The position numbers and the translations under genes are program-made. From contig CP136495.1 in NCBI GenBank assembly GCA_032768795.1, forward strand, positions 1,614,501 through 1,678,500: DNA of 64,000 nucleotides. Reading direction: 5' to 3'. This DNA comes from Tremella fuciformis. Its lineage: Eukaryota > Basidiomycota > Tremellomycetes > Tremellales > Tremellaceae. Below the pieces are notes generated by a model. It ran no database searches. It saw only the letters and a program-made list of their open reading frames with translations, and was not told the origin of the DNA. Positions 1 to 64,000 of the stretch are shown in pieces (within the stretch, counting starts at the first letter, position 1; the number at the start of each line of letters is the position of its first letter).

Positions 1-383
1 GGTTGCGCAGGTAGTGCTTGCACACCGTGAGCTTCTTTTCGCGCTCCCGCGGGTGTGTAGGGAGAGGGGGTGGGGGCCGGAAGTTGGCGGGCGAGGGGGT
101 CGTGTGCCGGTAGGGGCATTCGCCAGGTGGGAGTGGGCACCCTAGTGGTAGGAGCGAGAGGCGGCAAATCTCGTCGTCTACACGTCAGCATCTTCATACA
201 CGAACTTTGATGACTAGTATACTTACCCGAGTCGAGCTTGTAGTTCCTTTCTTGCTTCAGATACCCCTCGACGTCGAGGTTGACCTGGTGAAAGTCGGGA
301 CGAACGAAATCGGCGGCGGGCCCGAGCAAGGCGGCGGAAGACGGGCCCGCCACGCCCATCGCCGGGCTGGCGACGGCAGCCAT
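1..383 (-). CDS. YTH1: CPSF30/Yth1 CCCH zinc-finger protein, 5' part (runs off the left edge)
   Basis: This is the N-terminal part of the 30-kDa subunit of the cleavage and polyadenylation factor, which binds the AAUAAA region of pre-mRNA. Two exons are visible: 227-383 and 1-177, separated by a 49-nt intron (178-226, gtaagt donor, ctgacgtgtag acceptor). After a short Ala/Pro-rich leader, exon 2 carries a CCCH-type finger (C...CPLPPGECPYRH), the family signature TPSPANFRPPP and then REREKKLTVCKHYLR, which opens the next finger. The order matches Yth1 closely. The start is the only Met ahead of the conserved DFHQVNLDVEGYLKQE segment. The remaining fingers lie outside the window. Confidence 0.93.
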   Translation of the reverse strand, partial: MAAVASPAMGVAGPSSAALLGPAADFVRPDFHQVNLDVEGYLKQERNYKLDSGKYTSHQSSCMKMLTCRRRDLPPLAPTTRVPTPTWRMPLPAHDPLARQLPAPTPSPYTPAGARKEAHGVQALPAQ

Positions 384-664
384 GGTGATTGCACCGAGCA
401 AGACGTTCAGAGGGAGACCAGCGGCTGCAGATAGAGAATCGAAGCGATGCTATGCATGCAGATGCGGCGCGAAGAGAGATGTTGACGACTGAAAGAACTG
501 AAATGGTCGCCTCTCACTTTATCCCCCTGTGGCATCTCCAATGTCAGGCTGACTAAGCCGTGTGGCACTTTCTCGTTCACGCCACCAAAGGCCTGCGGTC
601 GATGGCAATCAGAAAAACGCAACCCAATGCATACACACAGATCACAACCGCATACAGGAGGCAG

Positions 665-2504
665 CTAGTTCCTCTTGCGATAGTACGCCTTCTTTGGCCG
701 TCCGTCGTCCTCACTATCGCTCTCCGTCTCGTCTCCCTTCTTCGCCTTGGCCTTGACGCTGCCAACACTGATGTTAACCTTCGGTGGGACACTGAATCCG
801 AATGCCTTGCCGACCTTGGCTAGGTCGAGCGAGTTGACGTCGAAGATCTTCTTGAGCGAGTAGGAGGCGTATGACTGAAGATAGGAGCGGTAGCCATCTC
901 GAGCAGACTGGTTGAGGTAGTGGTTCTTGGAGATCAGGCTCTCGAGCTGGGCGTTAGCTCGAAACCCTGAGTCAATCTTGAGGGACCGACCTGCTTCTGC
1001 ACATCTGCAATCTTCTTCTGGGGGAACTGATATTCGTTAAGCGGCACTTTGGCCACCTTCAAGAATCGCAAAAAGCCCAGCTCGCTCGGCAGCAGGAAGA
1101 GCAGACTCTTGCCTGATTTACCGGCACGTGCTGTGCGGCCAACTCGGTGGATGTAGTCGCGCGGGTCGTCTGGCGGGTCAAATTGTATAATCCAGTCTAC
1201 TTTCGGAATGTCGAGACCACGAGCCGCCACGTCTGTGCAGAGCAAGATGCCGGTCGGGGCGTTACAGAACTCGAAAAATGTGTTGGTACGCTTCTGCTGT
1301 TTCTGCTTGCCCTGGCGCATCAGCAAGACAAACGCCGACAACCCGGACCACATACGTGGAGGTCGAGGACTGGCACATCGATGTAGTTCAGCAGTTCGGC
1401 ATGGTATTTGACGCTGTTGCAGCTGGAGAAGAACACGATGACTTTCTTCTTGAGGTTCTTCTTGAGGAAAGTGAACAGCAGCATGAATCTTTTGTCCGAA
1501 TCGCAGACGACATAGCCCTGCTCCAGCATGTCGACCGTGGAAGCGTTCTTCTCCGAGTCGACGTTGATATACAGAGGCCCCGGGCGAAGAGAGATGCGTG
1601 CGAGATCGGTGACCTTGGTAGTTTGGGTTGCGGAGAACAGCATGGATTGTCGGTTCTCTGTGCGGCGTCAGCGGATGAAGCACGATGCGCATCAAGGCCT
1701 ACCATTCGGCAAAAGCTTGATGATCTGCTTCATCTCTTCTTCGAAACCGATCTCTAAGATCCGATCCGCCTCGTCGATGACCAGTGCCTTCAGGTTCTTG
1801 AAAATGAAACCTCTCGTGTTTTGGAGGTGGTCGAGCAGTCGACCAGGCGTGGCAACAATCAGGTTGACACCCTTTTGCAGCTTGTCTGCTTCGGCTTTTC
1901 GATTCGCGCCGCCCATGAGGACACCAAACGTCTGCGAATGTCCCTGCATCAACTCTTTCGCGACTCCGAAAATCTGCAGAGCGAGCTCGCGAGTAGGGGA
2001 GATGATGATGACACCGGTGCCTACAGCTCAGCTTGCCCCGAGACACACAACACCAAACGCACCGTTCACAGGCTTGAATCTCAACGTACTCAGCATCTCT
2101 ACGCTGGGCACCAGGAAAGCCATTGTCTTGCCGCTGCCTGTCCGAGCTGCTCCGAGCACATCCTTGCCCGCGAGAAGAGGAGGGATTGTGCGAGCTTGAA
2201 CTTCGGTCATGGTCTCAAAGCCCATGCGCTCGATAGCCGCAACAGTTGGGGGGAAAAGAGTGAGAGTAGAGAACGGAACTCGCTCGTACGGTGCCGAAGA
2301 GGCCGGAGGCGGAGCGGACGAGCTTGCTGGTAGAGCGGCATCGAGGGTCACCTTGGACGAGCTGGCCTCGACCGGTGCTCGGTCATCGGATTCATGGCCG
2401 TTGGCCTGTGTCTCGGCAACAGAATTCTGCTTTGAAGAGCGCTTGCGCTTCTTGCCAGGCTTGACACCGTCTGGCCTAGGAGGAGCAGCGGCTATTGTCG
2501 ACAT
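665..2504 (-). CDS. HAS1: DEAD-box ATP-dependent RNA helicase Has1
   Basis: Nucleolar helicase needed for 18S rRNA processing and 60S assembly. Five exons give 554 codons: 2063-2504, 1703-2020, 1356-1657, 991-1311 and 665-946; introns are 42-45 nt and all phases agree. Motifs appear in order: ARTGSGKT (motif I), PTRELALQ (Ia), TPGRLLDH (Ib), VIDEADRIL (II), LFSAT (III) and HRVGRTAR (VI). The region after the helicase core holds the Has1-type segment ending KKAYYRKRN. The N-terminus is basic and low in complexity, as in homologues. Yeast Has1 is about 505 aa; the extra length is at the N-terminus. It is transcribed away from UTP5, another ribosome-biogenesis gene. Confidence 0.96.
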
Positions 2505-3456
2505 GGTGTAGTGATGGAGATAGCTTTGAAGATGGTCTCGTGTCGTCGCTCTGCTGACTTTTCTGGAGAAAATGCCAATAAAGGGGTGGAGATATAATGT
2601 GGTCTGTGAGACGGAAGCAAAATTACGGGCCCAAGCAGCTGGCAAAATTCTGTCTCTATCCTGTCTCTCTCCTTCCAGCTTCACGTTCAACAACAACCAT
2701 GATCAATAGCATATAGCATCTGCGCTCGTGTAACAGTATCCACCGCATAGAGTAACGCCAGCCTTCACTCGTGAGTTCCGCTCGTTCACCTTCTGCCACT
2801 TTTCCCCTCCCGCCCCTCTTCTCGACACGATGACCTAGTGTTCATTTTCAAACTAGAGTCTGTGAGGCCAAGCGCCCAAGACACATAAACGCACAGCTCT
2901 GATCTCTCTTGCTCAGCGTCGTCTATACATCTCAGACACGTAACTAACCATCGAGTAGCCTCTGAACACCCCGATCATTGCCCAGCTGTGGGACACCTAG
3001 ACATGTGAGCTTTGTCCCTCCTCCGCACTCCCGCACCATCCGTATGATGTCCCATATTGGGAATTACCGCCTGAGCAGCTTCCTCCGTCCCGTCTTCATT
3101 GACGGGGCGAGGGAGAAGCACTGCTGATAGAACATGGCTGTTTTAAACTTCTGATCTTGACCCGGCCGCAGATCGTCGTCTACATGTCAGACGGCATGCT
3201 GACGACTAGTTCATCTCGCAACAATTAATCTTGGCCTCGCGCATTCATAGCGAAGCAGTAAGTCTCGACTATCCCTACAACCCTCCCACGCACCCCTCTC
3301 TGCTTTATAAATGATGATCCCAACACGACGGTCTTCTTACCCAACGCTGGTGAACACGCCCGAAACCCAATACACCGGGCAACCAATCTGAATCCTTCCT
3401 CTTCTCTCAGAATATCGAAACGTGCCGAACAGGGCTGACAACGAGACTATTCAACC
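2505..3456. promoter_or_regulatory. Divergent intergenic region between HAS1 and UTP5
   Basis: 952 bp separate two ribosome-biogenesis genes that are read in opposite directions. I found no coding signal, RNA gene or repeat here. The stretch just before UTP5 is C/T-rich, as expected of a fungal 5' leader. I could not identify a clear PAC or RRPE-type element by eye. A shared promoter is inference from geometry. Confidence 0.5.
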
Positions 3457-5747
3457 ATGGGCCCCAAGCAGCCAGTTGCCGGGCCGTCTCGGAACAAAAT
3501 GTCCACTCCCTCTCAGGCACCGTCTCCCCCGCCGTGCAAATCTGCCTTCAACGCCTCTCGAACATACTACGCCATGGCGCAGCCGGTACTGGGATCCGCA
3601 GACAAAGTCACCGTTTGGGAGATTGCGTCTGACCGAGTCGTCGCAGAGTGGGAACTCGAAGGAGCCGGCAGGGTTTCGGCTCTTGTGTGGTCGTCCCAAA
3701 CGGTATCCGGAGCGCGGAGAAAGCGGCGCCAAAAAGACTCGGCAACGAAATCGGCAGCCGAGGAAGAGGATGTTGTTCTCATTGTCTCGGACTCGGAAGC
3801 CGTTTCATTTTCGCCCCGGCGTTCAGAAGTGGTCCAACGTCTACCATTGCCCTCCCCTATCACCGCCGCCTGGTCCGATTCCAGGGGCGTACTCTTAGCG
3901 ACCGATTCCTCACTCCTCAGACTGTCATCGAGCCTTTCTTCGATATCACACACTTTCGCCCTCCCCCCCAATCAACCTGCCCCTACCGCCATTTGCGCCT
4001 TCCCGACATCCTCTCCAGACTCTTTACACGTCGTATTGGGGGGCATGTCCGTGACCAGCGTCCAATACAATCTGTCCTCTTCGGTTCCTTCGCGCCATTC
4101 CTCCCCTTTACCAGTGTCCACTTCTTCAGTCACACAACTTCTACCTTTGCCCACATCCAGCAAACCTTCTCGGTCTTTCCTTGTCGTCGATGCGGACGAT
4201 CGAACTGTCTCTCAGTACACCCTGTCGAGCGTGGCAAGCGAGCCGAAGCTGTCACATCGCTTCGCATCACCTACCTTGTCACCTGCCCACTCGGTCGATC
4301 AATCGTCTCAGCACGTCTCGGTGCTACATGCATCAGGCGAGATCTCGCTCTTCCCTACTCCTGCCGAAGTCGATCTGCAAAGACCGCTGTCAGATTCCAA
4401 GCCGAGCTTTGTACGGCTTGTCGAGGGCAAAGACGAAAAGCTGGCCCGGATATGCCGGATCGCCTTTGCTCCCAACAGCGCGGATGTCGCCAGCGCACTG
4501 CTTTGTGGTCGACTTGTCGGTGCGGGTCGAGTCAAATGGTATCGAGCCGTCTATGAGAATCCCGAAGGAGGCGTACGGCCTAGCACCATTGTCAAATGCG
4601 AGGCTCAGGACCTCGTTGCCTCCACTAATTCCTCCGCCGTAAGTCCCATGTGAAGCTTGGGGATGGAGACCGTGCTCATGATGCAGAGCGTTGCGCCCCA
4701 ACGCTTTGTTGCCCCAGCCAAACGTGCAGAGACCATTGCCGACGACACCGGAGATGAGCCGGCGGCTGCATTGCCGACTGATGTCGACATGGCAGACTTG
4801 TCATTAGGCGAACGTCTGCTGGCCCTGCCCAATGGAGATGCTTCTGTAGCCGATGGTGCCGCTCCGAAAAAGCCGGTCCCCTCCCTCGGTCGTCAGACGA
4901 ATGCTTCTTCTCTGACTCGTCTACTCGTGCAGGCACTTCACACATCTGACTCGGCCCTTCTGTCTGTGTGTCTCTCACATCGCGATCCGACACTCATCCG
5001 AAATACAATCCGCAAAATGCCTGCCACCATGGCACTGCCTCTTCTCAAGGCATGTGTTGAACGATTGGGACAGGGCAAAGGTGCCAATTCCCGATCAAAG
5101 CAGCGTGGGAGCGCACAGGGAGAGCAGCACGGCCGAGCCACAGTAGAATGGGTCAAGGGGGTACTGGTGGAGCGCGGTGCTATTCTCATGACTGTGGGTC
5201 CATTGCCATGGGTCAAGTGTCCATGCTGATGGCAAGATGCCATCGCTTCCCGCCCACTTGGCTGCCCTCTCACAAACTCTTCACACCCGCCTGCAGCTGT
5301 ATCAGCCCCTTCTCTCCCTCTCAGGTCGCCTCGACCTTGCCCTTGCGCAGATCACGATGCGTCGCCTTGCCGCCGAAGCTGCCAACGCACAATCATCACA
5401 GAACGGCGGCGAAGGTGCGCGATACGTAGAAGGCGAAAGTGACAGCGAGGACGATGTCGCCGTCGAGGTTGATCACGACGGAGAGGTCGAAGACGTTGAC
5501 ATGCGGGTCAACGGGTACAGCGATGAGTCAGTGCAAGGTAGACACGGTGAGACGTAGCTAATTTGACAGTGAGGCGGACGAGGATGACAGTGAAGAGGGC
5601 GAGAACGACGACGACGATGAAGACGAGGATGGCGAGATGGACGAGGACGACCCACTTGAGTCTGGCTCGGAAGATGGAGGTCTGCTGGATCTCGAAGCGG
5701 AGGAAGGGAGTGACGACGACGATGAAGAGGACTCAGAGGAGGACTAG
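3457..5747 (+). CDS. UTP5: U3 snoRNP (t-UTP) protein Utp5/WDR43
   Basis: Component of the t-UTP/UtpA subcomplex of the small-subunit processome, which acts on Pol I transcription and early 18S processing in the nucleolus. Four exons (3457-4638, 4687-5193, 5237-5526, 5570-5747) give 718 codons. The N-terminal ~390 residues are WD-repeat-like (for example KVTVWEIASDRVVAEW), followed by a Utp12-type helical domain spanning exons 2-3 (ALHTSDSALLSVCLSHRD, IRKMPATMALPLLKACVERL). The last exon is an almost purely acidic Asp/Glu tail. The final intron (gtcagt donor) was chosen because it is the only splice I found that keeps the acidic frame. Length matches yeast Utp5 (~640 aa) and WDR43 (~680 aa). 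Confidence 0.9.
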
Positions 5748-6212
5748 CATCTTTGCATCGCATCATTGGGGCATGTTCACGCATCACAGCATGTCGTTGC
5801 ATATATTCTGCGCATTTCAGACTGTTCGTCGCTAGCGCACGGAGCATGGGATTGTCTCCTTTGCCTTTGGGGTTACCGTCATTATGTCGCGTACAGTATG
5901 AAAGCTCCGTGCTTCAAGGTGACTAACTCTCATTGTCCCGGTTCAGAGACGTGTTACGCGTTTGACTGGCGTCGTTACCGAGCCTGAGACGTGCTGTCAT
6001 GGCCCAGCATCAAAGGAAGGTGGGTAGTCGCGGGACCATAGGGCCGTGTCCATTGGACGAGACAGACAGGCAGACATGTACCTTGGAGTATCACCCAGGG
6101 GACACTGTGACCATGTCAGCAAGACAGCGGTCTGGTCGAGGGTATAAGAGATGCGCAGCCCCTCTCAAAGCCGGGCCAGAGCTCAGGTAGCCTCTTCCTC
6201 GTTTGCGCAACG
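5748..6212. other. Intergenic region with TATA-like element
   Basis: 465 bp without a convincing gene. A TATA-like tataag lies at 6143-6148, about 65-70 nt before the ATG of the following secreted protein gene, and is the only regulatory element I can point to. Confidence 0.4.
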
Positions 6213-7864
6213 ATGTTGTACAGTCTTGCCAGTCTTACCGCCTTCACCCTCATCTGGGGTCTGGCGGGCGCCCGCCCGAACCCACCAGTGATGAACATAG
6301 ATGCCCGCTCCTCGACAGGTAAGGGGACGTGGATCTCGCTGCTCAATGACGAGGATACCTGCCTGGCGCAGATATCCAACGGCACCGATGGGTCGTCTGA
6401 GGGCGGCACGTTGGGCTTGAGGCCCTGCAACGAGGCGAATAGCTGGTCGGTCCTTCTCAACGATTTCAGCATGGGGATCTGGCAGCTGTATGGCCAGAGC
6501 TGGGCTGTCGTGCCGAGGCCCGTGGACGGCTCGACGGATGCGGGGCCGAGCACGCTGAACGTGAGTCTGGGCGCCTTACCCAATTGAAAAGACTCAAGAG
6601 TAGTTGACGGCTTACATCGATGATGTCTCGGTTCGCGCGAACTACTCGTAAGTGCAGCCTTGACCTGGCATAGCGGAAAGGAAGAGACTGAGAGGTGCAC
6701 AGTTGGGAGGCGACCAATAGTTCCCAGATCACGTATCCGATGTGGAACACCAACGGGTCGTACTGCGTCAATGGGGACAAGGATTCCGGCGCGGTCACCC
6801 TAGCCACTTGTCAGAACGTCGACAGTCAGAGTGAGCGGCAACGAGTGCTCAGCTTCGGCTGGCTGATGGGAAGAGTGGAATTGGCGCGGAACGCCCGAAG
6901 TGGTATCTGCATCCAACATCACCGAGAGCGCAGTGTTCCAAGACCCCAAGTCGTCCTCGCGAATCAGGGGTTAGTATCACGGCCGCCTTAAACAAGGCTG
7001 AGAACAGGTCTCGGCCGGGATGACCTGTGTGTCATGGCAGAGGCCGCCCCTGGTGCCAACGGATACAACGGAACCCTCTACCCTGGTCTTGATGGGGTTT
7101 TGTGCGTGCCTCTTGCTGTCTGCGAGAAAGTTGGCTCATGGCAGGGCTCACTGCGTTTCGAACGATGCCGACATAGCTGGCTTCCAGCTCTTCAGCATCA
7201 ATTTCCCCTCGAACTTCCCCACATCCAACTATACTGGCCCAATCACATTCATCAGCTCCCCCGCGGAGTTTGACACGACCAAGAGTTACTGCCTGGATGC
7301 GGGCAGCAGCGCAAGTGACGGATCCAGCGTCGTGGTGCAAGTGTGCGATGCGAGCCAGAGCGGGCAACAGTGGATCATCTCCAATAGCACCATCGTCCTC
7401 AAGGATTCACGTGAGTGACGGGAAGTCACTCCAAACCAAAGCACCACTGAGACGGATCAGCGCTTTGCCTCGATGCGACGAAAGGATCGGGCAGCCTGCA
7501 AGGCCAAGGGGACTATGAGCCCGAGTATGCCCTGCAAGTCTTCACATGCACTGAGAATGATTCAAGACAAGTAAGTCGCCAAGCTTTCCAATACGAAAGA
7601 TGGACTTCAAAAAGCTATGTCGATACTGAATGATAGGTGTTCTCCTTCTACACGGGCAACGACGTGCCTCTGGCTGGCAGGACCGGCAGTGTCTCCGCCG
7701 TTCCGTCCAGTACCAGCATGTCGGCGTCCAGCACCAGTGTGGGCGTCAATAGCTCCCAGCTCCCAGCCTCTAGCACCAGCGCTGCTATTTCAAGCACCAG
7801 TACTGCTGCTTCCAGTGTCAGTGCCCCTGCCTCGAGTACTAGTGCCAGCGCCGCGCAGCGATAG
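6213..7864 (+). CDS. Secreted protein with ricin-B-lectin-like (beta-trefoil) repeats and a Ser/Thr-rich tail
   Basis: Predicted extracellular or wall-associated protein. Eight exons (6213-6560, 6604-6647, 6703-6830, 6874-6969, 7008-7101, 7145-7410, 7461-7570, 7637-7864) give 437 aa with every phase consistent. A signal peptide is evident (MLYSLASLTAFTLIWGLAGA, cleavage near RPNPP). Repeated lectin-like elements follow: DTCLAQ, GSYCVNGD, KSYCLDAGS with GQQWI, and SPLCLDAT followed by YALQVFTC. The last ~60 residues are Ser/Thr/Ala-rich and probably O-glycosylated; I do not see a convincing GPI site. Several N-glycosylation sequons are present. The fold is a carbohydrate-binding type; no ribosome-inactivating catalytic domain is present. 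Ligand unknown. Confidence 0.75.
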
Positions 7865-8022
7865 TGCCCAAAAAAGCGTCTTTGTATGTATGCATCTTGT
7901 AACACCATTCCTTGAGCTGGTGCCACACTGCCACACTGCCACACTCGCCCCCACCTCCCTCCACTTCACGTCGACCACCAACACTTCTGTGTTCTTGCAT
8001 CTGACCATGCCTTTGCGATAGC

Positions 8023-11000
8023 ATGTACTGGCCCATCACCGCTGCCAAGCAGCTCAGCGTGCCCCCGCCGCTAGATGGAAAGCCGGTGCAGAAGCTCAAA
8101 GCGAACAGGAAGGGCAACTTCCTCGCAACCCTCTCGGAAGATGGCCTGGGGATTTGGGATGTCAGAGTGAGTAGGCATTGACTCGCCTATCCAGCTTAGC
8201 TTGTATTCGTGTCCAGTGATAGGTGAGCTGAGCTCCAGCCCACTGTGCTACAAGCTGCGGTCGTTCGGTCGCCTGAGAGCCTCGAGCGATGGGGTCACAA
8301 CGCAGACATCTTCTGGGCACACGACGGGCGGGGCATAATCGTTTTGGTGAGCTACGGTACGCTTCTTTCCCCATAGCTGACGCTGCCAGACATCGACGTC
8401 TCATCTTCTGTTCTACCAGCTCCAGCCATCCTCTCGACCCGCATACGACTCGCCCTCGACGTCGGCGTTCCCAGCTGGCGGCGGTCCGGGCGAGGGGGAC
8501 ACCCTGATGGGATGGAATCTCGTCTATCTCGGCGTCGCCTTCGTCATGGGGACATGTACCTCTGTCCTCTCCCAGTCTCACAGTCTCATGCTATGTCTCC
8601 GAAACCCGCCGAGCATCCTCACTGTGCCGTACCCGCTACCGCCGGCTCTTCTTACAAAATTTGGTTCGCACTTTCCGCCACCACCGCTGGATGGAGAAGG
8701 GGAAGAACAGGTTGATGTAGAGGTATGGGACATGACCAACGCGAAAGAGTGGATGCTCCAGGAAGGTCAGCTAGTGAAACGGTTTGACCACAGTAGCTGA
8801 AGGGCAGAGAAAGGACCGCCTTGTCCAATCGGCCTGACGGGCAGCCGCGTTCCAGGCTTGCAGATAAACTGGACTCTAAGAACGGAAGACGGGAGGGTAT
8901 ACATCATGCGGATACCGCCACAAGCGCCGGCAAGGAAGCGGTCCGATGTGGGTCACTGCCAAGCTCACTTCGTATCTAGCTGACATCGAGTCTGCTGTCA
9001 CTGCTCAACCAGGCCATGCTGTCGCTGGATCGTCAAACCCGCGCTCGCCCAAATTTACAGGTCATATGATCTACCCCGTCCCATCAAAGAGCGCGGTTCC
9101 GAATCTCGCAAACGGCGTAGAAGCGCTGGGACTAGTGGACGAGCCACAGTCAGCCTCCTCTCATGGTTTGACCGACGCCGAACGAGCCGTAGACGTTGCG
9201 GTAAACCCCCGGTTTGGTCTGATCGCCATTGGCACCGCTGGGTGAGCTCCCATTACGTGCTTGGGCGTGTGCGAGCTGACCATCAGTGGCGCGGTCCATA
9301 TCGTCTCAACTAGCACCAACTCTCTCTTCCCCAGGGCTTATCTGATACTGAATCTTAAGCACTCTGCTAATCTACGTGGGGCGCCCCTCCCGGACTGCAG
9401 GGCATTCCTCACTGAACAGGTGTCTCCCCGGGCCGGGTCAACTCTCTAGCATGGACTTCAGACGGATACTGCCTTGCAGCAGGTCATGCGGAGGGCTGGG
9501 CTGTGTGGAGTGTTGGTGGCCGCCTAGGAGGCTGGGGTGTCCGCTCGGAACAAGGTCATGAACAAAGTGGGGACGCGTTCAACAGTGGTGTACAGCAACT
9601 CGTGAGCGAGCATCGCTCCTGGGTGCATACGCTGATTTGCAGGCCTGGGTTCCAGGCAATCTCGAGCTGCTCGTGCTGTCTACCGGCTTAGAGCATCCTG
9701 GATTCGCCAGCATACCGTTCGTCAAGAGCGCTACCACCACGCAGCACTCGCCTGACAATACTCGCTACGCGTTTTTACAGATGGATGATCGGGTCCTCGT
9801 GTACCGAGGGGCAGATCAGCCAGATATGAGTGTCATCAATCCCGAATCAGATGTATGGCAACATATCAAGGTAGGTGTACTGGCCCGCTCCTTATCTGTC
9901 TGACGATGTAGATCCCCAATGCCTACATCTCTACAAATTGGCCAATCCGATACGCCGCAATCTCGTCCGATGGAAAGCTTGTCGCTGTAGCCGGACGGCG
10001 TGGCCTTACTCACTACTCCGCCGCGTCTGGCCGATGGAAGCTGTTTGAAGATGTGCGGCAAGAACGAGACTTTGTGGTTAGAGGCGGTTTGCTCTGGTTT
10101 CATCACGTTCTCGTGGCTGCCGTCGAGGTGGACAAGATCTGTCAGGTACGTATACTATGAACCAAGCGGGGAGTAGGACTGACATAGCAGATCCGTCTGT
10201 ATTCCCGAGACACCGATCTGAACGATATCCATATCCTCCACTCCGTCTCCCTGCGGTCCCCGGTGCAGGTCATGTCGCTTCTAGACAACTCTTTGCTCGT
10301 CTACACATCAGACAACACCCTTTACCACTTTCTCATCATCCCCACTAAAGACTCGATCCGCTTGCACCTATGCGGCAGTATCAACTTTCTTGGGATTGTA
10401 CACGTACCCAGCCGAGTCCGAGCCATGTCCTGGCTCGTGCCCCAGGCTCAGAAGAGTGAGTGCTTCTAGTGTCAGATTCATTGCGGCCTGCTGATGCCAG
10501 ATCTGGGTGACCCGGCGGACGACCTCATCGTCGCGACCATCATCTTTCTGGTAGACGGCAAGCTCGTCTTACTTCGACCGAGACGAGCGGGCAACGATGA
10601 AGTCCGCTATGATATGCAGGTCCTGGCGGACAGGATCGAATCTTATTGGACCCATCTCCATGGTCTCGGCACTCTCGAAAATTCTCTCTGGGGCTTTGAT
10701 GGCACTGGCATGCGCGTGTGGTTGGACGCCCTGACAATCGAGGCGACCAAGGTAGATCAGGCGCGGGATGCTTATGAGAGTGTCAAGGAGAGCGTGTACC
10801 TGAATCTCGACTTCTATCCCCTATGTCAGCTACCCAAGCGTTCTGGCGACCAAAGCTGAGGAGCAGCCATACTCATGGACAAGGGCATCATCATTGGCGT
10901 CGAGCACGAAACCTCTATGCGATCATTACCCTTCTCCCTATTCAAGCTCAACACTGGTACTCATCTTTTTCTTCCGCCTTTTCTCCGACACCACTTATCC

Positions 11001-11904
11001 TCGACAGCTTCGAGTCTCGACAATGCTTTGCTGTTCGCAGCCAACTATCACAATCTCGTTTATTTTGCCCACTCCCTGGAGATACTCCTTCACTCGGTGC
11101 TCGAGGATGATACCTTGAAAGAGTCCGAGTTGCTCGAAGGAACGGTCGAGTTCCTAGACTACTTCCCAGAGTCACTGGACGTCGTCGTCAGTTGTGCTCG
11201 AAAAACGGAGTTGGAGAGATGGGGCATGCTATTCGATGCTGTCGGCAAGCCCAGAGATCTCTTCGAGAAGTGCCTCGAAAAGGGCGCTCTCAAGACTGCC
11301 GCATCGTACCTTCTGGTCCTGCACAATCTGGAACAGTTGGACGATGCAAAGGTGGGTCTGCGGCATGTGTGTCGCACTTCTGACCTTCAGGACACGGTGC
11401 GGCTGCTACGGCTAGCCATGGCTGATCAAGAGTATCGAGTAGGTCAAGGTGGATGGATCTGATGACAACCTGACCAGTTAGCTCTGTAAGGAGCTCCTCC
11501 GCTTCCTCCGCTCGATCGACGAATCGGGCGCAGCACTACGCACAGCCATTCAAGAGATCAATCTCCTATCGCAGGAACCCTCTCCCGATACTCAGCCGGT
11601 GTCCGCACTTGTCGCCCCAGTTCCTGGACTACCGGTCACGAACTCCCTTCTCACCCCGACCCCGCCTCAAAGTGTTTCGCCAACTGGGAAAGGCCCGCGA
11701 CCACCGCTTCTCCGCCAGACCTCTTCTCGATCGGACGCCTTGTCCTCGGACTCGGGTCGCGTCTCGTCCCCCTTTGATCTATCCTCGCCGAGAGTCTACA
11801 CCAGCCCGCCCTCTCCTCTCACGATCGATCCTGCCATGCAAGGACAGGTCACAAACCCTTTGCCTGTACCGAACGCGGTCTCATCGGAACAAGCGGCGGA
11901 CTGA
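8023..11904 (+). CDS. RIC1: RIC1, subunit of the Ric1-Rgp1 exchange factor for Ypt6/Rab6
   Basis: Ric1 with Rgp1 activates the Golgi GTPase Ypt6/Rab6 for endosome-to-Golgi retrieval. The start [11 protein letters not shown] is the conserved Ric1 N-terminus; an upstream ATG (8006) meets a stop after four codons. The first exons are 8023-8166, 8239-8346 and 8390 onward, and there are roughly a dozen short introns. Recognisable blocks include [84 protein letters not shown] and, near the end, [13 protein letters not shown] and [16 protein letters not shown]. The N-terminal half is WD-like, the C-terminal half the helical RIC1 domain. The last ~100 residues are Pro/Ser-rich. I did not resolve every exon boundary. 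Confidence 0.9.
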
Positions 11905-12793
11905 TGCATCATGCTACGAAATTGAGACTAAGAAGCACGTCAAAGGATGTAGGGGGGTCGCCCCCAATATTCCCATATCATCCCCGTTCCCAAAAACTAG
12001 TTCCCAGATTCCCGGAATGTGCAGCGCACCGATGTTTCGTTCTTGGAAAGGCTACGATGTGCGATGGCAGGCAGTCATAGCCCTGGTCTAGCGTTTTGCC
12101 CCCAATCCTCTCAGTCACATTCAACCCGCACGAATTCGAAGCAGCTCAAGCTAAAGCAAATCTGCCCAGAATGCTATTCGGTGTCATGATTGGCCTGTCG
12201 GCAATCGCTCTGGTTGCGCACGGTGCACAGGCCATCTACCTGGCACTCACACCTACAGCCGGTCTATTCATCGCGTCGACTGACGATTCCTCCACGAGCG
12301 CGGCAATCGACGCATTCACCCAAAGAGACTCGCCGATTGGGGGGGAGGTGCTGGAAAAGTGAACAGTATACGCCGTTCAGGGCTCTCAATTAGCACGTCT
12401 AAGGGAGATGGTCGACATCAGTGATCGCTTGCCTAGACTGTGTGTGCAGAATCTCATACGCCCTATGATAGTACGCTTTCTCAAGCTCCTCTTTACGGAC
12501 TTGCTTTATGCACCGCTAGACATACCTCCTTTATCGTTTGGGCGCTCAGCTCTTCGTACGTGAGATCTAGTGTACATACTTGCTCCCACACCCTCCTTTT
12601 GCTCTCGCCATGACGTGTGGGTTGTACAGGGCTCCTCTATAGTTCACTGGTACGCTGATGGGAGCTTGAGAAGGCAAGTGGAGCCGTACCCACTGACCTC
12701 CCCCTTTACCGCGGCAAGACAGAAAGCCACTCGTTTAACAGCAAATCATTCCCCAACCGCTTCAGATCCGGAGACGCAGCGAAATAACACAGG
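11905..12793. other. Intergenic region downstream of RIC1, possibly holding a small membrane-protein exon
   Basis: Mostly unassigned. The stretch 12096-12362 is open on the + strand and reads as one hydrophobic span (GVMIGLSAIALVAHGAQAIY) followed by a polar tail ending GGEVLEK. It lacks a convincing start and would need an upstream exon, for example spliced to an acceptor at cctctcag near 12114. It could be a small one-pass membrane protein or chance. From 12363 to the next gene I see no structure. Confidence 0.3.
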
Positions 12794-13487
12794 ATGTTCG
12801 ACTATCACTTCACGTTCGCAGTACTTGCAGCCCTCACATATGTGAGGGCAGACGTCCTCATCTCGCCGCAAGGTCACTCGGACCTCTGCCTCGCTGGAGG
12901 CTCCAGCCAGGGCGGCGCCATCTCCATCACGAAATGTTCCGCCCCGCACGTCCTGTGGGCCTACCTGCCACGCACGGACTCGTCAGGGCCTCTGATTGTG
13001 GAGGGCACAGAGAACAGCGATGGGAACTCGCTTGCGGTCCTCCCGTCGGACACGGCGGGCAGTTACACCCCAGAGGTACGTACCCCATTGTTTCGCCGTC
13101 TAAGACTGACGTGGGAGCTGGAGTGGTGGAATGGCCGGAACGCGTCCGAGCAGGCTCAGTGGCTGTGAGTAAACGCAATGAGCGCTATGTAGCTGGCGAT
13201 TTACCTTCAGGTGGCACTGGACCGAAGACAACCAGTTGCAGTATGCTCCCGATACCGGTCTCCCGCCGGACCAGAAGAATGCGACGCATTGGTGCTTACA
13301 GTATGATCTCTCTGGGAACACGGTCCAGATGGAGCTGTGTGGGTCGGCGAGTGATCAAGGTTTGTTTATCGATTGTTGAAAGACAGTGGGCTAATATCCA
13401 GTCTGGTCGTACGCCAACTACAGCTCTCCCAGCACTTATAGGTCTTATGCGTCGGCCACGGCGCTCCCTTCGACCTCGATGAACTAG
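12794..13487 (+). CDS. Small secreted lectin-like protein, tandem copy 1
   Basis: Four exons (12794-13075, 13118-13164, 13211-13359, 13402-13487) give 187 aa. A signal peptide (MFDYHFTFAVLAALTYVRA) is followed by DVLISPQGHSDLCLAGG, a ricin-B-type opening with CL motif, and later by WTEDNQLQYAPDTGLPPDQ and a second CL-like unit THWCLQYD. Several N-glycosylation sites are present. Function unknown; a beta-trefoil-like carbohydrate-binding role is inferred only from the CL/Q-W pattern. Its neighbour downstream is a clear paralogue with the same exon plan. Confidence 0.82.
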
Positions 13488-13854
13488 CATGATAGAGTCA
13501 AATTTAATGCACATTTAAGTGACATGTTACATATACGAAGAGACTCATCGCGAATGATAACAAGGCCATTCCATGTTCACAGGCTGCATATACAGAAATG
13601 CTCGAAGCGTTCCTTTGCGGATATCCCGCGCATCACATGTCCAGTGAGACTTCCCACTTTGTCCTGTACCTCCCTTCAGTTGCTTCTCAGATTCGTGCCG
13701 ATCTTCCCCGCCTCTGAAAGGTAGCACTGCGGGAGAATAGCACCCTTCAGCCCATTGCACACCGACTATAAAGTCAATTCAGACCGTGCCCAATTGACCC
13801 TTCCCTCATCACCTCAATTGTACCGAGCCCGGTGGCCTGACATCGACTGATATA
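13488..13854. promoter_or_regulatory. Spacer between the tandem lectin-like genes
   Basis: 367 bp; a TATA box (tataaa, about 13767-13772) lies some 85 nt ahead of the second paralogue's ATG. No other feature was seen. Confidence 0.4.
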
Positions 13855-14536
13855 ATGCTCACCGGACAAAGCTGTCTCTTCCCCGTAATCTTGACACTGA
13901 CTTATGTCAATGCCAATGTGCTCATCTACCCGAAGGGTCACTCGGACCTATGCCTAGCCGCAGAGGCACTCACTGGCCCCACATTGTCCATCGCCGAATG
14001 CGCCCGAGGCAACGTGGGACCGCTCGTCGAATGGGCCTACTTACCGCGGAGCGATGCCTCCGGGCCTCTCGTCCTCGCAGGGACAGAAGGGGCGAATGAG
14101 ACCTCGCTCGCTGTGCTTCCTGTGACCCTCGGCGGCGCCTACACCCCTCAGGTGAGCTTTTCGTGAATACGATTGATCTACGAAAGAGCGCTGACACGCG
14201 AGATGCAAGAATGGCATGGTGCTGATCCGACGGATCAGTCGAGGTGGCTGTAAGTGCAAAGCATCCCAAAAGCGCTTGGGTTGACTGTGACAGGTGGCAC
14301 TGGACCGACGACAACCAATTGCAGTACGCGCCAGACACTGGCGCTCTGCCCGACCAGAACAACGCGACGCATTATTGCCTCGTGCACGATCTTTCCTCCA
14401 GCACCGTGCAGATGCAGGAATGTGGCTCTAACAGTAATCAAGGTCAGTGATGGCAATTGCTTGGCTTGGCTCACGGGCAGTGTGGTCGTATACGAATGAC
14501 ACCATACTTTCTGTGACGCCTTCCAGCACCCCCTAG
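13855..14536 (+). CDS. Small secreted lectin-like protein, tandem copy 2
   Basis: Four exons (13855-14151, 14203-14249, 14294-14442, 14481-14536) give 182 aa. Signal peptide MLTGQSCLFPVILTLTYVNA, then NVLIYPKGHSDLCLAAEA, which aligns directly with copy 1 (LISPQGHSDLCLAGG); WTDDNQLQYAPDTGALPDQ also aligns. Exons 2 and 3 are 47 and 149 nt in both copies, with the same intron phases, so the pair arose by tandem duplication. The C-termini differ: copy 1 ends in a Ser/Tyr-rich tail, copy 2 in a shorter Thr/Pro tail. The function is unknown. Confidence 0.82.
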
Positions 14537-14817
14537 GGAGTCATATCTCTGAGCGCAATCGTAGCATGTCGAAAGTACATGCAATGTATGAACGATGTAA
14601 TTAAAGCTTGATTCCAGAAAACATCTGATGTGCATGCCAGCAGGTCTCCCCTGGACCCACAAGAAGCAACGCTATGATAGGGCTTTTCCGATCATCCGAC
14701 GTTCCAACGAGCACGGACAATCTGATCCATGAACAACTGCATGATGCGTATGAATAGAGTGGTGTTACAACATCAAAAACCAAGAACGTCGTTACAATGC
14801 AAGTCGTTATATTCGTT

Positions 14818-17598
14818 TCAAGGGCGCCGTGTCAGATCAATGTGTTCCACATCGTCCGACTGATACGTGATGACATAGGATACAGCTTTTGCAGGGGCAT
14901 GCCGAATGGGCGACTTTGCTTTCGGCGGCGAGGAGCGAATGGCCCGAGGAAAGTCGAGTATAGTTTGGCTCTTCTGCTTTTCCGAACCCTTTTTCGTCTT
15001 TGACGTGCCCTTTGAGCTGGGCGGACTGGAAGGTGCCTTTTGCACATTCGCTCGTGTGGTTCGTCCAAGGACATTGCCGGCAACTCGTCTTGGACTGCGT
15101 CGCGGTAGTGGCGTGGGCTCATCACCAGAGTCCGAGCATAGGTCGATGACCTCGACTCTGACCGGTGGCTTCGAGCCCTTGCCAGACGAGCGATCTCTGC
15201 GAGGCGGACTTGGCCGGGATGACTTGGCCGGTCTGGACCGGGCACTAGCATTACTGACCGGCGATACGACTCGCCTTACCAATCGACCGGCTCGTGGAAG
15301 CGCTGCAGGCGATGCAGATTGGGACAAAGTGGCAGACGAACGGGGCTTGTTCGAGGCGGTATGAGATGGTGATGCCGGCTGAGATGAGAGGGGCGTGAGA
15401 GGCGACGAAGACCGCATGTCAGGGAGGGAACGCGATTTGTGACGGAGGTTTCTGCTCTGGGTTGGGGAGTCGAGATGCTCCGGGAAGCTGCTGGACCGGG
15501 GCAGTGAAGAGATGACCGTGTCATCATTACTGAGTGGCGATCCTTGCGTCGGCCTGTTCTGCGTGAAGAAGTTTTTGAATTTCTGTGAATTCTCGGTCGT
15601 TGCGTGCGGTTTTGATATAACCTTTGCAGCTTTCTGGGTGCCTTGCTTGTTAGATGTGGACTTCTTCTTCTTCGAAGCCTTGGCTGCAAGCTCCTTCTCG
15701 TAGGCTCGCACCAAGCCCGGCCAAGCTTCTCGGACCAAGTATCCAGGTATCCACACCTTATCATCGACTTTGGCCAAGGCCAAGGCACGAGAAGCGGCCT
15801 TTCGAGCCTTATTCCCGTCATCGATGCTTGTGAGACCGATTTGGGTACGATCGGCTTCAGGCAAATCGTCCGGGTCGACTCGTTCCCGCGTCATTGCTCG
15901 ACGACAACGATCTGCGAGTGGGTCGCGTGTGACGGTCACGCGATAATCGACGTCATCGAGGATCGGATCCGGGCGAGTGAGAGTAATCTTCCCAACGAAA
16001 CTCGGCACGGCAGGCTCTGGAGAGGTGGACATGGCTCGAAGCGGTGATGATTGCTTGCTGGTTCTCGGCGGCGAGGAGCCTGTGACGGTCGGGAAATATG
16101 CCGTCAGACGAGAGGTTGACGACTCGCCGGTCCGTCGAGGCGGAAGACGACACAGGGCTTCTCGTGCCGAGTTCATGGCCTCCGATCCGAAAAGCCCGAC
16201 TGCCTCCCCGGCGAATTTCAACACCGCACGATCAGGAGTGCCCCACTCGAAAAATCGTTCGCATGCTTTGGCCATGCCCTCCAAATCCCCTCGACCAGAA
16301 TGTCTGGCTTTGCCGCGAGTGTGCGACCGTCCCCCTTTACCAAAACCTGGCCAGCCTAACGAGGCGTCTGCAAGTGGGCTTGTTACGGGCTTGAGATAGG
16401 CATCGAGAGTGCGCTCCGGCATCAGTACCGCCGGATCCTGCTTTTCAAGCCGTTCCGCCAACTTCTTGTACCTGCGCCCAAGGTGTTTGTTGACGTCGGT
16501 CCTGAGCTCCTCGGCCATTCTTTGCTGGATCGATGCCAAAGAGCCGCGTATGCGGGCAGGGTCTCTCTTGTACTCGTGAAGAAAGCGAGTGAAGCCCGCA
16601 TGTGCTAGGCCAGACGCAATAGTCGCCCCTAGTCGTCAGCTTAGGCGAACATCGACCCAATTCTGACCCACCAAAACCAGCCATGCCTTCCGGAGCATAA
16701 TCCCCTCCTCCGAGAAGGGCAATGAGCACCATGGCCATCTGGCAGTCCGCCTCGGTCTTGAGGTCGGTGCCCTCCTTTGCAGTGAGAAGTTGCGTTATGG
16801 CGTCCACGCCGTACACCTCGTAGTGACGGTGATCGGGCTTGGCGGAATTGCGCGAATTAATCTCTGAAGCTTGCGCGCCAGACAATGTGGGCGAGTTGCT
16901 AGAATTGAGAGGAGGCCGTGAACTGAAACGAAGAGACGCACTTTCTCAGCAGACACGTCGCGCCAAAGAGCAGGGCATCGACATCGTCAGAAAGCACCGC
17001 ATCGATCTTGCCTTGCCGGTTCATCACTGCCAGCTCGGCTTCTGCCTCTCCAGGCGCCTAAATCTCAGCTTTTCCGCGTCATGTAAGGACAATATAGCTG
17101 ACATTCCACCACTCCAGCCCGCACTCGTCCAGCAGCTCCTTGAACTGCCTACTGCGGCTGTCCCAAGTGCCAAAATGTCCGCCGACATACTGCCCTCGTT
17201 TATGCGTAGGTTTGCGGGGGCCATCTGTGCGTCAGCTTGATGTCTTCTTGGAGTGGCGGCAAAGCTGACCAAATACAAAGACAGGCAGGACAGGGTGTTG
17301 CAGCAAGAATGTAATTTTGTGGAAGATTGTGCTCAAGAAAGGATTCTCGCCCTTGTTCTGTACTTGGGCGTGGAAGATCCAGATGCTGGCTATGAGCTTT
17401 CAACCCCTTCGTATGAGGAAGCTCACGAAGCGTCAATTCCGATCGTGAGCGCTCGCAAGCCATTCTTGTTGGCCAACACTGCATCTCTAGCAAGACTGGA
17501 CAGGGAAGTTCGTGCAGCGGCGGGGCGTAGGATCTGACCTTGAGCTACGCCTTGTTGATCAATAGCTCGCTCACCTCCCAGAGACCCGGTACGCCCAT
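14818..17598 (-). CDS. GEN1/Yen1-type XPG-family Holliday junction resolvase
   Basis: Structure-selective nuclease of the Rad2/XPG family that cuts four-way DNA junctions. Seven exons give 843 aa: 17575-17598, 17427-17533, 17270-17385, 17103-17224, 16957-17057, 16672-16922 and 14818-16628. The XPG N-domain starts MGVPGLWEILRPAA and shows IGIDASIWIF, VFDGPRKPTHKRG and the WWNVAPGEAEAEL acidic-residue block. The I-domain carries LSDDVDALLFGA; the helix-two-turn-helix region shows LLGGGDYAPEGMAGFG. The sixth boundary uses a 34-nt intron, unusually short but needed to restore frame. The C-terminal half is Ser/Pro/Lys-rich and poorly structured, as in Yen1/GEN1, with several basic clusters that may be nuclear localisation signals. 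GEN1 rather than FEN1 is preferred because the acidic motif is PGEAEAE followed directly by a long tail. Confidence 0.9.
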
Positions 17599-17858
17599 CG
17601 TTGCCAAGCTGACAGGGTATCAAGCGTATATAACAGGCATCAAGAAGCGTCAAGAAGTCATGCTAGGTATCACAGTGATCATCAAGAAGGTATGCGTAGT
17701 TGACGTTGTGAATAGAGCTGTTTGCATCGAATGACGGTGGACAGGAGGAGGCCACGTGGCTAAATCACGTGAGCACATGTCGGCGTGCATGATATTTTCT
17801 GAACGTTGCGTATCTTGCAGCTCATCAGACGACCAAAGAAGGGACAAGGAAAGGCGCA

Positions 17859-19287
17859 ATGGCGAGCTCGTCACAGGATGTCAGCCACACTCACAAGAAG
17901 AAGAGAAAGTCCATGGCTGTAGACGAGCCGGCGAGCGGGTCCGGCAATGTCGAGGTCATCGTTGGCCCATCTTCCTCTTCCGCCGGCCCAGTATTCGGTG
18001 AGCCGTGCTCAAACGAAGAACAGAGCCCAGCTGATCGACAGTCAACTTTCCCTCCATCCGACCCGCCAAATCCATCCCGTTCACCCTCTACTCCCGAACG
18101 CCCGGCGCGACGCACTCTATCGACAAACAGCCTACACTCATAGCTGGCGAGACGGACGATGTCGAGTACTTCTCCACCAACCGAGATTCTGCCGGCGGGG
18201 GCGAGGGCAGAGACTGCTCGTACCTCCCGGCAGTGTACGACCCCTCCACGAAAAAGCTGCACATACATCCGGGTGCACCGCTGTACCTCCTCTCGCATCG
18301 GGTGAAGCGGCTGAAAGACGCGGCTTTGCCCAGCGCACCACGGGGCAGCGCGGCAGAATGGCGGGCGAAGCGGAACGACCTCGGCGAGGCGTTCGGTACG
18401 CGCAAGGCGAAGAATCAGATCAAGGCGGAGGAGAGGAACAAGGTGGATGTGGGAGCTATGGAGGGCGTGCGGGGGCATCTCATGGAGACTATTGGGGAGA
18501 AGGAAACGAAGGAGGAGGGCGAGTTGGAGCGATCTCAACACAGGCAAGAGCTGACGTGCAGGACCGGTCCCACCGCCAGATAGCATTCCTGTCCCTGACC
18601 TCAAGACGGACGACCCGTCCAAGGTCTATCCGAGAGACTCGATCATCCCGCCGTCCGAGTGGTCCGCTATCAACATCGATGCTCTGCTTTCTGCAGCAGA
18701 CGACCGTGCTCGTTCGGCTGCACTGCCGTTCCGCCGATCGAGGTTCATCAACGACAAGCTCAAGTCGACCATCCAGTACTCGCAGGGGTCCGCCCAGCGC
18801 ACCACCCTCAAGTGGATATTCTATCTCTCTGCCCTGTTCCAATTCCACGACATCGCCCCGGCGCTGCACAAGCTGTCCGGGTCTGAGATGCGCGTGAAGC
18901 TGCCAGGTGTACCGGCGCAGATGGTCAATGGTCTCTGTAGCAGATTTGCGGAACATGCAGGCGGCGGCAAGAAGTGGAATGTCACGGAGAGGGGCAAGAC
19001 AAAGCTGCTTGCCTGGATCTGCTGTACTGCGCTGGCGTGCGATGGGTGGAGCGCCGATGTTACCAAGATCGCGGGGGATCTGCGCATGCCGCCTGAGAAG
19101 TGCGCCTCTCCCAGCTGGCTGGCGGAGCGCTCAGCTGACGGGCAGGATTGTCGACATCTTCAAGTCACTCGGCTGCAAAGTCGACTCGCCTTCTGCAGCC
19201 AAGGACTCTGTCTCGATTCGCAAGGCGTCGCTCAAAGCGCCAGTGGTGTACCCAAAGATCAAGCGCCGCGGGCCGGCAAAGCGATGA
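17859..19287 (+). CDS. RPA49: RNA polymerase I subunit A49
   Basis: Pol I-specific subunit related to TFIIE/TFIIF that aids promoter escape and elongation on rDNA. Four exons (17859-17997, 18042-18518, 18562-19099, 19146-19287) give 431 aa. The dimerisation domain covers FPSIRPAKSIPFTLYSR to PGAPLYLLSHRVKRLKD; the C-terminal tandem winged-helix region includes RSRFINDKLK and ends near FKSLGCKVDSPS with a basic RRGPAKR tail. The second intron must begin with GC (gcgagt) to keep the frame; the only nearby GT donor gives an immediate stop. It is head to head with the resolvase gene, 260 bp apart. Confidence 0.9.
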
Positions 19288-19428
19288 TCACCCTGCGCAC
19301 CCGAACCGCATGCATGTTCGACATGCCAATCGTGATATATCGTCAATGTCGTCAGATTGCTACTATGCTCTGTCGCCCAGCGACCACCAAAATTCTCTTC
19401 ACCCGTGATCATCCGATCCACATGCCGC

Positions 19429-20273
19429 TCATTGTAACCGCGGCTTGGCGGTCTTGGGCGTCGGCGGCAGATATATCTTCCAGCTCTTCATCCCATCCGC
19501 GCTCTTCATACTGACCTCCCCGCCATTCCGCAAATGCGCCGCCACTTGTGGATTGAGCAACATCAGGCGCTCGTGTGTGCTCGTATGAGCGCCATATGGC
19601 GTGGGCGGAGACTTCGATCTGGGGTCCGAGCGATATCTCGCGGGCGTGAGGCGAGAGTCGAACTTTCCCGTGAGGGAAGGCGCAGTGGGTAGACCTCTCA
19701 CAATGACGCGCTTATTGGTGGCCGTCGCCGTGGGAGGGGAGTTGGAGCGAGGCAGGAGGAGGTATCCCTTGGTCGAGTTGAGCTGGGAGAGGGAGAAGGC
19801 CCGGCGGTGCCCAGTCGCGCGAGGCTTCCTACTTGTCAGCTGTCTATAGGTTACGATCTGGTAGCTGCAGGGTCGCACTCTTTCAGTGGAGGCGAGAAAC
19901 GTTTGCGCCAGAGCGACATTGGCGGCGTGGCGGGGTGCCTCATCTCGAACGGATTCACCGACTGTGCTCAGCGAAGACGATACTGAGGCTCTGAGGTGCT
20001 CACCCTGGTCGTCAAAGTCAGGCGGTCCATCGTCGGGGACTCGTCCACCCTGTCAAGCGGTACGAGCCGTATCCTCGGCGGGGTGCCTCGCGGGGTCGAC
20101 GCCTCGGTGGGTGGCGGCGAGACAGAGGTCGAAGAGCGAGAGAGCGAAGAGGGCGAGAGCGACTTGTACGACCGGGCATGGAGTGAGAATGCGGGCGAAC
20201 CCGGGGCGGCGGCCGCAGTGGGGCGCGGGGTCGTATTAGTCGGCGCAGACGCAGACGCAGACGTGGATGCCAT
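19429..20273 (-). CDS. Ser/Pro/Thr-rich orphan protein
   Basis: I do not recognise a family. Three exons (20004-20273, 19879-19961, 19429-19831) give 251 aa with consistent phases. The N-terminus is Ala/Ser/Thr-rich (repeated SAS units), the middle basic (RKPRATGHRRAFSLSQL), and the C-terminus ends EVSMKSADGMKSWKIYL then a basic tail. The middle intron (19832-19878, gtgcga donor) was chosen because the alternative 23-nt intron is implausibly short. No membrane segment or signal peptide. It converges on RPA49, with 141 bp between stops. A nuclear regulatory or cytoskeletal role would be guesswork. Confidence 0.65.
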
Positions 20274-21214
20274 CGTACACCAGGTAGTCGTAAGTGAGAC
20301 GATCGTCGGAGCGGACTAACAAGTATGACAAAGTGAAGAGGAGCAGCTTGCAGCCGCGCACCATGGGCCGTCTTCCACTCTCATGCTGCCATCCTATATA
20401 CACCGTCGAGGCGGTCGAGCGTCCGCGCAGACAAAGACGACATAAGCTGTCATGCGAACAATGGACAATGGCCGATAGCGGCAGGAGGGCGAGGGGGACG
20501 TCGGCCTTTTCATCTTGTAGTCACCGCGTACAGTACGTGGGCTTTTTCTCTGTCTTTGCCTCTGATAGAGACTGTGGCTGTTTGGTCCACTCTCGCAGCC
20601 TACCGAGCGAAATTGCGACTGGGAGCCTTTTCTCCCTCGCGTCCTTGCCGCTCCAAGTGCAATCAGCTTGCGGGGGCGGGGGCGCCGAGCGATCAACAAT
20701 CAGCGATGAGGATCAATAAGCCATGCCGGCGCCGCTCGTCCCTTGCGCGCATTGTTCTTTGTGTCAGTCAGACGACAGGGCGCCGCCCGCGAGGGATCTG
20801 TACCGCTCTCTTGGGCTATGAAGCCATGAGTCGTGTGCCGATGCCATCAGGCATTGTCCTCGCCAGCACGGCTCCGAGGCGCACGGCGCGAGGACAATAG
20901 TGTGATAGTAAGGTCTTGCTTAGCTGGTCAGGTCGTCGAAGGGCGCGCTGCGAGGATGAGTACGCCATTGTGTCCCTCTAGACCGCTCGCATGGCGCGCA
21001 TGTGCAATAGAGGAGAGAGTTAAAGGTGGATTGGACAAAAGACATTCGCGAAATGGCGCCCTGAGGGGTTCATTACGACTAAAGGAGGGGCACATTTACA
21101 CTTGAGCTGTCTGTGTACCGTGGGAGACTCTCACTCTCCCTCGGCCAGATTTCTTTCTTCGGACTACTTAGCATCACCTTAACTGTTCAACCTTGCACTG
21201 AGACGCCCAGCACG
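20274..21214. other. Divergent intergenic region upstream of RPC19
   Basis: 941 bp between an orphan (-) and RPC19 (+). It has a TATA-like tatata near 20395 on the orphan side. I see no convincing gene or RNA. Confidence 0.4.
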
Positions 21215-21972
21215 ATGGCCGAGGAGCAGGTCACCGCAAGATTGGACCGTGCAGGTACTCTTCAAGCGAGTATATACGCAAACGTCGTCCATGAGAAAGT
21301 CACCATTGTAAGTGTCGGATCTCCTCCCCTTCCCACTGGAAGCCCTGTGCTGCATCAATTCCGGGCTGGCTGTCACATCGCCAAGGGCGCAGTGGCAAGA
21401 GGATCTGAAAAAGATGATGAGCTGGATCGAATGGGACCGCGAGCGGATCGCTGACCGCAGCTTCCTGGGCACGAGCCAGACTACTCGGCATGCACGTTCT
21501 GCCTGTACAACGAGGACCATACCCTCGGTAACGCCCTTCGGTGGATGATCATGAAAGAGTCTGTCGCAGCTTACCCTTTTGAGTGGTTCAAGCTGATAGA
21601 CTCAGCCCGGACGTCGAGTTTTGCGGATACTCTGCGCCTCATCCCAGTGAGACCAAGATTCATCTGCGAGTGCAGATGTACGGTACGTCTGATTCCTGGA
21701 ATACGGCGCCGCGGTTGACCCGCAGACAACCTCTCGGCTGTCGACTGCCTGCGGAAAGCGTTGAAGAACCTGCGCGACCTCCTCCACACGGTCAACGACA
21801 AGTACTCTCACTCCTTGACGTGAGTCAGCTGACTGGCCTGTGGTCCTTGGAGCTGACGCCCAGGCGCGACAACTATGTCCGCGAGCAAGATGTAGACGTG
21901 CGAGCAGTAGTGCAGGAGACCCTGCGGCAGCGAGGGTCCGGGGAGGACGAAGCGATGGACACGACGGCTTGA
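21215..21972 (+). CDS. RPC19: AC19, shared subunit of RNA polymerases I and III
   Basis: Rpb11-like small subunit that pairs with AC40 in the assembly platform of Pol I and Pol III. Five exons (21215-21307, 21461-21558, 21606-21682, 21726-21819, 21864-21972) give 156 aa. Family blocks are clear: NEDHTLGNALRWMIMK, DPDVEFCGYSAPHPSE, KIHLRVQMYDNLSAVDCLRKAL and NLRDLLHTVNDKY. The first intron (153 nt) is the longest in the gene; splicing it joins KVTI directly to LPGHEPDYSACTF, as expected. Length matches yeast AC19 (142 aa). Confidence 0.95.
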
Positions 21973-22014
21973 GGGGTTCCACGGCACTATATACCCTGCA
22001 TATTCATACCCATG

Positions 22015-22593
22015 TTACTTTTCGTTGAGCGCGAGACCGGCTTTGACAAAGTTGGTCAGGAAGCAGACTGGCGTGAGCTGGGCCAGTACAGCGGGCCGAC
22101 GTACGGTTCCCAATCCACCAAAAGCCCGAACGGATGAACGACAGCTTGTTGTCTTCGATATTGACATATGTCCAGACTGTCATGAGCTCCCGACTCATTG
22201 CATGCAGGAAAGACGCACAGTGGGCAATGCGCGCAATGAGGAAGACCAACGAAGAAGCATTGAGGTAGGCTGGGTCCACGCCAGCCGCGTTGGCAGCTAC
22301 CTACACGTCTGTCAGCTTGCCCCACTTGGCCTGGCAGTCCGCGCCCAACTCACCACGCTCGCGCTAAACACCCCAATCGCCTCGTAGTAATTGTCATGTG
22401 CGCCCTGCCGCCTGCGCAACTTGGCAATGAGGCGCGGGCTGTACTTGCCCGACTTTTCCATCGCGGCGAGGTCTTCGCGCGGACAGACATTGTTGATCTT
22501 GCCAGTGACGCGCGCGATGGCGCCCCTAGGCGAGGTGAGCAGGCCCTGGAGCCATGCGCCCACGAGGAGGTAGTACGAGTAGTTCTGCGGCAT
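22015..22593 (-). CDS. MAPEG-family membrane protein (microsomal glutathione S-transferase-like)
   Basis: Four-helix membrane protein of the eicosanoid and glutathione metabolism superfamily. Three exons (22354-22593, 22105-22300, 22015-22067) give 162 aa. Helix 1 is YSYYLLVGAWLQGLL; the superfamily motif follows as KLRRRQGAHDNYYEAIGVF (charged loop, N-x-x-E). Later helices include LNASSLVFLIARIAHCASFL and RSGFWWIGNLCFLTNFVKAG. The last 37-nt intron was chosen because it creates this hydrophobic C-terminal helix; the unspliced frame gives a polar tail. Substrate unknown. Its stop is 42 bp from that of RPC19, and its start is 196 bp from the next gene's start. Confidence 0.82.
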
Positions 22594-22789
22594 CGTCGTC
22601 GTGCGGTGGCAGTACAGTCCAACACAGAACGGCTCTTGGCACTGTACTGTGCGTGAGTTCGAGCGGGGCAAAACGCCGCTTGCAGTCACCGATGACGTTC
22701 CGAGATTCCCGGACCGGACAACGCACCCAGGCGACGCGATCATCCCATCGTCCCAGTCTCATCTGCATCACTACATCGACTCGCCCACA

Positions 22790-23811
22790 ATGGCCAGCGC
22801 CAACGGTACGCCCAACGGCATGCACCACACCTACCCCGTGCTGGATACGAAAGCACGCCCTGCCGATGTCAAGCCTCGCTTTGGCCGGCTTTTCTTCCAT
22901 GTGGGGGTCCTGGCCGTCATGGTGAACGGCTTCATGGGCCTCAACGGGGTGGCTGTGAGCAACATGATCTCAGCTCAAGTGCGTCTCCGCCTCTGTAACT
23001 CAGGTGCATGCTGACAGACAGTATGGGGGTGAGCCTGGATGTGTGCTGCCATCGAGACACGCTGACATCAGGCCACCTGCTCTACCTGACAATCATCGGG
23101 TATTTAGCCCTCTCCCACCGACCGCACCCCGCTGATCCCAGGCTCTTTGCATCCCAGTTGGTATTGGGATTGTCGGCCCTCAAAGACCTTCTGCCGGCCG
23201 TATCCAGTGCGTCCCCCACCATAAGCCCCGCTGACGGACAGTCATCCGCACGCTCAAACGCACAGTTCTCCTCTTTGCGCTTCCTGTAGAGATTGTCATC
23301 TCCAGCATCTACGTGAGCATCGACCTCCAACAGATCCCGCTGACGGCAGTGGCCACTTGTACTGCTAAAACCCGACCTGATGTTCCCCGCGAACCCGGCG
23401 ATGGGAATGGGGGAGCCCACGTCCAGCGACGACCTCGCTGCGCTGCTTCGCATTCCACTCTGGATGGATCTGAGCTTGCACGCTGTCCCAGCTCTGACCC
23501 TATTCATCGGTACGCCTCTACCTTCTCCGCACTGGCGATACTGACTGTTAGACTTCTGGTTCTTCGAGCCCAGCTACAAGCCTCCAGCATCCACCCAGGG
23601 CGCCCTCGCCCTGGCGATCGCCGCGGGCACCGCATACTCGGCTTGGATCGAGCACGCCGCCAAGATCAACGGTAACTTTCCGTACCCCTTCTTGACCATC
23701 ATGGACTTTGACCAGCGAGTCGTGCTGTACGTGGTAGCGACCGCCATGGCGTTCGTGACATTCCGTATATTGAATAGCTGGCATCCGTCGGCCTGGACTC
23801 GACGTAGATGA
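22790..23811 (+). CDS. FAR-17a/AIG1-like integral membrane protein
   Basis: Multi-pass membrane protein of the androgen-induced gene 1 family; animal members hydrolyse fatty-acid esters of hydroxy fatty acids through conserved Thr and His. Seven exons (22790-22978, 23022-23028, 23072-23099, 23142-23206, 23242-23312, 23350-23509, 23552-23811) give 259 aa, all phases consistent. Exon 2 is only 7 nt. Helical segments include FFHVGVLAVMVNGFMGLNG, HLLYLTIIGLFASQLVLG and VEIVISSIYWPLVLL; the conserved HAVPALTLFIDFWFFEP block supplies the family His, and WIEHAAKINGNFPYPFL supports the assignment. Enzymatic activity in this organism is inferred only. Confidence 0.85.
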
Positions 23812-23939
23812 TAGATGCTACATGCATGAGTGACGGTATTGTCAGTGTCGTAAACCTCGTAACGTGTCGTAAGGGACCGCCTGTTCCACGCTTCAACGAG
23901 TGGCACTTCGGTGTGGCGGTCAATTCATGTCAAACTTCA

Positions 23940-24305
23940 TGTCTACAATTGACCTGCAAAAGGTTTGAGAGGATCGCGATTTCAAAAATGCTGGAGATAA
24001 GGCGGATCGAACGCCTGATCTTCTCAAGAAAAACACCCTATTTGATGCAAATGAGACGCCATACCACTAGGCCATATCCCCGAGCACAAAATGAATCTGT
24101 TTTTGTCAGAATATATATCGTTACTCAAAACACAGGCTCAGGTGTGAAGAAGAGCTTGTGTTCGTGTGTTGCTTGAAGTCTCGTCTATCGCTCGAAGCCC
24201 AAGATCAGGCAAGCCTGAATTCCAAGACAGGCGTTCGATCCACCTTATCTCCAGCATTTTTGAAATCGCGATCCTCTCAAACCTTTTGCAGGTCAATTGT
24301 AGACA
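23940..24305. repeat. Inverted repeat: tRNA 3' half plus its 3' flank duplicated in reverse
   Basis: Arms 23940-24017 and 24228-24305 are reverse complements over 78 bp with one mismatch, separated by 210 bp. The left arm contains the T arm, acceptor 3' strand and Pol III terminator of the tRNA-Ala gene plus 50 bp of 3' flank. The right arm repeats all of this on the other strand, including the terminator. The single mismatch falls in the T stem of the right copy, so only the left copy belongs to an intact tRNA. Confidence 0.88.
23992..24081 (-). tRNA. tRNA-Ala(UGC) with an 18-nt intron
   Basis: On the minus strand the sequence folds as a full cloverleaf. The acceptor stem GGGGATA pairs with TATCTCC and the discriminator is A. 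The D arm is TGGCCTAGTGGTATGGC, with a good A box. The anticodon stem TCTCA/TGAGA has loop TTTGCAT after removal of an intron at 24028-24045, placed one base 3' of the anticodon (24047-24049). The T arm is AGGCG-TTCGATC-CGCCT. Spliced length is 72 nt plus CCA. A run of five T follows the 3' end (23984-23988), a Pol III terminator. Confidence 0.92.
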
Positions 24306-24861
24306 GGAAGTCCGGCTTGGGCGCCAGGGGCTTCGCGCCTCGCCGCAGCGAGGGGCTCAACCTGACTTGTGCCGGAGAGCTGCGGCCTCACGAAACCGTG
24401 CTGCCTATGGCGATGTGCAATGTTTCCTGCCTCTACTCCGACATTCTCTGCCGTTTGTTGGACTCCTGGAGTCCCGCCTCCAGCAAGTGCACCTTTTTCT
24501 TTAGCGTCTTCAACTCTCCCGCTGCCTGTCCACCAGCCACTGCGATTGACTGGGTGTTCTTTGCTGCCTCAGAGGCGTCGTATGCCGCGCGGCCCGTCTC
24601 CTGCTCGTGATGTATTGCGGTTTGAACCCCACCTTGTAATGCTCTCTGAGCAGCGCAGTGTACTCGTGGAAGTCGTCCAGCATGTTGGGTACTGAGCAGA
24701 TGTATACGGCGAGGTCGGTGTGTGACGGATCGCATAGGAACCACTTGCCGCAAGGAGAGCGGCGATGAGACACGATCCAGCGCTGATCAGTCCTGGATTT
24801 GCCTTTGCTCCTGTTGAATTCAAACGCGATGTTGTTGACGTCGGCGACGAGCTGTGCATCG

Positions 24862-25059
24862 TGTCGAGATCGGTGAACGCGAGTTGGTATGTGAGTGACT
24901 GCCTTGCTGGTCGACTGATATGCCAGGATGAGTTACCAGGTGACAGATGAATAATACATTCTTCGAAGAAGGTATCCTCTCCTTCTCAGTCTGTATATGT
25001 AGAGTTCTCACAGGTAGTCGGCTACTACGGACATGTCCGTGATGACGTATTCCATTACA
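24862..25059 (-). repeat. 3' LTR of the chromovirus
   Basis: 198 bp, sense strand starting TGTAATGG and ending TCTCGACA (TG...CA termini). Identical to the 5' LTR. The adjacent host sequence is the catcg duplication. Confidence 0.95.
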
Positions 25060-25076
25060 GTCGCCTCCTCCTTTGT
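25060..25076 (-). other. Polypurine tract
   Basis: Immediately inside the 3' LTR the sense strand reads AAAGGAGGAGGCGAC, a purine-rich run suited to prime plus-strand synthesis. Its position shows that the antisense gene region lies inside the element rather than beside a solo LTR. Confidence 0.75.
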
Positions 25077-25279
25077 GCTCGGGCGTCGCGACCGAGCCTA
25101 GCGACAGGGCGTCTCCTTGACGACGGTCGTGAGGGTGTCGACATGAGAACTGCAGAGTAGGGCGTGCAGTGACGGGCGCGGTGATATATGAACCAGCCAG
25201 GTTGGGCGCCCGTTCTTCGTCCATCTCTCTTCTTTCTTGAATCCTCGAGCGACACCCCAACTTGCCAAGTACGTTAACG

Positions 25280-26207
25280 ATGCCTGCTCGTATCTACACC
25301 GCCGCAGACGTGTCTGTATCTCCTCCTGCCTCGTACGCCATCGTCGACGCCAACGACGATTCGACTACATACCGCATAGGCAACGGTAGAACGTACCGAG
25401 CGCGACATGTCGGCTTTGACGGGACCCTCACTCAAGCCAAGAATCGGGCGGCGGTACGTGGCAGCTACTGAGTGGTATTCACTGACCAGTAGGATCTCTC
25501 CAACCAGCTATCTTCAACCTTAGCGGCGATGTCGGTTGATGAAGCTGGCCGGCACCGAGCCCATGTGATGCGCACGGCCGTGGCGTTCATAGCAGCGTGG
25601 GACGGTCGGCTGAGGATCGTAAGGGCCGCCGACAGTAAGTCTATTCCGCGATTACACAGCTTATTACCAGAGTGTAATGCCTGCGAAAAGGCTGGCAAGC
25701 CTTGTGTCGTAGCCGCTATTGTACTCCAGGGAGGCGGTTCCCGCGCAGTTTCCTCGCAAGTACTGTTTCGTTCCTGCCAGCTACGCTTACCTCAGCTGCG
25801 TGCGTTGTCACTCCCAGCATGGAGTTTCTTGCGACATCCAGCTCGGTCTTGCCCTAGGCAAACGTCCTCGGGGCACCGTTCGCGAAAGTGCCTGGCAGGA
25901 ACTGGGCTCGACTCTGCAGGATCTACGAAGCGAGCTGTCGTCTACTGACCGCATGACCGCCCATGACAAGAAGCGATGGAAGGGGTACATCGGGCGAGCC
26001 TTGTTTGTACGCTAGCATATTCGGTCACTTACGGTTGCTAATTGGTAGATAGTCGACGGATTCCAGGTCAAGACGGAGCACAGGTCTCCCAAAAGGCCAG
26101 TCGACTATTCCAAGTATAGAGGCCGCGGTGGCTATGCACAGGAGTCGGACCCATCCGACGACGAGCCGACCGATCAGGAGGACGCAGAGGCCGATGACGA
26201 TGCGTAG
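25280..26207 (+). CDS. Antisense accessory gene of the chromovirus: Cys-triad (Zn2Cys6-like) protein
   Basis: Five exons (25280-25453, 25493-25634, 25671-25705, 25749-26006, 26049-26207) give 255 aa; introns are 36-43 nt and all phases agree. The N-terminus has YRIGNGRTYRARHVGFDGTL; exon 2 encodes a helical-looking segment (HVMRTAVAFIAAWDGRLR). Exon 3 gives CNACEKAGKPC, exon 4 gives YCFVPASYAYLSCVRC and HSQHGVSC: two C-x2-C-x6-C triads, likely zinc-binding. A helical WQELGSTLQDLRSEL follows, then a basic patch (RSPKRPVDYSKYRGRGG) and an acidic Asp/Glu tail. A TATA-like tatat sits at 25185-25189. The gene is read opposite to gag-pol and converges on it. No known enzyme domain is visible. The third intron, in the linker between triads, is the least certain. 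Confidence 0.72.
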
Positions 26208-26320
26208 TAGGTGTTGTAGATTGGCGCTTCCTTCCTCTTCCGGGTGGTGTTGTACATGATTATGCGTCCTCTTGCATGTAAAGACCGTCGCGTAGTTGGA
26301 ACAACGAGTGTGGGTTATTG

Positions 26321-26344
26321 ACAGGTACGCTCACGCGTACCTGT
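26321..26344. terminator. Hairpin at the convergence of pol and the antisense gene
   Basis: Perfect 10-bp arms (acaggtacgc / gcgtacctgt) around a 4-nt loop. It overlaps the pol stop codon (26331-26333) and lies 114 bp beyond the antisense gene's stop. It could mark or separate convergent 3' ends; this role is inference. Confidence 0.45.
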
Positions 26345-29300
26345 TAGGTACGAATCTCTTTCTCCTACTCTGGCTCTCCGAGCTTGAGTAGGCGTCGTAC
26401 ATGGTGGTGAAGGCAGGGTCGCTTTCCACCTCTGCCGCTGGTTCCCATGTACTGTCACTGATAGGCCATCCTATCCACTTGATACGGTAGTGTTTGGAGG
26501 TAATCCCATGTTTGTCCTTGACCATTCGTTCGTCAAGGATCGCCTCGTAGGTATAGCCGTTGTCATCTAACACTATGTCGCTGACGGGCGACTGCGTAGG
26601 TTGTAACTGGCTAGTACTTGCTTCCTCTGAGGCGTAGAAGGGCTTCAGGTATTCCACGTTGATCACGTCGTGGATCCTGTAGGACTCGGGGAGGTGCAGC
26701 TTGTATGCGTTGTCGTTGACCTTTGCTGCCACCTTGAATGGTCCTAGCCACCGGTTATCTAGCTTGGCTGATGTCCTAGCTCCTTTGTAGTTTCGAGCAG
26801 AAAGTAAGACTAGGTCGCCCACTTTGAATGTCTGTAACCGGCGTTTACGGTCGTATTGCGGTTTGTTCTGTGCCCGTGCGTGCTTGATCTGTTCTTGAAG
26901 GTACTTGAATCGTTCAAATATCCTGTGTGTATACGTCACCCCCTCCTCGCTTTCGTGCGAGGAACTTCCCAATGGGTCTGTCATATTCTGCCTAGGGGTG
27001 TAACCGTACCAAGCATCGTAGGGGGTCATTTTGGTGGTTCCGTGCACTGTGGTGTTGTATACGAATTCTGCTGTGGGAAGCAGCACGGACCAGTCGTCCT
27101 GTTCGTAGTTGGCATATACGCGTAGGTACTGACCTAGCCACTTGTTGACTATTTCGGTTTGCCCATCCGTTTGTGGGTGGTACGCAGTAGAGAACTTGAG
27201 GTCACAGCCCAGCTTACTGGTGACTGTGCGCCAGAAAGCTGACACGTACTGTGCTCCTCTGTCCGAGATGATACGGTCTGGTAACCCCGTTCTTGGGTAG
27301 ACTTTCGTAAGAAACGCCTCTGCCAGGGTAGGGGCGTCGAGCTTGTCGATAGGTATGAAGATCGCCGCCTTCGTTAGCTGGTCTACCCAGACGCTGATGT
27401 TGGTATAGCCCTTGGAGTCCGGTAATTTGGTGATGTAGTCGGTAGATACGGTTGACCAGGGTCGCTCCGCCACGGGTATGTCTAGCAGTAATCCTGGTTG
27501 TAGTTGGTTGGTATGTTTGGTCTTTTGGCACGTTTCGCAATGCTTTACCCATGTTTTGACGTCTCGTCGCATCCTCGGCCACCAGAATCTTGCAAGTAGC
27601 CTGGATGTGGTCTTGGCCACCCCCGGGTGGCCAGCCGTCGGTAGGTTATGAGCCCATATGAGGACCGTGGTTCGTTGCTTCTCGGGCACGATAGGTAGGT
27701 CGCGGTAGTAGAAGAGGCCGTCCTTGTGTTTGTATTCTTCGGGATGGCTTTCCGTAAGAGCCACGTATTTTTGTTGTTCGTGCACATCCATGGCGCCTTT
27801 AAAGTCTTCTTGAGCCATAGGGTCCTTGTATTCGACCCTAGTTGCCAGGTACTGTGCTGAAGAAAGCAACGCCTTGAAGTTGTGCGCGTTGAGTTCTGGT
27901 GACAAGGTGGTTGCTTTGGTGTCCGTAGGTCGATAGTCTGGTCGTCTGGACAGGGCATCTGGCTTGGTAGCTTGTTTGCCTGGCCTATATTGGATGACAA
28001 AGTCGAAATCGGCCATGTACTCGCTCCATCTAGCTTGCCTCCTTGTCAATTGCTTGGTTGTTAAGAAGTACTCTAGACTTCTGTGATCGGATAGTACGAC
28101 CACTCGTACTCGGGTACCTTCGAGGTAATGTCGCCAACTCTTGAATGCGTACACGATGGCTAGGAACTCCTTGTCGTGAACTGGATAGTTGAGTTCTGCC
28201 GGATCCATCTTCCGAGAAGCATATGCGATGGGTCTGGTTGTACCATCTGGGTAGGTGTGTGACAGGATCGCACCCAGAGCGTAGTCCGACGCGTCCGTTT
28301 CTAGTAATAGGGGAAGCTTTGGGTCGTAGTGGCTGAGTACGGGAGCCGTAGTCATCGCTCGCTTGAGAGAATCGAAAGCGTCCTGCTGTTTGGGTCCCCA
28401 TTGGAAGGGCGTTCCCTTCTTGGTTAAGTCGTGTAAGGATTTGGCTATTACCGAAAAGTTCCTGATAAATCTGCGGTAGAAGTTGGCGAACCCTACAAAT
28501 GATTGTGTCTCCTTCAAGTTCGTAGGCGTGGGCCAGTCTTGTACCGCCTCCACCTTCTTTGGGTCCATCTTGATGCCGTTTTTGTTAAGAACGAAGCCCA
28601 GGAACTCCACCTCGTTGCTGTGGAATTGGCATTTCGAGAGTTTGGCGAATAGCTTATACTCTCGTAGTCGTCGCAGGACTTCCTGTACGTGGCGGGTATG
28701 GTGTTCCAGATCTTTGGAGTACACCAATATATCGTCGAGGTATACAGCCACGTACTTGTCGAGTAGGTCGTGGAAGACGTGGTTGATAAATAGCTGGAAC
28801 GAGCCTGGTGCATTGCAGAGCCCGAAGGGCATGACCAGGTACTCGTATTGTCCGAAGGGTGTGCGGAAGGCTGTCTTCCACTCATCCCCCTCCGCTATGC
28901 GGACGAGGTTGTATGCTCCCCGTAGGTCTAACTTGGTAAACACGGTCGACCCACGTATTTGGTCGATTACGTCGCCTATCAGGGGCAAAGGGTATTTGTT
29001 CTTGATTGTCATGGCGTTGAGCTTGCGGTAATCGACGCATAATCGCAGACTTCCGTCCTTCTTTTTGACGAATAGGACTGGTGCTCCTGCGGGGGATCGT
29101 GACTCTCTGATGAAGCCTTTATCCAGGTTTTCTCGCAGGTACGCCATTAGTTCTTCCCTTTCTCGTGGGCTAAGTGCGTAGATAGGCCCAGCTGGTGGTA
29201 CCTTGTCCGAGCTCAGTTGGATGGCATGGTCGAATTGCCGATGTTCTGGTAGTTTATCGGCCTGTCCTTTATCGAATACGTCTTTGTAGTGTGTATATTC

Positions 29301-31583
29301 GGCAGGTAGCTCTGTCTCAGTAGGCGGTTCCGCCGTCGTAATGGCGGTGTAGAGCCACGCAGTGGCCTGGTCTGATGTCTTGTCTGTTGTGTCCCGTGGC
29401 GCTAGAGTTCTCGCGCTCCAGTCTACCACAGGCTGCACTTTGTCCAGAAAGGGCATGCCTAAGATCAAGTGTGCTATGCGTATAGGGGAGACTATGAAGT
29501 CGGCGTGATAAGGTTCGAACCCCCTTCCCAGTAGGACTGTAAGCTGTACTCGGTGGGTTAAGAGTCCGTACTCGGATACCCTGCCGTCCGCCATTACCAA
29601 TGGCGTTGGTCGTTTGAGTTTTGTCATGGGGAGGTGATGTCGAGCCACATACTCGTCGTCGACGAAGTTGGACGTCGCTCCCGTATCTAGGAGGGCCCTA
29701 GCGGTCTCTCCAGGGATTTGTGATAGGCCAATTGGGACGTTGAACAGCCTTGTAGGCGTTTCATAATTGGCGCGTACGCCGTCCTCTTTTGATGTTCTTT
29801 TGGACCCTTCGAGGGGTTCCGTTTTGGTTAAGTACAAGGCAGACGGATCCGCCCTGCACGTCGCCTTCCTAATGTAATTGCGTACTACGTTCTGTGTTTT
29901 AGCTACATACGTCTTCTGTTCCGCCTGTTCAGGCGTCAAATTCTTCTCGTTCCCCCCTTGAATTTCTTGATAGCCTAGGTCCGGTATCACTTTGTGTAGA
30001 CCTTTGTATTTGGCCATTACCCGGTTGAACTTGTCTCTCAAGTTTCTTTTCTGGGGCTCGCTTGGTGGGGTGAGTCTGACGTTCACTCTCTCTGTCGCCA
30101 TCGAACCTTCTTGGCTGTTGACGTCTGCGTAATCGCCTGTTACGTGGTTCTCTGTGGTCTGATCGGTTGTGTCGGTTTGGGCTACGTTGATCCGGTGTGG
30201 CGGTAACTTGTTCTGTGGTCGAGTCCAACAGTTGTTGATCGTGTGGCCCATTTTCCCACAATAGGTGCAAGCCCCTGCCTCTATACGGGCCTTACGTTCT
30301 TCCTCCGAGAGAGGTCCTCTCGGCTGTTGCGTGAACGTCCTGCCACTTTGAGGCTTAGGGGTTGTAGACTTGTTCGTCGTGCGTGGTGGTGACTCTCTGT
30401 TACTTGCAGTGTCCAATCCCGCTTTTGGGCGGAAATGCCCTCGTACTTGTTGACTAGGGGTGTTGAATCGGGTATTTCCTTGGTGTCGGCCCGGCGGGTT
30501 TGGTCCCTGAAATGGGTGCTTGGGGTGCAACGCACGGACTTCTCGGTCTGCGTCGTCAATAGACAGGGTACGCTCGACTAGGTCGTTGAAGTCGCTGAAT
30601 GTAGGGCGTGGTCGTTGCGTCATGAGTTCGCGTTGCAGGTACTCACGCAATCCCTTGTAAAAGGCCATGCACTGCGTATCCGGTGACTGATTGGTCCGTG
30701 CTAGGATAGTACGGAACTTTACTACGTACTCAGAGGCCGACATGTTGCCTTGTCTGAGTCGGTCCAGTTCAAAGTAGGCCGAGAATTCCTCATGGTGACG
30801 GCCAAAGGTTCGTCGAAGCTCGGTCATAAACCCTACCAGGGTGGTAGGTTCTTGATTGTTGTCGACTAGGCCAGTGTACCACTGCTCCGCCTCGTCGCGT
30901 AGGTAGCCAGAAGCAAAGATCACTTTGAGCTCTTCGGTCGGGTAGATAGGTGCTGCGATTCGCAGGTATCTTTCGACTTGGTGCACAAAAGCATCCAGCT
31001 TCAGTCGGTCTAAGTCGCCTCTAAAGACATCCGGCTTCTTGATATTCTTGGCGGCCTCGGCGGCCACTTTGATGTCCACCGGTTGATTCAGCCCCGTAGT
31101 TGTCATGTACGGTTCTGTAGTCGACGTCCTTGGCTGTGTAGGTTCTCGGACAGGCTGTCTTCGTGCCTGCTCCATCTGTTGGAGCTGCATCTCGATCCTA
31201 GTTCGTTGGTCGAGTAGCTCTTGATACGTGGGACCTTGGCTAAGGTGCGGGGGATTGCCCCGCACAAAAGGGGTAACTCGGGGAATTTCTTCCTCCGCTA
31301 GTCGAGTTGATAGATAGTGCGAACCATGTACTCCGTTCGTATCCACCGGGTACGTAGTCGGTGGAGCCTCGAGTGGAGCGGTTCTCGAGTCGCTGTTGCC
31401 AGTCGTCGGCTGTTCTTCGAGTGGTTGCTCGAGGTTGGACAACGGCGACGAGCGAGTAGTAGGTGACAAAGGTTGAGGGTGTATCTGAAGGCTTGTGTGG
31501 CTGTTATCGGCAGGTAGGGTCGCCTGGGCGTCGATTCCCGGCGCTCCTCCTGTTGGATTCTGTCTCGTAGGTCTTCCTGACAT
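26331..31583 (-). CDS. Gag-Pol polyprotein with C-terminal chromodomain
   Basis: One uninterrupted frame of about 1,750 residues; no gag/pol frameshift. The start is the first Met after the 5' LTR (MSGRPTRQNP), 37 nt inside the LTR boundary. Gag-type helices occur near residues 170-330 (AEQWYTGL, FMTELRRTFG). A zinc knuckle CTYCGKMGHTINNC lies near 440. The aspartic protease motif ALLDTGAT is near 630. Reverse transcriptase includes YLDDILVYS (~950); RNase H has ETDASDYALGA (~1,095). Integrase has the HHCC zinc region (~1,310-1,350) and the catalytic acidic residues in TDYITKL, SDRGAQY and TDGQTEIV (~1,380-1,480). The chromodomain is near 1,670-1,730 (YRIKWIGWPISDSTWEP). All catalytic motifs are present, so the enzyme set looks functional. 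Confidence 0.97.
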   Translation of the reverse strand: MSGRPTRQNPTGGAPGIDAQATLPADNSHTSLQIHPQPLSPTTRSSPLSNLEQPLEEQPTTGNSDSRTAPLEAPPTTYPVDTNGVHGSHYLSTRLAEEEIPRVTPFVRGNPPHLSQGPTYQELLDQRTRIEMQLQQMEQARRQPVREPTQPRTSTTEPYMTTTGLNQPVDIKVAAEAAKNIKKPDVFRGDLDRLKLDAFVHQVERYLRIAAPIYPTEELKVIFASGYLRDEAEQWYTGLVDNNQEPTTLVGFMTELRRTFGRHHEEFSAYFELDRLRQGNMSASEYVVKFRTILARTNQSPDTQCMAFYKGLREYLQRELMTQRPRPTFSDFNDLVERTLSIDDADREVRALHPKHPFQGPNPPGRHQGNTRFNTPSQQVRGHFRPKAGLDTASNRESPPRTTNKSTTPKPQSGRTFTQQPRGPLSEEERKARIEAGACTYCGKMGHTINNCWTRPQNKLPPHRINVAQTDTTDQTTENHVTGDYADVNSQEGSMATERVNVRLTPPSEPQKRNLRDKFNRVMAKYKGLHKVIPDLGYQEIQGGNEKNLTPEQAEQKTYVAKTQNVVRNYIRKATCRADPSALYLTKTEPLEGSKRTSKEDGVRANYETPTRLFNVPIGLSQIPGETARALLDTGATSNFVDDEYVARHHLPMTKLKRPTPLVMADGRVSEYGLLTHRVQLTVLLGRGFEPYHADFIVSPIRIAHLILGMPFLDKVQPVVDWSARTLAPRDTTDKTSDQATAWLYTAITTAEPPTETELPAEYTHYKDVFDKGQADKLPEHRQFDHAIQLSSDKVPPAGPIYALSPREREELMAYLRENLDKGFIRESRSPAGAPVLFVKKKDGSLRLCVDYRKLNAMTIKNKYPLPLIGDVIDQIRGSTVFTKLDLRGAYNLVRIAEGDEWKTAFRTPFGQYEYLVMPFGLCNAPGSFQLFINHVFHDLLDKYVAVYLDDILVYSKDLEHHTRHVQEVLRRLREYKLFAKLSKCQFHSNEVEFLGFVLNKNGIKMDPKKVEAVQDWPTPTNLKETQSFVGFANFYRRFIRNFSVIAKSLHDLTKKGTPFQWGPKQQDAFDSLKRAMTTAPVLSHYDPKLPLLLETDASDYALGAILSHTYPDGTTRPIAYASRKMDPAELNYPVHDKEFLAIVYAFKSWRHYLEGTRVRVVVLSDHRSLEYFLTTKQLTRRQARWSEYMADFDFVIQYRPGKQATKPDALSRRPDYRPTDTKATTLSPELNAHNFKALLSSAQYLATRVEYKDPMAQEDFKGAMDVHEQQKYVALTESHPEEYKHKDGLFYYRDLPIVPEKQRTTVLIWAHNLPTAGHPGVAKTTSRLLARFWWPRMRRDVKTWVKHCETCQKTKHTNQLQPGLLLDIPVAERPWSTVSTDYITKLPDSKGYTNISVWVDQLTKAAIFIPIDKLDAPTLAEAFLTKVYPRTGLPDRIISDRGAQYVSAFWRTVTSKLGCDLKFSTAYHPQTDGQTEIVNKWLGQYLRVYANYEQDDWSVLLPTAEFVYNTTVHGTTKMTPYDAWYGYTPRQNMTDPLGSSSHESEEGVTYTHRIFERFKYLQEQIKHARAQNKPQYDRKRRLQTFKVGDLVLLSARNYKGARTSAKLDNRWLGPFKVAAKVNDNAYKLHLPESYRIHDVINVEYLKPFYASEEASTSQLQPTQSPVSDIVLDDNGYTYEAILDERMVKDKHGITSKHYRIKWIGWPISDSTWEPAAEVESDPAFTTMYDAYSSSESQSRRKRFVPNRYA

Positions 31584-31604
31584 ACCTGTCGTCCACAAGT
31601 ATGG

Positions 31605-31617
31605 GAAGAATGTATTA
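31605..31617 (-). promoter_or_regulatory. Putative self-priming primer-binding site
   Basis: Two bases inside the 5' LTR, the sense strand reads TAATACATTCTTC. This 13-mer is perfectly complementary to the LTR segment GAAGAATGTATTA (31710-31722 on the window strand), which lies about 34 nt downstream of a TATA-like element and so probably at the 5' end of the transcript. This is the arrangement of Tf1-type self-priming. I did not find an obvious match to a tRNA 3' end. Confidence 0.65.
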
Positions 31618-31619
31618 AC

Positions 31620-31817
31620 TGTCGAGATCGGTGAACGCGAGTTGGTATGTGAGTGACTGCCTTGCTGGTCGACTGATATGCCAGGATGAGTTACCAGGTG
31701 ACAGATGAATAATACATTCTTCGAAGAAGGTATCCTCTCCTTCTCAGTCTGTATATGTAGAGTTCTCACAGGTAGTCGGCTACTACGGACATGTCCGTGA
31801 TGACGTATTCCATTACA
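31620..31817 (-). repeat. 5' LTR of the chromovirus, with promoter
   Basis: 198 bp, identical to the other LTR. In the sense direction a TATA-like catataca (window 31750-31757) precedes a 12-bp palindrome TTCTTCGAAGAA (31717-31728) that spans the predicted transcription start. The right flank begins with the catcg target duplication. Confidence 0.95.
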
Positions 31818-32329
31818 CATCGCTTTCATATTGCCCAGCGATATACGTGGCGATGGTTGTCCCAAAGGAGACCGGGAGAGTTCTATCACGGCCTCATCCT
31901 CCGTTGGGACGTGGTCGCGGGTGACCTTCTTGTCGACCGTGAGGAACTCAAATTTGGCGATGGTCGAACGGTCGTTGGTCTCTAGATGACTCTAAAGACA
32001 AGGCTACTTGGCCTGACTCACCTTTCTTCACTCTTGCGTGCAGACTATGTGTAAGTACAAACGAAAAAGAAGTGAGCCGTCTAGCAAAAGACATCAACTG
32101 GTTAGTGATGGGTCATCGCCGTCTCTGGGACCGTGCACGCGGGCATCGCTTACAAGGTTTATTGTTCTGCCACAGCGAAGGGTTGTTCGGGCTTATTCCC
32201 ACCCGACCCGTGCCATATATACTACATGTGTATCGCACAACTTGCCTCAGACATATGGAAACCTGCGAAATTATAGCTACAGAGAAGTAAAAGGGCCGGT
32301 CGAGCGCTAACTCGGTCTTCGCCCCGCGA

Positions 32330-33032
32330 CTAAGAGCGTCGGATACGCTTCGAATCAGCTGCATCGTCGTCCAGACGTTCGCGCTTGTCGAGCTTGTAGG
32401 TTTGAGCGAGCTTGAGCACGGTCTATCTGTGTGAGCTGTGTCTGCCCCCGAGTCGAGAGCGGTGTCCCACTTCGTCAATCTCCTTGTCCACACGCAGGTG
32501 GTCTTGCGCCGTCGCTGATGACATCAACAAGTGCCCCTGAAATCAGTCACTCCCCTCTTCGGGGCTGGAAATGATCAGACCGCTTCTTTGGCGTATTGAC
32601 CCTGCTTGCGCAGCGTCTCGGCGGTCATGACCCTCTTGTCCGGTCCCACCCCTTCAGCGCCCGTCTCTTCCACCTCTATCACTTCTAGCTGCGAAACCAA
32701 GTACAGGCCCACGAGGCCTCGCTCGTCAGCCACATCAGATTTTCGCTCTTCGACCATCCCTCACGAGCATAGTGTTTGGGATCTGCGCTCCGGGAGAGCT
32801 CCTTTGGGAAGACCTCTTGCAGGAATTGGGCGAAGCCGACAACGTAGGCAGAGAGCGCTGCGCGCTCTGCCGACGTACCGGGAGGGACCGCGGTGAGAAG
32901 CCTGACGAATGCTGCTTGGCCCTCGATTCCGCCGGACGCCTCGAGTTTTTCCTCTCTCGTCTGGGGAAGAGGTCGACCGATGGCCCGGTGCGCAATGGCT
33001 TCTAGATCCCTCAGATCGTATTTGGGAGGCAT
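32330..33032 (-). CDS. Small conserved-looking orphan protein
   Basis: Four exons (32765-33032, 32581-32717, 32471-32536, 32330-32422) give 187 aa with all phases consistent. Blocks include YDLRDLEAIAHRAIGRPLP, SAYVVGFAQFLQEVFPKEL, RLVGLYLVSQLEVIEVEE and KLAQTYKLDKRERLDDD; the C-terminus is basic (KRIRRS). It looks mostly alpha-helical and soluble. Without the third intron (gtctga donor, tttcag acceptor) a stop falls directly after KEAV; splicing adds a charged helical tail, which I prefer. No family recognised. It lies 235 bp upstream of the retrotransposon-disrupted gene, on the same strand. Confidence 0.68.
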
Positions 33033-33526
33033 TCTCAGCTAGTGGTGATGAGACAGGATTGCCTTCCATGCAAGTCAGTGGTGTTCCCCACCGATCCAGT
33101 CAGCTTGCCACCAGGGCGCAACCTATCGCCTGAGTTGTGCATGAGCATGCGTGAGGAAATCTTTTTGCACCTTGAATAGTTTTGGGCGCAAAGATGAATC
33201 CGTGATGAAGGAGCAAGTGAGTGAGTGATGCTTATTGTTGTCGACAAGAAATATGAAACCACTTCACTTCACAATCCAATCGCCTTCATCAGCTCGCACT
33301 TCACATGTCAATCGCTCATCATGTCAACGTCCAATCCATATCCTTCACTGGCCAATCGCTCATCCCTTCACCGGCCAATTCACCTCACGGTCGCTGAAGC
33401 TGGAAAGAGATATAAGCTGAGCTTACTGACGATGGGAGAACCTCACCAATCATCTGATCCGCTGGCCTCACTCGACACACACAACGCCAAACCTAGAGCC
33501 AAAACCAGACCAGCAGATCGCTCATC
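33033..33526. promoter_or_regulatory. Divergent intergenic region with repeated CCAAT-like boxes
   Basis: 494 bp. The half next to the + strand gene carries several ccaatc/gccaat copies (about 33272, 33350 and 33375) and a TATA-like tataag near 33411. CCAAT-binding regulation is possible. Confidence 0.4.
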
Positions 33527-34156
33527 ATGTACGCCAACCCGCGCCAGGCCCCTCTGCCTCCTTCGCCCTCGCCTTCCGCCACTTCGTTTCTGCGTACCCG
33601 CTCTGCACCTTGCGACACCCGCCTGCCTCCCTCGCACCCATTCGCGACCTACTACGCCCCCCCGCCGCGCATCACCTCCCTGCCCAATAACTCGACGTCG
33701 TCGTTCGAGTCGGCTCACCCGGCAAAATCCTCGCCTGCCTCCTCGAGCAAGTCTTCGACTTCCCGCCGCTCGCAGCCCACGGCTGCCCTTGCCGCGCCAC
33801 TCGCCCCGAAGCGCCCGCAAGACTTGGGTCACTACTCTTTCCCCTCTTCGCAGCCTCGACCGACGTTGTCCCCCTCGCGATCCGTCGCCGACCTGTCCAT
33901 CTGGACTCGCAACACCCCTCGCGAGCTCGGCATCCTCGATGCTCCTCGCCCGCAAGAGAACCTCATCCACGACCTCGAGCTCATCGCCGGCAAAAAGCTG
34001 CGATTCCCCTTGCTGAGCAAACTTCGGGGCGAGAAGAAACAAAAGGAGAAGAGGCGGGATGTCGCGAAGCTTCACAAAGAGCGCGTGCTGAGCTATGACG
34101 AGGAGTTCTTCTTCACTGCGGATATGGGCAAGGAGCGCAAGTACGAGTGGATATGA
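33527..34156 (+). CDS. Ser/Pro-rich orphan with a basic C-terminus
   Basis: Single exon, 209 aa. The first ~130 residues are Ser/Pro-rich and probably disordered (SSKSSTSRRS, PSRSVADLS). A more structured C-terminal part follows: NLIHDLELIAGKKLRFPLLS, then a Lys/Arg cluster (KLRGEKKQKEKRRDVAKL) and EEFFFTADMGKERKYEW. The cluster could be a nuclear localisation signal. No family recognised. Unlike nearly every neighbour it has no intron. Confidence 0.62.
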   Translation: MYANPRQAPLPPSPSPSATSFLRTRSAPCDTRLPPSHPFATYYAPPPRITSLPNNSTSSFESAHPAKSSPASSSKSSTSRRSQPTAALAAPLAPKRPQDLGHYSFPSSQPRPTLSPSRSVADLSIWTRNTPRELGILDAPRPQENLIHDLELIAGKKLRFPLLSKLRGEKKQKEKRRDVAKLHKERVLSYDEEFFFTADMGKERKYEWI

Positions 34157-34407
34157 TTGTAGCGCATGCTTTTTGGGCTTTTGTAGTGACGACGATATGC
34201 AGTACTCGAGTATTGTTTCTGATGGTTGCTCATTGGTCGATCGATGGGTGCCACACGGCGGAAAACGCCGCCCAATCCCTTCCAACCCCCCGCCCCGCCA
34301 TTGGGCAACCTAAGGTCATCACCATACCACCTCTGTCTTCTGCATACTAGCATCGACGCAGCTGTACACTAGATCGACAGGGCGAGGAGCGTAGACCTAG
34401 CCTCAAG

Positions 34408-36809
34408 ATGATGTCTCGATACGCGGCAGGTCGGGCGTTGCGGTCGTCCAGGGTGGCATCGAGTGAGTAAACCATCCTCGAGCCCCGATCTGAGGCGGCA
34501 AGCATAGTCGCTCATGTACAGGCTCGAGACTGTTCTCCTCGTCAATACCGAGAAGAGCAGACATCACACTGACAGTCGACGGCAAGGAGGTCACCGTTCC
34601 GCAAGGCGAGTAGTTGACTGGAACAAGGAGGACCAGGCTAATTCGCAGGGACGGCTCTCATCCAGGCGTGCGAGGCAGCAGGAGCAACAGTACCGCGGTT
34701 CTGTTACCATGACCGTCTAGCCATCGCAGGAAACTGTCGAATGTGCTTGGTCGAGGTGCGTCCATTTCTATTCCGAGTTCTTGTCTGACATCAAGGTCGA
34801 GCGCTCCCCCAAACCCGTCGCATCCTGTGCCATGCCCGCCATGCCCGGCTCAAAAGTCTTCACCAACACTCCCCTCGTACACAAAGCCCGCGAAGGCGTC
34901 ATGGAATTCCTACTAGCGAACCACCCACTTGACTGCCCGATCTGCGACCAAGGTGGCGAATGCGATCTGCAAGATCAGTCAATGCGGTACGGCTCGGATC
35001 GGACACGATTCCACGAGATCACTGGCAAGCGGGCCGTGGAGAACAAAGATCTCGGACCGATCGTCAAGACGTCGATGAACAGGTGTATCCAGTGCACACG
35101 ATGTGTGCGATTTGCCAATGACGTGGCGGGTGTCGAGGAGCTCGGAACGACCGGACGAGGAAACGACCTTCAGATCGGCATGTATATTGAAAAGACCATG
35201 GACAGTGAGATGTCGGGCAACATCATCGACCTCTGCCCCGTTGGTGCTCTCACGAGCAAGCCCTATGCCTTCCAGGCCCGACCGTGGGAGTTGAAGAAGA
35301 CGGAGAGTGTGGATGTGCTCGATGCAGTCGGCAGCAACATCCGGGTAGACTCGCGCAGCGTGCAGGTGATGCGGATCCAGCCGAAACTGAACGACGAGGT
35401 CAACGAGGAGTGGATCAACGACAAGACTCGGTATGCCTACGACGGCCTCAAGTACCAACGTTTGACAACCCCACTTGTTCGTGAGGGTGACCGATTCGTC
35501 CCGGCAAGCTGGGAGCAGGCCATGGAGACCATCCGACATGGCTTGATCAACAGTGGCGCCAAGGGCGACGAGATCAAGGCGATCGCAGGTCACCTGGCGG
35601 ACACCGAGGCATTGACGGCGCTGAAGGACCTTGCCAACAAGCTTGGCTCGGAGAACCTTTCATTGGACCAGACCCTCGGTGACGCGCCTCCCGCTCACGG
35701 CATCGACATTCGCTCAAACTACCTCTTCAACACCGGCATCGAGAACACAGACGACGCCGACGCCGTCCTGCTCATCGGCACCAACCCCCGCCACGAAGCC
35801 GCCATCATCAACACCCGTTTCCGCAAATCCTTCCTCCAGCGTGGCGCCAACTTTGCCGTCATCGGCGAAAACTTCCCCTCCACCTTCGAGTACGAGCACC
35901 TTGGCACATCGCCGAAAGACGTCGAGTCATTCTTGAGCAAACCTGGAAACAGCACATTTGCCAAGATCTGGAAGCAGGCCAAGCGGCCATTGATCATCGT
36001 CGGCAGTGCAGTGATGGAACGACAGGATGGCGCGGCTGTGCTCAAGGCAGTCAGCAAGCACGTTTTGGACAACGCCAGCTCGTTCCTCACACCCGAGTGG
36101 AACGGTTTCTCCACCCTCCAACGCGTATGTCTTTCCCATTCTCGCCGACTTGGCTAACTTCTAGGCCGCATCCCGGGCCGCTGCATACGACCTCGGCTTC
36201 ACACCCTCCCCCTCCTCTTCCTCTGTCAAACCCAAATTCGTCTACCTCCTCAACGCCGACGAGATCGACCCCTCTGCCATCCCCGAAAACGCCTTTGTGG
36301 TGTACCAAGGCCACCACGGTGACCTCGGCGCCCAGTTCGCCGACGTCTGCCTGCCCGCCGCGGCGTACACCGAAAAGTCCGCTACGTGGATCAACACTGA
36401 AGGCCGCTCGCAACTCGGCCGCACCGCCGTCCCACCGCCCGGCGCATCGCGGGAAGACTGGAAGATCATCCGCGCCCTTTCCGAGGTCATCGGCCAGCCT
36501 CTGCCGTATGACGACGTCCTCACGCTCCGCGATAGAATGTGGGACATCTCCCCGACCCTGGTGCGCTACGACGAGCGCGAGATCCCTTCACCCGAAATCC
36601 TCAAAGTCGGCCTGACGCAATTGGCCAACGCCAAGACGGCCGCGGCTACAGCGACACCGTTCAAAAAGCCCATCAAGGACTTTTACAGGACCGACCCCAT
36701 CTCCCGCGCCTCGGTCACCATGGCTGCGTGCAGCAAGGCGTTCACCCAAAAGGACTATGTGCCGGCGCAGACCACCGAGAGCGGGACGGCCCAGGCGTCG
36801 TATGCCTAG
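34408..36809 (+). CDS. NDUFS1: NADH:ubiquinone oxidoreductase 75-kDa subunit (complex I, NDUFS1)
   Basis: Iron-sulphur subunit of the peripheral arm of complex I. Five exons (34408-34462, 34522-34605, 34649-34755, 34796-36124, 36165-36809) give 739 aa, close to the family's ~730-745. The N-terminus is a mitochondrial presequence ([15 protein letters not shown], then [12 protein letters not shown]). 2Fe-2S ligands lie in [16 protein letters not shown]; the His-ligated cluster in [17 protein letters not shown]; a 4Fe-4S cluster in CIQCTRC with a later DLCPVGAL. The molybdopterin-type domain without catalytic role follows. The second intron begins with GC (gcgagt), required to join CAA-G to GG-ACG and give [12 protein letters not shown]. 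Confidence 0.96.
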
Positions 36810-37010
36810 ACTGTGGGGTCGTGGCTGCATCCATCATCAGGTACTGAGTAGACTTGTACATCTAGCGTTCTTGGCAAGCATGCATGTTGGCTTGGACCAT
36901 CGTGCTTTGTTTATACGGGTACAAATAGCGTAGCTCAGCATACTTTACAACAGTGTCCAGCGTGGTTCTATCGGTACAATAAGATCGTGATCCAGCAGAT
37001 GAGAGTGGGA

Positions 37011-40000
37011 CTAAACTTCTCTGCCGAGCGGCAGGGGCGAGGGTGTTCTGTTCCACCGCGCCGCGCTCCCATGCACGTCGGCCGTCCGGCGCATCATGAC
37101 AGGGGTGCTTTGCTGACTATGGCTGATCCCCTCGTGGCCCGACCCGAGAGTGGCCGTACTCGCCTCGGTCGAGAAGGTCGTGGTGAAACTCTGGTCCGCG
37201 TCGTCCAGGGCGAACGAATCTCCGGGCGCATCCGCGTCCATGTCGAAGCTGCTCGACGTGCTTGCTTTTGCGCGATGCTTGGTCTGACCGAGGATGGGGG
37301 CGTCGCGCGAGTCAAAGTACGTCCCTCCGGCTTGGCCGGCGGAGGAGGGGTGGAAGGCGATGATGCCGTCAGTGGGGGTCGGCAGGTCCGGGTCGACAGA
37401 CGCGTCCGCCTCGCCCTCGCCTGTCTCCTCTTCGACGGGGTCGTAGTCTGTCGAAGAGAGGTCCGTGGTGGAGGACGTGAATGCGTCTGAAGGGTTGTGA
37501 CGATGCCTAGAGCGCGCCTGACCAGGTCGAGCACCGTATGCGGGCAGAGACATCGGGTGGATCTCCGACAAGGGAGACGTGATCGACTGATTCCGCCCAC
37601 GCTGAAGGTCAGTAACTACCTCAGAGGTAAATACGGCCGAACTCACCGCCATGGTCATGCGGAGTCGGCGGTCGCTCATGTCGCTGCCCATGGGCCGGTG
37701 GCCCTGCCTGCGATCCCGCTTCGGACTGAGTCCATCGCCGAGGAACGCCGAGCCAGGCATAGGCCCCTCGAGTCCATCGTCAAAGAACTGATTCAGACTG
37801 TGCAGAGCGCCGACGAGATCGCCCAGATCATTCTCACTGCCATGCACGTCCTGCAGAGGCGGACTCGGCAGTCCCAGCGAGATCTGACTCGGGTTGAAGC
37901 GCACGTCGGTGAATTGCACGACAGAGAAGTGCGCCGAGGCGGCACGCGTCTCGACTGCACATGTATTGAAGACCGCCGTGACGTTCTCCCGCGTGAGGGC
38001 AGAGAGATCTTTGGCGTGCGGGACCGACCACCCCGACGGCGAGATCGGTCCAAAGATGGTCCCTTCGCCTCGAGCATCGGCGGGAATGGCTGAATCAGGA
38101 GGCGCAGCGACGGCAGGCAGGTCGAGCACGTCGAGGGCTTGTGCCGACAGATTTGTCGAGACTAGCCTTAGAAGCGGCTGAAGCAGCTCTCCACCATGAG
38201 CTGCGAGGGGTCCACGGGTGTCCGGGAACTGCAGGACCAGTTTGAGCACTTGCATGCTCTTCTCCCTCATCCACTCGCTGTCGTTCAGCACAAAGCCAAG
38301 GAGAACGGTGAGGATCTCCAAGGCATGTGTCGGCATAAAGTCGCGAAGCAGAGAACACGCTTGACGAATGAAATCGTCTTTCGCTCTGAAACGCGCTTTG
38401 GCAAAACTCGTCAAGAGGCGCGAAAATGACGCGTTATCTTGCGTATCCGCCATTGCAGCGAGATCAAGCGCCATGCCCGCCAATTCGTCGTTTGGCTCGC
38501 CCACATCCAGAGAGTGAAGCATCCACGGCAATGCCGCGATAAAGCCATGAAGCAGACGGTCGGCGGGCGGATCGATGAGCTCGTCCGTCGAGGCAGAGGC
38601 CAACCGCCGGATCAGGTCGAACGTCATGAGCGCCGTCTTGCTGGAACGGAGGCCGACAAGGAGAAGTGACTGCAAGTGCGGCTCGGGTCCTACCCATTCG
38701 GCTGGGCGGTATGACAGGAGATGCTGAACGACAGCCGGATCGGACAGATTGGTCTTGTCCAATACGTGCGACAGCAATTCGATGACCTCGAGAAACTCGT
38801 CCTCGAACGGAGTAGTAAGGCAAGCCATTGCCGACCAAAAGATTTGCGGATGACTCGAGATCTCCGACGTGGATGTTGTCTGCGTGATTGCCGCGAATGT
38901 TCGCAACACTTCCCGGTTGAAGCTCTGTATCTCTGGCGAAGCCGAAGCAATTGTGCTTGACAATCTGGCCAAGGTATCCGACAGCATTCGTGCGGATATT
39001 TTTGGCGACAATATCCGGAAGACTTGAAAAGATCGGCAGGCGAGGAGGCGAATCGGACACGAAGTGGCCCATACGAGCGCCGTTTCACCCCACTGTTGTC
39101 TCAATCGAGGTTGCATGGGAAGAAGGATACCAAGGATCTTGAGAATCAAGCCGGTCATCTTGGCGGGCGCCATGAACGCCTGATCTTGACCAGTCGGATC
39201 ATCTGACCTCCAGAAATTAGCCTGACCCTGTCTGGCCAAGGCTGTAAGCTTCGCCTCGGCAGCGGTCCAAGTAGCTAGAGTATCCTGGGCAGGTATCGCG
39301 ACAGTATCGGTGATCCACGTTCGCATTACTTGGAACAACAAGACTTGGCACTGATCTCGGATGATCGGTGATGGGCTATCGCAATGGACAAGGGCAACAT
39401 GTAGTAGCGTGCAAAGCTGTTTGACCATATGCGGTTCGGCATGTCGCGCAGGTAAGAGCTCGCCAGCGAACAGCAATGCCAGTTGACCAGTCGAGAAAGG
39501 CTGCGATCTCGCCGATGGAGCAGCGATGAGCGAATCGAGATTGACCAAGCTGCTGCCGGGACTGGGAGGGACCTCGCCTTCCGTAATCGAGGCCATGGCT
39601 GAGGGCTCAACAAAGGCGGAAATCTCTTCAAAGATGGTCTCGCTGGCAGCACTCTGCGCCAGACAGGCAATGACTTTTTGCGCATAGGCGACAAAATCGG
39701 GTGACCGCCTCTTGCCGCCCTGTTCGAACAGATACTTTACAAGCGCTGTCGTATTGGCGGACTCTTCCGACCCGGCGAATGAGACCAGAATCTCTCGTAT
39801 ATCGTCGAGGTGATCGTCACTGAAGCGGATAGCGAGATACATCAAGTTTGACAAAGCCTGATGTTCTTTGACTTCTTGCTTTGCCGAGGGCTCTTGTGCG
39901 GCTTGGCCCAGGTGGAGCACTTCGAGCCAAGAAGAAAGTATGCCGAGAGTAGCTTGTCGTCGGGGCGCTTCAAGCTGACTCAAGCGGTTGGTGCATTCGG

Positions 40001-43000
40001 CTAGGAACGGCAATGCTTCGTCGGCGTACGCATGGGCCAGCCTTGCGGACACCTCTTTCTGCGCTTCTCGATAGACATTAGGGGCGCTTGAGCCTGTCGC
40101 AGAGAGGAGGTGCGATACTGCAAGGCGAGCGTCGTCGTCCGGGCACAAGGACATGCAAAGCTGGAATGCGCGTTGCCGGACATCAGGAACCGGATGGCCC
40201 AACTTTGATAGAGCCAGGCAGGCTGTCTGATGTATGGGCAATTCGACAAAACCGTCGACGAGGATATCCGCCAAGACGCCAAAGAAGGACGATGCGAGGC
40301 TAAACTGCTCCCCTTCCCCGAATGACTGATGCAAGACTTCGTCCAGAAGGCGCTCGCAGGACCAATTGTATCGGAGCAGGGCATGAAGAGCTTTCCTAGT
40401 CAGTCAGCTACTGCAATCAATGCCCGTGGAAGACTGACCGTCCAGTCTCGTGATGCGAAGACGAAGACGACGAGAACATGCCTCGGATCCATCTCAGCAC
40501 AGCCAAAGGCTCCACTGAGCTCTCACTCGCTTGTTGTTCAGGCGAAGCTTCATCGGTGGTAATGAGCTGGCCCAGACACAAACCCGCCATCGCTTCTGCC
40601 GCTGCCGCACTGAGCAATTTCGTCTTCGCCTGTAGGTCATCGAGGTACTGCGCTCTGTCCCGCTCTCCCCGGTAGCTTTCAGCTGCTGCCTGCAACGTTT
40701 GAGACTCTCGTGCCTTTGCCACATCAGGACGCCGTCCCACATGACACCACTCGTAGCAGAGTTTGAAGATAGCGCCACGCATCTCAGTGCCGAGAAAGCG
40801 GTCTGATCCTTCCAACTTTCCGAGGGCTTTGGTGAGATTCTCCACCACCACACAGAAAGATCGGCGAAGAGATTGAAGTTCGTAATCTGCCTTTACCGAG
40901 GGATCGGACAGAAGGGCCTGAGTGACCTTGATGAAGCCAATCATCGAAGAGAGATTGGCGTGATGGGAGGACGACCGGGAGTCAAGGATAAGAGGGGAGA
41001 TCAAGCGAAAGACGAGAGCGACGGCCGACCATACAGGTCCGTTAGTCGTCCGTCGAGTTGTTTCTCGCCCGGTCGAGCTGGACTTGTTGCCGTCGCCTAG
41101 GCGTCGCACCACACCCAGCAGAATCTCTGAAAGAGGACGGAGAAGGGTCTGGCCTATGGAACCCAAAGCGTACACCGCGGCATCTTTGAAGCGGGGATCC
41201 TCCCAGGAGAGCAACGAGGTGAGATAGTGGAAGAGGGCGGGTGAGCCAATGGTGTCGGGCGTAAGAATGATTGCCTCTTTCGTTCGCTGGACAGGCGGCG
41301 TCGCTGGGATGGAGTTGGCCGGGGCCATCGTAACTGTCAAAACACACAAGAGAGCGCGCCAAGTATCCGCCAATGCCGTAGTATCTGCCGTTGTTCTGCC
41401 CGGAGTCTGGGCTGCTGCTCGAAGGCCAATAGTTGCTCGCCCAGCAATAAGACTGCCTGTAGCGGCTATGTGTCCTTGCAGTCGAAGTGTGACTTGCGTC
41501 ACGATGTTACGAAGCTCCTTGATGGGAGAAGAGAGAACTTGAGAGAGTCTCGTCACGACATGTGGCAAAAGTGCCAGCCACAGAAGTCCATCCTTCGGAT
41601 GATCACTCTCAGCCACGCGCAAAAGGAGTTTGCTGCGATCGGGCGCGCTGAGGATGTCCAGCCTATGTCGATCGCTCGAGGTGCACCAGGGCAGGCTACG
41701 CATGGCGGTAATCTCCGTTTCATCGCATGTGCGGTCCAACGCTTCGATGACACGGCCTATGTCCGCTCTGTCCGGGATGAGCCGGCTGTACCGGAACGCC
41801 GCGGAGGGACGACGATGGCTACTCTCAAGATCTCTGGCTGCTGAGAGGATCTGAATCGCCAGCTTGCGAAGGGGAAGGCTCGTTAGACACAATAAGAAAA
41901 GCGCCGAGCCTTCAATCTTGTCGGCCATGCCGGGATGCACAAGGGTCTGCGGATCTTCGTGGTCTTGAGCTGCCGCAGAGCGCTGGTGCTGGACAAGCAG
42001 CTGCAAGAGATCGAGATACAATTTGGCGATCCGTTCGAATTGAGATTCAAGTAGACGAGATCCGATGAACGTATCGCGGAACACATGTCGGGTTTCGAAA
42101 GTAAACTCGCGAAATGTGTTCAAGAGCAAAACGCATCGATCGGGATGTGTGGCGACACGCCTCATGGCCCCAGCGGCGGCCTCACACACAAACGGTTCTG
42201 CTGAATATGTAGCTCGGCAAAGAACATTGGCGACGGGACCAAAGTCGACATCGGCTGGTAGACATCGAGGTAAACTGTCCAACACGGCGGCTAGGAGGCG
42301 CAAGCACTGCTCGAAGCGCGCAGGGTACGCCGCATGGATGTCGCCATGCTTCCGAGTGATACTGGACGAAGTCGGCTCGGATATACTATTGGAGGCATGA
42401 GCGGAAAGCATCACGGAATCGTTCGAGAGCAGCAGCTGACTGCATTGTCGATCCGTCTGATGGAGCAAGTCGAGCAATAACGGCGAGCATTTCGACAGAA
42501 AGCTGGCTACTTCGCCGGTCTGTAACGTGTCGTCGGACAGAATATCACCGCAGTAATCGAAGTTGCCTCCAATCTCGAACACGCCAAAGTCACACGAGGA
42601 CGGCCATTTGGACGGTTGCTCCAGCTCCATAGCTCGGAGCGTGAGCAGTGAAGCCCGGATCAGAGCCGTCGCCCGATCGGCGGATTGAAAGTCGCTAGAA
42701 TCCGCGCCGCGAGGACGAGCTGCATCGCGTAAGAATTCGCTGACGAACTCCTCGCCATAGTCGAGTTGGCGCATCATGATGTAATGCAAGATGGCGACGA
42801 AGGGTTCTAGCGGGATGTCGGACGGGTAGAGAGGACCGCTGGCACTGAAGAAGACGCGCAAGAGATGATCAAGCCGTTTCCGCATCGATGTGGAACTCTC
42901 GCTACATCGGTTAAGGTAAATCCATAAAAGGCGGGTGAACGAGTTCATGGCTATCGTCCGTGTTGAGCGATCCTACAGCTCAGCCTGATCGTCTGAATGA

Positions 43001-44973
43001 TGGCTCACCTTGAGCTTGGTGGTAATGCTATCCACGCATGGCTGCCAATTCTGCATAATGACCTCCCGCGGTGAGACACCTAGAGCGACAATGATGAGGG
43101 GAAATGCCGATGCCCAGTAACGCGGTTTTGCAGCCATGAGGTATGCTCGTTGCAGAATGAGAGCGATCGCTTTCGCCCACATTGGATAGTTGACCTCGGC
43201 TGTCGCGGTCTCAATGGCGGGGTGTAAGAGGTGTGTGAATGCTTCGGCGTACGCCACTTTGAGGGTCTGTCCATGTGCATTGGCGAAAAAGCTGGCCAGG
43301 TTTTGCAGCAACTCTGACGACGCCTCAAGCTCTTCCTCGGGGTAGACTCGGATTTTGAGGCAACGCATGCCATGCAGTAAATGCTCAATGCGAGCATCAG
43401 CGTCTTTCAGAGTGGGCTGAGACGCGTAGCGTGATATTTCTTGCAGGAAACGATGACTGATCGTCAGGAATCTATGATCAGCGTCAGATGTCCAGACAGA
43501 AGCGAGATTGTACCTAGACTGTGACAACTCTCCAAGCAGCTCGACCTGCAGTTGCGACACCGCTTTGCGATGCGGATGTGACGATTCTTCCAACTTCTCA
43601 AGCCGATAAGAGTTGAAAGCATTCAACTCGAGATTGTTGCCCAGCTCCTCCCCAAGTGCCTCTCGGGGACACGATTTGACCAGGGCGATGAGACATCGAT
43701 TCAGCACAATGCGAGCTGCGGAGGATTTGCGGTTGCCGAGAATAGCTGCAGCATCTTCCACTCGCATGTGCAATCCGAGGGACCGGTCGAGGTGCGCACG
43801 GACTTCGGAAGCGCCTATGCCCTCGCAGTGGCCCTTACACCACATTCCCAAGGAGTCAACAACTCGCCGTGAGTTCCGCCGGCCACACTGGGCGAGACTG
43901 GCAATCAGGCCGTCAAAGGCGTCGTCTACACCTTGATCAAGGTAGGCCATTAGAGAAGGAGTGGTGTTGAGGGGCCGGGCACATATGCGTGACACCTTGG
44001 CGTCGGCTGCTTGCTTGAAGTCTCGGAAAACGGCGCGTAGAGCTTCGTCCGCAGGCGTTCGGGCTGTTGACTCCAGAAAGTCGTCCCCACCGATACTCCC
44101 ACGGCGCAGGCCAGCACCGAGAAGACTTCCTGCATCACTACCTTGCCGACCCATTCGGGACGGTGTAGCTCGCATCGGAATCGGCGGCAGCGCTGGGAGG
44201 GGGACATCTTCGGCTCGAAAATTGGATGAACCGTTAGATGCGACGGATCGCCCACCATGGGAGCGCTGCGAAGATACAGATTGTTTGCGGTCATAGTGAT
44301 GCCCTGCTGGCGAGGATGTAGAGGGTAGTCTACCCTTGGAGGACCCTGGCCGATGCATTCCAGCAGGCGATTGCGGGGAGTCAAGCTTGGAGAACGGGTT
44401 TCTCAAGGCGGGATAACCCGGAGTGCCGAATGACTTGGCATCAAACGTAGGTACAGGAGGGACGTTTGCGGTCGAGCTGTTCGACGAGCCAATCTTGAAA
44501 GCATTCCTGAGCGAAGCCATGGATCCTTTGCGAGGAGCGAGGAAGGGCGCATTCGAGCTGATGGAGGTGCCGGCGCCGACCAGCGACGAGGACGAGCCGT
44601 TGCTGAACTTGCCCAGCTTTGGCCGGTCATTGCGTTCCAACTCATAGCTGAACCCCTGCGGAGTCGCGCCCGTTCCCGAGAAACTTGCTGATACTTTGGG
44701 CAGGGTCGGTCTGGCCGGAGTCGATGTGACTGAGGGAGTCCTGCCGCCAAAGTAAGGGGTCTCTATGGAAGGGCGGGAGTGATGGGAGTGAAGATCCACA
44801 TCTGATCCTGCGGGCGAGGAGGACTGTCCAAACCCGCCGCGAGAGAAGGAAGGTGGGACATAGTCGTCAAAGTCGTCCAAATCTTGTCCGCCGTCAGCTC
44901 AAGGACAGAGGGGACAAAAGGTATCAAAGAGCTCACCTGGTATCACGATCTCCTCTGTGCCGCCAGCGGCCAT
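37011..44973 (-). CDS. PAG1: Cell-morphogenesis scaffold PAG1/Tao3/Mor2 (Furry family)
   Basis: Very large HEAT/ARM-like scaffold of the RAM/MOR kinase network (Cbk1/Orb6-Mob2), needed for polarised growth and septation. Exons 44937-44973, 43009-44882, 40439-42972 and 37011-40395, the last probably split by a further intron at 37602-37646, give about 2,600 aa. The N-terminus is Ser-rich and disordered. The Furry N-domain covers VELLGELSQSRYNL, CLKIRVYPEEELE and NYPMWAKAIALILQRAYL. Later blocks include FTRLLWIYLNRC, ALLRYNWSCERLLDEVLHQS and VLADILVDGFVELP. The C-terminus is Ser/Asp-rich. Size fits (yeast Tao3 2,376 aa). Confidence 0.92.
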
Positions 44974-45438
44974 GTTGGATGGTCGTTTCTGCCAGTCTGC
45001 AAAGCCTGAGCCTCTATGAATCTATACTTGTCATTATGAAGAGGTTGCAATACTGGGTTTAGGGTTGCCCACTCCATAAAGACAAAGACAAAGTCGCGTT
45101 CCTGCGGTGAGCGGTGATCTCCGCTAAAGCCACGTGATCTCGGAAGTGCCACACATCCCTCCACCCAAACCCCGCGCGACGACTGACGCAATGCTCCCCG
45201 CTCCTCCAACCACCCGATCCTCATCTCACCCTCTCTCTCTTCTCTCAATAGCATCCCCCTCTCTTTGACAGAACAGCACTCAAAAAGACAGCGTGAGTAG
45301 CTGACACAGGCCAATATGCAGGGCCGCATCTGCTACAGGCTGAACTTACCAGTCTTTCGCTGTTGCTTGGACTCTCGCTTCCCCTCACTCTACCTGTGCA
45401 CCGCATCTCCACGTCACTCAACCCCTCCTTGTCAATAA
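44974..45438. promoter_or_regulatory. Divergent promoter region between PAG1 and cyclophilin
   Basis: 465 bp containing a palindromic E-box cacgtg (near 45132) within gccacgtgatc. The cyclophilin side is C/T-rich. No gene seen. Confidence 0.4.
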
Positions 45439-46057
45439 ATGTCTTTTGCCCGTCGCTTCGTCTCTTCAGCCAGCACAATGGCGTGAGTATAGACCGGTCA
45501 TGCCGTTGAAAGTAGCTCACCCCATAGCAAGACATACTTCGACATCTCCATCAACAGTGAGTACACACCCTCCTGCTACGAACGTGCCGCTGATCCATTT
45601 TAGACGCCGCCCCCGAGCGGATCACTTTCACGCTCTTTGACGACGTCGTCCCCAAGACCACCGCCAACTTCCGTGCTCTCTGCACCGGCGAGAAGGGCTT
45701 CGGTTACGCAGGCTCTGGCTTCCACCGAATCATCCCCCAGTTTATGCTCCAGGGCGGTGACGTGAGTGCTCTCTGCCAATTGAGAGAGCTGTGCTGACCA
45801 CTCAGTTCACCAGTGAGCATCTTTGGCCTGTTCCGATCGAGATGTAGCTGACCCGCAAGACCACAACGGCACTGGCGGCAAGGTGAGTCACAACACAAAG
45901 GACCGTTTCGCCGAGGCTAATATCCAGTCCATCTACGGCAACAAGTTCGCCGATGAGAACTTCAAGCTCCGCCACGACCGACCTTTCCTCCTGTCCATGG
46001 CCAACGCCGGACCCAACACGAATGGCTCTCAGTTCTTCATCACCACCGTCGTCACCC

Positions 46058-46094
<37 letters not shown>

Positions 46095-46239
46095 TGTCGA
46101 GGGCCAGGAGCTCGTCAGGAAGATTGAGAAGCTCGGCTCGGACTCCGGCAGTGAGTCTCAGAGCGTTATCTGGTGAACCGTTCTAACTTGTGCAGAGCCC
46201 AAGGCCAAGGTCACCATCGTCGCCTCTGGCACTGCCTAA
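45439..46239 (+). CDS. Cyclophilin A-type peptidyl-prolyl isomerase with alternative N-terminus
   Basis: Catalyses proline cis-trans isomerisation and is the target of cyclosporin A. Seven exons (45439-45482, 45528-45556, 45604-45761, 45806-45812, 45860-45882, 45928-46150, 46196-46239) give 175 aa from the first ATG or 162 aa from the second (45478). The core is textbook: [63 protein letters not shown] and [12 protein letters not shown], with the catalytic Arg, Phe, Gln and Trp positions present. The extension [13 protein letters not shown] is Arg/Ser-rich without acids, like a mitochondrial presequence. Exon 4 is 7 nt. Confidence 0.95.
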
Positions 46240-46524
46240 GCGCAATGTCCTTTAGGCGCCGCGTATGCATCGGAGAGGACAGCATGCGTAGAGAATATTT
46301 AGCCGTAGCAATGAAACGAGATGAAAAAGAATGAGGAGTGGTTACAGGTCGTGGCCTTTCGTAACTACCGTAGCTAGGTGGGCCCCGCACTGACCCTCCA
46401 CACACGCCACCACCTCAACACACCATAACCTTGTCCATTCCTCTGTCCATCTCTCACATCTTCTTGACGCATTTGAAGTTGACTACGCGCTCCGCCCCGA
46501 GGGGCGTGAGCGACTCGATCCGCA

Positions 46525-49054
46525 ATGGACGTTCTCAAAGCTGTGCAGACGTACATTCAAAAGATGGTAGCCGAGGCCTCGGGTATGAAGGTCCTCCTGC
46601 TGGACGCCCACACCGTCAGTGGACCGGCGACTCAACTCTACCTGTACTGAGTGCAGACACCCATCGTCTCCCTCGTCACCACACAGTCAGAGCTCCTCGC
46701 CCATGAGGTCTACCTCACAGACCGGATAGACAAGTGAGATGCCCCGGCTCTTCAGATTGGGTCTGACCCGCAGCACATCTCGCGAACCACTCAGTCATTT
46801 GTCGTGCATCGCCTTTCTTTCGCCTACCGAGGCTAGCATAGAGGCCGTCAAGGCGGAGCTGGCCAAGCCGAGATATGGGAGCTACTATCTCTGTATGTTT
46901 TGGCACGCGCTCCTGCTGTCCATTCTTAAATGGTGCGGGGTCTCGTCAGACGTTGATGACAGACTTCTCCAATACCCTCACGAAGAGCCAAATTGAGGAG
47001 ATGGCCACAGTGGACGAGTTTGAGGTGGTAAAAGAGGTCCAGGTCAGCTATCATATAGTAGACTTCGAGACGTAGCTGAATTCCCAGGAATACTTTGCCG
47101 ACTTCCTTGCTCAATACCCGTCGCACTTCACACTCACACCCGCCGCTCTGGCCGATGGCGGCGAGGGTCCCCCCAACGTGAGCTCGCTAAGAGAAGGGTC
47201 TAGCTGACATGTAGCCCCCTGTCTTCCTACCACAACCCGCGTTCCTCCCTCCTCCTGTTCTGACGAACCACATGCGCGCTATCCTCGCAGTTCTCCTGAG
47301 TCTGAAGAAACGTCCGGTTATCAGGTGGGAGCGGATGAGTCAGGCAGGGAGGAAGCTTGCCTTGGAGGTGCAGGTGAGTCTCAAGGTGCTGATTCGAATC
47401 TAGGCTCACCTGCAGGGGGCGATGCAGCATCCGCCTTATCGCGAGCTATTCGACTTTCGGCCCACAGCTGGACCATCTCCGCTCTTATTGATACTGGGTT
47501 AGCCTAATTCTGTTAAGGTAGACTCGACTGACTGTTCAGACAGGAGAAATGATCCTGTTACCCCTCTCTTATCGCAGTGGACATATCAAGCCATGGTGCA
47601 CGAGCTGGTCGGCATCACAAATGGCCGGGTTCGCATTGAGCATGAAGAGAAGCTCGAGCTAAGAGTACGAACAACATAGCTATACATGCGTGGGAGGCCT
47701 GACATCCAGGATATCGTCCTGTCATCTTCATCAGACCCATTCTTCTCCCAGAATCTATTCGCCAACTTCGGTGATCTCGGCGCAGCCATTGCGGCATACG
47801 TCTCCGACTATCAGGCAAAGAATACCTCGATAGCTCCGTCGAGCAGTAGAATCGAGACGGTGGCGGACATGAAGCGTTTTGTTGAAGAGTACCCCGAGTT
47901 CCGACGGCTAGGGGGCAATGTGACCAAGCACGTCACTCTGGTGGGCGAGCTGAGTCGGCTGGTTGAGCGAGATGACCTGCTCGCTGTGTCGGAAGTGGAG
48001 CAGAGCCTTGCTAGTCAAGAGAGCCACCAGGCGGATCTACGAGTTCGTCCAGCTTCCGAGGTATAGTCGCCAGCTGACATTCAGAGCGTCATGACACTAA
48101 TAGCGTCCACCAAGACGCCGCCCTCCAGCAAATTACGCCTAGCCATCCTCTACGCACTGCGGTATCAAAAGCTCGTCGGCAATCAAATCGCCCAAGTGGT
48201 TGAGCTCCTCATACGAAATGGGGTTTCTGCCGACCGTGCCCGGCTCGTCTACGTCATGCTAAACTTTGCCGGCGCCGATGTGAGGCAAGACGACCTCTTC
48301 ATGAACGAGAACTTCTTTTCCCGGGGCAAGAGCGCTATCAAGGGTCTCAAAGGCGTTGAGAACGTGTATACGCAACATACCCCACATCTATCACAGACGC
48401 TCGATCTGCTCCTGAAAGGACGACTGAAGGAATCATCATATCCTTTCCTAGAAGGTGACGAAGCGGCACGGTCGCAACGGTAAGTTTGCACACAATTGGT
48501 GTGCCAGACTGACATGCAGGCCGCAAGACATCATCGTCTTCATGCTTGGCGGCACAACATATGAAGAAGCACGAGCCGTTGCACTTCTCAATCAGCGCAT
48601 GGCGGGAGAAGCCGGAGGGCCAGGTGGAACGCGGATCCTGCTTGGCGGTAGCACCGTGCACAATTCGAAGAGTTTTCTGGACATGGTAGAGACATGTGCC
48701 GAGAACTTCTCGCCGACCATATACAACCCGCCGCTAGGAGTCGCTGCTTCAGGTTCGACAGCAAGTCTAGGACTTGCCGCTCCTACCCCTTCTCCTGCGC
48801 CAGTACAGGCTGGCGGAGGTGGTGCACCCGCCATCAACCTCCGAGCAGGAGGTTACGAGCTAAATGTTGGCGGAGCGGGTGGATCAGGGCTGTACAGGAG
48901 CAGTCAGAATGACGTGGGGGCGAGTTTCCAGATTGGACAGATACCTCAGGTTGCCGAGGGCTTGCGGGATGGCGCAGGGAGGCTATGGGGCAACGTCCGG
49001 CAAAAGGTGGAAGAGAGGGTCAGTCGGAGCGGTACACCGCAGGGAGGACGATAG
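46525..49054 (+). CDS. VPS45: Vps45, Sec1/Munc18-family protein
   Basis: Partner of the syntaxin Tlg2/Pep12 in Golgi-to-endosome fusion. The start [27 protein letters not shown] is the conserved Vps45 N-terminus. Further blocks: [47 protein letters not shown] after splicing, [46 protein letters not shown] and, at the C-terminus, [20 protein letters not shown] and [10 protein letters not shown]. About ten short introns. The tail beyond the Sec1 domain is Gly/Pro-rich and longer than in yeast. Confidence 0.95.
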
Positions 49055-50084
49055 ATCTTGCTTCGAGACACTATATGGGTCCTGCTCTGCAATTGCATGT
49101 AACAAAAGCTCAAAACTCCCATGCCGATTGCGAATAGCCTCGATCGCGCCTTATACGTCGGTTCATGCGAAGCCGAACAGCGAGTGACAACCACTAAGAC
49201 CTGCCTGATGAGAAGACCATGTCCAGTATGGGCGTCTCCTCTTGACCTACATGTACATGTCGGTACGTGGAAGGGGAGTCCTTATGAAAATGAGAGTCTT
49301 ATGGGCGCAATGCCAGCTCTGTTTCGGAGTCAGTATGGTCAAAATTTAAGACTGTGCATAAGAACGAGTCAGAGGGTGCCGAGGCAATTTTGAAGGACAA
49401 AATTGATGCATGTAAAACCACTGGGAATGCAGGTAGTGCAGGACAGCTCCGGGATTGAAGGTTTTTGGATCTGCTCGCTGTAAATGTACATACATACAGT
49501 ACAGTATGTGGGCGGGGTTTTGTACACAGTGCGGGCGGAGCAAATCGCCGCGGTGAGTGCCCGCAACGATTCACGATTCGAAGCCCTCCCCGCACTTCCC
49601 TTCATTCTCTCCCTCGTCGCGCTTTTGCAAGTCTTCGTACCTCGTTTACGTCCTTTGGGGGCGCGCCAGTATGCGCGACAGTCTTTTCAAAGTGCGTCGC
49701 AGAGTCAATGTCGCACGGATCTGATACGGGAAAACCCCGGGCGATGAGTGTGATGTGGACTGGCCGAGAGTAGCCATCGGACGATATGGCGACCGCCTTT
49801 GTTGCTCGCTGACTCACATGACATGAGGCGGATGAGAAAATATCCATGGAGACAAGGGGGAAGGTCACTCCACACCCGGATGTCATCCGTACAGTATAGC
49901 TTCAGTGTGGGTAATAATGCCGCTTGAGTGGCGGTGAACGGGCAGTGTCCATCCGATCGGTTTGCAGTATGGCCTGCGAATACACACTGTACATAGGGAT
50001 ATGTCCCTGCTGGGAAGACAAAACCGAATATCACACAGCGTCAGGGTCAGCCGGCGCGCGGTTCAACACATATGTGCGCAATAG
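49055..50084. other. Intergenic region between VPS45 and the accessory island
   Basis: 1,030 bp between two convergent genes. Only short frames without coding character. It includes a small tacatacatacagtacagtatg repeat-like stretch near 49489. Confidence 0.4.
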
Positions 50085-50894
50085 TCAAGCAGATCCACCA
50101 GATGGCCCGACAGAGCTGGTCGATTTCTTGGGCTTCCTGAAATCCAGATTCAGCGTGTACCTGCGCACGTAACCGATGGCCTGATCATTCGAGTCAGGCA
50201 TTTTTTGGGCGGGCAACGCTTGGGACACAGAGGGAAGAGAGGGAAGTTGCGAGGTCGAAGCAGGAGTTGCGCTCACAGATGTGGGCAAATAAAGATAGCG
50301 GTTGTCATTATAGACAAAGGTTGCCCATATCCGGCGCGTTGGCCAATCCGGGTGGTTCTTGACGCAGGCCCCCTGGTTCCGTCTCAGTAGCTCCCACTCT
50401 TTCCCGAGACTTGCCGGACTGGCCAAGTAATCCCAACCTTCCGCGCTCACTACTGTGACTGCGAAATCCTTACCCCTGGAGGCCTTTTTTAAAGCAGTAT
50501 CCAACTGGGAGTTGAGGTGAACCTGCCACTCGGGGGTGCAATATATTGTGGTATGTTCGCCTTCTTGGGAGAAGAAACGGCCAAATGTTCGTGACAGAAT
50601 GGGGAGAGAATCCAGCGTGAGGAAGCGGGTACTGGTTGTGCGTCGATACAGTGCTACTCGTGCAGTCGCTTTGACAGGCAGCGTGAGTGACTGTCTGTAG
50701 GCTTGCGAAGCTTCGCTGGACATCGCAAAGTCCGGGGTGAGCCCAACATGCATGACATAGTGCCAAATGATGCGGCTGTCGCTTGGATGGGAGAGTTGGG
50801 ATTCTACCGATGGCTGGCCTTGACTCGGGCTGTCGATGAGGTTTGTGATGCTCATCACCGAGGCCACGGTAGGGGAAGGGCCGCTGTCTGACAT
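50085..50894 (-). CDS. Orphan protein, single exon
   Basis: 269 aa, no intron. I do not recognise it. A compact central region (ARVALYRRTTSTRFLTLDS, TTIYCTPEWQVHLNSQLD, DFAVTVVSAEGWDYL, RIWATFVYNDNRYLYLP) looks folded, with alternating hydrophobic residues; both ends are Ser/Pro-rich and the C-terminus is basic. No signal peptide or membrane span. Lying in an island of F-box-like paralogues and orphans, it is probably lineage-specific. Confidence 0.6.
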   Translation of the reverse strand: MSDSGPSPTVASVMSITNLIDSPSQGQPSVESQLSHPSDSRIIWHYVMHVGLTPDFAMSSEASQAYRQSLTLPVKATARVALYRRTTSTRFLTLDSLPILSRTFGRFFSQEGEHTTIYCTPEWQVHLNSQLDTALKKASRGKDFAVTVVSAEGWDYLASPASLGKEWELLRRNQGACVKNHPDWPTRRIWATFVYNDNRYLYLPTSVSATPASTSQLPSLPSVSQALPAQKMPDSNDQAIGYVRRYTLNLDFRKPKKSTSSVGPSGGSA

Positions 50895-51457
50895 GGTGGC
50901 AGCGGTACTGTCAGCGAATGATGATTGTAAGAGCTATCTCGCTGCAACCCTCTCGGCTACGAAGCCGTTTTGACGTTTTTCCAATCTCAAGTTGAGTCCT
51001 TCCAAACGTTCCGTTGACTCCCAGAGCATTCAGATCGAGCAAGGCGCAAGTGTAGGTGGTCCCCATGCGCGACGCAGGCCCCACGCTCCGAAAGCCACGA
51101 ACTTGACTTGCATGGACACAAAGGGCCGGAAAATTTCACATTCGCATCTAACCTCCCAAACGCTACTCGTAGCCGTCTCTTGTCTGCGCACCACCTCTAG
51201 TGAAGCCTGTCATCAGAACGTAGATTAGAGAGTGAGTCTCGAAAGCGTATAAGTGTACTTAATGCCTTCCACTAACGTCGGCTACAGTAGATGCAGGGGT
51301 CTCTCCTGACAGGACAGAGTGTTTGACAGGCCAAGCCTGAGCAGGACCGGCGGAGCAGGAGACCGAATGAATAGCCCTCATTGTCGTGTCAAACGTAAAA
51401 GAATGCATTGACATACAATATGTGAAGGAGCATACGAAAGAAAGCTTGTTCAATCAT
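50895..51457. other. Intergenic spacer
   Basis: 563 bp between two same-strand orphans; no gene, repeat or RNA seen. Confidence 0.4.
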
Positions 51458-52549
51458 TCACTGAGGTGTACCAGGTATGATCCGTGCACAAAGCGTGTCG
51501 AAGTTCAGATCATCAATCAAGATTAGGGCAGCATCTGCGTTTGCGGTCTCCGAGGGCTTGTCGCCAACGGCAGTGACGTTGCCGCTTGGAAACGGCTTGG
51601 ACTCTGTGTACACGTTCTGGCCCGCCGCTATTGAGATGGCAAAAACCTTTGGCTCCCGATGTGTTGCGTTGATCGTTAAAGTTGCCCTTCGCAGACGCCC
51701 GCGCCAGGCTGGAGTATCGGAGTCAGAAGCTTTGTCAAAATCCAGTATGTTTTCGCCTGCTCCATCTCTGTGCTCTGGTTTGCTGCCGGGCAGAGGTGAT
51801 CGGTTGTCCTGGAAGAATATAGTGTCCGGATTCGGCTGTGAGGAGAAATTAATCCGTGAGCTGTCTCGCACCGTGTGTATGGCGTCCTGATTGTCTGCTC
51901 CGACCGTTCCTTGAGGGCCCTCATGCTCTGGCTCTGTCATACCGATGAACTCAGTGTCAGAGTCGGGGGCGTTGGAAAGAAGGGGCTGCGCGGTGTCGTT
52001 CGGTTCGGAGGCGGCATCAGAACGCCAAGGACGTCCCATAGCTTCTCGTTTCCCTTCTTTTCGACCGACTTTGTAGCGGCCATGAGTGTCGCTCTGCAAA
52101 TCCCAAAAAAGATTGCAGTGAACTTTCGTGCTGGCTGGACCAGTGGACTTTCGCATCGTGAAACTGAAATTGGTGTGCGCGAGACCGTCCGGTAATTGGA
52201 TTTGAAGGTCGTCCAGTTTCACGCCCTCGCCCTTGCGCTCAGTCGTCAAATACGGCGACAGGATACCGCTTTGGAGCAGCTTCGCGAATGCTAGGGGCTT
52301 GGACAGCACTGATCCACTTTGACGGGCTCGACGTGCCGCGAGTGTTGGAGACCGCCAGGGTCCTGGAGGTTGAGATGAGCTTGCAAGTTGCGAGATCTGA
52401 GGAGATTCTGCACCGTCTCCGGTTGAGTGTCGAAGAAGCCAGGTCTCTGGACCTGCCAGGAATGAATCTTGAAGCTCCGCGATCTTTGGGTCATGATCGT
52501 TCGAGCCGTCGGACTGGGCATTCACGTCAGAGCCCTCAAGACTGGACAT
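51458..52549 (-). CDS. Orphan acidic protein, single exon
   Basis: 363 aa, no intron. Not recognised. The N-terminal ~60 residues are acidic and polar; a folded-looking part (DDLQIQLPDGLAHTNFSFTM, KVHCNLFWDL, YKVGRKEGKREAMGRPW) follows. The middle is acidic and disordered; a beta-rich C-terminal part reads LRRATLTINATHREPKVFAI and ALILIDDLNFDTLCARI. No membrane segment. The start is the first Met of the frame. Its relation to the neighbouring F-box-like genes is unknown. Confidence 0.6.
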   Translation of the reverse strand: MSSLEGSDVNAQSDGSNDHDPKIAELQDSFLAGPETWLLRHSTGDGAESPQISQLASSSQPPGPWRSPTLAARRARQSGSVLSKPLAFAKLLQSGILSPYLTTERKGEGVKLDDLQIQLPDGLAHTNFSFTMRKSTGPASTKVHCNLFWDLQSDTHGRYKVGRKEGKREAMGRPWRSDAASEPNDTAQPLLSNAPDSDTEFIGMTEPEHEGPQGTVGADNQDAIHTVRDSSRINFSSQPNPDTIFFQDNRSPLPGSKPEHRDGAGENILDFDKASDSDTPAWRGRLRRATLTINATHREPKVFAISIAAGQNVYTESKPFPSGNVTAVGDKPSETANADAALILIDDLNFDTLCARIIPGTPQ

Positions 52550-53462
52550 GGCTGATTAGATTAGTGTGGGACGGAGACGAAAGTCGCTCTACAAGCTCTG
52601 TGTGTTTCTACTTAGAGAAGTATTCGTGGGAAGGGGCAGAGGTAGAAAATGAGCTGAAGAAGAAGAGGGTTCGCGAAATGCATATATATGTGGATGAGGT
52701 GAGGAAGAGGGTTGAAGTCCTTCGAAATGTCGCTCTGTGAAGTTGGGGTGTAGGGATGCTGCACAACCTTTCGCGAACCTTTGCAAATCACAACTCTTGA
52801 GCGGGATTGTCAAAACTCGGCACAAAGGGTCACCCGTGTACAATGGGAACGGCCAGAAGAGAGTCAATGGGCAGAGGCGGTTAGAGAAGGGGGGGGGGGG
52901 GGGGGGGGGGGGGGGGAAGGGGGGGGGCGACAAGGTCTTGAGCGTCTCTGTAGGCGAAGGCTGTTGAGTCCAATGTTGAGAAAGGAAGAATTGGGAGGCA
53001 GATCGTCCAGATCAGCTCCTAGTCCCACGGATATGCGAGCTCAGGCTTCACCATGCGGCAGCTGCAATGGATGGAAACAGTCGCTCTACAAGACAGTAGA
53101 GAGAAAGCTCAACGCAAGCGAAGCTCAGTTCACAGCAAGCTTGTTATCACTTGGGCGTCACCCGCACACAGCGCACGGTGCGCCAGCGTCAAGGATCAAG
53201 TGCACTGACGGCATCTCGGGCACCTTTGTGCCGTGTAAACCGAAAGATGCCTGAGAACGGATGATCGGACTCTACCCTCCGGTTACCACGACGTGCTGAT
53301 ACTCAGTATCCGCTCAGCGATTCGAGAGCGTGCTTTATCAATAGCAGATAAGAGACACGACGGAGGGACATCATTCCTGCAGGACATCGATGTCTCCATC
53401 TGCACGGTCGATACATTCATCTCGAAATTGAGCAGCATCTTTCTCAGCTGCCGCACATTCCA
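52550..53462. repeat. Intergenic region with a long G homopolymer
   Basis: 913 bp. 52889-52916 is an uninterrupted run of 28 G, then two A and nine more G. It lies between an orphan and an F-box-like gene. Nothing else is recognisable in this spacer. The run length should be treated as approximate, because long G runs are prone to assembly error. Confidence 0.8.
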
Positions 53463-55304
53463 CTATCGTTCTGCGGCACAGGAGCAGTTCTCCCAAGGCG
53501 AATCGCGAAGGTCGGTGATGACCCTCAGGTGAGACTCCACTCCCTCGACCCTATTCCACTGGGCATGGTTCTGCAGTTCACTCCGGAAAGAGGCCAATAG
53601 TTTCTGGTGCCACTCATCCAGACTACTTGGAGGGGGATTCCGAGTTCGAATCGAGTCCTTCAAGACTGCCTTCACTTCTTCGAAATAACCGTCCGTGATA
53701 CGAGGGATCACAATTTCGAAATTTGTGACAGCCCATTCTGGACACGCTTGCAGCGACTTCATCAGTTCGGCGAGGTGGGAAGCGAGCTTGCTCATGAACC
53801 TGGACATGTCGTCGAAGGGGTCGTCATTCGAACTTTCCTTCGGGATTGCCGGTTTCGTATCAACGATATAGCGGATACGTCCGCCCACGGCATGGGTGCC
53901 GGTCCGATAGGAGGAGAAGAAAGTCAGGATCGACCCATGTGTGACATTGTGCAGAGTGAGAATGGGGAGGACCGCTGTTCCGTTTGCAGACAACCGAAGC
54001 GGGCTCTCTGCAGTGCCAAGCTGGGCGAGGCGGTGTGGATGATAGCGGCATATGGTGCGAGGCTGCATTTGCTGCACCAACCAGGACAGCAAAGCACAGG
54101 CCTCGTCGCGAACCGCCAAGATGGCGACCCTCTCTCCGCCGTCAGCATCATAGAAACCCGGAGAATACTCCAAGCTCGCTTCGTACTTTTTGCCCATGCT
54201 GAAGTGCTCGATATCGACGAAAACCGGGGTCTGCTGTTGCTTGAGAAATTCGATGGCCTCATGGAGACCAAAGAAGAAGCCGAGTTGCGTTTCCCAGAGG
54301 GGGTCGATAGCATATTGTCCATCGACCTCGGTCTCAGGGTCTGTCGAAATGATCGACCCCTCGCCATCCGTTTGGGCCACTCGTTCTGGAAATTCCTGGG
54401 GTGTTGATAGATGTAGACGGCGGGTGTGTCCCACGAGGGTCCGCTTGCTCATCCGCGTCCTTAAAGCGGGCGAATCTGGGCTGATCGAGGTCCTTTGCGG
54501 TGTCTGGAGAACCTCTCGGTGTACCGCGCGGATCTCCTTGTCCAAGCCGCTTTTGATAGGGAGAAGATTGTCCAGCTGGAGATATGCCAAAGGATCTTCG
54601 GACTCTCCTGGGGCAGGTAGCTTTCTGGTTCTGGAGCCATGGCAGCCGTAACCTGCCATGCACCGTCCGAACTCGGCGCAATGTTTTCGGACCGCTTCTC
54701 GCTTCACGAGAAGCTCTTCCAATCGAGCAAAGTAGGCAACGCGTCGGCAGGGGAAGAGACCATACAGCAGAGTGTCTAGATCCTGAGCGACCACCGAACG
54801 ATACAGAATCGGTCCGACAAGGTCATGGAAAACCTAGCACGTCAGCCGGTTGGAGTGGCAAGACTTCCTGAGGCGACTCACCGAGCTGACTCGCATCATG
54901 CCAGCCAGGTCGCGTTGTCCCCAGGGGGCGTCGGTCCGCTGCTCGATCTCTTCCGGCTCTGGGTCTCGGTCACGGACGAACCGCAGGATCTTGATCCAAA
55001 CCTCTTCAGGAAAGGGTGGACAGCTGAACGTGCCGGTCCGCTCGGGGCTTGAAGCTGGTGGGGAGTTCTTGAGAGGTGAAATGACCTCTTCAAAAATGCT
55101 GGAATTCGTCATCGTAGGCTCTGGGAGCAGCGGAGGGCCGATAGGAGCTTTGGTGTCTTGAGGGCCGGGCCCTTGAGGTGGCGGGGACTCAGGTGTTGTG
55201 GATGTTGTAGGGGGTAGAGTATCTATGATTGATTGATACTGCGAGACTCTTCGACGAGAGCTTCTCCTTGATCCAGGTAGGGAGCACAAGAAGTACGGCG
55301 ACAT
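53463..55304 (-). CDS. F-box-like protein, paralogue A
   Basis: Two exons (54882-55304, 53463-54833) give 597 aa. The F-box-like region is FPEEVWIKILRFVRD, then GQRDLAGMMRVSSVFHDLVGPILYRSVV, the usual basidiomycete F-box/associated pattern (lxxIL ... vs..f..l..p.Ly). The rest (DLDTLLYGLFPCRRV, FFFGLHEAIEFLKQQ, LPILTLHNVTHGSIL, WAVTNFEIVIPRITDG) would bind substrate for an SCF ubiquitin ligase. A TATA box (about 55350-55357) sits 46 nt before the ATG. It aligns with paralogue B along its length, including the intron after the SS/NS dipeptide. Confidence 0.75.
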
Positions 55305-56078
55305 GTCTCGAAAGACGGTGACTGGAGGCCACTGAGGCGATGTCGCGGTTTATATATGCCAAGGAGCACTGCAGGTGGCGAACAACGCTGACGCGGTGCT
55401 GTTGAGCGGCATGTCGCACAGGCCGAAAGATGCGCAACATGCACGCCCGGACCTCGTGTATTGCATAGCAGTCTTCTCACCGTATCCGAAGGCGTCAGAG
55501 GACGGATCTTGACAACTTGTCAGCCCCAGAGAAGAATTTCTACGCGCACGGACCGCAAGATTATGTTGAACTGTCAGTAATGTGCAGGCCATTCATCATC
55601 ACAGAAGTACATACGGTCTCAGCACGGACACTAGACAGGAGATTCACTGGCACTACTTCTCCTCGCAAGGAGACCTTCCCCAAGGGCATTCGCTCGTGTC
55701 GCTGACGATCGGGTCGAAGACAATCAATAATTGTCCCAGCCAAAATGGCCGCCTCATTCGATTTTCGTATTCTCAAACTTTGGCAGTAACGAATATGTAC
55801 AGGCGCTGACGAGGCGATGAGCTGGATAAATACCGCGTGTCGGAACTTCAATGCGGCATCATAGTGCGTCTGCATACACGCTCCAGAGACGGGCACTTCT
55901 CGTGCCGCTCAGCTGGGCTGTCGTGTCATTTCTCATCCGAATCTATGATAGATCGCGACAGAAGCGTCAGTTCCCCGCGGCGGAGTGTCGTGGAGAGGGT
56001 AGTCTGATGCTGGATATTATCGCCCCAGAGAATCAATCTCAGCATTGGATCATGACATGGCTATATGCAGTATTACCT
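55305..56078. other. Spacer between the two F-box-like paralogues
   Basis: 774 bp; apart from the TATA box of paralogue A I see no feature. Confidence 0.4.
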
Positions 56079-57603
56079 CTACCACCCGTTTCCACAAGCA
56101 CACGGACCCCAAGGTGATTGACTGATACCGGTGAGAATGCGAATTCTAGTTCCCCGGCTCGGACTACCATATATGGCTTTGATCTCGTCGAGACGCTCTC
56201 GTGCCTTCTGGCTCACCATCGCCTCCCCATCCTCATCGTCAAAATTCCCATCCGAGAGAAAGCTGGCAAGAGCGTCGCCCACCGCCATCTGTTCTTCTAT
56301 CACGCCTTCTGAGTCAATCACGATTTCGAGATCCGAGGACGACCAATCTGATGGCTCACTCGGCTCTCTGGCAGCAGCTCGAATGGCTGGATAGAATCTT
56401 TCAGCTTGCCTCCTCTGCGCGTTCGTGCCCGGTGAGAACCTCGCGTCTACAGTGACCGGCAGCTCGTGACCGGATCGGTGACCACCTAGGCGGTCCGTGC
56501 GCTTCGACAAATTCGCCGCGGACAAGGTGAGGAAATTGTGGAGGGTGATCATGGGCGAGCCGGTTTTGCCGTCAGACTTCGGTGGCCAGGAAGCTCTGAG
56601 AGGGCTTTGGGGAGTTCCCAGACGGATGAAACCGTGCGGACGCCCTAAGCAGACTGATGAAGGTTGCGTTCTGTCGAAGAAGGCTGAGAGCGCTTGTGTG
56701 ATGCTGTCGTAGATTGACCGGAGGGCGGTCGAGCATTCGATATCCCTGCTGCAGTCTGCGACGAGCAAGGGATTCCTGTCAAGATGCGCCCGTCTGGAGG
56801 TCCAGCCAAGGCAAATATGCTCAAGCTTGTCCAGATGCAATGAAGTTGAGTTTGCCAGATACTCTAAGGCTTGATATAGGCCAACGTAAAATTCAAGCCG
56901 AGCGAGCATCCGAGGACCGAAAAAGGGGGAATTTCCCAGTGTGGACATGCTCACTGACATGGGGCCGGCCCCCATGACCACCTCAGGGCAGCCTATCTGC
57001 AATTGACGCATGCGGGCGAAATGCTCGGACTTGCAGGTGCGTCTGAGAGACGACGACTGAGTGGCGATGGAAGACTGCGGACAAATGATCGGCCGGTCCT
57101 TGTGCAAATGTTGGATGCGGTGGAGCTGCTCTCGGATACCTTCGTTGAGTATCGCGATCTCCTCAGGCCCGCCCGGCGGGGCTTCTAGTTCCGTGATCAG
57201 CTCTTGACCGACTTTACCACAAGGGAACCCCCTACCATGAGAGCTGAGCTGTCGCTCCAAACACCGTCTATTTTGGACCTGCCGGCGGAACTCTTCCAAG
57301 TAGCCTCGAGTATCGCACTCTGCGACGCCATATAGCAACGCGGGGAGGTTTTGCGTCACCACCGATTCGTACAGGAGTGGCGCGGCTATTTCGTAGAAGG
57401 CCTAGCTCATTAGGAGACACAACTTTATCCTGCCAAGGGCTTACTGAGTTGACTCGCAGTACCCTCGCTAGATCTTTCTGACCCGGGGGAAACTCAGAAA
57501 CGGTGACTGTCTCTTCGGGAGACGCTGGTCTACAGCGCAGGCAGGTAAGGATATTCCGCCATACCTCGGGAGGTAAGTTTGGGAGAGCGGCTCTCATGTT
57601 CAT
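56079..57603 (-). CDS. F-box-like protein, paralogue B
   Basis: Two exons (57445-57603, 56079-57401) give 493 aa. LPNLPPEVWRNILTCLR is the F-box start; GQKDLARVLRVNSVAFYEIAAPLLYESVV matches paralogue A's second part. Later regions align too: LPALLYGVAECDTRGYL, FYVGLYQALEYLAN, PMITLHNFLTLSAANL and SDLEIVIDSEGVIEEQ. The 43-nt intron lies at the same position and phase as in A. An in-frame upstream TTG is not used; the Met of MNMRAAL is the first ATG. Shorter than A mainly at the N-terminus. Confidence 0.75.
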
Positions 57604-58250
57604 GGAGAGAATCAAATCTTGACGTGTATCGACAAGTCGCGTTGACGATTAGAGTGCCGCTGAAACCCTATTTGTGGAGGTTTTATCGCGGCAAAGGACG
57701 ACACGGAGGTGACCGTCGCTGACTGACTTCCAACGTGGATCAGGCGTGGTCAGTGGCCCATGGCGACTCCTCCTCGTGTATGGTCAGCGGTCTCCTTTGC
57801 GATCATCGTCCCAAGCAGAGGTCAGATGAGTGTTAGAGGAGACCATGCTGGTTCTGGGGCGCAGGGTGTCCTTTACTCAGAGACGCCTACTCCATCAGCG
57901 CCTAGCGAATTTCCCACATCGTCCGGGCGCGGGGAAGGATGTGGATGTCGCGCGCCCCTCATCTTTTGTAAGGATCCAGTTCGCATTGCACGCTCGTTGT
58001 TCACATTCAAAGCAAGATAGCTCAACCCGAATCGAAGACGTTCACCTCGAAGGCTGATAGAGGAATGATGACGTCATCCCCACCCCTGCGCCACCACGAA
58101 ACACCGCTTTGGGCCAAAGGAGGAGCTGGTCAATCCATTCTCACTCTCTCACTCAACAAGAACACGTCTTCTCACACTTCCTCATTCATCCCCATCGATA
58201 TCGAGCCCACTCGCTTTCACCCACCAGTCACCCACTAGCAATCAGCCAAG
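57604..58250. promoter_or_regulatory. Intergenic region with CRE and STRE-like sites upstream of PMP3
   Basis: 647 bp. A perfect palindromic CRE (tgacgtca, 58069-58076) and an STRE-like cccct (58083-58087) lie about 165-180 nt before the PMP3 start. Both are classic stress-response binding sites (bZIP Atf/Sko1 type and Msn2-type). A stretch of cactc repeats follows nearer the gene. Otherwise no feature. Confidence 0.5.
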
Positions 58251-58864
58251 ATGCCCGTCCGAGGCTCCGACATCCTCCTGATCATCGTCGCCATCATCTT
58301 CCCGCCTGCGGCCGCGGCGTTCATCACAGGCTGCTCGGTAGGTGTCGTGTTCCCTACGTTGTCCATTATGCAGCTGTTTGTGCACGATTGTAGCTGACAA
58401 TATAGTGTGACCTGTTGATCAACATATTGCGTGAGTCTGCTCAGTCGTGCTAGACGTGGAGCTGACCAGTAGTGACCGTACTTGGATACCTTCCGTCAGT
58501 CCTCTTCTCCCGCCATATCCTTCTCCATCACCCGCCTGGGGATCATGTCGGGTCCCATGACAGATCGGAAGAGAGCACTATGGACACAGTGTAGAACGGC
58601 AGATGCCAGAGGCAGTGGCGCGGACGAGAGACGGTGGCAAATTGTGCACGTGCTGACTGTCCAGTGGCCACATTCACGCGTTCTGGCTTATCTGGAAGAA
58701 GATCAAGGCCGAGGAGATGTACGGCGCCCACGGGTACACATACTTGGGCAACGGCGAGTTTGTCGGACACGGCGGTACGTCGAAACCATCTCTCAGCGGT
58801 ACTCGTATGCTGATTGCCAGCTCCCCCTCCCCCACCTCAGCAGCAGTACTACGGCTCGACCTAA
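58251..58864 (+). CDS. PMP3: PMP3/UPF0057 small plasma-membrane protein
   Basis: Small two-helix proteolipid that influences membrane potential and salt tolerance. Five exons (58251-58337, 58406-58430, 58473-58494, 58665-58774, 58821-58864) give 95 aa. Helix 1 is DILLIIVAIIFPPAAAAFI; the family block CDLLINILLTVLGYLPGHIHAFWLIW is split over three tiny exons. The tail (EEMYGAHGYTYLGNGEFVGHG then a Pro/Gln-rich end) is longer than in yeast Pmp3 (55 aa) and resembles the Sna2/Sna3-type extensions. The third acceptor is ccagtag rather than ccag, chosen to give LLTVLGYL. Confidence 0.92.
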
Positions 58865-59034
58865 AATCATTAGCGTCACCAATGTCTGATGTTCGAGCTA
58901 TAGTATGCCATCGTCCCAATGTGGATAGACCTTCGATGAATGTCTGTTGCGGTGTGGATGACTATGTGCAATGAGCATGCGAGTTGCGGGAGATTAATGC
59001 TGGGTATGTGAAGATCTAACTGTCTACAATACGT

Positions 59035-61865
59035 CTACCGCTGCTCCTTCTGCCACGCCAGCCACGCATCGTGCAGCTTGGCCTGTGCACCTTGTTCTTT
59101 GGCACACTTCTTCGCCAGGCCTTTGCTGACAGCCTCGCCTTTTCCGTCTTTCGTCGGCAGTCCCGCGTCGTCCCACTCTGAGTAGGTGCCCTCTGGCACG
59201 TTCGGGGGTTTGAACATATCCGCCGGCGAGACTTTGCCCTTCTCAAGCTGAGCTATACGCTTCGCCTCTGCCGCGGCCGCGTTCTGAGCCTTCTTCGCCG
59301 CCTTCTCGGCTGCGATGGCAGCCTTCTCCTCTCGCGCTCTGATGAGCACGGCCGGGTCGACCAGCTTGTACAGCGCTCCGCCAGTGGCAGATTGCCCATC
59401 GTCCAGCTGCACCCCGAGGTTGACCAGATCGTCGTCCCTAAAGCGGTCGCACAGGGCAAGAATGTCGCCTGAACTGGCAGATGATATTGCCAGTCGGCGG
59501 ACCTCATCTCGGAAGGACGTAAGTGCCCGAAGATACGGATCGAGCTTCGCTTCAAAGTCGCCTCCTTCGGCCTCCATCCCGGCTTTTCCCCATCCGATCT
59601 GTCCAGCCTCGCCAATTGCTGCCCCCTCGCCAAGACCGAACATCTTGAGCATGCGTGTGATCCACTCGGCCGCTATCCTCACGGGCTCGATGTTGTAGTC
59701 TCGGCCTCTTGAGGAGAAATAAATGTTGATCTGTGCGACGAGCTCGAGCAGTACCTGGATCGCTAGCGGGGTGTTGAAGGAATCGCAAAGTGCCGCACGG
59801 AATTCATGTTGAGCACGATGATAGCTGCCTGTCAGCCGGAGTCCAGAGACCGTTGAATGCCACCCACTCGGATACGAGAGACTGTTCTGGCTGGTCAAAG
59901 TGGTGTTTCCCGTCGAATACAGCAGGTCTGGCGGCTGTCTCCGCAATCCTCGCCTTGACGTTTGAGAAGAACTTGTCCAATGTCTCCTCTTTGGCCTTCA
60001 CGTCTGCTATGAGATCCCGGCGGAAGTCCATCTTGGCATTCCATGGCTGTAGCATGAAGGCGAGTCGCAGTTGCCGGGCAGAGTAGTCCCGCAAAGCCTC
60101 CTGCTGCGTCAGTCCCTGTCGTGGACGCGTGCGACACGCACATCGATAGTTATGAAATTCTTCAATGATTTGCTCATCTTGAGCCCCTCGATATGCAAGT
60201 GTCCAGTGTGCAGAAAGTAATTAACCCATTGTGGGCAGCCATGATACGCCTCGACATGAGCTTCGGATACCCCAGGGGAGAAAGCTCACCTCGGACTGAG
60301 CCAACTCGTTATCGTGATGCGGGAACATCAAGTCAACACCCCCGCTGTGGATGTCCATGCCCTCGCCCAGGATAGCCGAGGCCATGACGGAGCACTCGAT
60401 GTGCCATCCAGGTCTACCATCTCCCCAAGGCGAAGGCCACGCAGGTTCGCCCGGTTTGCTCTTTGCTTTCCACAAGGCAAAGTCGGCCGGTTGACGTTTC
60501 CCCTGAACCCCTGTGAGCGCGCCTGGGGAGTCAGCGCGTTCACACACCCGCGGCTAGGAGACATACCCTCTCCCTCATCAAGCAACTTGCGATTCCCCTT
60601 GCTTCCCGGTTGCAGCTTTGCATACTCGTGTCGGAAGCCATCCCCTTCTGCTCCCTCAAACTTGTTCACATCGAACCATACGCTTCCCGCCCCTTCGTAG
60701 GCGAATCCATTGTCGACAATGCGCTGAACAAAGGCGACAATCTCAGGCATATACTCCGATACACGCGTGACAGTATCCGGAGGAAGTACGTGTAGGCGCC
60801 CCATGTCTTCAAAGTATTTGGCCTCCCAGAATGCCGCTAGTTGCCGGCAGACGGTGATTGGGTCTTCTATACTAGCACCGAGCTGTGAGTGAGCACAGGA
60901 CCAATACAAGGCGGGCGCTTGACTGACCTTGGCGGCCAGATATTGTCCGAGAACATCGCTGGCTCCCTCCACCAAGGCCCTTACAGAGTCACCTCCCGCT
61001 GTGCTCGACGCCAATCGGGTCTCGGCTTGCTGTATGGCGGCTTGAGCTCTCGACAAGGAGGCTAGATACATCCCAAACTTCTCTTCTTTGGCCCTTGCCT
61101 CTGCGGCCCATGTCGTGTCCGTCGCATCTTTCTTGATCACCGCCTGGAGGTAGTCGAAAGAAGTCCCGTTTGGTCCGATCTCGACAAGCGTAGGGAGACA
61201 TTTGAGCAGTTTCCCTTCGAGGTAGACCGTGAAAGCGGCATTGGCGTCGGCGAGCAGCTGAGGTGTGAGGGAGGAGTTCTGGGAGATAGTCTGAGCAAGA
61301 AGATACGACTCTCTGGCCCGGATGATGATCTACGGTATGAGCTTTAAGACGTGACTTATTCTTGGAGATAGCTCACCTTGTCATCGATATCCGTAATGTT
61401 CATCACGAAGTTCACATCGAAACCAAAGTAGTCCCGCAATATCCGCCGAATGATGTCTTGGGTCAGGTAGTTGCGGGCATGTCCCATATGAGACGAATCG
61501 TATACTGTCGGACCACAGTTGTACCAGTCGACTTGGCGGCCTTTGCTGGGAGTGAAAACGTCCTGACGAGTCAGCTGGATCACCTCATGCAACCTTAGGC
61601 AGCTGACTTTGGTACGGGTCAGAGAGTTGTACACTCGGAGTACCGGCTCCTCGACTCTAGCTTGAGGCCGACGCCATTCTGGTTGAGATGACGAGGGCTT
61701 CGGCGCCTCGCTGATGATGGACATGGCAAATCGTGAGGGGAAAGATGAGGAAAAAGGGCGAGTTGGGACCGAAAGAGCTGGATAGGGCCCCGCCTTCGAG
61801 TTGAGGAGGGGGTTCACTAGATTCCGGCGAAGTGCAAATGCTGTGGACTTTGCTGCACAGAGCAT
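59035..61865 (-). CDS. Cysteinyl-tRNA synthetase, probably dual-targeted
   Basis: Class I synthetase charging tRNA-Cys. Signatures: [20 protein letters not shown] with the HMGH (HIGH) motif, [26 protein letters not shown] and [18 protein letters not shown] (zinc and Cys binding), and [10 protein letters not shown] (KMSKS). The C-terminus is Lys/Ala-rich and ends AWQKEQR. Several short introns interrupt the frame. Two in-frame starts exist: 61865 gives an extension ([16 protein letters not shown] to [11 protein letters not shown]) with presequence character; 61724 gives [10 protein letters not shown], a cytosolic form. Confidence 0.93.
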
Positions 61866-62158
61866 ACAGCCTGGGGAACAGATGAAATTGAGGCGAGAAC
61901 AAGGCAAGACACAGCGAAGAAAGTCGTACTTCAGGCACGTCATGAAATAGGCTCATGAGATCCGGAGTCTTCCTCTCGCATGCCTACATCTTGACATGAC
62001 GCTGCCAGCGAGATCCATCGTCGCGTACCGGTGCAAAAGTCAGTCAATTGCTCTGCAGTATACCCAACATCGAGAAGAGGGCGACGAGGTCAGCAAGATA
62101 GCCTCGTAGCCCTGCACACCGCTTCTTTGTCCGGCTTACGACCGTGTCACGACCCGTC

Positions 62159-63379
62159 ATGCCTTCTCGGACCGCCCTCATCCTCCCCTTTTTCCTCGTC
62201 CTTTCGCTCTTCCTCAACCCACCATCGGCACAGGCTGTCAGGTTCGAGTTGCCAGCCGAGCGGAATCCCAGACCAAGTCAGTTGTGCTCTATTCTTTCCT
62301 GCAGCTGGTCTCACTGAGCTCGGCGAGTCGACGGGTCACTCGGTTCACCATGCGCCTTCAACCTCGACGCACTAGAACAGAGCTGACGTGGCAGAATGGT
62401 GAACTTGTGCTCCACCAGCCCAATTGACGGTGTACTGATGTACCTAGTATCTGGAACTTTGCAGGCGCCCACTCATTGGTCATCGTCACCGCCAATGTGC
62501 CTGCTTCTTCCGGGCAGCGGATAGATATCGAAATACTCGATGGATCTGATCAGGGGAATGTGTACCTGTCGAAGCGGGTGAGTCAAAGGTCTCCGCCTGA
62601 TCTTTTGCTTCTTCATGATATCCTACAGTACTCTGCAAGCTACAAGCTGAAAGTGGCGCTTCCCGAACAGGATATGCTGACTCAAGTAGGATATCAACGG
62701 GGAGACTCGACTAGCGGTGACCACTCACGAGTCTGCTGACGTCGGGGTCTGCCTATCAAACCACCTCATCGGTATGACCTCTGCCCTCCTTCACCGGATG
62801 CGACTGACCGGTCAGATGCTCCGGGCAAACCCTCACGGTCAGTCGAGCTGGACATCGACATCGGCGCAGATGCCGTGGATTACAAGTGAGGCTCGATACG
62901 CTTGTGCAACGTATGATAGCGCTGATGGACAGCGCCATTGCAAACCAGGAGAGCTTGTCGATATTGGAGGTGGAGATGAGGAAGCTGGAAGCTATGACGC
63001 GGGAGGTCGTGGACGAGCTAGCTTACTTGCAACGGCGAGAAGCTCGAATGAGAGATACGAACGGTGAGTCCATATTTCCTTTGAGCGCTCTCCTTCATTG
63101 GACGACCGATGGCAACATTGTCATCCTCGGCGCTTTCTGTGATTGGGCGAGGAGTGCCTCCGAAACGGCACGGAAGGCACCTTCTGCCATCGGCTCGAGC
63201 TGACATTTCGCAGAAAGCACGAATGAACGAGTCAAATACTTCTCGGTACTCATCATGTTGGGCATCATTGCATTGGGCGTGTGGCAAGTGAGTGGTTTGC
63301 TATGCGGGCGGTAGACGGTGGCTGACTGCAGATACTGCATCTGAGAAGCTTTTTCAAGAAGAAGTATCTCATCGACTAG
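62159..63379 (+). CDS. ERV25: p24-family cargo receptor, ERV25 type
   Basis: Type I membrane protein of COPII/COPI vesicles. A signal peptide (TALILPFFLVLSLFLNPPSAQA) precedes the lumenal GOLD domain (VRFELPAERNP, then IWNFAGAHSLVIVTANVP after splicing, VYLSKR, GVCLSNHL). A coiled coil (SLSILEVEMRKLEAMTREV, YLQRREARMRDTN) leads into the transmembrane segment YFSVLIMLGIIALGVWQIL and the cytosolic tail RSFFKKKYLID, with the FF (COPII) and Lys-rich (COPI) sorting signals. About six short introns. The sequence around the membrane resembles the p24-delta/TMED10 branch. Confidence 0.9.
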
Positions 63380-63618
63380 CAAATATCACGAATGCATAAC
63401 CTCTGCACGACGCAGAGAACTGCCAGGATTGTGTGATCCACTTACAGCTGAGCCGTTGCAGAGAGCGCTGTGAAGCTTTGGAGAGGAGAAAGAGGCGACG
63501 CAATGTGACGCGCCATGGGTCCGTGCGCCTTTCCCGCTCTGACCCATTTTGCCACCCGACTCCTCTTGCCTTTCCACTTTTCTCTCAATTTCATACTCTC
63601 ATACCTCCCAGAGCTATC

Positions 63619-64000
63619 ATGGGCTCCCAAGGCGACATGTCGACCTCTGCGGACACAGAGCAGCAGCCGACTCAAGCGGATGTCCCTCCCATTGCACAGG
63701 GACCCGTGGCTGACGAGAGACAACGACATCGTTCTCCTTCCTCTCACAGCGCTCCGCAGCTGTTCGACTCACAACTAATGCATCACGAGTCGTTCGATGG
63801 GATCGGCAACCCGGCACACGAATCCCATCCTGCGGAGGGTACTACTCAGTATTGCGAAACAGAGGATCTCATCATCAATGGCCAGATTGACCCTCATTTA
63901 CCAGATCATCCTGCAGAGCAGGACCCAAGCAACACCGGCAATGCAGATACGGCGGATCCTGTCAAGTCCGACATTGAGCTCTTTGAAGAGTACCTGAAGG
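63619..64000 (+). CDS. 5' end of an acidic orphan gene (runs off the right edge)
   Basis: An open frame from MGSQGDMSTSADTEQQPT continues without stop for 127 codons to the end of the window. It is rich in Glu, Asp, Gln and Pro and looks disordered; FDGIGNPAHESHPAEG and DIELFEEYLK are its only distinct segments. The leader upstream is C/T-rich, as in other genes here. Probably the disordered N-terminus of a larger protein. Confidence 0.6.
   Translation, partial: MGSQGDMSTSADTEQQPTQADVPPIAQGPVADERQRHRSPSSHSAPQLFDSQLMHHESFDGIGNPAHESHPAEGTTQYCETEDLIINGQIDPHLPDHPAEQDPSNTGNADTADPVKSDIELFEEYLK

Follow-up and report, generated by a model that had tools for sequence, protein, structure and literature searches.

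A predicted spliced antisense gene with two cysteine triads between pol and the 3′ LTR of a Tremella fuciformis chromovirus

The question raised by this locus is whether a spliced open frame that lies on the strand opposite to the gag-pol of a fungal retrotransposon is a gene of the element itself and, if so, what its protein may do. The window, that is, the whole stretch of 64,000 nucleotides of Tremella fuciformis DNA that was analysed, contains a Ty3/gypsy chromovirus at 24862-31817 with transcription on the minus strand. The element has the LTRs, target duplication, gag, protease-RT-RNase H-integrase order and C-terminal chromodomain of this class. The 3′ LTR (24862-25059) and the 5′ LTR (31620-31817), both on the minus strand, are identical, measure 198 bp and have TG...CA ends; sequence comparison places the target-site duplication CATCG at 24857-24861 on the 3′ LTR side and at 31818-31822 on the 5′ LTR side. 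A polypurine tract, located by eye at about 25060-25075 on the minus strand, abuts the 3′ LTR. A single frame, listed as an open reading frame at 26331-31889 (minus strand), encodes the gag, protease, RT, RNase H, integrase and C-terminal chromo domains, with the end of the pol stop at 26331; the frame stays open past the 5′ LTR, and position 31889 is the frame end rather than a mapped start. Among the 120 matches listed of 4912, relatives of gag-pol are found in Tremellales sp. Uapishka_1 (49%) and Trichosporon asahii (43-47%), and in Ustilago, Microbotryum and Rhizoctonia too, while a scan of IMG/VR with gag-pol found no relative. The spliced open frame on the plus strand starts with an ATG at 25280, closes with a stop whose last base is 26207, and lies between the pol stop and the polypurine tract and 3′ LTR. 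Since the CATCG copies sit outside both identical LTRs, the gene lies inside the mobile unit, as a preliminary description of this DNA had proposed.

The final model of the gene has five exons and 256 amino acids with two Cys triads, and all of its parts are on the plus strand. A leader of 220 nt (25060-25279), the presumed promoter or 5′ UTR, separates the 3′ LTR from the antisense ATG and holds a candidate TATA-like GATATATGA, noticed by eye, near 25184. Exon 1 (25280-25453) begins with the ATG and is followed by predicted intron 1 (25454-25492; 39 nt, GT-AG, phase 0), and exon 2 (25493-25634) by predicted intron 2 (25635-25670; 36 nt, GT-AG, phase 1). Exon 3 (25671-25755) encodes the first Cys triad, C-x2-C-x6-C, and precedes predicted intron 3 (25756-25795; 40 nt, GC-AG, phase 2); exon 4 (25796-26006) encodes the second triad, C-x2-C-x7-C, and precedes predicted intron 4 (26007-26048; 42 nt, GT-AG, phase 0). 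Exon 5 (26049-26207) encodes an acidic C-terminal tail and the stop. Within 25060-26330, the minus strand has no stop-free stretch longer than 108 codons, and at most 55 codons follow a Met among the four longest such stretches.

The preliminary description had four canonical introns with consistent phases. The open five-exon frame stands and an all-GT-AG solution exists, in which intron 3 would be 25760-25817 (phase 0, 250 amino acids), a choice that removes the residues CVRC; the canonical form of intron 3 is the part that probably fails. Two models of this intron, the all-GT-AG one and the GC-AG one, keep the frame. The GC-AG intron, with donor GCAAGT and acceptor CTTACCTCAG, keeps the second Cys triad, and its size fits that of the other introns. 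It is preferred because in L030, a member of a second family described below, a GT-AG intron is predicted just ahead of the second triad that agrees with it in codon position and phase, and the sequence thus makes 25756-25795 the more likely version. Against it, one of the 19 complete copies in the genome (L018) is without the GC donor, a change that is synonymous under the GT-AG model; the donor GCAAGT is present in the other 18 and the acceptor in all 19. In introns 1, 2 and 4 every donor and acceptor is intact in all 19 copies, those of intron 1 being GTACGT and AG. A provisional intron 3 at 25709-25748, whose product of 256 amino acids matches the final model in length by coincidence, was dropped because the fixed changes at 25711-25738 lie at third positions of codons, and are synonymous, when exon 3 is read without a break. 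The queries of the Pfam, protein and own-genome protein searches reported below were translations of this provisional splice model instead of the final one.

The status of the frame as a gene rests on its copies. A 1401-base block was searched against the genome (28.1 Mb, 11 contigs), with 40 of 46 candidates scored, and the counts are thus lower bounds. At least 19 copies match all 1401 bases, and the remaining 21 scored matches cover short parts of the query at its LTR end. The complete copies form roughly two subfamilies of 12 and 7, with L021 intermediate, and their target duplications differ. The presence of the gene in other copies had been set as a test beforehand; in each of the 19 complete copies found the antisense frame is open, with no coding indel or premature stop under either splice model. 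Across these copies 37 of the 771 exon bases are variable, and the changes are 27 synonymous and 10 non-synonymous, against an expected synonymous fraction of 0.25 (one-sided P 1.1e-9, only a guide, because the sites share ancestry). The same exons read in the two shifted frames give synonymous to non-synonymous ratios of 7:30 and 4:33, with 10 and 11 stops. Likewise, three between-subfamily pairs have a dN/dS of 0.06-0.09 under the GT-AG model, and two pairs inside the smaller subfamily have 0.14 and 0.13; one further pair has no non-synonymous change. Variable sites are less frequent in exons (37/771, 4.8%) than in introns (16/157, 10.2%; Fisher P 0.013), and the gap before the pol stop has 12 in 123 (9.8%). 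By itself, low variation does not single out coding sequence, because the LTR (7/198, 3.5%) and the leader (8/220, 3.6%) both vary less than the exons. Judged from this pattern of substitution, the antisense gene is under purifying selection, and the codon constraint that the preliminary description asked for is thus borne out.

Three copies of the window element (L022, L024 and L026; G000:C6:760113-771126, C1:5063806-5083780 and C1:7448280-7462686) have gag-pol matches split by kilobases, which suggests nested insertions; their antisense frame is open despite the split.

A second family, L030/L031, has 48% pol identity to the window element, LTRs of 313 bp and its own target duplications. It carries a plus-strand antisense gene at the same place, with a start 219 nt inside the LTR compared with 220 nt in the window element; the first intron of the L030 gene has several possible acceptors. 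The proteins of the two families are weakly similar; compared as a pair, they give 28% over 85 amino acids round the Cys region, with E=0.02. Two predicted introns correspond between them. One, in phase 2, falls in the codon that directly precedes the opening Cys of triad 2; the other, in phase 0, lies 58 residues after triad 2 in the window element and 63 in L030. Between L030 and L031 the antisense gene differs at 17 codons, 10 synonymous and 7 non-synonymous, which is a weaker sign of constraint.

Similar frames were surveyed downstream of other chromovirus pol genes of the genome. These came from a genome search with the Chromo family, in which 150 of 213 candidates were scored, and from relatives of pol, of which 39 out of 464 were. 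Twenty downstream stretches of about 2.6 kb were picked by eye according to their score and length groups; as L035/L036 and L033/L034 are close pairs, the stretches do not count as fully independent. Searched for in the first 1600 nt, a strict double-triad pattern occurred on the antisense strand of 9 of the 20 and on the sense strand of none, compared with 0.05% of 2000 shuffled stretches per strand and none of 34 window tiles outside the element. A looser pattern applied to whole stretches, without a shuffle control, had matches on the antisense strand of 10 of the 20 and on the sense strand of none. Counted together with the window family and L030, in which an intron splits the triads, an antisense double-triad gene is present in 12 of 22. 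The pattern is blind to genes with an intron between the triads, and its misses do not prove absence. In tblastn with eight queries no match was found in the ten pattern-negative stretches at E up to 0.01, and the groups of L032, L037 and L039-L045 showed no such frame by either the pattern or tblastn. Second copies point the same way in these groups, as the antisense double-triad frame was not found in those of L037 and L032; in the L033/L034 group, the second copy L073 has the antisense frame. L034 lacks the corresponding stretch, which in L073 bears the frame and extends from the pol stop to a block farther downstream; by its sequence L034 seems to be a deletion copy.

When the trait is mapped on a 22-row RT tree, 3 changes suffice, compared with a mean of 7.5 in shuffles, none of 500 shuffles being as low, and the clade L039-L045 is negative throughout; in this count L034 is scored as lacking the gene though its group has it, and L032 is one very long branch. 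If the gene is truly absent in the negative groups, it is not needed for transposition in general. The position between pol and the 3′ LTR has been established through mapped LTRs in the window family and L030. It is likely for L049 also, judged by repeats, as the block from about L049:1088 onward recurs 12 kb upstream and in further places; a corresponding repeat was not found for L051. Within the L036 group, 18 of 24 scored matches span the whole region at 98-100% identity, as a measure of coverage rather than of the frame in each copy. The dN/dS of L035 against L036 is about 0.16, and between L033 and L073 the synonymous sites are nearly saturated (dS 2.8). Two antisense double-triad frames are present downstream of pol in each of L050 and L051, as if the gene had been duplicated there. 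Downstream of L032 lies another antisense frame, 614 amino acids from stop to stop and about 0.5 kb past the pol stop, which by eye resembles a copia-type polymerase and probably belongs to a neighbouring or nested element.

The nature of the protein can be approached from its cysteines. Zn2Cys6 proteins have a pattern of about C-x2-C-x6-C-x5-16-C-x2-C-x6-8-C, and the window protein has C-x2-C-x6-C-x17-C-x2-C-x7-C, with an inter-triad spacing of 17, just beyond that range. In an alignment of the Cys region the six Cys are invariant in 10 rows, which were selected by that very pattern; the spacing is variable and the second triad is shortened in other families. Profile searches of PDB placed GAL4 first, at E=4.4e-5 with profile A2 (without the window protein) and E=0.0016 with A1 (including it), a result of the group, as a profile of seven proteins, rather than of the window protein alone. 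These E values are not to be over-read, because A2 also matches a designed helical protein (6e-5) and other Zn2Cys6 proteins (ALCR, LEU3, PUT3, HAP1, CYP1 and RSC3) score at 0.01 or worse. With Pfam, the window protein in its provisional splice model reached E=0.31 and 11.6 bits against Zn_clus, below the cut-off of 21; among nine relatives L051 alone was listed (E=0.12), below the cut-off as well, and the provisional model had no match to TRP28 (PF04195) up to E=1. The proteins of this group resemble GAL4-type Zn2Cys6 proteins in having six Cys in two triads, at the variable spacing just given, and in the first profile match, and differ from them in falling below the Pfam cut-off, in their variable second triad and in being encoded by retrotransposons. 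The two triads together with the acidic C-terminal tail suggest a small Zn2Cys6-like (GAL4-type) nuclear protein.

The protein search with A2 gave two proteins at E up to 0.1, both on short contigs: P0003, identical to the L048 frame over 214 amino acids, and P0004, 78% identical to the L033 frame; a structure prediction of P0004 aligned with P0003 had a mean pLDDT of 45 and was unusable. The search with the window protein (provisional model) gave as its sole match at E up to 1 P0002, which is 96% identical to the unspliced window frame. An own-genome protein search, with the provisional model and all 40 candidates scored, found besides the element copies only L028 and L029 (E 0.02 and 0.04). 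Both were set aside: the L028 match has the look of a chance one, and L029, which to the eye is a host protein of Zn2Cys6 type, may share the motif alone.

For brtn, the antisense gene of the Botrytis element Boty, Zhao et al. 2011 is reportedly the source cited. The gene lies between pol and the 3′ LTR (PMC7264820), and the opinion in the preliminary description that nothing alike was known in fungi is not supported. Boty also has a CHROMO domain in its gag-pol (PMC4227169), and antisense genes at this place are on record for plants as well as for this chromovirus (PMC7264820; PMC11963269; PMC4227169; PMC8365987). Boty, of Botrytis cinerea and Sclerotinia, resembles the window element as a fungal LTR element with gag-pol, CHROMO and an antisense gene between pol and the 3′ LTR. 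It differs in its ascomycete host, and the likeness to BRTN is one of gene place and orientation, by description; the window element adds a predicted spliced double Cys-triad gene and similar frames by many chromovirus pol genes of one genome. The plant genes, termed aORF-3R, include Grande gene23, RIRE2, Retand (with a TRP28 domain) and PvRetro13; the sources describe them as present in most copies, the Grande protein as nuclear and TRP28 as predicted to bind DNA (PMC7264820; PMC11963269). The gene studied here shares with them the position on the opposite strand between the pol stop and the 3′ LTR, found in the window element family and L030, and the conservation in most family copies (all 19 complete copies found). 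It differs from them in its four predicted introns and Zn2Cys6-like pattern, the plant proteins having other domains. No established function is known so far for the extra antisense genes of LTR retrotransposons (PMC7264820; PMC11963269).

Among the best-ranked titles and abstract openings of the open-access literature, with subscription papers mostly outside it, none concerns an antisense gene of a fungal LTR element that is spliced or has Cys triads, which is weak evidence of absence. Similarly, the word ‘antisense’ is absent from the main text of two surveys of fungal LTR elements (PMC2864245; PMC3248453), the former having an unspecified ‘add. ORF’ in a figure legend, and two other papers add nothing on spliced or Cys-triad antisense genes of such elements (PMC5408684; PMC12810828). 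What seems new is that predicted introns are combined with a double Cys triad of GAL4-like kind in a gene type that recurs by the chromovirus pol genes of one genome.

A retroviral parallel is HBZ of HTLV-1, a spliced antisense nuclear regulator from the 3′ LTR side (PMC10186651). The window gene, spliced by prediction, resembles HBZ (and APH-2, -3 and -4) in being antisense and on the 3′ LTR side; HBZ differs in being a bZIP protein, not a zinc cluster, of a retrovirus, and the comparison is one of analogy, implying no homology. The explanation to which we give an even chance is an old accessory gene of the window element, antisense and spliced, whose product is probably a Zn2Cys6-like nuclear regulator acting on the element's own LTR or leader. 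Transcription antisense to gag-pol would begin close to the inner border of the 3′ LTR, and the five exons would be spliced to give the protein of 256 amino acids. This would bind DNA, most plausibly the LTR or leader of the element itself, and once bound would tune sense transcription or the timing of transposition, as the spliced antisense HBZ does on HTLV-1. We infer the transcription, splicing, zinc binding, DNA binding and regulatory role of the gene; a regulator acting on its own LTR appears most likely from the domain resemblance, the place of the gene and the HBZ analogy. The introns would survive retrotransposition since the packaged genomic RNA is the complementary strand, which carries them as their reverse complement and cannot splice them, a reasoning of the preliminary description that we find sound. 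Hence this would be a clear case where introns persist inside a retrotransposon, the gene being on the antisense strand. A wider proposal, in which our confidence falls a little short of even, is that basidiomycete chromoviruses share an ancient spliced antisense family of GAL4-like zinc-cluster regulators, an independently evolved counterpart of HBZ with its expression starting on the 3′ LTR side; some lineages (L050, L051) would have duplicated the gene and others lost it. Strong purifying selection, a DNA-binding-type pattern and recurrence in one small fungal genome make the role of an antisense accessory gene testable in fungi.

The antisense protein may instead be real and work in assembly, nuclear import or integration targeting, as a partner of the integrase with its chromodomain or of the nucleocapsid, and not in transcription. 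The chromodomain of the element and the small Cys proteins of some families (L049, L051), with a C-terminus that looks helical by eye, would suit such a role; the Cys domain, which resembles GAL4-type clusters, would not, nor would the lack of an insertion preference in a small test, the differing target duplications of the copies, or a tRNA-like gene present in one of 8 loci with about 1.4 kb of LTR-side flank (the window copy) and in none of 11 with about 0.4 kb. We regard this as unlikely, and a little more so the proposal that an antisense transcript, its protein or both hold down sense expression as a repressor or copy-number control, kept for lowering damage to the host. HBZ, APH-2, -3 and -4 of deltaretroviruses act against viral expression or LTR activity (PMC10186651), and a plus-strand transcript would be complementary to the 3′ end of the genomic RNA; antisense RNA alone is not enough, because selection acts on the protein sequence (27:10). 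A recently captured host gene carried as cargo, which the preliminary description had also suggested, is improbable: predicted introns like those of host genes and the resemblance to a fungal transcription-factor domain speak for it, yet the two weak own-genome matches beyond the element copies (provisional model) and the antisense double-triad frames by many diverged chromovirus pol genes fit it poorly. A chance open frame, or a remnant without coding function, is the least probable of all, since the short exons and the single near-copy P0002 among protein matches weigh little beside selection, frame specificity and recurrence across families.

Returning to the window element and its surroundings, targeting of the element to tRNA genes is not supported on the limited flank of the loci just counted. 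The tRNA-like gene itself was called by ARAGORN at 23992-24081 on the minus strand, with an ambiguous anticodon, about half a kilobase outside the element. It has an inverted partial copy, with 23934-24017 and 24228-24311 lying 210 bp apart and 98% complementary over 84 nt.
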